Shown: piece after piece, positions 1-47,229 of the stretch
Layout of the letters: each line of letters begins with the position of its first letter
Numbering within the stretch: position 1 is the first letter of the stretch
Assembly: GCA_025356475.1 (NCBI GenBank)
Contig: JANXSX010000017.1
Coordinates: 1-47,229, forward strand
Length of the DNA stretch: 47,229 bases
DNA from: Isosphaeraceae bacterium
Lineage (GTDB): Bacteria > Planctomycetota > Planctomycetia > Isosphaerales > Isosphaeraceae
Reading direction: 5' to 3'
Translations under genes and position numbers: made by a program
The notes under the pieces: generated by a model
Seen by the model: only the letters and a program-made list of their open reading frames with translations
The model's database searches: none
Told to the model about the DNA's origin: nothing

Positions 1-5
1 TCCCC

Positions 6-929
6 ATGTCCGTACCCGTGAAACAGGGAGTTGCCGACATCCAAGTCGGCGGCAACACGATCCCTAGAAATCTTCCCAGGCGTGACCATCCCTTGTGCCA
101 TCCGATGACCTGGCACGGTCAGTTGTACGCCGAGCTGTTCGCTAAGCACGACAACTTAACCGTTGCGATCGCAATGGTTACGGCAAAAGTTGCGCGGAGC
201 ACGGGCAAGCTCTGGGATGTGATGGCCGAGAGCGCGATCGCTGACATTGCCAAGCACCTCCTCAAGAAGCCCGACTGGACCGTTATGAAATTGCGTGGTA
301 GCTTGCACGGCTGCCGCTACCTGCTCGACCAGTGGGAATACTTGGCAGAGACCGTCAACTCGCACCGGTTTACGTACGCATTCGATAGCGAGGATCACAT
401 CCTTACACTCTCGCTTGCGGGATTACCGTTCAATCAGCGAATGCGTGAGCACCCCTACAATCCGCCCTCGGGAGTCGTTGACCGAGAGAAGCGTCAGAAG
501 CACGTCCTCAATTACATCAATGGCAAAATCGCCGAGCTTCGCGAGACGATCTCCGATCACGAGGTCGAGGATCGAGGCACGCGCGATTTGATCGACAAAT
601 GCCCAACCATGTCTCCCGACAAGACGCTGGCCAAGCTCACTCGGGAGATCAAAAAGGTCGAGTCTCACCTACTCAAAATGTGGAAAGAGGCACTGTTCCA
701 CTACGGTGACAAGGCACTTCACGAGGATGAGTTCGCCGATGCCGACGCCATTGAGCGGATTGAAGCCGGAGAAGATCGTGACGCCAAAAGGCGTCGTGAA
801 GATCTTGCGAGCAGAGATCCTCAACCCAAGACCACTTTCAAACCATTTCGCCCCGTGGTCTCCGAGCCGATCAGCGCGCCGGTCGACCCACCGGTGAGCG
901 ACGAAGGCGAGTCTCCTCGCCAGTGTTGA
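6..929 (+). CDS. Hypothetical protein, possibly cut at its 5' end
   Basis: I do not recognise this 307-residue protein. The reading frame is still open at the window edge, so the ATG at 6 may be internal and the gene may begin outside. The protein is hydrophilic, with no signal peptide or membrane segment. Residues about 95-115 hold a Cys/Trp-containing stretch (GCRYLLDQWEYL) of a kind I associate with planctomycete-specific hypothetical proteins, which is a weak impression only. Residues about 165-245 are charged and probably helical or coiled coil, and the last 50 residues are a Pro-rich, probably disordered tail. It lies about 300 bp upstream of holA on the same strand and shows no sign of being in an operon with it. 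Confidence 0.65.
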   Translation: MSVPVKQGVADIQVGGNTIPRNLPRRDHPLCHPMTWHGQLYAELFAKHDNLTVAIAMVTAKVARSTGKLWDVMAESAIADIAKHLLKKPDWTVMKLRGSLHGCRYLLDQWEYLAETVNSHRFTYAFDSEDHILTLSLAGLPFNQRMREHPYNPPSGVVDREKRQKHVLNYINGKIAELRETISDHEVEDRGTRDLIDKCPTMSPDKTLAKLTREIKKVESHLLKMWKEALFHYGDKALHEDEFADADAIERIEAGEDRDAKRRREDLASRDPQPKTTFKPFRPVVSEPISAPVDPPVSDEGESPRQC

Positions 930-1232
930 TTCGCTAACCTGTCCCGCTCTTTGGCAATTCGGAATTCATCCCACGCGAGACTCAGGGTTCATACCCCTGG
1001 CGATCTGCTTTGAGCCCCTGCGCGACTTGGGATTCAACATTCGTCATTTCTTGCGGTTATGGAGGTCTCCGGATCAAGAGGACTCACGTCCCGAGGGATC
1101 GCCCATCCCCAAGACGCCTCATTCGGAAAAATTGTCATCCCAGGTCTAGGTCGATCCTGGTGAGTCGGGCGCGATTTCGAGACGGTCGTGCTAGTATGTG
1201 GGGAGAGTCCAGAGTTCGATAGGACCGACCGA
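930..1232. other. Intergenic stretch between hypothetical gene and holA
   Basis: About 300 bp without a convincing gene. Short open frames on both strands have no recognisable protein features. I see no strong hairpin, repeat or RNA gene. The holA promoter presumably lies here, but no clear -35/-10 pair stands out. Confidence 0.4.
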
Positions 1233-2240
1233 ATGCATGCCCTCGAATTCCTTCGCTCAACCTCGAAACTCGAACCGAAGCCCATTTATGCGGCGTTTGG
1301 CGATGATGTCTATTTGAAGAGTGAAGTCCTGGATTCCATCGTCAAGCTCTCCTTAGGAGGGAGTGCCGACGATATGGCGGTGACGCGGTTTCCCGGCGAG
1401 TCGACCGGGCTTGCCAAGGTCCTTGATGAGGTCCGGACCCTACCGTTTCTGGCCAAGTGCCGGGTGGCGATCGTCGAGAATGCCGATCCGTTCGTGACCG
1501 CCCATCGCAAAGAGCTTGAAGCCTTCGCCCAGCGCCCGGGATCGACCGGTGTTCTCGTCCTGGTCGTGAAACTCTGGCCGAGCAGCACGAATCTCGCCAA
1601 GCTGGTCGAGAAGATCGGCATGTCGGTGGATTGCAAGGCCCCTTCGGAACGTGAACTCCCCAAGTGGCTGGTCAACTTTGCCAAGGACCAGTTCGAGATC
1701 AAGCTCGATGACAATGCAGCCAAGCTGATGGTCGAACTCGTCGGGGCAGAGGTGGGTCTACTGGCGTCGGAAGTTGAGAAGCTCTGGGTGTACGTCGGCG
1801 ACCGCAAGTCGATCGGGACCGATGATGTGATGAAAATGGTCGGTGCCGGTAAGATCGAGACTGTCTGGAAAGCGCTCGACGCCGCGACCACCGGCCGAGC
1901 GGCTGAAGCCTTCGAAGATATCGATAAGCTCATCGCCTCCGGCCAGCACCCCGTCGGTATCCTCGCGGCATGGGCAGCCTCGCTCAAGAAGGTCCACCAC
2001 GCAGGCCAACTCCGTCGAGCTAAATACGACTTGGGTGAAGCTTGCAAGATCGCAGGAGTGCTCCCATTCGCAATCAAGACGACCGGGATGCAGCATGCCC
2101 ATCTTGGACCATCGCGCGTTGATGGACTCCCCAAGCTATTGCTCCAGGCCGATCTCGACCTCAAAGGCTCGTCGCAACTCTCCGCGAGAGCGGTGATGGA
2201 TCGACTTGTAATCGAGCTGGCCAAACCCAGACGTGATTGA
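1233..2240 (+). CDS. holA: DNA polymerase III subunit delta
   Basis: Delta subunit of the clamp-loader complex, which opens the beta sliding clamp and loads it on primed DNA during replication. The protein of 335 residues has the usual family length and order. The N-terminal AAA-like domain starts with PIYAAFGDDVYLKSE, matching the family's 'yll.G.e.yl' beginning. A mid-protein LPKWLVNFAK segment matches the conserved 'l..wi...a...g' region, and an alpha-helical C-terminal collar domain follows (GKIETVWKALDA, then HPVGILAAWA). As usual for delta, there is no working Walker A motif. I chose the ATG at 1233 because the extra 15 residues from the ATG at 1188 do not resemble the family. The next gene starts 18 bp downstream, so transcription may be shared, although function is unrelated. 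Confidence 0.9.
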   Translation: MHALEFLRSTSKLEPKPIYAAFGDDVYLKSEVLDSIVKLSLGGSADDMAVTRFPGESTGLAKVLDEVRTLPFLAKCRVAIVENADPFVTAHRKELEAFAQRPGSTGVLVLVVKLWPSSTNLAKLVEKIGMSVDCKAPSERELPKWLVNFAKDQFEIKLDDNAAKLMVELVGAEVGLLASEVEKLWVYVGDRKSIGTDDVMKMVGAGKIETVWKALDAATTGRAAEAFEDIDKLIASGQHPVGILAAWAASLKKVHHAGQLRRAKYDLGEACKIAGVLPFAIKTTGMQHAHLGPSRVDGLPKLLLQADLDLKGSSQLSARAVMDRLVIELAKPRRD

Positions 2241-2258
2241 GTCTCGGAGAATACAGCG

Positions 2259-4007
2259 ATGACGCGACTGCTGGCTGGGACCGGACTTGTGCTGATCCTG
2301 ATGATGGGCTCGGGAGCCGAAAGCCCTCCACCAGCCGAGAAGCCTCGCGTACCGGTCGGGTTAGCCTGGAACAGCCAGGGGATCTTCGTTGCAAATCGCG
2401 ATGGACAAAGCCTGATCCAGATCGACCCTGATCGCGGCACGCTCCTCAAAGAGACTTCGCTCGGATGCCGGGCGGCTTCTCTTGGGGAGATTCCGGGGGG
2501 CCTGGTCGTCGGCAGCGATGATGGGGAGGTCGTCGTCGTTCGCGATGGCGTTGTCACCCAACGCTTTAAGCTCGGTCGAGGCCCGGTTCGGATCGCTGCG
2601 CTTCCGGAGGGGCGAGCCGCGATCTCCCTCCAGTGGTCCGAGACCGTCAAGGTGATTGATCTGGCGACCGGCCAGGTTGAGTCTTCGTTCGATTTGCCGT
2701 TCTCGCCGGGAGCGATCGTCGCCCAACCCGACCGTCAAATCATCGTGGCTGATGCCTTTCGGTCTTCGCTGGCGATCATTGATCCCCCGCAGAACTTGGT
2801 GAGAGTTCGAACCCTTGATGGGGCGAACCCTCGCGCCATTGGGCTGACTCCCGACGGCAAAGAACTGCTCGTCACGCATCAGGTTCAGTACGGCGAGGTC
2901 GCGATCTCGCAGGCGAACCTCGACTGGGGGCTGGTCCTCTCCTCAAAGCTGAGCGCAATTCCACTCAGTGACCTGACGGCCGAGACCGCGCCAACCTTGA
3001 CGAAAGTCTCAGGACGACGGATCAGCCTGGATGGCTCGGGAAATGGCGCGGCGGATCCGACCTCTCTGGTCAGCTCGGAGGACGGGACCAAGATCCTGAT
3101 CGTGCTCGCCGGGGCCAACCAACTGATGCTCAATGACCGCTCGCTCGCCGGTAAGCCGAACACCAAGTCGGAACTTGCCCCACTGGGAGACTTTGGGCGG
3201 CTCCAGACCGTTGAGGTGGGCCGATCTCCTGTGGCCTTGGCCTTGGATCCCACTGGAACCCTGGTTGCGACCGCCAATAGCATGGATGACACAATCTCGA
3301 TTGTGAAGCTCGACGACCTATCGATCCTCCGGACGATCGCTCTTTCGACTGGGCCGGTCGAGAGGGACTCGGTGGCGAGAGGGGAAGCCATCTTTCGTGA
3401 TGGCCGACGCGGGTTCGATCGCTGGATGAGCTGCGAGAGTTGCCACTCGGGGGGTGGCCACACCTCGGGCCTGAACTTCGATACCCAAGGGGATGGCAAC
3501 AGCGGAGCGGCCAAGAATACCCCCAGCCTGTTTGGGGTCGGCTCGACCGCGCCTTATACGTGGACTGGCCGATTTCCCAGCTTGGTCGATCAGGTCCACC
3601 AGTCGTTCCAATCGAGTCTCCGAGGTCGGAATGCCGACCGAGCGTCGAGCGAAGATGTGACGGCCTATCTCCAAAGCCTGACCTTGCCGCCTGCCAAACG
3701 AACCCAAAATGACCCAGCCTCCCTGCGTGGAGCAAAGCTATTTAGCTCCCTGAAATGCGCAGTTTGCCACTCGCCCCCAACCTACACGAGTGTCGGGATT
3801 GAAGATGTAGGGATGAACGATGGGGAGTCCGGGCATACCGAATTCAACCCGCCGAGTCTTCGAGGGGTGGGTCGGACCGCTCCCTATTTTCATGACGGGA
3901 GGGCGAAGACACTTGACGACGTTCTCAAAATTCATCCACCAGGCCGTTCCGATCGTCTCACCACCGAGAATCGAGCGGATCTGGCAGCCTTCCTGGAATC
4001 ACTTTGA
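2259..4007 (+). CDS. Secreted YVTN beta-propeller / di-haem cytochrome c peroxidase-like protein
   Basis: A 582-residue exported protein. An N-terminal signal peptide (MTRLLAGTGLVLILMMGSG) is followed by a beta-propeller domain of YVTN type to about residue 370, with repeats such as 'PDGKELLVTHQ' and 'DPTGTLVATANSMDDTISIV'. The C-terminal part is a cytochrome c domain pair with two CxxCH haem-attachment motifs, CESCH at 392-396 and CAVCH at 500-504. The segment GVGRTAPYFHDGRAKTLDDVL near the end is typical of the MauG/bacterial di-haem cytochrome c peroxidase superfamily. Likely a periplasmic redox enzyme or electron carrier; the substrate cannot be told from sequence. Start choice: the ATG gives a proper signal peptide. 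It follows holA by 18 bp. Confidence 0.88.
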   Translation: MTRLLAGTGLVLILMMGSGAESPPPAEKPRVPVGLAWNSQGIFVANRDGQSLIQIDPDRGTLLKETSLGCRAASLGEIPGGLVVGSDDGEVVVVRDGVVTQRFKLGRGPVRIAALPEGRAAISLQWSETVKVIDLATGQVESSFDLPFSPGAIVAQPDRQIIVADAFRSSLAIIDPPQNLVRVRTLDGANPRAIGLTPDGKELLVTHQVQYGEVAISQANLDWGLVLSSKLSAIPLSDLTAETAPTLTKVSGRRISLDGSGNGAADPTSLVSSEDGTKILIVLAGANQLMLNDRSLAGKPNTKSELAPLGDFGRLQTVEVGRSPVALALDPTGTLVATANSMDDTISIVKLDDLSILRTIALSTGPVERDSVARGEAIFRDGRRGFDRWMSCESCHSGGGHTSGLNFDTQGDGNSGAAKNTPSLFGVGSTAPYTWTGRFPSLVDQVHQSFQSSLRGRNADRASSEDVTAYLQSLTLPPAKRTQNDPASLRGAKLFSSLKCAVCHSPPTYTSVGIEDVGMNDGESGHTEFNPPSLRGVGRTAPYFHDGRAKTLDDVLKIHPPGRSDRLTTENRADLAAFLESL

Positions 4008-4141
4008 AGGAAGCGACACGGTCACGTCGGTTCTATCGAGGATTCCCGTTGTAACAATGGACGGGTTCGTGAAGTTCTCCGGAAGGATGAGCCATACGTC
4101 CAAAGCGGCCACGCCTTCAATTTGGGCAAGGATTACCCCTG

Positions 4142-4447
4142 ATGGTGGATGAGCAACCCAAAGCACACCCGATCGAGCACTGTGTGACCAAGATTTGCGA
4201 GCTTGCCGCCCGAGAATCTGGCGACCCCCGCGCAGTCTTTCAGCTTGGCTATAACCTGGGTCGACTGAGCGAGCTGACGGGCCTGGGCCGTGAGCCTTTT
4301 TGGGATCGGTGGAAGGTCCCGGTCTTAGATTGGGACCAAGTCCAGCTTGTGACGCTGGCCCACGAATTGCAGCAAATTTACCTCGTTAAGCGACCCGCAT
4401 CGCAAGAGTCGAGCGAGTCCCGCCACACGGAGCGAACCGGTTCATGA
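4142..4447 (+). CDS. Small hypothetical protein upstream of CDF transporter
   Basis: A 101-residue soluble protein I do not recognise. It is rich in helix-forming residues (HCVTKICELAARES, then FQLGYNLGRLSEL) and has two Cys near the N-terminus and a charged, probably disordered tail. Its stop codon overlaps the start of the downstream metal transporter by 4 bp (ATGA at 4444-4447), which suggests translational coupling and a linked role. A regulatory or accessory function is only a guess. The overlap and the codon use resembling neighbouring genes are the reasons to call it real. Confidence 0.65.
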   Translation: MVDEQPKAHPIEHCVTKICELAARESGDPRAVFQLGYNLGRLSELTGLGREPFWDRWKVPVLDWDQVQLVTLAHELQQIYLVKRPASQESSESRHTERTGS

Positions 4448-5448
4448 GTCTCGAACAGTCCCGCCACAACCTCCGGCGTAAAGCCGCACTCCTCTCGTTG
4501 GCCGTAGGGGTGGGCATGCTCATTGGGAAGTGGGCTGCCTACTGGCTTACCGGCTCGAACGCGATCTTGTCCGATGCCTTGGAGTCGGTGGTCCATGTCG
4601 CAGCGACAACGTTTGCACTCGTTAGCATCATCATGGCCGCCAAGCCGGCTGACCCGAAATATCCCTATGGATATGGAAAAATCGCTTACTTCTCGGCTGG
4701 TTTCGAAGGCGGCATGATCGCCGTGGCGGCCCTGGCCATTTTGTACGAAGGGGTAAAAGGCCTGATCTTCGAGGAGGAGCTCACCAGGCTTGACCTGGGT
4801 CTGGCCCTCATCGGACTGGCGAGTGTGGTGAACCTCGTGTTGGGGGCGGCTCTCGTCCGGTGGGGGAAAGAGACGAGTTCGACCATCCTCATGGCCGACG
4901 GCGTGCATGTTCTCGCAGATGCGTACACCAGCTTCGGTGTTGTCGCGGGGGTCGCACTCGTCTGGCTCACCGGCTGGAATTGGCTCGATAGCGTGATCGC
5001 GATTGCTCTCGGGTTAAACATCCTCTGGACGGGGTATGGCCTGGTTCAAGAGTCAATCACAGGACTGATGGGGCGTTCGGACCCAGATTTGCTTGCAAAG
5101 ATTGTCGATGCTCTTCAGAGCGGACGAAGACCGGGCTGGCTCGACATCCATGAGCTGCGGGCCTGGCAATCTGGCGATCAGACCTTCATCGACTTCCACT
5201 TGGTGGTCCCTATCGAGTGGACGGTCGAGAAACTCCATGACACCAATCACGAAGCTGAGGAAGTTCTCTGCGCAGCCTTAGGTTCAGCAGAGGTCATTAT
5301 CCATTACGACCCTGAGCGGGAAGGCCTGGCAACCCCGGTAGCTTGGACGGTCGGATCTGCCACCCGACTGACCAGTATGGGTCCCCACCATGACGAAATC
5401 ATGATTGGAAACCCTGACAGCCCGGCGATCGTTCCGGCCTTTGAATGA
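4444..5448 (+). CDS. Cation diffusion facilitator (CDF) family transporter
   Basis: A 334-residue inner-membrane protein that probably exports divalent metal ions (Zn, Fe, Mn, Co or Cd) in exchange for protons. About six membrane segments lie in the first 210 residues. Family motifs are visible: the first metal-site region SDALESVVH in helix 2, and the helix 5 pair of the HxxxD type in ADGVHVLADAYTS. The C-terminal 120 residues form the soluble cytoplasmic ferredoxin-like domain of CDF proteins, with the conserved FIDFHLVVP strand and a HDTNHEAEE helix followed by VIIHYDPE. Metal specificity cannot be assigned. It starts inside the stop of the preceding small gene, so the two are probably co-translated. 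Confidence 0.9.
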   Translation: MSLEQSRHNLRRKAALLSLAVGVGMLIGKWAAYWLTGSNAILSDALESVVHVAATTFALVSIIMAAKPADPKYPYGYGKIAYFSAGFEGGMIAVAALAILYEGVKGLIFEEELTRLDLGLALIGLASVVNLVLGAALVRWGKETSSTILMADGVHVLADAYTSFGVVAGVALVWLTGWNWLDSVIAIALGLNILWTGYGLVQESITGLMGRSDPDLLAKIVDALQSGRRPGWLDIHELRAWQSGDQTFIDFHLVVPIEWTVEKLHDTNHEAEEVLCAALGSAEVIIHYDPEREGLATPVAWTVGSATRLTSMGPHHDEIMIGNPDSPAIVPAFE

Positions 5449-5643
5449 GTCTTGCCAGCCGTCGGACCTCGGTGATCGCTCGATTTCTTGTCGCTCAGTT
5501 GTCGGATTCCCGGTTTCGTCCTATGGTCGGATTGCTCACCTTCTTCCTCGGCCCCGTCTGTGCGAATGCATTACAATCGCGTTTCGGAGGAGCCGACCCA
5601 AAATCGGATCACCTCCGGTCGTGATTCACGGAGAGTTAGAACC

Positions 5644-5943
5644 ATGAGTCTCAACACCACGACCAAAGTTGCCAACCTTGTCCAACAGATTGAAGATCGG
5701 GTCCGAGTCTCCACCCACGGGCGGATTCGCAACTTGACTGTGGTCGAGAACCAGGGTTGTTACACTGTGGGGGGTCAGGTCCCCTCGCATTACACCAAGC
5801 AGTTGGCCCTGCATGGGGCTCTCGAACTGCTGGCAGGTGATCGATTCGCCTCAGCGATCACGGTCCGAGGTGCGATTGATCTCTGCAATATGCGCACCTT
5901 GCCCGTGAGCCTCCGAACGGTTGAGCTTGAGCCTGTCGGTTGA
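5644..5943 (+). CDS. Small BON-like domain protein
   Basis: A 99-residue protein that looks like one BON-type fold: an N-terminal helix (VANLVQQIEDRV), a beta segment (IRNLTVVENQGCYTVGGQV), a helix (HYTKQLALHGALELL) and a last strand. This matches the helix-strand-strand-helix-strand plan of BON domains, with the central glycine of 'v.l.G.v'. There is no signal peptide, so it is probably cytoplasmic. I chose the ATG at 5644 because GGAGAG lies about 10 nt upstream and because the longer frame from 5488 adds a low-complexity lead with no fold. The transglutaminase gene follows after 61 bp. A second, larger BON protein lies 1.7 kb downstream. Confidence 0.7.
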   Translation: MSLNTTTKVANLVQQIEDRVRVSTHGRIRNLTVVENQGCYTVGGQVPSHYTKQLALHGALELLAGDRFASAITVRGAIDLCNMRTLPVSLRTVELEPVG

Positions 5944-6004
5944 ATCGTTGATACTGGCAACGGATTTGCCGGTGATTTGACCCAACTCGGGGGACGAGCC
6001 AACC

Positions 6005-7480
6005 ATGCGCCTCTTACGACGGATCTTTTGGGCTGCGCTGATCGCAGGATTCCTTGGCTCGCTGCCAGCCTCTGCCCAGGAATCGTGGGACGCCATCTAT
6101 ATCGGCAATTCTAAGGTTGGTCACATCAAGACCAAGATCAGTCCGATCAAGGACCGTGGTCGTGAGCTGCTCCGGGTCCAGGTCGACTGGGAAATGAGTG
6201 TCAACCGGGGCAGCGATATCTCCAAGATCACCTTGGCTTACGGAACAATCGAGACGCCAACCGGCCAGGTCCTCCGTCTCGACACGCTTACCAACGTCGG
6301 CCAGGATCATATCCGCACGTATGGCGATGTGATTAACGGAACGATGGGGCTGAAGCTCGAAGCCGGTGGTCAGAAGAGCGAGCAGAATGTGACCTGGGGC
6401 CCTGATGTTCGCGGACCTTACGCCATAGAGCAGAGCCTCGCCCGGTTACCGATGAAGCCTGGTGAGAGTCGAGACGTCAAGCAGTACATCCCCTCGCTCA
6501 ATGTGGTTGCGACGGTCGCCCTCAAGGCGAAAGACCTCGAAGATATCAACCTTGGTGGGGTGGCTCGCTCGCTGATGCGTGTGGAATCGGTCTCGACCCT
6601 GCCCGAGGGCAAGTCGACTCCCGAGATGAATACCACCTACTGGGTGGACAGCACCGGTCAGGTGATGAAGTCATTCACGGATGCCTATGGAGGCATGGTC
6701 ACTTACCGCACAACACGTGAGGCCGCACTCGCCAAGGGAGCCCCCCTGGACCTGCTGGCCGCGTCGATCATCAAAATCCCTCGCCCGATCCCCAAGCCCG
6801 AATTGCAGACACGCATTCTCTACAGACTTTCGATCAATGGTGACGACCCCGCCAAGCTCTTTCCCAACGATCGCCGCCAGACCTTGAAGCCTAGCAGCGA
6901 TGGCAAGTCGGCGACGATGGAAGTCGCCTCGGCAGGCCCCAACCAGGGAGAACCTGGACCGGAATCGGTCGACCCTACCTTTCTGAAGCCGAATTCGATG
7001 ATCAACAGCGACGACCCGCGGGTTGTCGCGCTCACGAACCAAGCCTTGACCGGGGTCGCGAACGATCCATGGAGTAAGGCACAAGCCATCAATCGCTGGG
7101 TCTTTACGAACATCAAAGATAAGAATTACAAGACTGCGTTTGCTTCGGCGAAGGAAGTTGCCAGAACGTTGAAGGGGGATTGTACCGAGCATAGTGTTCT
7201 GACTGCCGCGATGTGTCGCGCTGCCGGAATACCTGCCCGCGTCGCGGTCGGGCTTCTCTATGCCGACTCACTCAACGGCTTTGGTTTTCATATGTGGGAC
7301 GAGGTCTATGTCAATCGACGCTGGGTCGCGATCGACGCTGCGTTCGACCAGACTACGGTCGATGCAACCCATCTGAAGCTCTCTGACGCGAGTCTCGATG
7401 GGGTCTCTCCATTCGAGCCACTCCTCTCCGTTGGCCAGGTCTTTGGCAAGTTGACGTTGGAACCGCTCGAGATTCGTTGA
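6005..7480 (+). CDS. Secreted transglutaminase-like domain protein
   Basis: A 491-residue exported protein with a transglutaminase-like (papain-fold) domain at its C-terminal end. The signal peptide covers about residues 1-24 (ending LPASAQ). Residues 25-320 form an uncharacterised beta-rich region. The catalytic domain shows the full triad: Cys393 in GDCTEHS, His429 in FHMWDEV and Asp444 in WVAIDAAF. The GDCTEHS form is common in bacterial members, which may be cysteine proteases or amide-bond transferases rather than true transglutaminases. Substrate unknown; action in the periplasm is inferred from the signal peptide. Neighbours are two BON-domain proteins. A 9-bp hairpin follows the stop. 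Confidence 0.87.
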   Translation: MRLLRRIFWAALIAGFLGSLPASAQESWDAIYIGNSKVGHIKTKISPIKDRGRELLRVQVDWEMSVNRGSDISKITLAYGTIETPTGQVLRLDTLTNVGQDHIRTYGDVINGTMGLKLEAGGQKSEQNVTWGPDVRGPYAIEQSLARLPMKPGESRDVKQYIPSLNVVATVALKAKDLEDINLGGVARSLMRVESVSTLPEGKSTPEMNTTYWVDSTGQVMKSFTDAYGGMVTYRTTREAALAKGAPLDLLAASIIKIPRPIPKPELQTRILYRLSINGDDPAKLFPNDRRQTLKPSSDGKSATMEVASAGPNQGEPGPESVDPTFLKPNSMINSDDPRVVALTNQALTGVANDPWSKAQAINRWVFTNIKDKNYKTAFASAKEVARTLKGDCTEHSVLTAAMCRAAGIPARVAVGLLYADSLNGFGFHMWDEVYVNRRWVAIDAAFDQTTVDATHLKLSDASLDGVSPFEPLLSVGQVFGKLTLEPLEIR

Positions 7481-7508
7481 ACGGAACAGGCCCGAAACCT
7501 CGGCGAAT

Positions 7509-7530
7509 CCGCCACTCACTGGAGTGGCGG
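7509..7530 (+). terminator. Hairpin downstream of transglutaminase gene
   Basis: Perfect inverted repeat CCGCCACTC / GAGTGGCGG with a 4-nt loop, starting 28 bp after the stop of the transglutaminase gene. There is no T-run after it, so it is a GC-rich stem that could stop or stabilise the transcript rather than a classic intrinsic terminator. Confidence 0.45.
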
Positions 7531-7654
7531 TCCCCGGCAAGTGAAGCGATGGTAAGCACCTACTTGCCAATGCCATTGGACCCAAGGTACGGTGTTAAGT
7601 AGGGCTTGCCGGACATTCTCCCACGGTCAGCCCTCCTCAGGGAGGTGACCGATC

Positions 7655-8911
7655 ATGATCCGCCACATGTTGACATATCTACTTGTCTTGCAACTTCTCT
7701 CGGTCTCGAAGCTCACGCAAGCTCAGTCGGTCACGCCCTCGGAGAAATTGCTGGGGGCGCTGAAGCGTGACCCGATCACTGCCCCCTACACGTTCACGGT
7801 CAAGAACCGTGACGGACGCCTTACCCTCTCGGGTCGGGTCGGCACGAAGTCGATCCACGACCAGGCGATCGGGACAGCAATCCAGTTGGGGGTCCCTGTT
7901 GTCGATGCACTTGTGATCGACACGAGCGTCATCGCCCAGGTTGGTGGATATCGCGTGTTGCAGGATACGGGCCTGCCCCAACGCTACTGGGGGACCGCTC
8001 CTTCGATCGGGGCCGGTGCGTATGTTTATCCACCCCCGCTGTTCGGTCGAATTGATGATCCCTTTTATGGGTTCGAGCCGCCGATCATCAGCTATCCACC
8101 AGACTGGGCTGGCATGTCGGCTCGGCGAAGGCCCGAGCCGCTCGGCCCCGTGGCTTTGTCCGACCCGCCGAGCCAACCTCCAAGTCCTGTTGATATCGAC
8201 ACTTCTGGTGCCGTCACGCCGACTCCGATCGAGGCTGCAATCGATCCGCGCGGGGTCGCGATCTTGAGCGGAACGGTCCCTTCCGCCGAGGCTAAATTCG
8301 CCGCAGGGGAACGGCTCGCATCAATGCCGGGTGTCACGAATGTCATCAATCGGCTTGTAGTCCGCGAGACTCCTGCCCCGCCAGTGCCGGCTCCTCCCAG
8401 CGCTGAGCCACCCCCCGGTCCCCCTGAGCCTGCGGTTCGCATTGTCGTTCCCCAGGCCGAATCCTTGGAGGATCGCGTCAAGGCCGCACTCGTGCGTCAG
8501 CCGGAACTCGCCACATCCACGATTCGAGTCGCGTCACACGATGGTGTGATCACGCTTTCAGGCAAGCTCCCCTCGATACGTGAGGCGATGCGGGCCTATC
8601 GAACAGCGCAACGCACCCCAGGAGTCAAAGAGGTCGTCGACCGCCTGGAGTTCCCCCCGCCCAGCGAAACGACCCGCAACCCCCTCGCGGTTGGGACGAC
8701 TCCCGATGATGCGGAGCCCTATCTCACTGCCCAGATCCGTCGCCAATTGGGAGACGCTGCCCACCTCGATCGAGTCCGCATGACCGGCACTCGTCTCGAA
8801 GTCTTTGGCACCCTGAATAAGGCAGGAGACCGCGACCGGATCGAAGCCATCATCCGCTCGATACCTATTCTGCGGGGCTTCAAGCTTGAGACGACGTTTC
8901 AAACGGATTAA
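7655..8911 (+). CDS. Secreted multi-BON domain protein
   Basis: A 418-residue exported protein with several BON domains separated by proline-rich linkers. The signal peptide is residues 1-23 (ending KLTQAQS). A first BON module lies at about 25-95 (TVKNRDGRLTLSGRV), a second at about 190-245 (DPRGVAILSGTVPSAEAKF, then GVTNVINRLVV), a third at about 270-330 (ASHDGVITLSGKLPS, then GVKEVVDRLEF) and a divergent fourth at about 350-415 (RMTGTRLEVFGTLN). The linker at 245-265 is nearly all Pro and Ala. BON domains are thought to bind phospholipid or act as periplasmic structural modules (OsmY type). No catalytic motif is visible. Likely a periplasmic or envelope protein. Confidence 0.85.
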   Translation: MIRHMLTYLLVLQLLSVSKLTQAQSVTPSEKLLGALKRDPITAPYTFTVKNRDGRLTLSGRVGTKSIHDQAIGTAIQLGVPVVDALVIDTSVIAQVGGYRVLQDTGLPQRYWGTAPSIGAGAYVYPPPLFGRIDDPFYGFEPPIISYPPDWAGMSARRRPEPLGPVALSDPPSQPPSPVDIDTSGAVTPTPIEAAIDPRGVAILSGTVPSAEAKFAAGERLASMPGVTNVINRLVVRETPAPPVPAPPSAEPPPGPPEPAVRIVVPQAESLEDRVKAALVRQPELATSTIRVASHDGVITLSGKLPSIREAMRAYRTAQRTPGVKEVVDRLEFPPPSETTRNPLAVGTTPDDAEPYLTAQIRRQLGDAAHLDRVRMTGTRLEVFGTLNKAGDRDRIEAIIRSIPILRGFKLETTFQTD

Positions 8912-9100
8912 AGTCTCTCAATATGAGCAATCTTTCCAAAAGGGCCTCGGTCCGATTGTAACGATTCGTACGCGTCAGGATGGCCAGGAAAGGCCCAAGC
9001 GTGAGGCTCGGGTGTCCGATAACCCACATTGGGGTGGTCCGACAACGGGGTTGGATCTGCTTCTGCCGGATGAGGGCACGGACCGAACGGAGCGGGACGC

Positions 9101-10360
9101 GTGCGAAAGATTCCAACACTCTCCGAGCTTCGTCCACGGGCAGCCGCAACCTCAGCCGCGGTCCGTCAGGTCTGGGTCAGGCGACGCGCCTCGGCCTTGA
9201 CTGCCGGACTCGCCGGACTGGTTGTGGCGACCTCCTTCGCTGTTGCCACGGTCTCGTGGTGGTTGGTCCCTCCTTATCTATTGGTGATGGGCTTCGTCCT
9301 GTTCGCCCCTGGCGGTACAAACGACGAAGAACCGCAACCATCGATCCTGGTCGGACCGCATACCACCATCGAACCACCTGACAATGGCAACGAGGATCTG
9401 TCCCCGGACGAGACGAACGAGGAAGAGTCTGGATCTTCGAACGTAACCGGAAATTCGACCGGTTCGGGCAAGACTCGGCGAGGGAAGAGTCGAGGTAAGC
9501 GATCTGCCAAGACCCAGCCCGAAGTCTCTTCGGAGGCAACCTGGATACAGGTTGGACCCGGGAAGTTCGTCAGGGTTGAGGGATCGGAAGCTTCCAACAA
9601 CTCGCTACCTCAAGAGGAAGCAGCCACGGACCCAACCACAGACCTGGTGGACGATCCATCCGGGCGCGAGGTTGGGGAACCGATCGAACCGACCCCAGCG
9701 TCCCTTCCTATCGAGGACGAGCTGAGCGACGAGTTCGACTCGGCGACTGTTGTGACAGAACTTGAGCCCGATGTGGAGCCGGAGGAATTGGCCGAGGGAT
9801 TGGAGGAGTTTGCCGACGAATCCTTCTCGGAAGAGGTCGAACGAGGCAGGCAAGACGACATGGCGGAGGATAACGGCAACGCGCCGGACGCCTTCGACGA
9901 AGCGAATGACCACGGCAACGCGCCGGAAGCATTTGCGGGGATGTCGGATCTGGCTCACGACACCGAATCCGAAGAGCGATACGCGGAGGATCTCCCTGAT
10001 AGCATTGATGGATCTGGGAGCGAGTCTGTTTCGACCGACCAGGTTGTGACGCTTGTGATCCAGTCTGTCGAGCTTCCAGAACCCGAGGTTGAGTCCGAGG
10101 ATACAGACACCGAGTTTGACGATCACGCCACAGCGTCAGTCGAAGAAGAGCTTATCTGTGCAGAGAACTCGCATGGTGGGACGATTTCTTACTGGGTATC
10201 GACCGGAGTCTTTCCTCCTCGTCGCAACATCCGGTCAGGTCGAACAAATCAAGTGCCGGCAGGTTTCCGTTGCCGATCTAGGCGCGGGCTAGGCCGGAAG
10301 CGGCGTTCGGGACGTCGCTCCCAAATCCGTTCGCCGCCGCGCGTTTGTCGGCATGCCTGA
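9101..10360 (+). CDS. Membrane-anchored acidic low-complexity protein
   Basis: A 419-residue protein starting at GTG. The N-terminus is basic (RRRAS at about 27), then one or two membrane segments run from about 30 to 68 (LAGLVVATSFAVATVSWWLV, then YLLVMGFVLFA). Residues 75-350 are strongly acidic, rich in Glu, Asp, Ser, Thr and Pro, and probably disordered, with a short basic island (TRRGKSRGKR) near 125. A small tandem repeat occurs at about 258-276, where NGNAPDAF and HGNAPEAF are 13 residues apart. The last 45 residues suddenly become strongly basic (RCRSRRGLGRKRRSGRR). That acidic/basic switch could be real or could mark an old frameshift near the end. No homologous family is recognised. 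The gene ends next to a strong bidirectional terminator. Confidence 0.65.
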   Translation: MRKIPTLSELRPRAAATSAAVRQVWVRRRASALTAGLAGLVVATSFAVATVSWWLVPPYLLVMGFVLFAPGGTNDEEPQPSILVGPHTTIEPPDNGNEDLSPDETNEEESGSSNVTGNSTGSGKTRRGKSRGKRSAKTQPEVSSEATWIQVGPGKFVRVEGSEASNNSLPQEEAATDPTTDLVDDPSGREVGEPIEPTPASLPIEDELSDEFDSATVVTELEPDVEPEELAEGLEEFADESFSEEVERGRQDDMAEDNGNAPDAFDEANDHGNAPEAFAGMSDLAHDTESEERYAEDLPDSIDGSGSESVSTDQVVTLVIQSVELPEPEVESEDTDTEFDDHATASVEEELICAENSHGGTISYWVSTGVFPPRRNIRSGRTNQVPAGFRCRSRRGLGRKRRSGRRSQIRSPPRVCRHA

Positions 10361-10369
10361 GCGAAGCAG

Positions 10370-10411
10370 AAAGAGACCTGACGCCACACCTTGGCGGATT
10401 CAGGTCTCTTT
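10370..10411. terminator. Bidirectional terminator between convergent genes
   Basis: Perfect 12-bp stem AAAGAGACCTGA (10370-10381) / TCAGGTCTCTTT (10400-10411), with an inner CGCCA/TGGCG stem that makes a long two-part hairpin. The A-rich left and T-rich right flanks of the stem give a short U-run in both directions. It sits between the stop of the acidic protein gene (+) and the stop of the TIM-barrel gene (-), where a shared terminator is expected. Confidence 0.85.
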
Positions 10412-10439
10412 GCGTTGAACATACTTGCTTATCAAGAGA

Positions 10440-11264
10440 TCAAGCGTAAGCAACACCCGCGCGTTGCAGCGATCCTTGCAAGGCACGGGCCGCATCACCG
10501 AAGCGCTCGGGGCCGGTGAAGCCAAACATCGCCTGAGCCACAACCAAGTGCGGCTCCAAGACACAGAAGCCATCGAATCCATGGGTGACCGCATCGGCGA
10601 TCAGCCGGGAGATCTGCCCTGCCCCTTCGCCGCATGGAACGCACTTGTGGGCGATCGGGTCGTAATCCTTGACATGGAAATGGGCGGCCAAGGGTCGGAG
10701 GAGCGACCAGGCCTCGTCGATCGATTGGCCAACTTCCAGGTAGTTCGCCGGGTCAAAAGCATGCCGCATTGCGGGCGATCCCACCGAATTCATGACGTCG
10801 AGAACGCGGGCGGCGGTATCACCATAGATGCCCTTCTCGTTCTCTAGCATCAAAGTCACCCCTCGCTCCTCCGCGAGCTTCGCCATGACGCTCAAGCGAC
10901 GGAGGACCTCATCACGATGGTCGGTAGGATCGGCTCCTTCTGGTATGTAGAAGCTGAAGATCCGAATACGTGGTGTTTCGTAGAAATCGGCGAGCGTAAG
11001 CGCCTTGGCGTATTGTTCAAGGTGAGGTTCAAACGCATCGGTGATCTTGATCTTACCGATCGGTGATCCAATCGCGCTCAAGCCGAAGCCTCGTTCCTTG
11101 AGGAGCGTTCGGAACGACTCGTGTTGCTCGTCGGAGAGGACCATCACGTTCGAGCCATGGATGGCTCGGAATTCAATGTAGCGAATTCCGTGCGAGGTCA
11201 GCACGTCCATTTGTTCAGCGGGATCGGTGGCAATCTCATCGGCAAAGGCACTCAGGCGGATCAT
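10440..11264 (-). CDS. Sugar phosphate isomerase/epimerase-type TIM-barrel protein
   Basis: A 274-residue xylose-isomerase-like TIM-barrel (AP endonuclease 2 superfamily). The N-terminus MIRLSAFADEI is the first barrel strand of this family. Probable metal-binding residues lie at strand ends: Glu in LMLENEKG, Asp in HAFDPANY, His in AHFHVKDYDP and Glu in FCVLEPHL. Members include hydroxypyruvate isomerase, tagatose/psicose 3-epimerase and inosose dehydratase. The sequence does not separate these, so the substrate is left open. Cytoplasmic, with no signal peptide. The gene is convergent with the acidic protein gene, with a strong hairpin between them. Confidence 0.85.
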   Translation of the reverse strand: MIRLSAFADEIATDPAEQMDVLTSHGIRYIEFRAIHGSNVMVLSDEQHESFRTLLKERGFGLSAIGSPIGKIKITDAFEPHLEQYAKALTLADFYETPRIRIFSFYIPEGADPTDHRDEVLRRLSVMAKLAEERGVTLMLENEKGIYGDTAARVLDVMNSVGSPAMRHAFDPANYLEVGQSIDEAWSLLRPLAAHFHVKDYDPIAHKCVPCGEGAGQISRLIADAVTHGFDGFCVLEPHLVVAQAMFGFTGPERFGDAARALQGSLQRAGVAYA

Positions 11265-11415
11265 GGACGCAATCTCTTGAGGTTCGGGTCGGGCTGGTCG
11301 CGTTATCCTAGTCCCTACTGAGCCGATTCGCCAGCGGGCGGTGGTCTGGGTGAGCCAGCCGAGTTAGGATACGTGTAACTCGCGACTCCCCTCACACTCG
11401 CCACGGAACGACCCC

Positions 11416-11910
11416 ATGTTCTGGACTGTGTTCTGGACGATCCTTGTCCCACTCCTGGTCTACTGGTTGGTGTTCTTTACGATCCACTTCATGATTGTCG
11501 AGTACGGCCAGAACTACCTCTACGACGAGCCAACCCCTTCAACGGGACTGAAAGTGACCATTGGTTCGTTCATCGCTGCGGTGGCCGCAACCTACTTCCA
11601 GCCTTCGTTCGACACGATGTTCACTACATATCTGCAATGGAGCGCGCTTCAGGCGCTCCTATGGTTTGGCATCTTCACGCTGATCTACCAGTTTCACCCC
11701 CAGCACGGGCTGGGGCTGAGCTTGGCGACCTTCATGCTCTTCCCAGGACTGACCTCAATGGCAGTCGATGGGATTACGCGAGGGTCACCCGCCGCCGCCC
11801 AAACCAAGCTCACCGAACCAGGTAAGGCCGTGCGACGGTCCGCTCCGGCCGGGGCACCGGCACCTGCCGCACCAGACCCGGCCAAAGAGAAGGATGCCGT
11901 CAAGAAGTAA
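11416..11910 (+). CDS. Small membrane protein with Ala/Pro-rich tail
   Basis: A 164-residue protein with about four hydrophobic segments: 5-28, 48-62, 72-92 and 96-112. A hydrophilic Ala/Pro/Lys-rich tail follows from about residue 120 (PAGAPAPAAPDPAKEK). No known family recognised. It starts with MFWTVFW, which reads as an uncleaved first membrane helix. Its last 11 bp overlap, tail to tail, the end of the DUF4349 gene on the other strand, so the two messages are complementary at their 3' ends unless termination is precise. Confidence 0.7.
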   Translation: MFWTVFWTILVPLLVYWLVFFTIHFMIVEYGQNYLYDEPTPSTGLKVTIGSFIAAVAATYFQPSFDTMFTTYLQWSALQALLWFGIFTLIYQFHPQHGLGLSLATFMLFPGLTSMAVDGITRGSPAAAQTKLTEPGKAVRRSAPAGAPAPAAPDPAKEKDAVKK

Positions 11911-12934
11911 CACTGGGAGTGGGTGGGATTGCCGGCTCACCGCGCGGACGAGACTTGAGCCGGCGTCTCACAACACGCGCCACAACCCAAATGGCGGCCA
12001 GGAACGGCACCCAAAGGGTGAGCCAAGGGATGAAATCGACGACCGCAAGGACCAGCCCGCCCAGGTAGTTGGTCAGCCGCTCGGTGCTCAGGGCGAAAGT
12101 GCGGGCGATCATCTGACCAAAGGTGGGCCGTTCGATTGGCTTGAAGTTCTCAACCTCGGTCATCGTCACCGTAATGGTCGACATGGATGTGAGGCTAGTC
12201 AAGACGCGCAGACGACCTTGCATTTGCTCGATTTCGCCGCGAACTCTGCTGATTTCCTTCTCAACATCGAGGATCTCTTTAAGCTTGCCAGTCGCCTCTT
12301 CCAGGATTTTCTTGAGCCTCGACTCTTCCTGCTGCTTGTTCTTGATCCTAGCTTCAATGTCGTAGAACTCGGCGGTGACTTCCTCCGAGTCCTGATGGGT
12401 CTTCTCAAGCTCACCGAGCTTGACGACTGCGGCCATAAAATTGCCGAACTGTTCGACCGGGACGCGGACCTTCCACGAGCCTCGTCGACGGGCACCCGTG
12501 TTGCCACTGACATCCGTCTCGGAGATGTACCCCTTACTCTGCTGGACAAGGGCAGTCAGCCCCTTTTCGGAACTTGACAGGTTCTCGACATTCATATCGA
12601 CGAGCGCATTGTAAACGATCTTACGGTCGAGTGCCGGGGGGATCGGCGTTGCAGACGTCCCGACCTCCGCCGGTGGGGTTTCTGGAGGGGTTGAAGGCAT
12701 CGGCGCCCTTCCGAAACCCATCGCCCCTCCCGCCATCATGCTCCCGCCCATTCCTGGCATTGAGGGGGCAGGACTCGCCGACCTAACCGCCTTTGCCGCT
12801 CGTGAATAGCTCTCTGCGGTCGCCGCCCGCCCCGAAAATTCTGCCACGGAAGCCATCGGTGACGAGTCGCTACATCCCAGAGGGCTGACTGTCCCAAGAA
12901 CGATCAAACCAAGAACCAGGCCGCGACGTGACAT
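11900..12934 (-). CDS. DUF4349 domain lipoprotein
   Basis: A 344-residue putative lipoprotein of the DUF4349 family. The start at 12934 gives MSRRGLVLGL followed by a lipobox (PLGC, Cys21); the longer frame from 12982 would bury it. After a Gly/Met/Pro-rich linker, the DUF4349 core begins at about residue 105 (RKIVYNALVDMNVENL) and contains GSWKVRVPVEQF and KTHQDSEEVTAEFYDIEARI. Residues about 200-260 form a coiled coil with many Glu/Lys/Arg, followed by a strand that includes STITVTMTE. Near the C-terminus a membrane helix (about 300-328) is followed by basic residues. Known family architecture: lipid anchor, periplasmic coiled coil, C-terminal TM. Function unknown; an envelope or mechanical role is inferred. 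Confidence 0.85.
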   Translation of the reverse strand: MSRRGLVLGLIVLGTVSPLGCSDSSPMASVAEFSGRAATAESYSRAAKAVRSASPAPSMPGMGGSMMAGGAMGFGRAPMPSTPPETPPAEVGTSATPIPPALDRKIVYNALVDMNVENLSSSEKGLTALVQQSKGYISETDVSGNTGARRRGSWKVRVPVEQFGNFMAAVVKLGELEKTHQDSEEVTAEFYDIEARIKNKQQEESRLKKILEEATGKLKEILDVEKEISRVRGEIEQMQGRLRVLTSLTSMSTITVTMTEVENFKPIERPTFGQMIARTFALSTERLTNYLGGLVLAVVDFIPWLTLWVPFLAAIWVVARVVRRRLKSRPRGEPAIPPTPSVTS

Positions 12935-13309
12935 GCGATCGTCCTCCCGAGTCAACGTGTTTGCAGGATCCGATACCCACAATACGCGATGAACTAGGAA
13001 ATCTTAGGGACCGGACGATCACAATTTCCCGATTTCTCTCCCACGCACGAATCACTCTGCCTTACGGACCACGCGCCAAAACTCGTTCCCATGTTCCGCG
13101 TGGGAATGCCGTCCTAAACGCTCCTGCGTCCCCTGGTTGAGCCATGGAAGCTCTCAGACACGTGGATTTGGCACAATACGACCTCACTTACATCTCCGGA
13201 TCGAAGAGGACGCAGGAGCGTCGCAGACTGCATTCCCACGGAGGACCATGGGAACGAGTTTCCTAAACAGATTGACTCAAGAAGCGGGAAGTTCTTTCGG
13301 TCCGCTCGA
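12935..13309. other. Gene-free stretch holding a palindromic repeat element
   Basis: 375 bp between the DUF4349 lipoprotein gene and the hpnG-like gene. It contains the inverted repeat element at 13079-13261. Short open frames here have no protein-like features and are explained by the repeat. Confidence 0.6.
13079..13261. repeat. Long palindromic repeat element (two ~54-bp arms)
   Basis: Left arm 13079-13131 and right arm 13208-13261 are inverted copies matching at 46 of 54 aligned positions with one gap; the first 15 and last 14 positions are perfect. A 76-bp unrelated core separates them. Each arm also holds two small hairpins of its own: TTCCCA/TGGGAA and ACGC/GCGT. GGGAATGC...GGAACGAG-type hairpin repeats are familiar to me from several bacterial genomes with many copies, so this may be a REP/BIME-like or MITE-like element. 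Only this one copy is in the window. Confidence 0.75.
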
Positions 13310-14074
13310 TTATTGGCCGAGTTGGGTCAAGGCCCCTTCAAGGAAGGCCGAAAGCCGTTCGGCGGAATCGAGTGCCTGCTGGCGAAGGCTCAGCAGTTCG
13401 CCAAGGACCGAAGGGCGGCGCCACAATGCTCCAAGGGCAGCACCGATGCGGTAACTCCCGGATGAGCCAACAATCGCGAGGATCTCGGACGGCAGATCCA
13501 TATCGGCTGCGTCACTGATGATCCGGACGGACAGAAATCGTTGGAAGCGTTCTGAGCAAAGACGTGCGACAGCGGACGTCTCCATGTCGACCAGGTGCGC
13601 CTGATACTCCTTCCGGAGCTGGGCCTTCTCGACGGCTGTTCGAACAATGGCGTCGACCGTCAACAACCGACCGGTCCGAATTGCCCCCCCCGCAGGGACG
13701 TTCACATCGATCGAGAATCGACTTCCTTCGCGGTCAATGACTTCCGAGACCATGACGATCTCGTTGCGCTGATACCCGGGATCAAGGGCACCGGCAAAGC
13801 CTGCGGAGACGATCCACCGAGGGTGGTGGCCGTCGATGAGCAGGCGGGTGGCACGCGCAGCGGAATTACGGCCCATGCCGGCCATGGTCACCGCAACAAC
13901 TTTGCCCGCCAGTTCCCCCTCGATCACCGAGAATTGGTTTGCTGAGAACTTACGAACGGACTCGAGCTTGGCCAACAAGGGACCGACCTCGATCGGCATG
14001 GCCACAATCAGGCCGATGTCCGCCGAGGTCGGGGATGGGGCCGGACGAGTTGTCAGGCCAAACTGGCTGTTCAT
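13310..14074 (-). CDS. hpnG: HpnG-like adenosylhopane/nucleoside phosphorylase family protein
   Basis: A 254-residue member of the purine nucleoside phosphorylase/MTA-SAH nucleosidase superfamily. Recognisable family features are the N-terminal strand IGLIVAMPIEVGPLL, the VAVTMAGMGRNSA loop, the VSAGFAGALDP motif, VDMETSAVA with the substrate-binding Met-Glu, and the catalytic-type Asp in ISDAADMDLP. In hopanoid producers, HpnG removes adenine from adenosylhopane to give ribosylhopane, the step after HpnH. The gene starts 19 bp downstream of hpnH in the same direction, and this context is the main reason for preferring HpnG over a plain MTA/SAH nucleosidase. The symbol is therefore partly contextual. 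Probably cytoplasmic. Confidence 0.75.
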   Translation of the reverse strand: MNSQFGLTTRPAPSPTSADIGLIVAMPIEVGPLLAKLESVRKFSANQFSVIEGELAGKVVAVTMAGMGRNSAARATRLLIDGHHPRWIVSAGFAGALDPGYQRNEIVMVSEVIDREGSRFSIDVNVPAGGAIRTGRLLTVDAIVRTAVEKAQLRKEYQAHLVDMETSAVARLCSERFQRFLSVRIISDAADMDLPSEILAIVGSSGSYRIGAALGALWRRPSVLGELLSLRQQALDSAERLSAFLEGALTQLGQ

Positions 14075-14093
14075 AGGCTCACCTGACGGATCA

Positions 14094-15101
14094 TCAAGTG
14101 AACTGCCACTTGAGCATTTTCAAGGTGTCGCCGAGCTTAGCGTTCACACCCAACGCAGCCGAAGTCTCGAAACCCGAGTGCATCATGCAATGGTCGCAGC
14201 GGGGGTCATTACCAGGCCCGTACTTCTCCCAGTCCGTCTTGTTGAGGAGGTCGTCCAGGGTTTCGTGATGGGTATCGGTGATCAAGTAGCATGGGCCTTT
14301 CCAGCCCTTGATGTTGCGGGTGGGATTCGCCCACGCGGTGCAACTGAGTTCGCGCTTGCCTTGGAGGAATTCCAGGTAGATCGGCGACGTGTTGAACTTA
14401 TACTTGCGGAACATGGCCTCGGCCGCGCGGAACTTGGTCCGGATGTCGTCGCGAGTCATGAAGATTTCACGAACATTCACCGCTGAGTATCCATACCCAG
14501 GCGAGATCATGAAGCCATCGACACCAAGCTCGGTCAGCATGCCATACATCTGGTCGAGTTCCGCCATGTCGGTCTCCATGAACACCGTGGTGTTCGTGCA
14601 GACCAGGAACCCAGCCTCTTTGGCCGCCTTGATGCCATCAATGGCATCGTCGAAGACCCCTTCACGCTCGACCGCGAGATCGTGGCTCTTCTTCATACCA
14701 TCAAGGTGGACGTTGAAAAAGAACTTATTCGAAGGCTTGAAGTCGGCGATCTTCTTGCGAATGAACATTCCATTCGTACAAAGGTAGACGGTCTTCTTCC
14801 GTTCGAGAATCTTTGCCGTCAGCTCACCAATTCCCGGATAGATCATCGGCTCGCCGCCGCAGATCGACACGACGGGGGCATTGGCTTCATCGACGGCAGC
14901 GAGGCATTCCTCGATCGAGAGCTTCTGCTTGATGGTCGATTCATATTCGCGAATTCGACCACAACCCGTGCAGGTCAGGTTGCAGGCGTGGAGCGGTTCG
15001 AGCATCAAGACCATGGGGAAGCGTTCGGTCCGCTTCAACTTCTTTTTGATCATGTAGCCGGCAATGCTGGTCGTCATCTCGAGCGGAAATCGCAGAGCCA
15101 T
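14094..15101 (-). CDS. hpnH: Adenosyl-hopene transferase HpnH (radical SAM)
   Basis: A 335-residue radical SAM enzyme that joins the 5'-deoxyadenosyl group to a hopene, making adenosylhopane, the precursor of extended (C35) hopanoids. The [4Fe-4S]-binding CxxxCxxC motif is HACNLTCTGC (Cys40, 44, 47). The SAM-binding SICGGEPMIYPGI segment and a C-terminal Cys-rich end (DPRCDHCMMHSGFE) match the HpnH/SPASM-like family. The start at 15101 (MALRFPLEMT) is supported by GAGGAG 12 nt upstream; a longer frame from 15248 would overlap the cyclase gene and adds a basic, unstructured lead. It sits 79 bp after shc and 19 bp before the hpnG-like gene, forming a hopanoid cluster. Confidence 0.92.
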   Translation of the reverse strand: MALRFPLEMTTSIAGYMIKKKLKRTERFPMVLMLEPLHACNLTCTGCGRIREYESTIKQKLSIEECLAAVDEANAPVVSICGGEPMIYPGIGELTAKILERKKTVYLCTNGMFIRKKIADFKPSNKFFFNVHLDGMKKSHDLAVEREGVFDDAIDGIKAAKEAGFLVCTNTTVFMETDMAELDQMYGMLTELGVDGFMISPGYGYSAVNVREIFMTRDDIRTKFRAAEAMFRKYKFNTSPIYLEFLQGKRELSCTAWANPTRNIKGWKGPCYLITDTHHETLDDLLNKTDWEKYGPGNDPRCDHCMMHSGFETSAALGVNAKLGDTLKMLKWQFT

Positions 15102-15180
15102 GATCGGGAATCTCCTCGCGGTCGGGCGGGTCGCCGAGCGCGTCCCTTGAATCCGGCGGCGTCTGTGTTTCGGGCGAAGT

Positions 15181-17196
15181 TCAGAGATCCAAAGGCTTGG
15201 GCGAGGCAGGAACGCCACTGGCGTAGGCAGGTCGTGACTTCGGTGCATTCACTGCCGCCGAATAACGTCCAAGAGCCATCAAAGGGAAGTAACTTCGGTA
15301 CATATGATAACGTAGATAGAACACCAGAGGGAAGCCGGTGCCTGTGAACGGTTCTTCGTTCCAGTCGCCATCGGGGCGTTGGGTATCGATAAGGTACTCG
15401 ATCCCTCGGCGGACCGCTTCGGAATTGGCTCGACCGGCGGAGATCAGCCCCAGCACAGCCCAGGCGGTTTGCGACGCGGTGGGCTCCCCTTGGCCCATTA
15501 GGCTGCGGTCGGCATAGCTCTCGCAGGACTCGCCCCAGCCCCCGTCGGGCTGCTGGACCGATTCGAGCCAATCGCAGGCCTTGGCAACAGCGGGGTGACC
15601 ATCTTTGATACCAAGCGTGGCAAGACCCTGAAGACTCTGCCAGGTCCCGTATACATAGTTCACCCCCCAGCGCCCGTACCAACAGCCCTCCGGCTCCTGG
15701 GTCTTCCAGAGATAGTCAAGAGCTTTCTTGACCTTGGGATGGTCGGTCGTGAAGTCGAGCAGGCCAAGCAGTTCAAGGACTCGCGCTGTGATGTCGGCAC
15801 AGCTTGGGTCGAGAATTGCGTTGTGGTCGGCGAACGGAACATGTTGCAGGAGTTCGAGCGTGATGTCCTTGTCGAAGGCCGCCCAGCCTCCGTCACGATT
15901 CTGCATTTCCAGGAGCCAATCGAGCCCCCGCTTGCTGGCAGCCTGGACTGCGGGAGTTGACGCCAGACTCGACCGTCTGAACGCGAGTAGGACCATCACC
16001 GTGTCATCGAAGTCGGGATAAAACGCGTTCGCGAACTGGAAGGGCCAGCCGGTCGGTTCCAGCTTCGTCCGCCGGCCGAGTGAGGAATCCGCCTTGCTCC
16101 GTACCTCGCGGTCCAGTAGCCAACGCGTTGCATTCTCAATCGCAGCGTCGTCAGCCGGCAATTCTGCATCAGCAAGTGCAATTATGCTGATTGCGGTATC
16201 CCACACGGGGGAAAGGCAAGGCTGGAGGTGGGCGGTCTCACCGGTATCCACAACCAATTCGTCGAGCCGCTGAAATGCCCACTGGACCATGGGATCACTG
16301 GAGTTGTAGCCCAGAGCCCGCAAGGCGACGACGGTGTAGATCATGGGGGGGAAGATCGCACCCAGACCATCGGAGTTCTCGAAGTGTTCGAGCATCCAGC
16401 GATGGGCGGCACGAAGACCAGGCTTCCGCCACGACTGAGGCATCCAGTTGTCGCACCACTTCAGCGCCTTATCCACCCCAAGGAAGAAGTTCCGCCAGGA
16501 GAACTTCTTAGGCGACCGCTTCATCCCCTTGGGAAGATCCTCCCGGAAGAGTTCGGCGATGCCCCGCTCGATGGGCAAAGGCCGGCACGGCTTGAGGCCC
16601 GAGATGATCATCAAGGGAACGATGATCGTCTGGGTCCAGACCGACATCCTCCCCAGAATCATCCGGTGGGGGAACAACGTGACTTCGGCGGGAACACTGG
16701 GAACCTCGTCGTAGCCAACCTGGCCCAAGAGGGCTAAGTAGAAGCGAGTGAAGCTGTTACACGCCTGCGCCCCACCGAGTTCCAGGATGGTCCGCCGTGC
16801 TCGGGCCATGTCGGGCTCATTGGGAGAGACACCGACCAGCTTGAGGACGAAGTAGGCTTTGACACTCGCGGAGATCTCCGCAGGTCCGCCCAGATAGATC
16901 GCCCAACCACCGGTCGGGAGCTGTTGCTCCCGGACGCTTTTACAGAGCTTGAGGCAAAGGGTTTCGTGCTCGCGGCCAAGGTAGGCCATCAAGAGTACGA
17001 ACTCGGATTCGAGGATCGTGTCGCCTTCGAGCTCACCTAGCCAATAACCTTCACTGTGCTGATGGTCGAGGAACCACTGTCGAGTTCTCGCCAGAGCGGC
17101 TTCGAGCGCGATCTCGGAAACCCCTTCGCCGATCCCGTAGGACGAGCCCGACCCCGACGATCGGCGGATTGCGCCGCCATCCGTGTTGGCGATCAT
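15181..17196 (-). CDS. shc: Squalene-hopene cyclase
   Basis: A 671-residue terpene cyclase that folds squalene into hopene/hopanol, the first committed step of hopanoid synthesis, monotopic at the inner membrane. The catalytic acid motif is DFDD (Asp395, 397, 398, in YPDFDDTVM), matching the DXDD class of squalene-hopene cyclases. Several QW repeats are visible, such as QNRDGGWAAFD, QEPEGCWYGRWGVNYVYG, QQPDGGWGES and QRPDGDWNEEPFTG. Length is normal for the family (about 630-720). I prefer the ATG at 17196 (MIANTDGG) because GGGAGAGG lies about 10 nt upstream; the ATG at 17286 would add 30 residues without such a site. hpnH and the hpnG-like gene follow in the same direction. Confidence 0.95.
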   Translation of the reverse strand: MIANTDGGAIRRSSGSGSSYGIGEGVSEIALEAALARTRQWFLDHQHSEGYWLGELEGDTILESEFVLLMAYLGREHETLCLKLCKSVREQQLPTGGWAIYLGGPAEISASVKAYFVLKLVGVSPNEPDMARARRTILELGGAQACNSFTRFYLALLGQVGYDEVPSVPAEVTLFPHRMILGRMSVWTQTIIVPLMIISGLKPCRPLPIERGIAELFREDLPKGMKRSPKKFSWRNFFLGVDKALKWCDNWMPQSWRKPGLRAAHRWMLEHFENSDGLGAIFPPMIYTVVALRALGYNSSDPMVQWAFQRLDELVVDTGETAHLQPCLSPVWDTAISIIALADAELPADDAAIENATRWLLDREVRSKADSSLGRRTKLEPTGWPFQFANAFYPDFDDTVMVLLAFRRSSLASTPAVQAASKRGLDWLLEMQNRDGGWAAFDKDITLELLQHVPFADHNAILDPSCADITARVLELLGLLDFTTDHPKVKKALDYLWKTQEPEGCWYGRWGVNYVYGTWQSLQGLATLGIKDGHPAVAKACDWLESVQQPDGGWGESCESYADRSLMGQGEPTASQTAWAVLGLISAGRANSEAVRRGIEYLIDTQRPDGDWNEEPFTGTGFPLVFYLRYHMYRSYFPLMALGRYSAAVNAPKSRPAYASGVPASPKPLDL

Positions 17197-17446
17197 GCGG
17201 TCCTGGCCCTCTCCCGGTTCTGTGGAACCCGCATGCGGAACGCGGGCCGAGACGCTTTGGAAAAACCGAGCCCTCGGCCCAGTCATTGCTTGTGGACCGC
17301 CATCGTAACGGGATGACTCGACCGATCAAGATCATACCGTAGGGTTTGCGCCGACTTTGTGGGGTTTTTTTCTGAGCGGACACAAGTATTGCCGGAGAAC
17401 CCGGCCCAGCTTGCCAAGCTTCACTCCAAGCGTGCCGGGCAAGTCG

Positions 17447-18376
17447 TCAGGTCGGTCGTCGCAACAAGGCTTCGGCCCCTTGCTCGCGAAGAAGTTGGGC
17501 GACTGCCCATCCGAGCTGAGAGGGCTGCGTCAGGTCGCCTCGAAGACTGGCTGAGATCATCAAGCGGCCGTCGGGATCAAAGATATGGGCATCCAGGACA
17601 AGCTCTCCCTCGACATCGCGTGCCCAGGCCCCCATCGGGATCATGCAGCCTCCCTCCAACTCGGCCAACGCGGCGCGCTCGGCGATCACCGCGCGATGGG
17701 TTTCTGAATCATCCAGGGCGCTCAGCAATGCGAGCGTCTGTTCATCGTCTCCCCGACACTCGATCCCAAGTGCCCCTTGCCCAACCGCAGGAAGAAACCG
17801 GGGAGGCCCGAGTCGTTCGGTGATCTTGGCGTCGAGGTCGAGGCGTCGGAGACCGGCCTCGGCGAGAACAACGGCATCCAGGTGCCCGTCCAACGCCTGG
17901 CCAAGGCGGGTCTCGACGTTCCCCCTCAGTCCAACAACGTTCAGGTCGGGGCGAGCGTGCAGTAACATCGCTCGGCGGCGAAGTGAACCGGTGCCCACGG
18001 ACGCACCTTGGGGAAGCTGGGCGAGCGAGGAATACTTGGGAGCAATCAGGGCGTCCGAGACTTCCTCACGGGTAGGAACTGCACCCAAGACCAGGCCCGA
18101 AGGGCCACGCGTGGGTAGGTCTTTGAGACTATGAACTGCGATCTCGACGGACTCGTCGACCAATGCACGCTGGATCTCCTTGGTGAATAGTCCAAGACCA
18201 CCAATCGCGGCTAATGGAGAGTTGCGGTCGCGGTCGCCGTGGGTCTTGATCTCGATTAACTCAACGTCGAGACCTGGGTAAAGCTGGCGGAGTTGATCCG
18301 CGACCCAGCCCGATTGCCATCGAGCGAGTTGGCTTCCCCGAGTACCGATCCGAACCCTCTTCCCAGCCAACATCAC
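17447..18376 (-). CDS. hemC: Hydroxymethylbilane synthase (porphobilinogen deaminase)
   Basis: A 309-residue cytoplasmic enzyme that polymerises four porphobilinogen units to hydroxymethylbilane in tetrapyrrole (haem) synthesis. The N-terminus VRIGTRGSQLARWQ is the family signature start. The dipyrromethane cofactor attachment Cys is Cys244 in LEGGCMIPMGAW. Other hallmarks are the HSLKDLPT motif and the GSLRRRAML segment carrying the cofactor-binding arginines. Length matches the usual 300-315 residues. It overlaps the stop of comF by 4 bp (18373-18376) and ends a row of four same-strand genes, rlmN, sigma factor, comF and hemC. Start at the first of two Met codons fits the overlap. Confidence 0.96.
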   Translation of the reverse strand: MMLAGKRVRIGTRGSQLARWQSGWVADQLRQLYPGLDVELIEIKTHGDRDRNSPLAAIGGLGLFTKEIQRALVDESVEIAVHSLKDLPTRGPSGLVLGAVPTREEVSDALIAPKYSSLAQLPQGASVGTGSLRRRAMLLHARPDLNVVGLRGNVETRLGQALDGHLDAVVLAEAGLRRLDLDAKITERLGPPRFLPAVGQGALGIECRGDDEQTLALLSALDDSETHRAVIAERAALAELEGGCMIPMGAWARDVEGELVLDAHIFDPDGRLMISASLRGDLTQPSQLGWAVAQLLREQGAEALLRRPT

Positions 18377-19152
18377 GATCTCCCCTCGGCACGACCAACC
18401 ACGGCGACCACCACTTGCTTGGCACCGGCCCGCTTCAAGGTCCGAGCTGCGCTCCCTGTGGTCGCCCCAGTTGTCAAAATATCATCGACCAAGAGCACAG
18501 TTCGCCCAGCCCATTCGGGGCGACTTTGGATCCGGAACGCTTCTTTGAGACGTTCGCGGCGTTCCAGACGCCCAAGCCCAGCGAGCTTTGGAGTGTTGAT
18601 GGAGCGCCGCAGACCGCGATGGACTCCCACCCCCAGGCAATGCCCGAGGGCTGTCGCCAACTCATCGGCTTGATTGTAACCGCGGGTCAGGCGTCGCAAC
18701 CAATAGAGCGGGACGGGGACGATCGCAGCCGGGCTCATTTGGCGCAACCGCTCCTGGTGAACTTCGACGAAAAGTTTCACAAGATCTTGGGCAATCCAGG
18801 CGTTTTCCTGACGCTTGAGTTGGAGACAAAGGTCTCGGATCGGACCGGTATAAGGTCCGAGTGCCATCGCCTGGTCAAATCCGAGCACACGCCCCCGGCA
18901 GTCCGAGCAACCTCGATCAAGTCGAGCGTGGGGTCCGACCGGCATGGCACAACGTGGGCACGTAAGACCTCGCGCCTCAAGTAGTTCGGTTCGGCAGTCA
19001 AGGCAAAGCGCACCCTGGGCATTGGCAGAGCAAATCGCGCAGTCCCATGGGAAGAGGAGGTCATCCCCCGCTGCGATGCAACCCGTTGCCCAACCGGCGA
19101 GGCGATCCATCCACACCAAGCCGGGGCCTTTCCAACGCCCAGCACCAATCAC
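18373..19152 (-). CDS. ComF family phosphoribosyltransferase-like protein
   Basis: A 259-residue ComF-type protein: an N-terminal zinc-ribbon region with Cys pairs (CAICSANAQG, CLDC, then CPRCAMP and GCSDC at about residues 37-83) and a C-terminal type I phosphoribosyltransferase domain with the PRPP loop VLLVDDILTTGATTG near 225. The segment RGYNQADELATALG is another ComF hallmark. Family role: DNA uptake and competence in some bacteria (ComFC), and unknown in most others. The gene overlaps hemC by 4 bp and starts 17 bp after the sigma factor gene, so it is probably in one operon with them. ATG at 19110 is an alternative start. Confidence 0.9.
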   Translation of the reverse strand: MIGAGRWKGPGLVWMDRLAGWATGCIAAGDDLLFPWDCAICSANAQGALCLDCRTELLEARGLTCPRCAMPVGPHARLDRGCSDCRGRVLGFDQAMALGPYTGPIRDLCLQLKRQENAWIAQDLVKLFVEVHQERLRQMSPAAIVPVPLYWLRRLTRGYNQADELATALGHCLGVGVHRGLRRSINTPKLAGLGRLERRERLKEAFRIQSRPEWAGRTVLLVDDILTTGATTGSAARTLKRAGAKQVVVAVVGRAEGRS

Positions 19153-19169
19153 AAAGCAAGCCTCAATCG

Positions 19170-19808
19170 CTACGTTTTCTGTCCTGTTTTCAGGTAAGGT
19201 TCGAGCTGCTCGCGGAGGTGAGTTCGAGCCCGAGCCAACAGCGACTTGATCGCGGCCTCCGACCGATCCATCACCTGAGCGATCTCGGAGTAGCTCATCT
19301 CCTCAAATTTATTGAGGAGCACAGCCATCTTTTGGTCCTCGCCGAGGATGTCGAGTGCTTCACGGACAACCTCAGCCATCTCAACCTGGCGCATCTGGGC
19401 GGAAGGGGTTCCTTCCCTGCCCATCGCGCGTTCGACGGAGGATCGAAGGCCCGTGGAAGAACCCTCGCCCGAATCGCCCCCAGTCCCGGTAAAGGCTCGA
19501 TTTCGGCCCTTACTTCGCAGGTGGTTCAACGCCAAGTTGTTCGCAATGGTGAACAGCCAGGTGGAGAATTTCGCCTTGGGCTTGTAACCCTTGCGAGCCC
19601 GGTAGATTCGCAGGAAGACGTCTTGGGCGAGGTCTTCCGCCTCCTCGTTGCTGCCGATCAAGTGGGTGAGTACGCTGACCAGCCGGTGCTGGTAACGCTC
19701 GACAAGGACCTCAAATGCTCCTTGGACATCGTCGCGGACCTGAAGCATGAGCCGGACATCAGGGTCGCGGGCTTCCAGTTGCTGCTCCAGCGTCTCGCCG
19801 TTAGCCAC
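19170..19808 (-). CDS. RNA polymerase ECF-type sigma-70 factor
   Basis: A 212-residue sigma factor with region 2 (about 35-100, with EEAEDLAQDVFLRIYR and FSTWLFTIANNLALNHLRSK) and region 4 (about 145-200, with EMSYSEIAQVMDRSEAAIKS). The length is typical of extracytoplasmic-function sigma factors. It directs RNA polymerase to a specific promoter set; the signal and targets cannot be told from sequence. There is no adjacent anti-sigma factor gene on the same strand, which is unusual for the group, although many planctomycete ECF factors act without one. It lies 39 bp after rlmN and 17 bp before comF, with hemC and the hopanoid genes further downstream on the same strand. Confidence 0.92.
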   Translation of the reverse strand: MANGETLEQQLEARDPDVRLMLQVRDDVQGAFEVLVERYQHRLVSVLTHLIGSNEEAEDLAQDVFLRIYRARKGYKPKAKFSTWLFTIANNLALNHLRSKGRNRAFTGTGGDSGEGSSTGLRSSVERAMGREGTPSAQMRQVEMAEVVREALDILGEDQKMAVLLNKFEEMSYSEIAQVMDRSEAAIKSLLARARTHLREQLEPYLKTGQKT

Positions 19809-19847
19809 GAGTCCCCTCCGCTTTTGATCCGATTTCGTAAGCTCAGG

Positions 19848-20912
19848 TTAGCTGGAGGCGATTTCCACGAGTTGAGGACGATCCGCCTCGACCTGTCGTC
19901 GCAACTGGCCACAGGCCGCATCGATCTCACGCCCCTTGGTCTTACGAACCGTGACGGCAACCCCATAGCTATCCACCGTTTCGACGAAACGGCGGATGGC
20001 CTCGGGAGTCGGTCGGTCGTAGGGGAGACCCGGGACGGGATTGTAAGGTATCAGATTGACATGAGCTTTGCGCGATCGCAACAGTTTTCCAAGTGCCTGC
20101 GCATCTTCAGGCCGATCGTTGATCCCGCGAAGCATGACATATTCGAAGCTGACACGGCGGCCCGAACTCTCGAAGTAATAGTCGGCGGCCTCGACAACGG
20201 CAGTCAGGCCAACCTTTTCGTTGATCGGCACGAGTTGGTCCCGTAGCGCCTCGGTTGGCGCATGAAGAGAGACTGCAAGGTTGTACCGGCGGTCGAGATC
20301 TGCGAGCTTTCGCATTTTCTCGGGGAGGCCAACCGTCGAAATCGTTACCCTTCGCTGACCGATCCCCAATCCTTTGGGGTCACAGACAACGTCCAGGGCC
20401 CCGATCAGATTGTCGAGATTGGCGAGACTCTCCCCCATCCCCATCACGACGATATTCGTCAATCGCTCCTCAAGAGGCAGCAGGTTCCGCGCCCGGAGGA
20501 CTTGCTCCAAGATCTCGCCACGAGTGAGGTTGCGTTCGAGTCCCTTCAAGCCGCTGGCGCAAAAGACGCAGCCCATGCCACAGCCGACCTGGGTGCTGAT
20601 GCAAACCGTCCGACGATCCTCTTCCACCATCAGAACGAACTCGATCGTCCGGCCATCTTGACAGGTGAGGAGAAGCTTATCGGTGCCATCCGGCGAGACG
20701 TGGTGCCGGACGACCTCGGTACCGAAGATGGTCCAAAACTCTTGAAGATCGGCCCTGAGCTTCTTGGGAAGGTCGGACATCTGGTCAAAGTCTTGGGCGC
20801 GACGCTCGAAGATCCAGTGCCACACCTGTTTAGTCCGGTACGGACTCTGGCCATTCTGGCGCATCCAGGCGGCAAACTCTTCCGTCGTAGCGTCGAGCAG
20901 GGCAGGTTTCAT
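19848..20912 (-). CDS. rlmN: 23S rRNA (adenine-C2)-methyltransferase RlmN
   Basis: A 354-residue radical SAM enzyme that methylates C2 of A2503 in 23S rRNA and A37 in some tRNAs. The CxxxCxxC cluster site is Cys111/115/118 (GCGMGCVFC). Cys334 in DAACGQL is the methyl-carrying cysteine, and Cys104 in VCISTQ is the other conserved one. GMGESLANLDN and GINDRPEDA are further RlmN signatures. The start at 20912 (MKPALLDATTEEFAAW) fits the family; the frame extending to 21062 adds 50 residues without homology. The gene leads a same-strand row with a sigma factor, comF and hemC. It is divergent from the SprT-like gene across 148 bp, so the promoters of both lie there. Confidence 0.95.
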   Translation of the reverse strand: MKPALLDATTEEFAAWMRQNGQSPYRTKQVWHWIFERRAQDFDQMSDLPKKLRADLQEFWTIFGTEVVRHHVSPDGTDKLLLTCQDGRTIEFVLMVEEDRRTVCISTQVGCGMGCVFCASGLKGLERNLTRGEILEQVLRARNLLPLEERLTNIVVMGMGESLANLDNLIGALDVVCDPKGLGIGQRRVTISTVGLPEKMRKLADLDRRYNLAVSLHAPTEALRDQLVPINEKVGLTAVVEAADYYFESSGRRVSFEYVMLRGINDRPEDAQALGKLLRSRKAHVNLIPYNPVPGLPYDRPTPEAIRRFVETVDSYGVAVTVRKTKGREIDAACGQLRRQVEADRPQLVEIASS

Positions 20913-21060
20913 CACGTACCGGCACGTTGGCGTATTTCTTCCCAGACAATTTCCTGAAATAATCCTATCACTTCCTCGGTCGCCCGGCGAGTCCTTCACC
21001 GATCGACCCTCATTGATACTGGCCAATTCACCGAGTCTGCTGATGCCGACCCTCCCTCCC

Positions 21061-21855
21061 ATGAAGCCCAGTCGCGACCGCCAAGCCCTACTGCTTGGCC
21101 TTCGACATCAGCCTGAGGTCATCGCCGACCGACAGCGATTGATCTACGGAGCGGTGCTCTCAAGATCTAAGCTTCTGGCGAGCGGAAACTTTGAAGCCAT
21201 CGGGCACGAAGACCTCAAGAGACTCCTGAAGCTCTATGACGATTTGTTCTTCGGCGGCCTGCTCGTAAAGATGGTCCACGACGATGGAGCGGGAGAAGTC
21301 GAACTCAGACTTTCGGCCCGCCTCACTCGTGCGGCGGGGAAGACGATCCTCCGGCGCAAGCAAGAGCGGACGATCTTCGGCAGCAGGATCCACACGCATT
21401 ATGAGATTGCGGTCTCCACCTTGCTCTTATTTCAAAGCTTCGACGGGGAAGCCAGATCCGTGACCATCGGCGGTCTCCCCTGCCTCGACCGACTCGAAGC
21501 CCTACAACGGATCTTCGAGCATGAGTTGATCCACCTTGCCGAGTTCCTGGCCTGGGGCAAGTCGAGTTGCTCAGCGGACAACTTCAAGGGGCTCTCCGGC
21601 CAAATTTTCGGCCATGCCGGAGTGCATCACGACCTGATCACTCCTCGCGAGATCGCCGCCGATCGACATGGAGTGCGGCTCGGCGACCTGGTCCACTTCG
21701 AGATCGAAGGCAAACAAATCACCGGACGCGTCAACCGCATCACCAAACGTGCGACGATCCTCGTGAACCATCCCGACGGTCGACCTTTCTCAGACGGCCA
21801 CCGCTATCACACCTACTATGTGCCGCTTGCGATGCTCAGAAAGGCCACGCCTTGA
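21061..21855 (+). CDS. SprT-like zinc metalloprotease domain protein
   Basis: A protein of 264 residues with a SprT-like domain. The zinc site HExxH is HELIH (His154-His158), and a further His follows in FGHAGVHH. The segment GEVELRLSARLTRAAGKT precedes it and a VTIGGLPC strand is also visible. The C-terminal 50 residues (VRLGDLVHFEIEGKQITGRVNRITKRATILV) look like a small beta-barrel that could bind nucleic acid. SprT-family proteins in eukaryotes cut DNA-protein crosslinks; bacterial roles are little known. Start: ATG 21061 (MKPSRDRQ) or 21043. The far longer upstream frame from 20764 is antisense to rlmN and is rejected. Confidence 0.75.
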   Translation: MKPSRDRQALLLGLRHQPEVIADRQRLIYGAVLSRSKLLASGNFEAIGHEDLKRLLKLYDDLFFGGLLVKMVHDDGAGEVELRLSARLTRAAGKTILRRKQERTIFGSRIHTHYEIAVSTLLLFQSFDGEARSVTIGGLPCLDRLEALQRIFEHELIHLAEFLAWGKSSCSADNFKGLSGQIFGHAGVHHDLITPREIAADRHGVRLGDLVHFEIEGKQITGRVNRITKRATILVNHPDGRPFSDGHRYHTYYVPLAMLRKATP

Positions 21856-21886
21856 GAGCGAAAGGACTTCGCCAATCCCCGAACCT

Positions 21887-22831
21887 CTACTTCATCGCGG
21901 GACCATCAAGGGCCTTGCCGTTGGTGTCGAGGATCTGGAAGTGGTGGATTCCGGGGGCTTTGGAGTCTCGGTGGACCCAGACGAGCTTTTTGTCGCGGGT
22001 TACCTCAGAGAGCCGAACTTCGTCCCCTTTGGCGTGGTGACTCGTGATCACGGTGTTGCCGTTGGCAAGTCTCTGAACGCCACAGGCGTCATTGATCGGG
22101 CGGCCTGGTAGGTCATCATTCGTCACAGTCCAGACCGTCTCACCCTTGGGATCGACTTCGATCACCAGATCGCCCAAGGTACATCCAATCAATGTATTCC
22201 CATTGATAAGACGGATGGCTGTGAACGGCATGTTAGGGGTCTTGACCTCCCAAATGACCTCTCCCTTGGGGTTATACTCACGGACGACCCGGTCGAGAAG
22301 CTGAGGAACCAGGTAATTGCCGTTTGCAAGCTTTCGAGTCATTCGGGTCTGGAGATGGTGGTCCTTGGTCTGGGCTTTGATGGCGACATTGGCGACAGTC
22401 GTACCCGCCCGATCGACTTCGAGGATCCGAGGATTGTCTCCAGCCTCGGTCAAGAGTATGTTCCCGTTTTCAAGTTTCTGCGCTGTGTTTACCTCGGATT
22501 GGGTCCCTTTGAAGTCGAACACGACCTTGCCGGACCTCTCCACTTCGACCACTCCCCCGCCGGGATAGTCCTTGCCTTTTGAGACGGCCAGAAGGACGTT
22601 CCCGCTGGGCAGAACCCAACCATCGCGAGCCCCCAAGGGATAACGCCAAAGGATCGCCCCGTTCCCGTCCGCAATGTAAGTCTCGCCGCCAGTTGCGAGA
22701 AAGCCGTGCTTGATCCCGTTCTCGGGGTCGGCAGCCGAGGCATCGCCTGAACAGAGACCCGCACTCACCACCAGGACAAGAGCAGAGACACGTTTGCTAA
22801 TGGAGGTCGTTTGCATTGGAGGCTTTCTCAT
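21887..22831 (-). CDS. Secreted beta-propeller (PQQ-like/arylsulfotransferase-like) protein
   Basis: A protein of about 314 residues, exported by an N-terminal signal peptide (SALVLVVSAGL, cleavage near ASAAD). The rest reads as a beta-propeller of repeated 'NGNxLI' blades: LPSGNVLLAVS, LENGNILLTEAG, LANGNYLVPQL, INGNTLIGCTLG and LANGNTVITSHH. Repeats of the EVDPKGETVW form are typical of arylsulfotransferase-like and PQQ-repeat propellers. No catalytic residue set is visible. Possible starts are 22849, 22831 and 22816; I chose 22831 for its basic n-region (MRKPP), without support from a ribosome-binding site. Function unknown. Confidence 0.8.
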   Translation of the reverse strand: MRKPPMQTTSISKRVSALVLVVSAGLCSGDASAADPENGIKHGFLATGGETYIADGNGAILWRYPLGARDGWVLPSGNVLLAVSKGKDYPGGGVVEVERSGKVVFDFKGTQSEVNTAQKLENGNILLTEAGDNPRILEVDRAGTTVANVAIKAQTKDHHLQTRMTRKLANGNYLVPQLLDRVVREYNPKGEVIWEVKTPNMPFTAIRLINGNTLIGCTLGDLVIEVDPKGETVWTVTNDDLPGRPINDACGVQRLANGNTVITSHHAKGDEVRLSEVTRDKKLVWVHRDSKAPGIHHFQILDTNGKALDGPAMK

Positions 22832-22883
22832 CAGGAGAGGGTAGCGCATCTTACGCGTTCACAGGCCGAGGGTAACAACTGTT

Positions 22884-22907
22884 GGCTCATGGACGCAACT
22901 TGGTGGT
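22884..22907 (+). repeat. Left terminal inverted repeat of IS1595-type element
   Basis: Begins GGCTCATG and pairs with the inverted right end at 23913-23936 (19 of 24 matches). Confidence 0.75.
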
Positions 22908-22985
22908 TGGCCCTTTCCCGCCACGTTGGTTTGTGCTCTTCTGGCCATTCAAGTAGCCGCCGCTCCATTGCTCGGGGCCGATCTC

Positions 22986-23933
22986 ATGGACTTTCCGATC
23001 GACGACCTGATGGACCAGGAGGTTTGCCGTAAAAAGCTCTTCGACCTGCTCCATCCCGATGGGCACTCGTGCCCCCGTTGCGGAGCCCGCGAGGGGCTCA
23101 ACATCCACCGCCGTCATCCCGAGAATCCGGTCGTTGACTACCGCTGCAAGGCATGCCGACGGGTGTTCAATATGTTCACAGGAACTCAGTGGCTAGGGAC
23201 ACACCGAAGTCCGGCCCAGATCCTCTTGATTCTCCGAGGCTTCGCTCAAGGGGTGCCCACCGCGAAGCTCGCGCGAGAGCTTGCGATCAGCCGCCAACAC
23301 CTGTTGAAATTGCGGCTTCGAATCCAGTCCAACGCGCTCGATGCCGCGGATCACTCTCCACTCCCGGACGACCAAGCCGAGGCCGACAAAATGTATCAAA
23401 ACGCGGGGGAAAAAAGGGGTGCCGCATACCGATCCCGACGACCTTCCGCGTCGCCGAGCCAACCAGGCCAAGGGCCACGGCACCTGGAAGACTGACCGAC
23501 CGCCGATCCCCGGAGTGGTCGGCCGCGCGAGCAAACGGGCGTGGTTCCGAGGGGTCGCCGGAGCACATCGGCTGAACTCGTTGACGCCACAGTCCTGCCC
23601 GCCACCAAGCCCGGGGCGATGGTGTACACCGACGACTGGAATGGCTACAACCCGCTGGGCCGAAATAACCGTGGACACGCGACGGTCAACCACGGCCAAG
23701 GCGAATTCGCGAGAGATGATGATGGCGACGGCGTTCGCGAGGTGCATTGCAACACGATGGAAGGAATCTGGACCGGAATGCGGAACTTCCTGCGACCATT
23801 CCGAGGCGTGAACAAGATCTACCTGGAACAGTACGTCATCATGTTTGAGTGGGCTCACAACCTTAAGACCGTCACCGAAGCGTTCTTACGAATAGTCCTT
23901 GGATCACCTCATACCACCAAATTGGTAACATGA
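22986..23933 (+). pseudogene. IS1595 family transposase, broken by two frameshifts
   Basis: Transposase of the IS1595 (ISXO2-like) family. The first part (from ATG 22986) holds a zinc ribbon (CPRCGAREG, then CKACRR), the conserved FNMFTGTQWLGTHRSP segment and a helix-turn-helix-like PTAKLARELAISRQH. Near 23405-23419 the frame changes at a G5-A6-G4 run. The middle part (DDLPRRRANQAKGHGTW, GVVGR) is read in the +1 frame. It returns to the first frame at roughly 23545-23575 for the C-terminal part, with the catalytic-type VYTDDWNGY, HCNTMEGIWTGMRNF and a long VIMFEWAHNLK helix. The stop lies inside the right inverted repeat. No continuous frame exists, so the protein is probably inactive unless the first shift is a sequencing error. 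Confidence 0.85.
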
Positions 23934-23936
23934 GCC
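23913..23936 (-). repeat. Right terminal inverted repeat of IS1595-type element
   Basis: Inverted partner of 22884-22907. The transposase stop codon (23931-23933) is inside it. Confidence 0.75.
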
Positions 23937-23942
23937 GAATCT

Positions 23943-26252
23943 TCAACGTCCGGGCACGAGAACCCGTACCGGCGCGGCCAGGTGCGGATCACCCCGGGTT
24001 TCCAGACCAGAGCAATAGGTTTCCAAGGTCGGGTTCGGTGTCAAAGTCACCGACTTGCCTCCAACACGCTCAATCGTGACCGGCTTGGTCAGATCAACGA
24101 GTTCTTGATCGAGCCAAAGGGCCAGATCGTCCTTGGTGTCGGACTGGACCTTGATCGTGTTATCGACAACCGAGACGTCGATCCGAGACTTGTCCCTCGG
24201 CTTGCTTGCTTCGATATAATAGAAGTGCTGGATCACGTCGTCGGATTGGACCCAGATGACCCGCTTGGGCCAGGGATTGCGTAAGCCGACCTTGAGAAGT
24301 TCAGCCACCTTATCGCGATCTGGGACGGAGTGGCCAACGCCGGGTTTCCACTCGAAGCCCCCTTCATAACCACCGTTCTCCTTTCGCCAGGCTTCGAACT
24401 CCTTGGCGAACTCCTGACAACGATCGGCACGTCCGTAGGCAACGTCCTTCTCGCCAACCATAAAGGTGAAGTGCGTATTCCTGAGATTTTCGCCGAGGGT
24501 CTCACCTGGAGTCGGCGCTGAGGCAGAGGCGTGAATCGCCGAGAAACGGTCTGGGGTCTTGGGACCGATCACAAAGGCCCCATAACCACCGTGCGACGCG
24601 CCCAGGATCACAACCTGGTCGGGGTTAACCTTGCCGAAGAGGACAAACTGAAGGATCAATCGATCAATCAGTGGACAGATCGCATCATCGTAGAAGCCGT
24701 TCCACTCGTCGTTGGGAGCTCGAAGCGCCAGGTAGAGATATCCACCTGCCTCGGGATGTTCTTTGTAATAGGTTTTGAACATACTCTCCCACTGGCTATC
24801 GTTCACGCGTTTGGGGGCTCCTCCACCGCCATGCATAGCGATGACGAGCCCCCAACCTCGTTCTGGCTTGATACCAACCTCTCGCCAGAGGTAAGGGCTG
24901 GTTCGGTTTGAGGTCGTGACTGTATTGGAGTCAAACTCCTTGCGGAGCGGATCGTGGCGGGCCGATGCTTGAAATGCTGCCGTCGCAGTGGCTCGATGAT
25001 CGTGGTCGAACGGGATCGCGGCGAGCAACTTCTTGGCGAGGTCTTGCTTAGGACCGTCGGTCCCGAATCGGTCGGAGAGCAGGCTCGCAAGCGTTTCGTC
25101 AGATCTCCCCAAGACGAGCTTGACGACGGTGTCGGCAATGGAGAGCGAGGCGAATCCAAGAGCCGATTGTCCCTGGTATCTCGCAATGATCAGGAACTTT
25201 CCACCCTCTCGTGCGGGCATTGAGAGGTGCAAATTGATATCCGACTGGGGTCCGAGGCTCTTTCCACGAAGCCGCGTTTCACCTGTCTTGAGATCAAGAA
25301 TGGTCACCTCGGATTCAACACGCTCTTTGTCCTTGCCGAAGACTTCAACCATCACACGAGGAGCGACTGCGGGGTTCGTCAACCCTTTGGTGTAGCGATC
25401 GGTCACGTTCTCTGCATTGACTTTGGCTTGAGGATTCCAGACGACGGGGAAGAAGTCTCCGGTCGGTCGATAAGTCACGGCGTAGACCGAATTCCTGGTG
25501 ACAGACTTAATCGCCTTGGAGGCATCCACTTCAAACCAAGCGTGGTCAAGTCCTTTGGGATCGGGTTCGGCGGCACCTACGAAGTGCCACTCACCGTTGT
25601 CCCAGATCTCGGCCCAAGTGTGATTGCCACCCCGACCCGGCCATGAGTTGATCCCTGCCACACGAGCGGGCACACCAACCGCGCGACAGGCCTCGACCAG
25701 CATGATCGATAGGCCGGTGCATGTCGCCATCCCTTGAGCGATCGTTTCTTTTGAGCTTTGATCCGTACGAATTCGGCGCGTATTATAAGTCACATTGTAA
25801 TCTTTGAACAAAGCTTGATTGATCTTGAGCCCAGCTTCACCGGGAGTTTGACTCTCCTTGACGAGCGCCAAATACTTGTCGTGAAATTCTTTGCGGAGCG
25901 AGTCGCGAGGCTCGGTAACATTCGCATAGGGCAAGACGGCGTCGAGAAATATCGGCTCAGGCAATCTTGCCCCCCAGGAGACTTCGGCCCGGACTTGGTA
26001 GGCCAGAGCAACGTTGGACGCCAGGATTTCGGGCGGGAGGACCTGGAGGTCGCGTAAGGGTAAGTCGGTCATCAGATAGGCCATACCCGACCGCTGGTCC
26101 GGTTTAGTCGCCAGGAGCATCGTCTCCCAGGCCGGCTTACGCTCGATTGACCGCACCAGCGACGCATCGACCTTTGCGTCCCACCAGGGGGACACAGGGG
26201 CATCATCAATTGTCATCAACGCTGTAGTGACCAGGAATAAGACCGACATCAT
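23943..26252 (-). CDS. Secreted transglutaminase-esterase fusion protein
   Basis: A 769-residue exported protein joining two enzymes. The signal peptide is MMSVLFLVTTALM. Residues about 120-250 are a transglutaminase-like domain with Cys178 (ATCTGLS) and His211 (GGNHTWAEIW). The usual third Asp is replaced: the aligned place reads WHFVGAAE, with Gly there and a Glu three residues on. The C-terminal part (about 440-690) is an alpha/beta-hydrolase of esterase/PHB-depolymerase type with the oxyanion region MHGGGGAP, nucleophile Ser554 in GASHG, an Asp in GEKDVAYG and His in GVGHSVPD. The ATG at 26252 is preferred because GAGGA lies 8 nt upstream, although the frame runs to 26291. A two-step action on a crosslinked or esterified polymer is a guess. 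Confidence 0.85.
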   Translation of the reverse strand: MMSVLFLVTTALMTIDDAPVSPWWDAKVDASLVRSIERKPAWETMLLATKPDQRSGMAYLMTDLPLRDLQVLPPEILASNVALAYQVRAEVSWGARLPEPIFLDAVLPYANVTEPRDSLRKEFHDKYLALVKESQTPGEAGLKINQALFKDYNVTYNTRRIRTDQSSKETIAQGMATCTGLSIMLVEACRAVGVPARVAGINSWPGRGGNHTWAEIWDNGEWHFVGAAEPDPKGLDHAWFEVDASKAIKSVTRNSVYAVTYRPTGDFFPVVWNPQAKVNAENVTDRYTKGLTNPAVAPRVMVEVFGKDKERVESEVTILDLKTGETRLRGKSLGPQSDINLHLSMPAREGGKFLIIARYQGQSALGFASLSIADTVVKLVLGRSDETLASLLSDRFGTDGPKQDLAKKLLAAIPFDHDHRATATAAFQASARHDPLRKEFDSNTVTTSNRTSPYLWREVGIKPERGWGLVIAMHGGGGAPKRVNDSQWESMFKTYYKEHPEAGGYLYLALRAPNDEWNGFYDDAICPLIDRLILQFVLFGKVNPDQVVILGASHGGYGAFVIGPKTPDRFSAIHASASAPTPGETLGENLRNTHFTFMVGEKDVAYGRADRCQEFAKEFEAWRKENGGYEGGFEWKPGVGHSVPDRDKVAELLKVGLRNPWPKRVIWVQSDDVIQHFYYIEASKPRDKSRIDVSVVDNTIKVQSDTKDDLALWLDQELVDLTKPVTIERVGGKSVTLTPNPTLETYCSGLETRGDPHLAAPVRVLVPGR

Positions 26253-26375
26253 GATGAACTTCCTCGGAGATTTTCCTGGACACCTCTTCAACGCAGAGCC
26301 ACATGGTCAGGTCAAGGAGGATAGAGCGAGTACGTCTCGATCTTACCCCCTTGACTGGACCGCAATGACAAATTC

Positions 26376-27236
26376 TCAGGCGACGCCGTTCTTCTTGAAC
26401 CACTCCTGAAGCTTCTTCCATCCGTCGTCGGCTTTGTCCTTGGTATAGCTCGGTCGGTAGTCGGCGTAGAAGCCGTGCGGAGTGTCGGGGTAGAGGACGA
26501 TCTCCGATGGTTTCTTGGCCGCCTTGATTGCTTCACGCATCTTCTCGACAGTGTCGACGGGAATCCCCTGATCCGCGCCGCCGTAAAGGCCGAGCACCGG
26601 GGCCTTCAAGTCTGCGGCGATGTCGATCGGATACTTGGGCTGGAGGTCGTTGGCCTGACCGACGAGCCGACCGTACCAGGCGACGCCCGCCTTGAGGTTG
26701 GGATTGTGCGCGGAGTAGAGCCAGACGATCCGGCCCCCCCAACAAAACCCGGTGATTCCCAGCTTGGCGGTATCGGCCTTGCCGGAAGCTTTCGCATAAG
26801 CGACCGCAGAGTCGAGGTCAGCCATGACTTGTGCGTCGGGGACCTTCGAGACGATCTTGAAGATCTCCTGAAAGTCTGTCAGCTTCGAGACATCTCCCTG
26901 ACGGGCATACATCTCAGGAGCGATCGCGAAGTAACCGAGCTTGGCGAATCGTCGGCAAATGTCCTTGATATGCTCGTGGACGCCAAAGATTTCCTGGACG
27001 ACGAGAACGACGGGGAAAGGACCACCCTTGGCCGGCATGGCGCGGTAGGCGGGGATCTCGCCATCCTTGACGGGAACCTTGACCTCGCCGGCCTCAATAT
27101 CCTGAGTGTCGGTGGTGATTGTATCGGCTGTGACCGGCTGGACCGCGAGGGCGAACCCTGCGGCAAGGGTCGTGACGACGAACTCGCGACGATTGAAGTC
27201 AAACTTGGGCCGCAAGCTCAGTAGGTCTTCGTGCAT
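26376..27236 (-). CDS. Dienelactone hydrolase family protein with signal peptide
   Basis: A 286-residue alpha/beta-hydrolase of the dienelactone hydrolase family. The N-terminal segment [18 protein letters not shown] is a twin-arginine-like export signal (RRE). The catalytic triad is visible: Cys165 in the family-specific GFCWGG, Asp222 in GGADQGIP and His254 in PHGFYADY. The cysteine nucleophile separates this family from serine esterases. Substrate unknown; the known reaction is ring opening of dienelactones, but secreted members probably act on other esters or lactones. I chose ATG 27236 because the frame extending to 27452 adds 72 residues before the signal. It lies 123 bp upstream of the transglutaminase-esterase gene in the same direction, so co-expression of the two exported hydrolases is possible. 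Confidence 0.87.
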
Positions 27237-27569
27237 CGGTGCAGGTCCCTGATTCGGTTCTTGATCGGTTCGTAAGCCACGGCGCAGAGTTCGGGCGTCG
27301 AGACACTGCGAATGATAGCCTCCCCGTGGCCGGACGGCGAGAGTCCCCCCTTCCTTTTGAGGTGATACCTCGGGATCGAGTCCCCAAGATCGAGTCGCGC
27401 CAAAAAAGGGACCCCCCTGGATGAACGTTGATGGAACCTCGTCACGATCCACTTGCTTGGGCTACACTGGGGCAATATTCGGAACCACGGCGCGAAGATC
27501 CGATGACGCGTCCCTAGACAAGAAATCGATTGCTGGTCTCCGTAGACTGTTTTTTGAGGACTGGCCCGC
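27237..27569. other. Divergent intergenic region upstream of ABC operon
   Basis: 333 bp between the divergent dienelactone hydrolase gene (-) and the ABC ATPase gene (+), so promoters for both should be here. I see no clear -35/-10 pair, RNA gene or strong hairpin. TTGAGGA lies about 10 nt before the ABC ATPase start and is a good ribosome-binding site. Confidence 0.4.
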
Positions 27570-28511
27570 ATGTTGAAGATTCGAGAGCTTGTCAAGATCT
27601 ACCCTGGGCCCGTCGCGGCTCTGCAAGGCGTCGACCTCGACGTCCCTCGAGGCATGTTCGGCCTGCTCGGACCCAACGGGGCAGGGAAGACGACCCTGAT
27701 GCGGATCGTGGCCGGGCTGCTCGAACCGACTTCCGGTCGAATCACACTGGATGGTGAAGATCTGACCGGCCACCCCGAGAAGCTTTGGCCTCACCTTGGT
27801 TACTTACCGCAGGATTTCGGTTTCTTCCCGCACCTCAGCGGTGAGAAAATGCTCATGTATTTGTTGAAGCTCAAGGGAGTCCAGGCACCCGGAGGTTTGA
27901 AGAATCTCTGCGGCGAGCTTCTTGAGCGGGTCAACCTAACTTTTGCAGCCAAGCGCAAAGTGAAGGGCTACTCAGGGGGTATGCGGCAAAGGCTCGGTAT
28001 CGCACAGGCGATAGCAGGCAATCCGCGGCTCTTGATTGCAGACGAACCAACGGCTGGCCTTGACCCTGAAGAACGACTCCGGTTCTATCGGTTGCTCTCC
28101 GAACTGGCGGCCGATCGAACCGTGATCCTATCAACTCACATCGTTGAGGATGTTGCGGTTCTCTGCCCAAGTTTCGCGGTGATTCGCTCGGGGCGCCTCC
28201 TGACTGTGACCACGCCCTCAGCGGTTCGCAACGGACTTCATGGGTCGATTTTTGAAGGGACGGTCCAGCCCGAAGATTATGAGCTCCTGCGGCAGGATCG
28301 TTGCGTGACGCAAGCCTTTCTCGTCGAAGGTAAGAACCGAGTTCGGGTCTATCAGCCCGATGGGGCACCCCCCGATGGCTTTGTGTCGGTAACACCAACA
28401 TTAGAAGATGGATACCTTGTCTTGATGCGTGGATACGCCACTTCGTTCCAATCCACCGAACTGACCGGTAAGTATGTCACCAATGGTACCAGCCAGGAGG
28501 TGTCCCGATGA
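27570..28511 (+). CDS. ABC transporter ATP-binding protein
   Basis: A 313-residue cytoplasmic ATPase of the ABC-2 (drug/peptide exporter) type. Walker A is GPNGAGKT (34-41), the signature motif YSGGMRQRLG lies near 130, Walker B with catalytic Glu is LLIADEPTAGLDPEER near 155, and the H-loop is STHIVEDV. The last 90 residues are an accessory domain after the nucleotide-binding fold. Its stop overlaps the start of the next gene by 4 bp (28508-28511), so it is almost certainly the motor for that permease-peptidase fusion. Confidence 0.93.
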   Translation: MLKIRELVKIYPGPVAALQGVDLDVPRGMFGLLGPNGAGKTTLMRIVAGLLEPTSGRITLDGEDLTGHPEKLWPHLGYLPQDFGFFPHLSGEKMLMYLLKLKGVQAPGGLKNLCGELLERVNLTFAAKRKVKGYSGGMRQRLGIAQAIAGNPRLLIADEPTAGLDPEERLRFYRLLSELAADRTVILSTHIVEDVAVLCPSFAVIRSGRLLTVTTPSAVRNGLHGSIFEGTVQPEDYELLRQDRCVTQAFLVEGKNRVRVYQPDGAPPDGFVSVTPTLEDGYLVLMRGYATSFQSTELTGKYVTNGTSQEVSR

Positions 28512-31500
28512 GCCTCCGACGCTTCTCCACGGTCTTTGGTCGGGACATGGCGCATAATAGCCGCCGCTTGGTTTTTTGGATCTGGGTCGCGCTGCTGGTC
28601 TTCTTTACCTGGAGCCTTTCCTCGGGTGTCGCAAGGATCCAGTCGGGCGATTCATCGGTGGGTGGCACCAAAGCCTTCATCACTTCCGAGTTCGCTGTCA
28701 CTCAGATCCTCGTGATTCTGATGACGTTGATCTACGGATTTTTTGTTTCCGTCGTCGCCGGAATGACAATCATCCAGGACGACGAATATCGGGTCGGCGA
28801 GCTTCTGCACTCGACATCACTTCAACCTGGCGAATACATCTGGGGCAAATTCTTCGCGGTTCTCGTGAGCTCAGCCGCCGTACTGGCACTCCACACCTTC
28901 GCGATGATCATCTGCAATCACGCAACCCCTGCCGGCACGACCCAAGAGTTTCGAGGTCCTCTCGAGGTCGCCAATTACATTCGACCTGCACTGATTTTCG
29001 GCCTGCCAACTTTGGTCTTCTACGCAGGTCTTACGTTCGCGGTTGGGGAATGGACCCGCCGCCCGATCCTGGTATTCTTCTTGCCGGTCGCAGCCCTTCT
29101 GGGCAGTATCTTCTTCCTCTGGGATTGGTCCCCCAGTTGGCTTGATCCCAATATCGATCGCTTCTTGATGCTCATCGACCCGGCGGGCTTCCGTTGGTTG
29201 AACGAAACTCAGCTCAAAGTCGATCGCGGGGTCAACTTCTACAATTCCGCACACGTTCCTATGGATGGGTTGTTAATCGCCAATCGCCTGCTTTTCTTGA
29301 GCTTGGGCCTCCTGGCCGTCGCCTGTACGCATTGGCACTTCAAAGCGAGCCTACGAAATGTCTCGCGGCGAGCGGAGAGGGCATGGAAACTGAGACCAGC
29401 CGAGGATGCGGTCGAGTCCATCAGCCTTGCGCCCGCGATTCAGCCTCTGGCCGGGTTAGCGATGTCTGCGAGTCGGCCTGGACTGTTCTCAGGAGCTTGG
29501 ACGGTGATGTGTGGCGAACTCGCCGAGCTCCGCTCAAGCCCTGGACTCTATTTATTTGTTCCCTTGTTGATCTTTGAGGCCGTCGGCCCGAACATGCTGG
29601 CCGTGGGAGCCTTTGATACACCCATTCTCTTGACTTCGGGGACGTTCGCGGTTCGGACGCTCAACCCCCTGACAAGCCTTGTCTGTCTGCTCCTGCTGTT
29701 CTACACGGTGGAATCGCTCTGGCGCGAGCGGAATACCCGACTTGCAGCGATCAGCATGGCGACTCCAATTCGTACCGGTTCGATCTTGCTGGGCAAGGGG
29801 CTCGCGAACAGCTTCGTGGGAGTCGCCATCATGCTCCTGATGTTCGCGATCGGCTGCGGGTGGTTACTTTATCAAGGGAAAGTGGGAATCGAGATCCTGC
29901 CCTTTCTGCTGATCTGGGGCTTGATGCTGATCCCCACACTCTTGCTCTGGACTTCGTTCGTGATGGCGACCCTCTCGCTGACCCGCAACCGTTTTGCAAC
30001 CTACGGGATCGCGATCGTTGTGCTTGGTTTTACCGGGTATCGACAAGTCACAGGCAAGATCAACTGGGTGGGTAACTGGCCACTCTGGAGCGCGGTCCAG
30101 TGGAGCGACATGAGCGTGATCGAGCTGGATCGGCTCGCTCTTGGACTCAACCGGACGATGGCTCTCGGGCTGGCAATGCTCTTTACCGTACTCACCACTC
30201 GGCTCTACGCAAGGCGCGATCTCGACGCGGCGGAAACTGTGAATCGGCTCCGTCCCTTGCCGCTCTTAAAGTCCGCTGTTTGGCTCCTCCCGGTCGCACT
30301 CGTTCCCCTGATTGCCGGGGGGCTGCTCTGGGCTCAAGTTGATCGCGGTTTCCAGGGCGAAGGACCCAAGAAATTACAGAAAGACTACTGGCGGAAAAAT
30401 CTGGCAACTTACGTCGATTGGCCGCTCCCGGATATCACGGCGATTGATGTCTCGGTCGACATCGAACCAGTCTCAGGTCGACTCAAGGTCGTAGGAACTT
30501 ATGCTCTGATCAACAACCATGAGAAAGCGATCGCGGAGATCCCCGTCAGTGGCGGCCTCCATTGGGAATCCCCGACTTGGAGCTTCGACGGCGAGTCCGT
30601 TCAGCCCAAAAATCGTTCGGGCTTATTCATCTTCACACCAAAATCGCCTCTCGTAACCGGTGGAACGGCCAAACTCGGGTTCGAGTTCAGTGGCAACTTT
30701 CCCAAGGGAATCACCAAGAACGGCGGGGGAACGAACGAGTTCATTCTTCCCTCGGGCGTCGTTCTCACGAGCTTTGGGACCAGCTTCGTCCCTTCACTCG
30801 GATTCAACCAAGGGGTTGGAATCGACGACGAGAACAAGTACGAGTCCAAAGAATATCCCGATGATTTCTACGTGGGCCAGACCGACTCCGCGTTCGGCTC
30901 GCGTAAGCCATACTCGACCCGTGTGCGAATCAGCGGTCCGGAACATCTCCAGTACAACTCCGTGGGAACGCTTCGGTCTGAGAACGTCAAAGATGGCACG
31001 CGGACCGTCGTTTGGGAGAGCGATCAGCCGGTCAACTTCTTCAATATCGTTGCCGGAAATTGGGAGGTCCGCCGGGGCCAGGGAACGGCGATCTACTACC
31101 ATAAGGCCCACGGTTACAATATCGAATCCATGGTCGAAGCGCTAGATGCAGCCCGGAAATACTATTCCGAGTGGTTCCGCCCCTTCCCCTGGCAAGAACT
31201 GAAATTGAGCGAGTTCCCCGCACTTGCGAGCTACGCTCAAGGCTTCCCGACCGACATCACCTTCAGCGAGTCGATTGGCTTCCTTACCAATAACGACGCC
31301 CGAGCCGATGCCTCGTTCATGGTCACTGCGCACGAGTCCGCGCACCAATGGTGGGGGAACATCATCACCCCTGGCAAGGGACCTGGTGGTAACCTGCTCT
31401 CGGAAGGGACCTCGCACTTCTCGACCATGCTCCTGTTTGAACAGGTGAAGGGAATCCGCTCGCGGATCGAGTTCGCCAAGAAAATTGAGGACTCTTATGC

Positions 31501-32098
31501 CAAGGGTCGTAGCTCGGACAGCGAGCGCCCGCTTGTCAAAACCGACGGCTCGCGAGACGGTGACACGACGGTGACTTATGATAAGACGGGTTGGGTCCTC
31601 TGGATGCTGATGAATGAGATGGGACGTGACCGTATGCTCGCGGGTATCCGTGAGTTCTTCGAGATCTATCACGCCAACCCAGACCATCCTGTTCTGCAGG
31701 ATTTCCTGGCAGTTCTCCGGCCCCACTCGGCAGACGCTTCGGCATTTGATGCATTCGCGAAACAATGGTTCTTCGAGGTCGTTGTCCCCGAATATAAGCT
31801 CTCTGAGTTCAAGAAGACGAAACAGGGGGAGCGCTGGCTGGTCACCGCAAAGATCGAGAATGTGGGCACCGGAACGATGCCTGTCGAGGTCGCAGCGACC
31901 CAGAAGGAAAGGTTCCCCGAGGCGGGGGGCAGGGAGCCGGCGGCCGATTATCGCGAGATCCGCACAACGATCTCACTGGTCGCAGGCGGATCGGCTGCGG
32001 TAAGATTGGAGTGTGAGTTCGAGCCCAACGCCTTGGTGGTCGATCCCGATGCCAAGGTGCTAATGCTCCGTCGCAAGGCGGCTATTGCCAAGTTCTGA
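28508..32098 (+). CDS. ABC-2 permease fused to M1 family zinc aminopeptidase
   Basis: A 1196-residue membrane enzyme. The first 610 residues hold about 12-13 hydrophobic segments in two halves resembling two ABC-2 permease modules (helices near 20, 65, 110, 155, 180, 260; then near 350, 390, 435, 465, 495, 550, 590). From about 640 an M1-type peptidase follows: zinc site HESAH (His942, His946) and Glu966 in LLSEGTSHF, plus a Tyr at 1024 in TYDKTGWVLWML, the likely proton donor. The spacing HExxH-x19-E is one longer than in classical M1 enzymes, and the GxMEN motif is replaced by YAQGFPTDITFSES. I recall the same pattern in permease/M1 fusions of other bacteria. The peptidase lies outside the cytoplasm if the last helix exits there. 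Substrate unknown. Confidence 0.9.
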   Translation: MSLRRFSTVFGRDMAHNSRRLVFWIWVALLVFFTWSLSSGVARIQSGDSSVGGTKAFITSEFAVTQILVILMTLIYGFFVSVVAGMTIIQDDEYRVGELLHSTSLQPGEYIWGKFFAVLVSSAAVLALHTFAMIICNHATPAGTTQEFRGPLEVANYIRPALIFGLPTLVFYAGLTFAVGEWTRRPILVFFLPVAALLGSIFFLWDWSPSWLDPNIDRFLMLIDPAGFRWLNETQLKVDRGVNFYNSAHVPMDGLLIANRLLFLSLGLLAVACTHWHFKASLRNVSRRAERAWKLRPAEDAVESISLAPAIQPLAGLAMSASRPGLFSGAWTVMCGELAELRSSPGLYLFVPLLIFEAVGPNMLAVGAFDTPILLTSGTFAVRTLNPLTSLVCLLLLFYTVESLWRERNTRLAAISMATPIRTGSILLGKGLANSFVGVAIMLLMFAIGCGWLLYQGKVGIEILPFLLIWGLMLIPTLLLWTSFVMATLSLTRNRFATYGIAIVVLGFTGYRQVTGKINWVGNWPLWSAVQWSDMSVIELDRLALGLNRTMALGLAMLFTVLTTRLYARRDLDAAETVNRLRPLPLLKSAVWLLPVALVPLIAGGLLWAQVDRGFQGEGPKKLQKDYWRKNLATYVDWPLPDITAIDVSVDIEPVSGRLKVVGTYALINNHEKAIAEIPVSGGLHWESPTWSFDGESVQPKNRSGLFIFTPKSPLVTGGTAKLGFEFSGNFPKGITKNGGGTNEFILPSGVVLTSFGTSFVPSLGFNQGVGIDDENKYESKEYPDDFYVGQTDSAFGSRKPYSTRVRISGPEHLQYNSVGTLRSENVKDGTRTVVWESDQPVNFFNIVAGNWEVRRGQGTAIYYHKAHGYNIESMVEALDAARKYYSEWFRPFPWQELKLSEFPALASYAQGFPTDITFSESIGFLTNNDARADASFMVTAHESAHQWWGNIITPGKGPGGNLLSEGTSHFSTMLLFEQVKGIRSRIEFAKKIEDSYAKGRSSDSERPLVKTDGSRDGDTTVTYDKTGWVLWMLMNEMGRDRMLAGIREFFEIYHANPDHPVLQDFLAVLRPHSADASAFDAFAKQWFFEVVVPEYKLSEFKKTKQGERWLVTAKIENVGTGTMPVEVAATQKERFPEAGGREPAADYREIRTTISLVAGGSAAVRLECEFEPNALVVDPDAKVLMLRRKAAIAKF

Positions 32099-32107
32099 CG
32101 CTTCACG

Positions 32108-34132
32108 GTGAGGATAAATGCAGACGTGATCTTTTTCCTAGTTCTCGCGTTGATCGGCAGCGTGGAGACTCATGCAGCGGGCGCTCTTGAACCACCCCCA
32201 CTGATCCGCTCGGCCCAGAGCGGTCGGTGGTCTCTCCCTACAAGCTGGGAAGGGGGCGTCGTCCCTGGTCCCGGGGCTCGCGTCCAGGTTCGCACAGGCC
32301 ATGTCCTGATCTACGACGTTCGAACCGAGAGGCCAATTCGATCGATCCACATCGCGGGTGTCCTGCGATTTGACCCGGAGCGTGACACCCAGCTCGACGT
32401 TGGGCTCATCAAGATTCAAGAAGGAGAGGATGCCAACGAATCGGTCCCGAGTTGTGAGGCCCACGTTCCTGAGCGGGTCCACCGGGGGCCACGCCCCGCG
32501 CTTGAGGTCGGCAGCCCTAACTCCCCAATTCGCTCGGATCGAACGGCATTGATTCGACTCTGGGATGTCGAGGGGCTTGATCCCAAGGAGTGTCCAGCGA
32601 TTGTCTGCTGCGGAGGGAAGATGGATCTGCACGGCTCCCCGATGAGCAGGACCTGGGTCAAGCTGGGTGGTCGAACGGCTTCGGAAGGTCAAACGGAGTT
32701 GACCCTGGCCGAGCCAATCTCGGGGTGGAGAGTCGGTGACAAGATCATCATCACATCGACGAAACGGCATAATATCCCCGACGAAGGGGCTGCACCCAGT
32801 GTTCTCGAGCATGGTCAGACCGAGGAACGAACCATCAAGCGGCTTATGGGTGGCGGGGTGATCGAACTCGACCAGCCACTCTCGTTTGCTCATCGAGTGG
32901 GACCTGAATTCGCCGCTGAGGTCGCCAACCTCAGTCGAAACGTCATCATCGAGTCGGCAGAACCTTCCCGAGTTCGTGGCCACACGATGTACCACCGCAA
33001 CTCGACTGGGTCGATCTCGCATGCAGAGTTCCGCCACCTAGGGAAGCCTGGTCAACTCGGGAAATACGCCCTCCACTTCCACCGTGCGGGTGACTCGATG
33101 CGCGGCTCGTCGGTGATCGGTGCCTCAATTTGGGATAGCGGCAACCGCTGGATCACCATCCATGGGACCGACTATCTCGTCGTGCGTGATTGCGTCGGCT
33201 TCCGCAGCAAAGGACACGGCTTTTTTCTTGAGGATGGGACCGAGACCAACAACTTGCTCGATCGCAACCTGGCCGTCCAGGCGCTAGGGACAGCTCCCCT
33301 ACCTGGACAGGTGATGGGGTTCGATCACAACGACGGTGCCGGCTTCTGGTGGGGAAATTCCGGAAACGCCTTCACTCGCAATGTCGCCGTCGAGTGCGAT
33401 GAATATGGCTTTCGATTCGATGCGCAAGCGACTCCAGATTTTGATCCTGTTCTCTCGTTGCGAGGTTCGAAAGGGCCTCCACGCGACATCCGATCGGTCC
33501 CATTCTTGAAATTTGATGGGAATGAGGCGCACACACAGCGTCGCTATGGCGTCAACCTTGGAGGCAAGAGCGGCATTGGGGACGGCGGAGGGGGGGTTGA
33601 CGGAGTCGGTCCCGATTCAAGACACCCCTCAAAGGTTCGAGATCTACGGGTCTGGGACACGCACTGGGCCTTGACTCCGAGTTCACCCGGGAGCCTTTTT
33701 CAGGATATTACGATCTCCGGATGCGACTTTGGACTCTGGCACCCTCGTTATGATCGCCAGGCCTACCGAGACATGCGGTTCTTACAAACACGATGGGCAA
33801 GCTACGCCGAGCACGGGACAAGGCCTGAGCCAACCATATTCCCTGCTCCGCTCGAACCGGTGGATGATCGGCCACCCGTCACCGTCATCCTGGGAGTCAA
33901 GCACGTGGGGCCCGGGCAACTGCTCGTTCACGGCGTGGCTTTTGATGATCAAGACATCAAGTCTGTGCGAGTCAACGGGAGAGAGGCTACCGCTCGAACT
34001 CCGGGGTTTCGGGACTGGGAGATTACGCTCGAAAGCATTCGTATCGGCCTGTTCGAAGTCTCGGCGCAGTCGGAAGATATGGCAAGCAATCTGGAGCCGA
34101 CCCCTCATCAACAGGTATTTGATATTCCTTGA
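32108..34132 (+). CDS. Secreted G8-domain protein
   Basis: A 674-residue exported protein starting at GTG, with signal peptide VIFFLVLALIGSVETHA. Residues about 30-110 match a G8 domain: SGRWSLPTSWEGGVVPGPGA, then VRTGHVLIYDV and IHIAGVLRF, the strand-rich start shared with eukaryotic CEMIP/PKHD1 proteins. A right-handed beta-helix-like region follows (about 250-560), with repeated HYHR/HFHR-like and 'dN.a..c..gf' turns, such as HFHRAGDSMRGSSVIG and NAFTRNVAVECDEYGF. In animals G8 proteins bind or break down hyaluronan; bacterial function is unknown. It starts 9 bp after the permease-peptidase gene, so it belongs to the same operon and may be a partner or a cargo. Confidence 0.87.
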   Translation: MRINADVIFFLVLALIGSVETHAAGALEPPPLIRSAQSGRWSLPTSWEGGVVPGPGARVQVRTGHVLIYDVRTERPIRSIHIAGVLRFDPERDTQLDVGLIKIQEGEDANESVPSCEAHVPERVHRGPRPALEVGSPNSPIRSDRTALIRLWDVEGLDPKECPAIVCCGGKMDLHGSPMSRTWVKLGGRTASEGQTELTLAEPISGWRVGDKIIITSTKRHNIPDEGAAPSVLEHGQTEERTIKRLMGGGVIELDQPLSFAHRVGPEFAAEVANLSRNVIIESAEPSRVRGHTMYHRNSTGSISHAEFRHLGKPGQLGKYALHFHRAGDSMRGSSVIGASIWDSGNRWITIHGTDYLVVRDCVGFRSKGHGFFLEDGTETNNLLDRNLAVQALGTAPLPGQVMGFDHNDGAGFWWGNSGNAFTRNVAVECDEYGFRFDAQATPDFDPVLSLRGSKGPPRDIRSVPFLKFDGNEAHTQRRYGVNLGGKSGIGDGGGGVDGVGPDSRHPSKVRDLRVWDTHWALTPSSPGSLFQDITISGCDFGLWHPRYDRQAYRDMRFLQTRWASYAEHGTRPEPTIFPAPLEPVDDRPPVTVILGVKHVGPGQLLVHGVAFDDQDIKSVRVNGREATARTPGFRDWEITLESIRIGLFEVSAQSEDMASNLEPTPHQQVFDIP

Positions 34133-34206
34133 TCGCTCTCCGCATGTGGCACTCAGGCAACATTCGCTCTGCTGATCCCCTTGAAGCGGCCCTATCTCGC
34201 GCCCCG

Positions 34207-34237
34207 TTGTTGCAGCCTGAAGCCACAATATTATAGA
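34207..34237 (+). promoter_or_regulatory. Possible promoter upstream of secreted propeller gene
   Basis: A -10-like TATAGA (34232-34237) in an AT-rich patch, with TTGCAG (34210-34215) 16 nt upstream as a weak -35. Neither box is close to consensus. The position, about 120 bp before the next gene's start, is suitable. Confidence 0.25.
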
Positions 34238-34355
34238 CTGAAGTACAATCAATCAGAGTGTATTCCGTCATGTCCCCCACCACCCGGTCATGCTCTGCTA
34301 CCGCCGATGGTGCGGTTCCGGCCTGCACCACTCGTCCTTGAGAGGATTTGATCTC

Positions 34356-35939
34356 ATGCACACGGACGGAATCAAGATCGTCGCCAGGTCTCCACGCTCG
34401 GCATTCTGGTTGACCATGTGCCTGATCGTCTTTGGTCAGTCGACCATAAGCTTCGGGCAAGGGTGGGCTGGGTACAGTCGCGATGCTCAACACTCGTCGA
34501 TCGGCGGGAATCCCTCTCAAATTCCTCAGAAAATTCGGTGGTCGACGCCAGTCGACCTGTTCCCCCAATATTCCGGTGGTGGTGACCTGTTTATCCATTA
34601 TGGGTCGCCGGTGATCACTCGAATCAACACTGTGCTCGTGCCGGTCAAGACGGGAACCGCAGGCGGTTTCCGCGTGGATGCGATCCGGGGCTCAACCGGG
34701 GCGCCCATCTGGTCGCTCACGACCGACTACATTTTGCCCCTGCATAATTGGACGCCATCGATGGGGATCACCCTAACGCCCAAAGACCGTGCGGTCGTGA
34801 TTCCAGCGGCAGGCGGGACGATGATGGTCCGAACTTTCCCCGATTCGGCGGCGGGAACGTGGACCCGAGTTGCTTTTTATGGAAACGCGGCCTATGCGGC
34901 CAATCCGGCCACGTTCAATAATGCGATCTCGATCACAACACCGATCACCAGCGATAAGCTCGGGAATCTCTATTTCGGGTTCGCCTCAAACACGGGAGCC
35001 TCACTGCCAGGCATCCCAGGCAATGGCGTCATTACCAGTGGTCTGGCGCGGATCTCGGCGACTGGCCAGGGCTCCTGGGTTTCCGCGGCGGCCCTGAGTG
35101 GTGACAACAGCACGACCAAGGTCGTCTTCAACTGCGCACCTGCAATCAGCAATGACGGCACCTCAGTCTATGTCGCAGTGAACAATGTGCCGCTGACCTC
35201 GCCAGGCTCTTTCGGTACCGGGTATCTCTGCTGTGCCTCGAGCGCCACACTCGCCCCGAGCACAAGGGTTGCATTTCGGGACCCACGCAATGGCGCGTTG
35301 GCTGCTGTCTCGGATGACGGTACATCTTCTCCCACGATTGGCCCGGATGATGACGTCTACTTTGGTGTCCTCGAAAATGGATTCCCAGCCAATCATGCCC
35401 GAGGTTGGATGCTTCACTATAGTGCTAACCTCGGTACGACAAAGCTGCCGAGCGCGTTCGGATGGGATGATACCGCGTCACTCGTTCCCACAAACATCTT
35501 GCCGAAGTCAATTTACAACGGTTCTTCTTCATATTTACTTTTGACTAAGTATAATAACTATTCCGACTCAGGGATCGGCGGCAACGGGCAAAACAAGCTT
35601 GCTCTTGTTGACCCCAACACCTCCATGACCGATCCGATTACGGGAACCACGGTCATGAATACCGTGATCACCATTCTGGGTCCGACACCGAATTCTGGGC
35701 AGGCCGGCGTCCGAGAGTGGTGCATCAACTCGGCTGCGATTGATAGTGTCAATGTCTGTGCGGTCGTGAATTGCGAGGATGGCAAGGTTTATCGCTGGAA
35801 TTTCGCCACCAACACACTCTCACCAGGTCTGACACTGGCACCCGCCACAGGTGAGGCCTACACACCGACCCTGATCGGTCCTGATGGTGCTGTTTATGCG
35901 ATCAACAATGCCAGATTGAACTGCTGCGTCGCTCAATAA
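34356..35939 (+). CDS. Secreted beta-propeller-like hypothetical protein
   Basis: A 527-residue exported protein. The signal peptide runs to about residue 36 (FWLTMCLIVFGQSTISFGQG). The mature protein starts QGWAGYSRDAQHSS, the common opening of PQQ-type propellers (W-x-x-y-x-x-D), and continues with blade-like repeats: GSTGAPIWSLTTDY, PAISNDGTSVYVAVN, PTIGPDDDVYFGV and LIGPDGAVYAINN. No catalytic motif is seen. It ends in a Cys pair (LNCCVAQ) and has another Cys pair (YLCCASS), perhaps disulfide-bonded. ATG 34356 is chosen because it is followed directly by the signal peptide; GAGAGGA lies about 11 nt upstream. The next gene encodes a PEP-CTERM protein, so an envelope or extracellular setting is likely. 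Confidence 0.8.
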   Translation: MHTDGIKIVARSPRSAFWLTMCLIVFGQSTISFGQGWAGYSRDAQHSSIGGNPSQIPQKIRWSTPVDLFPQYSGGGDLFIHYGSPVITRINTVLVPVKTGTAGGFRVDAIRGSTGAPIWSLTTDYILPLHNWTPSMGITLTPKDRAVVIPAAGGTMMVRTFPDSAAGTWTRVAFYGNAAYAANPATFNNAISITTPITSDKLGNLYFGFASNTGASLPGIPGNGVITSGLARISATGQGSWVSAAALSGDNSTTKVVFNCAPAISNDGTSVYVAVNNVPLTSPGSFGTGYLCCASSATLAPSTRVAFRDPRNGALAAVSDDGTSSPTIGPDDDVYFGVLENGFPANHARGWMLHYSANLGTTKLPSAFGWDDTASLVPTNILPKSIYNGSSSYLLLTKYNNYSDSGIGGNGQNKLALVDPNTSMTDPITGTTVMNTVITILGPTPNSGQAGVREWCINSAAIDSVNVCAVVNCEDGKVYRWNFATNTLSPGLTLAPATGEAYTPTLIGPDGAVYAINNARLNCCVAQ

Positions 35940-35998
35940 TCGGGGTCAAAGGACTGAGTGCCCCCAGGTCCGATTTTCTCCGAAGAGGTACCGAGGTC

Positions 35999-36844
35999 AT
36001 GTTCATTCGGGTCGTTCGAGCCGCGATTCAGCCAAGCCTGGTCCTGAGCCTGATTTTGGGGTTCAGCCTACCGATCGCCCACGCTGACTTCACCATCACT
36101 GGTGCCTTTGGGCCGAATGGGGACCTTGGGTTCGTCAATAGTCCCCAGGGTCTCTCGGTCACTTTTGGGGCAACGGGGCAGGGCTCAATCAATCAACTCG
36201 ACGCATTTGTGAATGTCAGCGGCCAGAACCTCACGAACGATGGTTCGGGGTTCGGCACAAGTGCCGACCTCAGCTACGGTCCCCCTCCTGGTCTGACCTA
36301 CAACTTCAGCGCCCAGCTTCTCGACGCCCACAAGCTGATTCTCACCTATCAATTTATTAACCAGACCGGGGCCACCTTACCCGGATTCCAGTTCCTTTCG
36401 TACATCGACGCCGACATTGGCACCAACACGGCCGACGAGACCGCCCTGGTGACGGGTGCCCCTAGCCCAGGTCTCCCGAACCGAGGACCCACGAGTTATC
36501 AGGTGGGTGACCCCACGTCGAGCACCCTCTTCAGTAACGAGAAGTTCGGGACGTTCGACCAAACCAATGGCATGCCACCAGGTCAACCTGGTGATGTTGC
36601 GATGGGAGTTGGCTTCTCGGTCGGGAACGTGCTCGCAGGCAACCTCGTCCGGTTCCAGATCATGCTTTCCGACGACCAAACATCAATCGGCACCTTCAAT
36701 ATCACACAGAACGACCCGACCTTCACGCGCGATTCTCTGACCTATTCTGGGCAGGTCTTGAGCGTGCCCGAGCCGGGAGCCTGGCTCCTCATGGTTGTCG
36801 GTGCCGTGATCCTTATCTCGGTGAGTGGAACCTGGCGGAAGTGA
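35999..36844 (+). CDS. PEP-CTERM sorting domain protein
   Basis: A 281-residue exported protein. The signal peptide runs to about residue 29 (ending IAHAD). The middle is a beta-rich domain with no recognised family. The C-terminal anchor is a PEP-CTERM signal: VPEPGAW, a hydrophobic helix (LLMVVGAVILIS) and basic residues at the end (TWRK). In known systems such proteins are processed by an exosortase and linked to the cell surface or released with exopolysaccharide. No exosortase gene is in this window. It follows the propeller-like gene by 59 bp on the same strand and faces the DUF1501 gene, ending 9 bp from its stop. Confidence 0.88.
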   Translation: MFIRVVRAAIQPSLVLSLILGFSLPIAHADFTITGAFGPNGDLGFVNSPQGLSVTFGATGQGSINQLDAFVNVSGQNLTNDGSGFGTSADLSYGPPPGLTYNFSAQLLDAHKLILTYQFINQTGATLPGFQFLSYIDADIGTNTADETALVTGAPSPGLPNRGPTSYQVGDPTSSTLFSNEKFGTFDQTNGMPPGQPGDVAMGVGFSVGNVLAGNLVRFQIMLSDDQTSIGTFNITQNDPTFTRDSLTYSGQVLSVPEPGAWLLMVVGAVILISVSGTWRK

Positions 36845-36853
36845 ACGGCCCGA

Positions 36854-38230
36854 TCAGGCGAGTATTGATCGGATGACCTGACCTTGAGGGACCACAGTCA
36901 GCGGCCTGCCAAGCTGGTCTCTCAATTCAAGGTCGTGCGGGACACCCAGGCAGTGGTAAATCGTCGCGATGATCTCGGCTGGTGTTACCGGATCGGTGTT
37001 GGGCCTGGCACCGATCTTATCGCTTGAGCCATGCACATAGCCTCCTTTGATCCCGCCGCCCGCAAGCATCAGGCTATAACCAAAATTCCAGTGATCCCGC
37101 CCGGCCCCTGCATTGATCTTGGGACTTCGGCCAAACTCACCCATCACCACGACCAGTGTCCGTTCGAGCATCCCTCGCAGAGCAAGATCGTCGAGTAGGC
37201 TGGAAACGGCCATATCAAGTTGCGGGAGGAGCGTGTTCTTCAAAGACTTGAAGTTATTCCCATGCGTATCCCAGGTAGCATTGGCATCGGGCGCCCAAGA
37301 AATGCACGAGACCCGCGTTCCGGCTTCGATAAGACGTCGGGAGAGCAAAACACTCTGCCCGTAAATGTTGCGCCCGTAACGATCGCGAGTCTTGGGGTCT
37401 TCCTGATCGATCCGGAAGGCTTTCCGCATCGACGGTGAGGTGAGCAGATCGCTGGCCTGACCTTGGAAGGTATCCAGATCCCGCATCTTTCGGTTCGATC
37501 CCAGGTCGCTCGGGGTTGCGCCCAGTGAACCGACGAGCTTGCGACGATCTGTAAACCGTTCGAAGTGGATATCCGAGGGAAGCGTCAGTTCCGGCATGCC
37601 GAAGTCCGCTGCGCTGGGATCTTTCAACACGAAGAACGGGTCGTGGCTCCTCCCCATCCAGCCGCCATAAAACCCCGGCTGGGGTGGCCCCCCTGCCCCT
37701 TCGGCGGTGATATAAGGCAGCGAGACATAGGGCACGACTGAGGTCTCAGGAGGACGGAGCATCCCGACCACCGAGCCAATCGAGGGGTTGTCAGTCGACT
37801 TGAATCCACCGCCGAGCTCTCCGCGATCGTGGCCGGTCAGCCCGCAATAGACAGCCGCCGCGTGAGAGTTATTCACACCGTGGTGGGCAGACCGAATGAT
37901 CGTGCTTTGATGGGCGTGCATGGCTAATCGCGGCAGATGCTCACCGAACTGTAAACCGGGCACCGTGGTCTCAATAGGGCGAAACTCACCCCGGATCTCG
38001 ACCGGTGCGTTGGGCTTCATATCCCACATATCGAGATGACTCGGCCCACCATTCAGAAAGATGAGGATACAAGCATCCGCACTCGCCGTGCTTAGGGGAG
38101 AAGACGGACGATCTGCCTCAGCGCGGAGCAACTGGGGGAGATTGAGACCGAGCAGCCCGATACCACCAACCTGAACCATCTCACGACGAGAAACGCGCCG
38201 GGGGCCGAGGCATTGATTTGGATCGACCAT
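36854..38230 (-). CDS. DUF1501 (sulfatase-like) protein
   Basis: A 458-residue DUF1501 protein, a family very abundant in planctomycetes and related to alkaline phosphatase/sulfatase folds. A twin-arginine-like leader (SRREMVQVGGIGLLGLNL) begins at about residue 14. Family motifs are GGPSHLDMWDMKPNAP near the N-terminus, RSAHHGVNNSHAAAVYC, then WDTHGNN, VVMGEFGRSPKIN and GRDHWNFGYSLMLAGGGIKGG. Molecular function is unknown. The ATG at 38230 is preferred over 38269 because it starts just before the leader as in relatives. In planctomycetes DUF1501 genes are usually paired with DUF1549/DUF1553 cytochrome-type genes, but none is next to this one. Confidence 0.9.
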   Translation of the reverse strand: MVDPNQCLGPRRVSRREMVQVGGIGLLGLNLPQLLRAEADRPSSPLSTASADACILIFLNGGPSHLDMWDMKPNAPVEIRGEFRPIETTVPGLQFGEHLPRLAMHAHQSTIIRSAHHGVNNSHAAAVYCGLTGHDRGELGGGFKSTDNPSIGSVVGMLRPPETSVVPYVSLPYITAEGAGGPPQPGFYGGWMGRSHDPFFVLKDPSAADFGMPELTLPSDIHFERFTDRRKLVGSLGATPSDLGSNRKMRDLDTFQGQASDLLTSPSMRKAFRIDQEDPKTRDRYGRNIYGQSVLLSRRLIEAGTRVSCISWAPDANATWDTHGNNFKSLKNTLLPQLDMAVSSLLDDLALRGMLERTLVVVMGEFGRSPKINAGAGRDHWNFGYSLMLAGGGIKGGYVHGSSDKIGARPNTDPVTPAEIIATIYHCLGVPHDLELRDQLGRPLTVVPQGQVIRSILA

Positions 38231-38456
38231 GGCAGAAGCCCCTGACGCGGCGATTTTCCCAGACTGCACCCTCGCACGAGATTCATTTCAAACTGCAATG
38301 ACCCTCGCTGTCAATGGGATTAAGCGTTTGTTTAACGCCTAGGGAAGCTGCCTGCTTGCGGTCGACTCCCGCAACCTCTAATCTCAGCCTTGGTGCGTGT
38401 GGAACTAGCGAGGTTGGGCTTGGGCGTCCGCCCTCTCGCCCGTGCGGGGTTGTGGA

Positions 38457-39311
38457 ATGCGCGAGTCGACATTTTGTGCGAGTTCGGTCGAATTGAACGT
38501 CGCGCGGGGAGTAAACGAAGGTCCTCCCGTGGTGCTTTTGCACGGGATGACGCGTCGCTGGCAAGACTTTACGTCAATCTTGCCTGCGCTGGAGAGTCGT
38601 TGGCACGTTGTCGGGGTCGACTTGCGGGGGCACGGTCGATCAGGGCGTGCTGATGGTGCCTACCGGGTCATTGACTACGTGGCCGATGTGGTCGAACTTC
38701 TCCGCGAGACATTGAGTGAGCCTGCGATTTTGATCGGCCACTCGCTGGGCTCGATGGTGGCAGCAGCAGTCGCAGCTCAAGTTCCCGGGCGAGTGAGAGC
38801 GGTCGTTCTCGAAGACCCAACCTTCGAGATGACCGGCGGGAGGATCGCAGAGGGGAGCTTTCTCGACTTGTTCCAAGCCTTTGAGCCCCTCGCAGGTTCC
38901 AATCGTCCTCTCAATGAGATCGCTCGCGAATTGGCCGAGTCGCGAATCCACGTCCCGGGACGGATCGACAAGGTCCGACTCGGCGACTTGAGGAATGCCG
39001 TCTCACTCCTGTTTACCGCTTCCTGTCTTCGATGCGTCGATCCACGAGCATTTCGATCGGCAATTGCGGGTCAATGGCTCGATGGTTACGACGTTGCGGC
39101 AACACTCGGCCAAATAGGTTGCCCAACCCTCATGCTCCAGGGAGACCCCGCCGTGGGAGGGGCCCTGCCAGACGACTACGCCTTAGAACTTGCCTCACAC
39201 ATTCGCGGGGGCGTTCACATCCGAATCCCGGGCGTCGGGCACAATATTCACGCTGAACAGCCTGAAGCGATGCTCCGGCTCGTCTTACCGTTCCTCTCCT
39301 CGCTCGAATAA
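38457..39311 (+). CDS. Alpha/beta hydrolase
   Basis: A 284-residue alpha/beta-hydrolase (Abhydrolase_1 type) with no signal peptide. The oxyanion-hole motif VVLLHGMTRRW lies at about 25, followed by VGVDLRGHGRSGR. The nucleophile elbow is IGHSLGSM (Ser near 100) and the last triad His is in GVGHNIHAEQP. A LMLQGDPAVGG segment carries the probable Asp. Substrate unknown. ATG 38457 gives a standard N-terminus; a GTG at 38442 is possible. It is divergent from the DUF1501 gene across 226 bp and leads a run of four + strand genes with the amidohydrolase 24 bp downstream. Confidence 0.87.
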   Translation: MRESTFCASSVELNVARGVNEGPPVVLLHGMTRRWQDFTSILPALESRWHVVGVDLRGHGRSGRADGAYRVIDYVADVVELLRETLSEPAILIGHSLGSMVAAAVAAQVPGRVRAVVLEDPTFEMTGGRIAEGSFLDLFQAFEPLAGSNRPLNEIARELAESRIHVPGRIDKVRLGDLRNAVSLLFTASCLRCVDPRAFRSAIAGQWLDGYDVAATLGQIGCPTLMLQGDPAVGGALPDDYALELASHIRGGVHIRIPGVGHNIHAEQPEAMLRLVLPFLSSLE

Positions 39312-39335
39312 CATGCTCAGGAAGGGGCCGGATCA

Positions 39336-40604
39336 ATGATCACTGCCGCAGGCACAACACTGATTTTCAACGGAAGTTTGGTCGATGGCACAGGCTCGCC
39401 CGCCGTTGCGAATGCCGCTGTTGTGGTTCAGGATGGGCACATCCAATACGCCGGTCCCGAGAAGGCAGCCCCTGAGATCTCGCCGAATGCAAGACGCATC
39501 GACGCTCTCGGTGGCACGATCATGCCCGGGCTGGTCGAGGCCCACTACCACCCAACCTACTTCAATGTCGCTGAACTCGCGGATCTTGATATCAAGTACT
39601 CCGTAGAGTATGTCACCCTGCTTGCAGCAGCCAACGCGAAGCTCGTACTCGAATGCGGCTACACTTCGGCACGAAGTGGGGGGAGCCTCCATAACATCGA
39701 CGTTTGGCTCAAGAAAGCCATCGAAGAAGATCTGCATCTTGGACCACGACTCTCTGCCAGTGGCCGGGAGATCTGTGGGGCAGGCGGTCTGATGGACTGG
39801 AATCCCGAGCACCTCAAGCTCGGCATGGAAGGGTTGATCCTCTTGATTAACGGTCCCGAGGAGGGCCGTAAAGCCGTGCGAAAGCTCGTCAAGGATGGCG
39901 TCGAGTGGATCAAGACCTACCCGACCGGCGATGCGGCCGCGCCCGACTCGGCTGACCACCACACCCTCTGCATGACCTATGAAGAGATGGCAGCGGTCGT
40001 ATCTGAGGCTCACAACTATAAGCGAAAGGTAACGGGTCATTGTCGCGCTACCCAAGGAATCAAGAACGCACTTCTCGCAGGTTTCGACTCACTTGAGCAT
40101 GGGACCTTCATCGACGATGAAGGGCTTGAGATGCTCCTGAAACGCGACGTCCCGGTCGTTCCCGCCCTCCAGTTTGAATGGGCCAGCATTGAGTATGGAC
40201 CTAACTTCGGAATGAGCCAGGCCGTGGTCGATGGCCATAAGGAGACACTCGAAGGTGGGGCCGAAAGTGCTCGGCGGATCCTCCGAGCCGGTGGCCGCCT
40301 GGGGATGGGGGGCGACTACGGCTTCGCCTGGAACCCACATGGCGACTACGCCAAGGAACTCAGCTTCTTCGTCAAGCATGTGGGGCTTACCCCGCTGGAA
40401 GTCATCACCTGCGCAACAAGAACCGGGGCCGAGATCATGGGGAGGTCTCACGAATTCGGCACGGTCGAAGCTGGGAAACTGGCCGACTTGCTCATCGTCG
40501 ACGGCGATGTGCTGGATGATATCTCGATCCTCGAAAACCGTTCCAACTTCATCGCGGTCATCCAGGGTGGTGTGATCAAGGCAGGACGCTTAAAGTCCAT
40601 TTGA
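39336..40604 (+). CDS. Amidohydrolase family protein
   Basis: A 422-residue metal-dependent hydrolase of the amidohydrolase superfamily (imidazolonepropionase/prolidase-like group). The N-terminal beta domain (FNGSLVDGTGSP, then VVVQDGHIQYAGP) leads to the first metal motif GLVEAHYHP (His-x-His). Further metal-binding residues are likely at GHCRATQG and LEHGTFID (His) and the final Asp in MGGDYGFAWNP. The C-terminus reforms the beta domain with GTVEAGKLADLLIVDGD, a signature of the group. Substrate not predictable. No signal peptide, so cytoplasmic. It begins 24 bp after the alpha/beta hydrolase. Confidence 0.9.
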   Translation: MITAAGTTLIFNGSLVDGTGSPAVANAAVVVQDGHIQYAGPEKAAPEISPNARRIDALGGTIMPGLVEAHYHPTYFNVAELADLDIKYSVEYVTLLAAANAKLVLECGYTSARSGGSLHNIDVWLKKAIEEDLHLGPRLSASGREICGAGGLMDWNPEHLKLGMEGLILLINGPEEGRKAVRKLVKDGVEWIKTYPTGDAAAPDSADHHTLCMTYEEMAAVVSEAHNYKRKVTGHCRATQGIKNALLAGFDSLEHGTFIDDEGLEMLLKRDVPVVPALQFEWASIEYGPNFGMSQAVVDGHKETLEGGAESARRILRAGGRLGMGGDYGFAWNPHGDYAKELSFFVKHVGLTPLEVITCATRTGAEIMGRSHEFGTVEAGKLADLLIVDGDVLDDISILENRSNFIAVIQGGVIKAGRLKSI

Positions 40605-40659
40605 TTGTTGATGAATCTCTCACCCTCTCCCCTCTCCCATCGGATTCCCAACACGAGGC

Positions 40660-41577
40660 ATGTCCATGCGATCTCACAAAGTCACAGGGCTGAGCACGCT
40701 CTGTTTGCTCGGCCTAAGTCTGGTCTCCTTGGGGGCGGATAAGCCGCTGACGCTGGAACTCTGGCCCGGCAAAGTTCCAGGTGAAACCGTGGCGATCGGT
40801 GAGGAGAAAATCGACCGTCAGCCTTCCGGGGCGGTCACAGGAATCACAAATGTCTCGACGCCGACGATCACCGTCTATCGGCCAGCACGGGAGAAGGATA
40901 CCGGGGTCGCCGTGGTAGTCGCGCCTGGCGGCGGTTACAACCAACTCGCGATGGGTCACGAAGGAGACGACGTTGCCGCTTGGCTCAACTCGATCGGTAT
41001 CACGGGCGTTGTCCTCAAATATCGAGTTCCCCGCCGCGCGGACCAGCCCAAGGATCAGCCGCCGATCGGAGCCCTTCAAGACGCTCAGCGAGCCATCAGC
41101 ATGGTTCGCAGCAAAGCAAGCGAGTGGGGTCTTGATTCCGCACGCATCGGCATGCTTGGCTTCTCTGCGGGTGGCCATCTTACCGCGTGGGCATCAACCA
41201 ATTCCGACAAGCGTGCTTATGATCCCATCGACGCGATCGACGAGGTGAGCTGCCGACCTGACTTCGCGGCCATGATCTATTCCGGAGGGGTCCTCCTACG
41301 TGGCAGTTCCACGGAACTTAGCCCAGAGATCCGGATCTCTTCGACAACTCCTCCCTGTTTCTTGGCTCATGCCGGTGATGATCGCGTCAGCCCCGAGAAT
41401 AGCGTCCGGATGTATCTGGCACTCAAACAGGCTGGAGTTCCCGCAGATCTTCATATCTACGCCAAAGGAGGGCATGGCTTCGGTCTGAGGCCGAGCAAGA
41501 ATCCCGCCTCAACCTGGCCTGCGCGTTGCGAGGAGTGGCTCCGTTCCCAAGGTCTTCTTGAACGGTCCACCCCTTGA
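40660..41577 (+). CDS. Secreted alpha/beta hydrolase (acetyl esterase/xylanase-associated type)
   Basis: A 305-residue exported alpha/beta-hydrolase. The signal peptide covers about residues 1-25 (ending SLGAD). Family features are VVVAPGGGYNQLA, the PGGGY oxyanion motif seen in secreted acetyl esterases, GEKIDRQ in the lead, nucleophile Ser in LGFSAGGHL, Asp in HAGDDRVSP and His in GGHGFGL. Relatives are often labelled acetylxylan esterase or endoxylanase, so removal of acetyl groups from plant polysaccharide is a plausible role, but it is inferred. It follows the amidohydrolase by 55 bp and precedes a Gfo/Idh/MocA oxidoreductase, a common planctomycete combination in sugar use. Confidence 0.87.
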   Translation: MSMRSHKVTGLSTLCLLGLSLVSLGADKPLTLELWPGKVPGETVAIGEEKIDRQPSGAVTGITNVSTPTITVYRPAREKDTGVAVVVAPGGGYNQLAMGHEGDDVAAWLNSIGITGVVLKYRVPRRADQPKDQPPIGALQDAQRAISMVRSKASEWGLDSARIGMLGFSAGGHLTAWASTNSDKRAYDPIDAIDEVSCRPDFAAMIYSGGVLLRGSSTELSPEIRISSTTPPCFLAHAGDDRVSPENSVRMYLALKQAGVPADLHIYAKGGHGFGLRPSKNPASTWPARCEEWLRSQGLLERSTP

Positions 41578-41634
41578 TCCATCGTTGTTTTTTGACCCAA
41601 CAACTTCTAACTCTTTGATGATTGAAGGATTTGA

Positions 41635-42957
41635 ATGCCCATGTCTCACTCGACTCGCCGCGATGCTCTACGACTCATGACCCTCGGTGGATTGAGCGCC
41701 CCGTTCGCGTTTCGGGCTCACGCCCATTCGGCCCCAAGTGAGACCTTGCTGCACGCCAGTTTCGGGGCGGGTGGGATGGCGCTCTCCGACCTCCGCTCGC
41801 TCACGGCCAGCAAGAATCTCAAGCTGATCGCTGTTGCGGACGTGGACCTATCACGTGTCGCCGAGGTCAAAGCAATGTTTCCAGACGTCAAGGTCTACCA
41901 GGACTGGCGAGAGCTACTCGACAAAGAGAAGTCACTCGACTCAGTCAACGTGTCGACCCCCGACCACATGCATGCTCCGATCACCATGAGTGCCATGCAG
42001 CGCGGTCTTCATGTCTATACCCAAAAGCCATTGACCAAGACGATCTTCGAAGCCAGGCAACTGGCCAAGGTTGCTCGTGAGAAAAAGATCGTCTCTCAGA
42101 TGGGAATTCAGATCCACTCGCACGAGGTTCACAAGACGATCGTCGCAACGATCCAGTCGGGCGTGATTGGCAAGGTCAAAGAGGTCCATAGTTGGAGTGG
42201 TAAGCAATGGGGTGACCGAGCTGCCAGGCCCGATCGGACCGACCCGATCCCTTCGAGTTTGAACTGGAACTCGTGGTTGGGTGTTGCCAGTGAACGGCCA
42301 TTCATTGCCGGCTATTATCATCCCGGCAATTGGCGTAAACGGCTCGACTTCGGTACCGGCACGTTCGGGGACATGGGCTGCCATATCCTCGATCCCGTGT
42401 TCACCTCGCTCGCTCTGACCTCGCCGAAGTCGGTCAAATCCACAGGGGGCAAGCCGAATGCGGATAGCTGGGGGCTCGACTCAAAGGTGCGTTACGACTT
42501 CCCCGCGACCAAGTACACAACCGAGTCACTCGTTCTTCACTGGTACGATGGCGATGAACGGCCCCCCGCCGACATCAAAGCATTGATCGGTGAACGTACG
42601 TTGCTTGACCAAGGATCGATCTACATTGGCACGGATGGTGTCTTCTACACCCCTTATATTGATACACCCGTGCTACTCCCCGTCGAGAAGTTCAAGCCCG
42701 ATGATATCAAACATCAAAAAGGTGAGAATCACTACCTTCAATTCGTCGAAGCATGTCGGGGCAACGGCGCAACCTCGACTCCGTTCGATTATGCAGGCCC
42801 GCTCACGGAGTCGATCTTGCTTGGCTGCCTGGCGACGAGATTCCCTGGGACTGCTCTCGAATGGGATCCCGTCGAGCTGAAGGTCACGAACTCCCCCGAG
42901 GCCAATCGGCTGGTGAAGCCCGAGTATCGCCAGGGGTGGGAGGTTACGGGACTCTAA
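41635..42957 (+). CDS. Gfo/Idh/MocA family oxidoreductase with twin-arginine leader
   Basis: A 440-residue NAD(P)-dependent oxidoreductase. A twin-arginine-like leader (STRRDALRLMTLGG) ends near residue 30 (AHA-HS). The Rossmann domain starts at about 40: ASFGAGGMALSDL, LIAVADVDLSRV, and VNVSTPDHMHAPITM with the cofactor-binding segment. The conserved QKPLTKT corresponds to the 'EKP' motif, with Gln in place of Glu. The C-terminal half is the beta-sheet domain (DMGCHILDPVF is typical of planctomycete members). Substrate probably a sugar or cyclitol. It faces the M24 peptidase gene, whose end lies 17 bp away. Confidence 0.9.
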   Translation: MPMSHSTRRDALRLMTLGGLSAPFAFRAHAHSAPSETLLHASFGAGGMALSDLRSLTASKNLKLIAVADVDLSRVAEVKAMFPDVKVYQDWRELLDKEKSLDSVNVSTPDHMHAPITMSAMQRGLHVYTQKPLTKTIFEARQLAKVAREKKIVSQMGIQIHSHEVHKTIVATIQSGVIGKVKEVHSWSGKQWGDRAARPDRTDPIPSSLNWNSWLGVASERPFIAGYYHPGNWRKRLDFGTGTFGDMGCHILDPVFTSLALTSPKSVKSTGGKPNADSWGLDSKVRYDFPATKYTTESLVLHWYDGDERPPADIKALIGERTLLDQGSIYIGTDGVFYTPYIDTPVLLPVEKFKPDDIKHQKGENHYLQFVEACRGNGATSTPFDYAGPLTESILLGCLATRFPGTALEWDPVELKVTNSPEANRLVKPEYRQGWEVTGL

Positions 42958-42974
42958 TTTCGTGAGAGAGGAAT

Positions 42975-44120
42975 CTATTGCTCAATGCGAATTTCATGAT
43001 TTGAAAGAGTCTCAAATCCATCGGCGGTGATGAGGTAATTACGTTCATATCTCATCCCGCCGATCCCTTCGACATAGAGCCCCGGCTCTAGAGCGACGAC
43101 GTCTCCCACGACCAGCGTTTCCGTACTTTCTGCCACGAGGTAAGGCGGCTCAGGATGGCCTAGCCCCAGTCCATGACCTGAATGTGAGCCGAAGCGAGAT
43201 TCCAGGCCGAGCGAGGCGAAATGTGCTCGCACCGCTGCATCAACGTCGCGACAGGCGGTTCCCGATTTGAGCTGAGCCTCACCAGCCTTCATCGCTCCAA
43301 CACAGGCATCGAAGAGTTCGCGTTGGCCTGGCGTCGGTCCGCCGCCCACCGCGAACGTGTTGGTGAAATCACCACGATAGCCTGCGACGATCACCGAGAA
43401 ATCGAGGAGGAGGAGGTCTCCCTTCTCGATCACGCGCGAGGTCGGCGAGCCACCACGCTCGGTCTCGCAGCGTGGCCCGGACGCAAAATCGCCGTAAAGG
43501 ATCGCCGGTTCACCGAGGAACTCAATCGCAGCCTGTTGGCAGATGAGATAAGCATCGAGCTCCGTCATCCCTGGACGAACGAGCGTCAGGGCGGCCGCCT
43601 GAGCAGCTTCTCCCGCACGCATCGATCGACGTAACAGCGACAACTCATCGGCATCTTTGGAGCGCCGTAAGGGACGGATCAGAGAGCCGATGTCCAGGAC
43701 TTCCAGATCCGACCGAGCCGCCCTGAGCCCTTCAACGATGCCCGCCGAGACCCCGGCCAGCTCGACTCCAATGCGCTTGCCCCGAATCGCAGCAAGTACG
43801 TTCAGGGTCGACTCGACAAGCTTGCCCTGGCGATACTCAGCCGACGTCTTGGCCTCGTACCAGACCGGGGCAATTCGGTGATCGACAAACGCGGACTCCA
43901 GAAACGGCTCAACGACGTTGTCAGCCACCAGAGTGGCACAATCGCGTTCAAGGATCAGAATCGCGCCTGACTCTGCCGTTCGGAAGACAAAAGGAGAGGC
44001 GACATAACCCGCAAAATAGTTGAGATATGCGGGATCACCAAGAATCATCAAGTCGCAATGCGAGCCGGCGGCATCCCAGAGACGCCTGCGACGATTGGCA
44101 CAGCCCTGGGCGGTCAGCAT
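42975..44120 (-). CDS. M24 family metallopeptidase (Xaa-Pro aminopeptidase-like)
   Basis: A 381-residue 'pita-bread' fold peptidase. An N-terminal creatinase-like domain (to about 155) precedes the catalytic M24 domain. All five metal ligands can be placed: Asp240 (LLLLDFS), Asp251 (YRGDFTN), His316 (SGHGLG), Glu345 (ALEPGLY) and Glu359 (MRYERNY). His322 in GHPEPP is the further conserved catalytic His. The family cleaves Xaa-Pro bonds or other N-terminal residues; exact specificity is not clear. No signal peptide. It lies 89 bp downstream of the sugar kinase gene on the same strand, and a functional link is not evident. Confidence 0.92.
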   Translation of the reverse strand: MLTAQGCANRRRRLWDAAGSHCDLMILGDPAYLNYFAGYVASPFVFRTAESGAILILERDCATLVADNVVEPFLESAFVDHRIAPVWYEAKTSAEYRQGKLVESTLNVLAAIRGKRIGVELAGVSAGIVEGLRAARSDLEVLDIGSLIRPLRRSKDADELSLLRRSMRAGEAAQAAALTLVRPGMTELDAYLICQQAAIEFLGEPAILYGDFASGPRCETERGGSPTSRVIEKGDLLLLDFSVIVAGYRGDFTNTFAVGGGPTPGQRELFDACVGAMKAGEAQLKSGTACRDVDAAVRAHFASLGLESRFGSHSGHGLGLGHPEPPYLVAESTETLVVGDVVALEPGLYVEGIGGMRYERNYLITADGFETLSNHEIRIEQ

Positions 44121-44209
44121 CGAAGACCCTCTGCGCTGGGAACTCAGTGGAATCGGTCAAGAAATCAACCGGTCTCACTTGCTCAATGAGACCGGTGTCG
44201 GTCGCGAGA

Positions 44210-45295
44210 TCAGCGTTGAACTCGGGCGGAACCGCCCTTGGCGAACGCTTCGACCTCGGGGAGCTTGGCCATGGTGACATCGCCGGGGAAGGTGGTCAGC
44301 AATGCCCCGTGAGCCCATCCAAGTTTGAGGGCTTCTTCCGGCGCTCGGCCTGAAAGCAACCCGTAGAGTAAGCCAGCGGCAAAGCCATCGCCGCCGCCGA
44401 TGCGATCGATCACATCGAGTTCGCACTGCGGACTGACGTAACGCTTGCCGTCGAGCCAGAGCACGGCCGCCCAATCGTGCCGATTGGTCGAGTGAACCTC
44501 GCGAAGGGTGGTCGCGACCATCTTGATGTTCGGGAACTGCGCCACCACATTCTCGATCAGGCCGAAGAACGACTCGGGATCGAGTTTTGATTTTGAGGAA
44601 ACGACGTCGGGACCTGCGATTCCCAAGCCTTTCTGCAAATCTTCCTCATTGCCGATCAAGCAGTCGAGCTGACCGGCAATCTGCCGCATCACTTGCTGAC
44701 CCTTCTCAGCTCCACCCACCGAGGCCCAGAGCTTGGCCCGGTAGTTGAGGTCGAATGAAGTGATCGCACCTGCCGCCTTGGCGGCTTGCATCCCCTCGAT
44801 AATCAGGGGTGCGGTTGTTTCGGAGAGCGAGGCAAAGATCCCACCGGAGTGGAACCAGCGAACACCTCGACTAAAGATCGACTTCCAGTCAAAGTCTCCC
44901 GGCTTCAGCAGCGCGCCCGCTTCGTTGGACCGGTTGTAAAATACGACTGGGGCACGAACACCATACCCTCGGTCGCTGTAAACCGTGGCGATGTTCGGTC
45001 CGCGAACGCCATCGTGTTCGAACCACTTATAGACCGGGGTGACACCGGTCTCGCGAACTCGTGCCTGCACAAGTTCGCCGATCGGGTAGTCGACCATCGC
45101 CGTGGCGATCGACGTCTTCAGTCCAAAGCAATCCGAGAGGTTGGCGGCAACATTGTACTCACCACCAGAGACATGGATGTCGAAGGACCTCGCCTTGCGA
45201 AACGGGATGATCCCCGGGTCGAGACGGTGAACGAGTGCCCCCAGCGAAAGGAAGTCTAGCTCGCAAGAATCCTGACGAATGTTCAGACCGCTCAT
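44210..45295 (-). CDS. PfkB family sugar kinase, probably 2-keto-3-deoxygluconate kinase
   Basis: A 361-residue ribokinase/PfkB-family kinase. The N-terminal sugar-binding region contains SGGEYNVAANLSDCFGL (GG-x-x-N-x-A). The C-terminal signature RIGGGDGFAAGLLYG carries the catalytic base Asp303, and the anion hole is GGGD. The FHSGGIFASLSE and FDLNYRAKLW segments resemble 2-dehydro-3-deoxygluconokinases. The assignment to 2-keto-3-deoxygluconate is supported by the glucose dehydrogenase-like gene 77 bp upstream, but kinase specificity in this family is hard to read. GAGGGTG a few bases before ATG 45295 supports that start over 45331. Confidence 0.85.
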   Translation of the reverse strand: MSGLNIRQDSCELDFLSLGALVHRLDPGIIPFRKARSFDIHVSGGEYNVAANLSDCFGLKTSIATAMVDYPIGELVQARVRETGVTPVYKWFEHDGVRGPNIATVYSDRGYGVRAPVVFYNRSNEAGALLKPGDFDWKSIFSRGVRWFHSGGIFASLSETTAPLIIEGMQAAKAAGAITSFDLNYRAKLWASVGGAEKGQQVMRQIAGQLDCLIGNEEDLQKGLGIAGPDVVSSKSKLDPESFFGLIENVVAQFPNIKMVATTLREVHSTNRHDWAAVLWLDGKRYVSPQCELDVIDRIGGGDGFAAGLLYGLLSGRAPEEALKLGWAHGALLTTFPGDVTMAKLPEVEAFAKGGSARVQR

Positions 45296-45372
45296 GGACA
45301 CCCTCAATTCCGCTGCCGCGAAGCCACCCACACACGAGAGGTGGCCTCCCCAAATTCGCTCATGTCAGGATG

Positions 45373-46494
45373 TCATTCGCCCACGTTGACGAACACCTTG
45401 AGCGCGTCTTTATCTTCAAGTTGGTGCATCATCTCGGCATAGTGATCCAGACCTGCGATCGGGTTGGTCAGGATCCGCCCGGTGACCCCAGGATAGGTCA
45501 ATTCGCCATGCGACAAAGCCTGGAGACCGAGCTCGAAGTGACGACGGTTGCCGTTGACGCTCCCGACCAGCAACTTGTTACCCAAGACCCATTCGAGGTT
45601 GATCTTGGCAGCGTCGACACTCACGTCGTACTTGCCACCGGTGATGCTCGTCCAGATCAGGGCACCATTGTGAGCCAGAGTTTCCATCGCTCGGAAGCAA
45701 ACCTCGGCGTTGCCGGTCGCTTCAAAAATCAGATCCGGCTTACCGACTTGCTGAGCGAGATCCGCGAGCGAGGTCTGCTTAGTACTCACGTAGGTCGCGC
45801 CATAAGCCTCGGCGATCTCGGACTTGAGGTGGGGGCCGGGTCGAGTCGCGACGGTATAGACGTCAATATTTCGCAACTTGAGCATCATCGTCGCGAGGAG
45901 GCCGATCTGGCCGGCACCCAAAACAAACGCTCGCTTTGGTTGCCAGACCTGGAGCCGCTGCTGGGCGAGGAAGGCCTGCTCAATGGCCTTGGCGCAGACA
46001 CTCGCCGGTTCCGACAAGACTCCGAGATGTTTGAGATTCTGTGGGACCTTAACCACATATTCGGCGTCGTCAACGAAATGCTCGGTCAGATACCCATGAC
46101 AGAGATTAATCCCACGCTCGTAGTAGACTTCCTCGCTAGTGATGTCGTTGCGACCGATCTGGTCGAAAAGTGAACCACCAGGGCGGCGGACCGTACACGA
46201 TACGAAGTCACCCGGCTTGACCTCCGTGACCTTATCACCCACTTCGAGGACCTGACCGAAGCTCTCATGACCGATGACGAGATGTTCGCCGCCGGGAGGT
46301 GCATTACCGTAGAGAGCCTCGTTGATCTCGCGGTCCGTGGCATCCACACCAATCTGGAGGACCTTGACCAGAACACCACGACCTTCAGGGATCAAGCAAA
46401 CGTGAGGGTGCGGCTGATCGGCCAGTCTCGGTGTCGGGATCTCCCGCAAGTGAACGCTATTCGGCTTGCCAGGCAGGACGGCGACGGCTTTCAT
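45373..46494 (-). CDS. Glucose 1-dehydrogenase-like zinc MDR dehydrogenase
   Basis: A 373-residue medium-chain dehydrogenase/reductase resembling archaeal-type glucose dehydrogenases. Catalytic zinc ligands are Asp51 (VDATDRE), His76 and Glu77 (GHESFG) and Glu162 (LSEPASV). Asp instead of the usual Cys at the first position is the arrangement I recall from the Haloferax enzyme. The Rossmann glycine motif is GAGQIG (193-198), followed by an ATRP segment that might favour NADP over NAD. The expected reaction is oxidation of glucose or another aldose to the lactone. The start at 46494 ([11 protein letters not shown]) fits the family; ATG 46512 is possible. Together with the downstream KDG-kinase-like gene it suggests a semi-phosphorylated Entner-Doudoroff route; no gluconate dehydratase or aldolase gene is in view. 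Confidence 0.85.
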
Positions 46495-46824
46495 CAAGGA
46501 GCAACTCGTCATTAGAACAAAAGAATTGACGCGGGCCGACGCGAGAGCATCCGCTAAATGACCGAATTCTAATCCCTCGTGACCCGGCTGACCAGGGAGC
46601 GCAGGAGGATTGCAAAAGTCCGACCGTTCTCCCGCCGGGTGAAAGGAGGGATGACGACCTTAGAACTCGCCTGGCAGGGATGGATGGGTGGAGTTTGCCG
46701 CACGCCCAGGGAAAAGCTGGTCAATCGACCTGCCCAAGGGCGTTGCCAACGAGAAGATCGTCTACCTCGCGGATTGCGAAGAATCATCACTATCATCCGA
46801 ATTGTCAAAGACCGATCTGACGAA
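46495..46824. other. Intergenic stretch between dehydrogenase and edge gene
   Basis: 330 bp. Overlapping short open frames on both strands (46569-46919 and 46579-46884) carry no recognisable protein features, so I do not call a gene here. No RNA or repeat seen. The promoter of the glucose dehydrogenase-like gene should lie at its left end. Confidence 0.4.
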
Positions 46825-47229
46825 CTAGAGGAGCGGGTCGGGCTGGACGGTCGAGTCGGAGGCGGTTGGATCAGAAGCCGCTGAGGCTTCTGGACGATCC
46901 AACCTATCCTCCGACTCATCGTGAGTCGCCGTCAGCCGCTCTTTTTCAAGGGCTTTGATCATCCGCTCGCTGCGAGCGGCCTCACGTTCAGCCTTGTTCA
47001 GAGTCGCGTCGTTGATGAAAAACTCACCAAGCATGGCCTTGGCCTGCATCTCTCGGTCCTGGACTTCGAGAACCTTGGAGAGATCGATAAGCCGGTTTCT
47101 CTCACGTGTGAAGACTGATTTCAAGTGCTTTTGTGCTTGCAGGTGCCAATCTTTGTCGTCCGGGGAGATCATGTCGGTGCTGATCACCGATTCCTCGTTG
47201 TCCCACTCGTCGGGCGGAATGCCCAGCAA
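46825..47229 (-). CDS. Hypothetical protein, truncated by the window edge
   Basis: The C-terminal 134 residues of a protein whose start lies outside the window on the right. It is hydrophilic with a probable coiled coil (RERNRLIDLSKVLEVQDREM, then ERMIKALEKERLTA) and an acidic Ser/Pro/Asp-rich tail. No family recognised. The first visible residues contain PPDEWDNEES. The general plan, a charged helical region followed by a Pro/Ser/acidic tail, resembles the hypothetical protein at the left edge, but I see no convincing sequence match between the two. Confidence 0.6.
   Translation of the reverse strand: MLGIPPDEWDNEESVISTDMISPDDKDWHLQAQKHLKSVFTRERNRLIDLSKVLEVQDREMQAKAMLGEFFINDATLNKAEREAARSERMIKALEKERLTATHDESEDRLDRPEASAASDPTASDSTVQPDPLL

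Follow-up and report, generated by a model that had tools for sequence, protein, structure and literature searches.

A CTCG-tagged hairpin doublet carried inside a decayed MITE of an Isosphaeraceae bacterium: a probable gene-less form of a RAYT element

Could a 183-nt palindrome lying directly behind the stop codon of a bacterial gene be a local terminator, or does it belong to a family of repeats that spreads through the genome? The question is raised by positions 13079–13261 of the window, by which we mean the whole analysed stretch of 47,229 nucleotides (contig JANXSX010000017.1 of an Isosphaeraceae bacterium). A preliminary description of this DNA had taken the palindrome for a non-autonomous repeat of the REP or MITE type. 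We consider it quite probable that the feature is a non-autonomous, gene-less doublet of a RAYT (REP-associated tyrosine transposase) element that is carried inside a second repeat, a MITE. The earlier assignment is supported with a refinement, as the locus would be a REP-type doublet and a MITE passenger at once.

The palindrome and its copies in the same genome

A gapped alignment of the two arms (53 and 54 nt) matched in 46 of 54 columns with one single-base gap. When gaps were disallowed, the best 54-nt inverted match with arms no more than 320 bp apart in the whole window had 37 matching positions, at 13078–13261, compared with 30–32 in five shuffles of two-base blocks, which, being few, provide a rough control. 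Among inverted pairs of 30 nt or more, two were listed in the 47-kb window, and only the palindrome has close arms; those of the other pair lie 9.7 kb apart. Folded as DNA, the 183 nt reached −55.4 kcal/mol, compared with −25.7 on average for shuffled sequences (sd 3.8; z = −7.8), and 0 of 200 shuffles folded as well. Similarly, each arm folded alone into two main hairpins (z = −4.5 and −6.1). The alignment and the shuffles bear out the preliminary description, which had seen two ~54-bp inverted arms (46/54 matching) around a 76-bp core, and the folding agrees with its small hairpins in each arm (Table 1). It was also correct that the arms are more conserved at their ends than in the middle, because both hairpins are conserved and the linker between them is free. 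As had been claimed, no gene was recognised in the core; only the start of a mechanical 105-aa open reading frame (13137–13454) overlaps it. The extent given at the time, 13079–13261, does hold the arms but is too narrow, as the element reaches from about 13007 to 13309. No Rfam family was found at gathering scores within the window.

Table 1. Features of the composite element and of its two neighbouring genes (positions in the window)
Feature	Position	Strand	Basis
Whole composite element: decayed MITE with hairpin doublet, 303 bp; ends ± a few bases	13007..13309	.	homology
MITE left terminal inverted repeat, decayed; family consensus GGAAYGCTGACGAAAYAACYTCCC	13007..13030	+	
Left arm of doublet: tag, hairpin 1, linker, hairpin 2	13079..13131	+	alignment, folding
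Tag CTCG, left; 5' foot of hairpin 1, outer end of the arm	13082..13085	+	
Hairpin 1, left (TTCCCA...TGGGAA)	13086..13106	+	pattern scan, folding
Hairpin 2, left (ACGC TCCT GCGT)	13118..13129	+	folding
Core, 76 bp; poorly conserved between copies	13132..13207	.	copy alignment
Right arm of doublet, inverted	13208..13261	-	alignment, folding
Hairpin 2, right (GACGC TCCT GCGTC on the minus strand)	13209..13222	-	folding
Hairpin 1, right	13233..13254	-	pattern scan, folding
Tag CTCG, right (CGAG on the plus strand)	13255..13258	-	
MITE right terminal inverted repeat, decayed	13286..13309	-	
Phosphorylase-superfamily gene; stop codon abuts the element	13310..14074	-	best NCBIfam match HpnG
DUF4349 protein gene; called start about 25 bp from the element	11900..12982	-	

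Is the arm confined to this locus? A BLAST search of the window's own genome (G000, a 5.9-Mb draft assembly of 232 contigs) with 221 bases as query returned 47 matches, and nine places covered at least 183 of the 221 query bases: the window itself and eight others at 77–81% identity. Alignment showed that all nine are inverted pairs with both hairpins in each arm. About 14 further places, counted from the BLAST rows, have only part of the pair: one arm, one hairpin or a fragment. Furthermore, the hairpin pattern TTCCCAN3-12TGGGAA was found at 35 places in this genome, compared with 2 for the reversed control pattern. Because the genome holds nine inverted pairs and about 14 shorter relatives, the palindrome is a repeat family and not a local terminator. 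The whole-genome arm search proposed in the preliminary description thus found a multi-copy arm arranged in inverted pairs, and an arm occurring here only, the observation that was to speak against a repeat, is not what the genome holds. The resulting number, about 23 places with the short palindrome, is low for a REP family, for which more than 100 copies per genome are usual according to a passage of PMC2817692.

The element comes immediately after the stop codon of the HpnG-like gene, itself preceded by a radical SAM/DUF3463 gene, and before the DUF4349 gene. The HpnG match of the phosphorylase-superfamily gene scored 111.5 bits, below the cut-off of 187.1. At 13310–17286 on the minus strand, a squalene-hopene cyclase gene (recognised by eye), the radical SAM/DUF3463 gene, whose product we take to be HpnH-like, and the HpnG-like phosphorylase gene stand in a row, which is likely a hopanoid operon ending at the element. 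Elsewhere in the window, at 9856–9933, two head-to-tail 39-nt repeats, 77% alike, lie within the open frame 9101–10360.

Could the element be kept as a terminator or a 3' stabiliser of its neighbours' mRNA, with its likeness to mobile ends being secondary? It does abut a stop codon, and around 19 copies in G000, the gene ends no more than 70 bp away comprised 13 3' ends and two 5' ends, and those no more than 400 bp away 19 and 12, respectively; the element spans in this count were partly set by hand, the ORF caller was crude and the 70-bp rows were counted by eye. However, such a role needs neither unrelated sites in number, nor inverted pairing, nor linkage to a transposase, nor embedding in a MITE, and the position could equally reflect the target or selection against other sites. 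We consider this explanation improbable; judging from its position, the element may end or protect the transcript of the HpnG-like gene.

The enclosing MITE and the joint at CTCG

Of the nine full-length copies in G000, five have both outer flanks in common, C151 adds a sixth in the opposite orientation, and the copy on C89 shares the left flank only. An intact sister copy of the composite element measures 304 bp (G000:C163:56273-56576); the window copy is a strongly decayed 303-bp form. The 24-bp terminal inverted repeats (GGAAYGCTGACGAAAYAACYTCCC) had 46 matches with at most three mismatches in the genome, compared with 0 for the control. Copies came as a hairpin-less 125-bp form (C85, C156, C181, C184 and, at 92% over bases 7–125, C59), a 156-bp form with one hairpin (five copies measured) and the 304-bp form with the doublet (C163). 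Being multi-copy, free of genes, bounded by terminal inverted repeats and present in several lengths, this enclosing repeat has the properties of a MITE. No target-site duplication was seen by eye in the flanks of the MITE copies examined, and no transposase gene was seen between the terminal inverted repeats in the fragments examined.

The extra 31 or 179 bp of the longer forms sit at one position, with CTCGT on either side. Excising 31 or 179 bases at a single position converted six of six copies tried into the 125-bp form with 4–6 mismatches. At the exact joint, copies without hairpins read AAAACTCG directly followed by TGAGC, compared with CTCGTTCCCA...GGGAACGAGT followed by CTCGTGAGC in copies with hairpins. 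The excised piece can be placed in equivalent ways, in one of which it begins with CTCGTTCCCA and ends with GGGAACGAGT, and the second CTCGT comes after it. On C192, the CTCGT repeat is shortened through one change.

Did the hairpins enter the MITE, or were they lost from it? If they were inserted, the hairpin-less MITE would be the untouched original, and singlets or doublets would have jumped into its CTCG, which is compatible with the RAYT-doublet reading. Insertion of an HUH element 3' of a CTCG target would produce exactly this joint. However, in a FastTree tree of 18 flank-joined copies, four diverged copies, C14, C228, C51 and the window, carry hairpins and group together (support 0.95), whereas the five hairpin-less copies fall among near-identical young ones. 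Diverged copies with hairpins and young copies without them favour loss, and the position of the five fits an exact loss; the view that the 125-bp MITE is simply an empty target was therefore dropped. On the other hand, a diverged 122-bp MITE copy at C151:24598-24719 has no hairpin and groups with the diverged copies (local support 0.97), so that loss no longer sufficed as an explanation and was dropped as the only source of the 125-bp form. The other nodes of the tree, many in number, are poorly supported, and the contig with a partial MITE match at C95 ends before the joint. On this evidence, insertion appears to us quite possible, though short of probable. The boundary is exact whichever direction was taken, and slippage between the CTCGT repeats could yield the same joint as a transposase.

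Other MITE copies show further arrangements. The ends at L062, L066, L068, L070, L071 and L074 enclose shorter interiors (54–98 bp in total), and the shortest form is a near-perfect 54-bp palindrome. Some copies (L058, L063, L007 and L037) sit mid-way in an older palindrome; when 19 copies were compared with permutations, 56 of 2000 permutations were as good and 4 of the 19 copies were strong, a weak effect that is no more than suggestive of MITE insertion into pre-existing palindromes. At L075 (G000:C105:59800-66800), a ~1.9 kb group II intron with a reverse transcriptase lies inside a MITE copy (about 135–2040), at the foot and stem of the MITE's hairpin, and half of a MITE on C157 (L060) is bordered by a comparable intron-end sequence. 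The group II intron may use the hairpin as its landing site.

Arms in other genomes and around RAYT genes

Matches to the element were found in at least 8 of 40 genomes, with a query that included no more than about 20 MITE bases per side: G000 itself, six genomes of the same family (G006, G008, G009, G014, G017 and G024) and one of the same class (G039). Of 294 genomes sampled from the phylum, four, G000 included, had the strict two-hairpin pattern; the sample listed no other genome of the same family. Among named genomes, the two-hairpin arm was found in at least 120 stretches, several of them from the same genomes. The hosts among the matches listed were Pseudomonas, Thiomargarita and other Thiotrichaceae, Methylobacter, Thiodictyon and Desulfobacteraceae, together with Calditrichota, Ardenticatenaceae, Gemmataceae and Singulisphaera; many of these genomes are MAGs, in which binning errors are possible, and the phylum placement of some of the taxa is presumed.

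A looser pattern found 241 arms in the 120 listed stretches. Of 93 non-overlapping neighbours less than 300 bp apart, 71 were inverted with their tags outward, as in the window, 12 were inverted with their tags inward, and 10 ran in one direction; before overlaps were removed, the tags-outward pairs numbered 73 of 95, two of the 73 overlapping and maybe marking one place. Inverted doublets are thus over-represented in the listed stretches (71/93) as they are in G000 (9 of 9 pairs). Tandem arms at spacings of about 152–168 bp were observed at L155, L158 and L165 (Pseudomonas lurida; Thiotrichaceae and Thiomargarita MAGs).

How much of the arm is kept? Over 188 distinct arms, the tag positions carried 1.4–2.0 bits of information, the positions upstream 0.3 and then nearly 0 bits, and those behind hairpin 2 at most 0.1. 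Since the seed pattern fixed CTCG, the tag was counted separately in 54 arms from outside this pattern, where it read ATCG in 26, CTCG in 22 and otherwise in 6. A change on one side of a stem was accompanied by one on the opposite side: the inner pairs of hairpin 1 were kept in 185 and 186 of the 188 arms, compared with shuffle maxima of 164 and 174, and the outer pair of hairpin 2 in 136 of 160 arms whose hairpin 2 could be recognised, compared with a shuffle maximum of 81; these counts concern stem positions that the search pattern left unfixed, and related sequences inflate them. The main pair types seen, CG, AT, GC and TA, are compensatory ones.

Do the MITE ends accompany the arms? In 229 loci (1.16 Mb, three of them stretches of the own genome), the MITE ends gave one chance-like hit with at most five mismatches, compared with seven in L001–L009; they do not travel along with the arms. 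This bears on the explanation that the whole ~303-bp unit is an ordinary MITE of another transposase, its inner hairpins being mere interior and unrelated to RAYTs. Six of the nine doublets in G000 have MITE flanks on both sides, most of the diverged MITE copies examined carry a hairpin, and the search of G000 found none of the RAYT subfamily described below. However, hairpin-less MITE copies exist, and at least 7 of 39 other genomes and at least 120 stretches from named genomes have the arms but lack the MITE ends; in the named genomes, the arms stand alone or frame a RAYT. We hold the explanation by an ordinary MITE alone to be improbable.

The RAYT genes in question belong to one subfamily, of which seven copies are framed by the arms on both sides (L209, L212, L281, L093/L280, L301, L088/L285 and L336). 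In a Methylobacter MAG (L209) and a Thiodictyon MAG (L212), the RAYT lies between inverted arms, and the two genes are 60% identical. With 106.9, 101.5 and 92.2 bits, respectively, L209, L212 and L301 exceed the cut-off of 80 of NF047646, the NCBIfam family for RAYTs. Subfamily members at 45–57% identity, with hairpin 1 inverted on both sides, are found at L093/L280, L281, L088/L285 and L301. Of these, L093/L280 (G324, Planctomycetota) has one stop in its frame, L281 (G006, from the window's own family) has a broken frame, and the gene at L088/L285 (G086) is internally deleted, the right end of L285 having been read by eye. On a Salinivibrio kushneri plasmid (L301), hairpin 2 was not seen, and both ends were read by eye. 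At L336 (G228), both ends surround an internally deleted RAYT of which pieces of 29–46 aa at 37–62% are left. L334 and L335, at contig ends of G324, have the hairpin on the visible side and are perhaps two halves of one copy. Four short RAYT fragments (L337–L340; 25–59 aa aligned) were not framed.

Y1_Tnp (PF01797) was tried as a probe for the mobiliser and rejected, as it found other lineages and was nearly blind to the framed RAYT: L212 matched 0 families, and L209 lay just under the cut-off. NF047646 and tblastn were therefore used. In the 30 Y1_Tnp loci checked, taken from 49 matches, the arm occurred only at L114, on one side only, and in 30 NF047646 loci only at L260, which is the same place as L093. 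Five plasmid records contained a RAYT, one at 57% and the others at no more than 34%, and no RAYT was found in phages at E 1e-5. L302 (a RAYT at 34%) showed no such hairpin in the 180–220 bp read, yet it passes NF047646; a pass is therefore not specific. At L282 (G228:C49), another palindrome, GGGTTCAG...CTGAACCC, frames a RAYT that shares 39% identity with L212. It looks as if each RAYT lineage had an end hairpin of its own.

Is there a mobiliser in the window's own genome? In the draft of 232 contigs, the framed RAYT subfamily had no match at E 0.001, and the best RAYT match lay under the NF047646 cut-off; therefore, as far as the G000 draft shows, the window's ends would be orphans. Four Y1/RAYT-like loci of G000 that were examined had no such hairpins. 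Among the six genomes of the same family with arms besides G000, most of them incomplete, only G006 has the framed RAYT. The preliminary description had suggested a search for a TnpA-REP or HUH transposase, and a framed one does exist, with one match in the same-family genome G006, but not in G000 at that threshold. When G006 was compared with G024 for an occupied and an empty site of the RAYT unit, the flanks were found at 83% and 81%, but on different contigs, and gave no clean pair.

Known relatives and a proposed mechanism

The closest kind appears to be the ends of TIRtrons, a likeness of description rather than of sequence letters. TIRtrons, or TIRYTs, are described in passages of Di Nocera et al. 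2013 (PMC3733652) as RAYTs framed by long, partly double palindromic TIRs that are also dispersed as dimers. Here, too, a RAYT-type gene lies between inverted, palindrome-holding ends in some genomes (L209, L212, L281, L280, L285, L301 and L336), and the ends also occur alone as dimers. On the other hand, TIRs and TIRtrons coexist in a limited number of genomes according to the same passages, whereas here one arm type is found in several phyla.

REPINs, or BIMEs, consist of two inverted REP units and a spacer that form one long hairpin, and they have an associated tyrosine transposase (Bertels and Rainey 2011, PMC3116915, in part). The logic of the inverted doublet, the long hairpin fold and the linkage to a tyrosine transposase are shared with the present family. 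In contrast to REPINs, each unit here has two hairpins, the foot of the hairpin bears CTCG or ATCG instead of a 5' GT[AG]G tag, and a cognate RAYT gave 0 matches in G000 at E 0.001. Atypical structures other than GT[AG]G are described for subclass 2.6 and class 3 of TnpA-REP in the part of Quentin et al. 2018 (PMC6006769) that treats them. As here, these RAYTs are framed by structures without GTAG that have copies elsewhere in the genome, and class 3 occurs in Planctomycetes; however, the foot in class 3 is CnGA, and subclass 2.6 is found mostly in Bacteroidetes (PMC6006769, same part).

Passages of PMC3733652 distinguish two REP superfamilies, GTAG and CGTC, and describe REP dimers inside palindromes, namely A. 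variabilis GTAG-15 and H. neapolitanus CGTC-1. The present case is similar in that a REP dimer is nested in another palindromic repeat, but in those passages target palindromes free of the REP were not found, whereas G000 has both states of the host repeat. Five letter strings from the arm, searched in literature text, returned only papers that are unrelated by title and start of abstract, and a Thiomargarita paper (PMC4853749) describes MITEs, but TTCCCA is absent from its main text. We regard the CTCG-tagged two-hairpin doublet as a new variant of the known RAYT/REP-type elements.

How might such a doublet move? Each arm would be a transposon-type end, composed of the CTCG tag, hairpin 1 (GTTCCCA...TGGGAATGC), a free linker and hairpin 2 (GACGC...GCGTC), with the tag occupying the position that GTAG has in canonical REPs. 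A short core flanked by two such arms in opposite orientation, the REPIN arrangement, would correspond to the RAYT element minus its gene. In HUH systems, the hairpin is recognised on single-stranded DNA, and the tetranucleotide at its foot guides cleavage (PMC6006769, in part). By analogy with these systems, we infer that an HUH/tyrosine transposase would bind the hairpins on single-stranded DNA, cut at the CTCG tag and join the piece beside a CTCG elsewhere. Cutting and joining at CTCG would leave the joint seen in the MITE. The window copy is old and decayed, with no cognate transposase detectable in G000. The RAYT-doublet reading draws on a repeat family with sharp ends and inverted pairing, on the RAYT linkage in other genomes and on the filled and unfilled MITE.

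A wider scenario is tentative and, in our view, rather doubtful as a whole. One RAYT family with two-hairpin CTCG ends would have spread over several phyla with almost no change in the sequence of these ends, moving as end, gene and end and shedding gene-less doublets by internal deletion, with L285 and L336 caught halfway. In G000, doublets would have entered the MITE at CTCG, been carried along with it and perhaps been cut out again exactly.

The family bears on how REPs spread, and particularly on whether RAYTs act as moving elements or only as domesticated enzymes. It offers a testable pair, a short, highly conserved non-GTAG end and the gene that it frames, in Gammaproteobacteria and Planctomycetota, together with halfway deletion forms and an exact filled and unfilled joint within one genome. 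Finally, a tag other than GTAG would widen the tag rule by which REPs are found.
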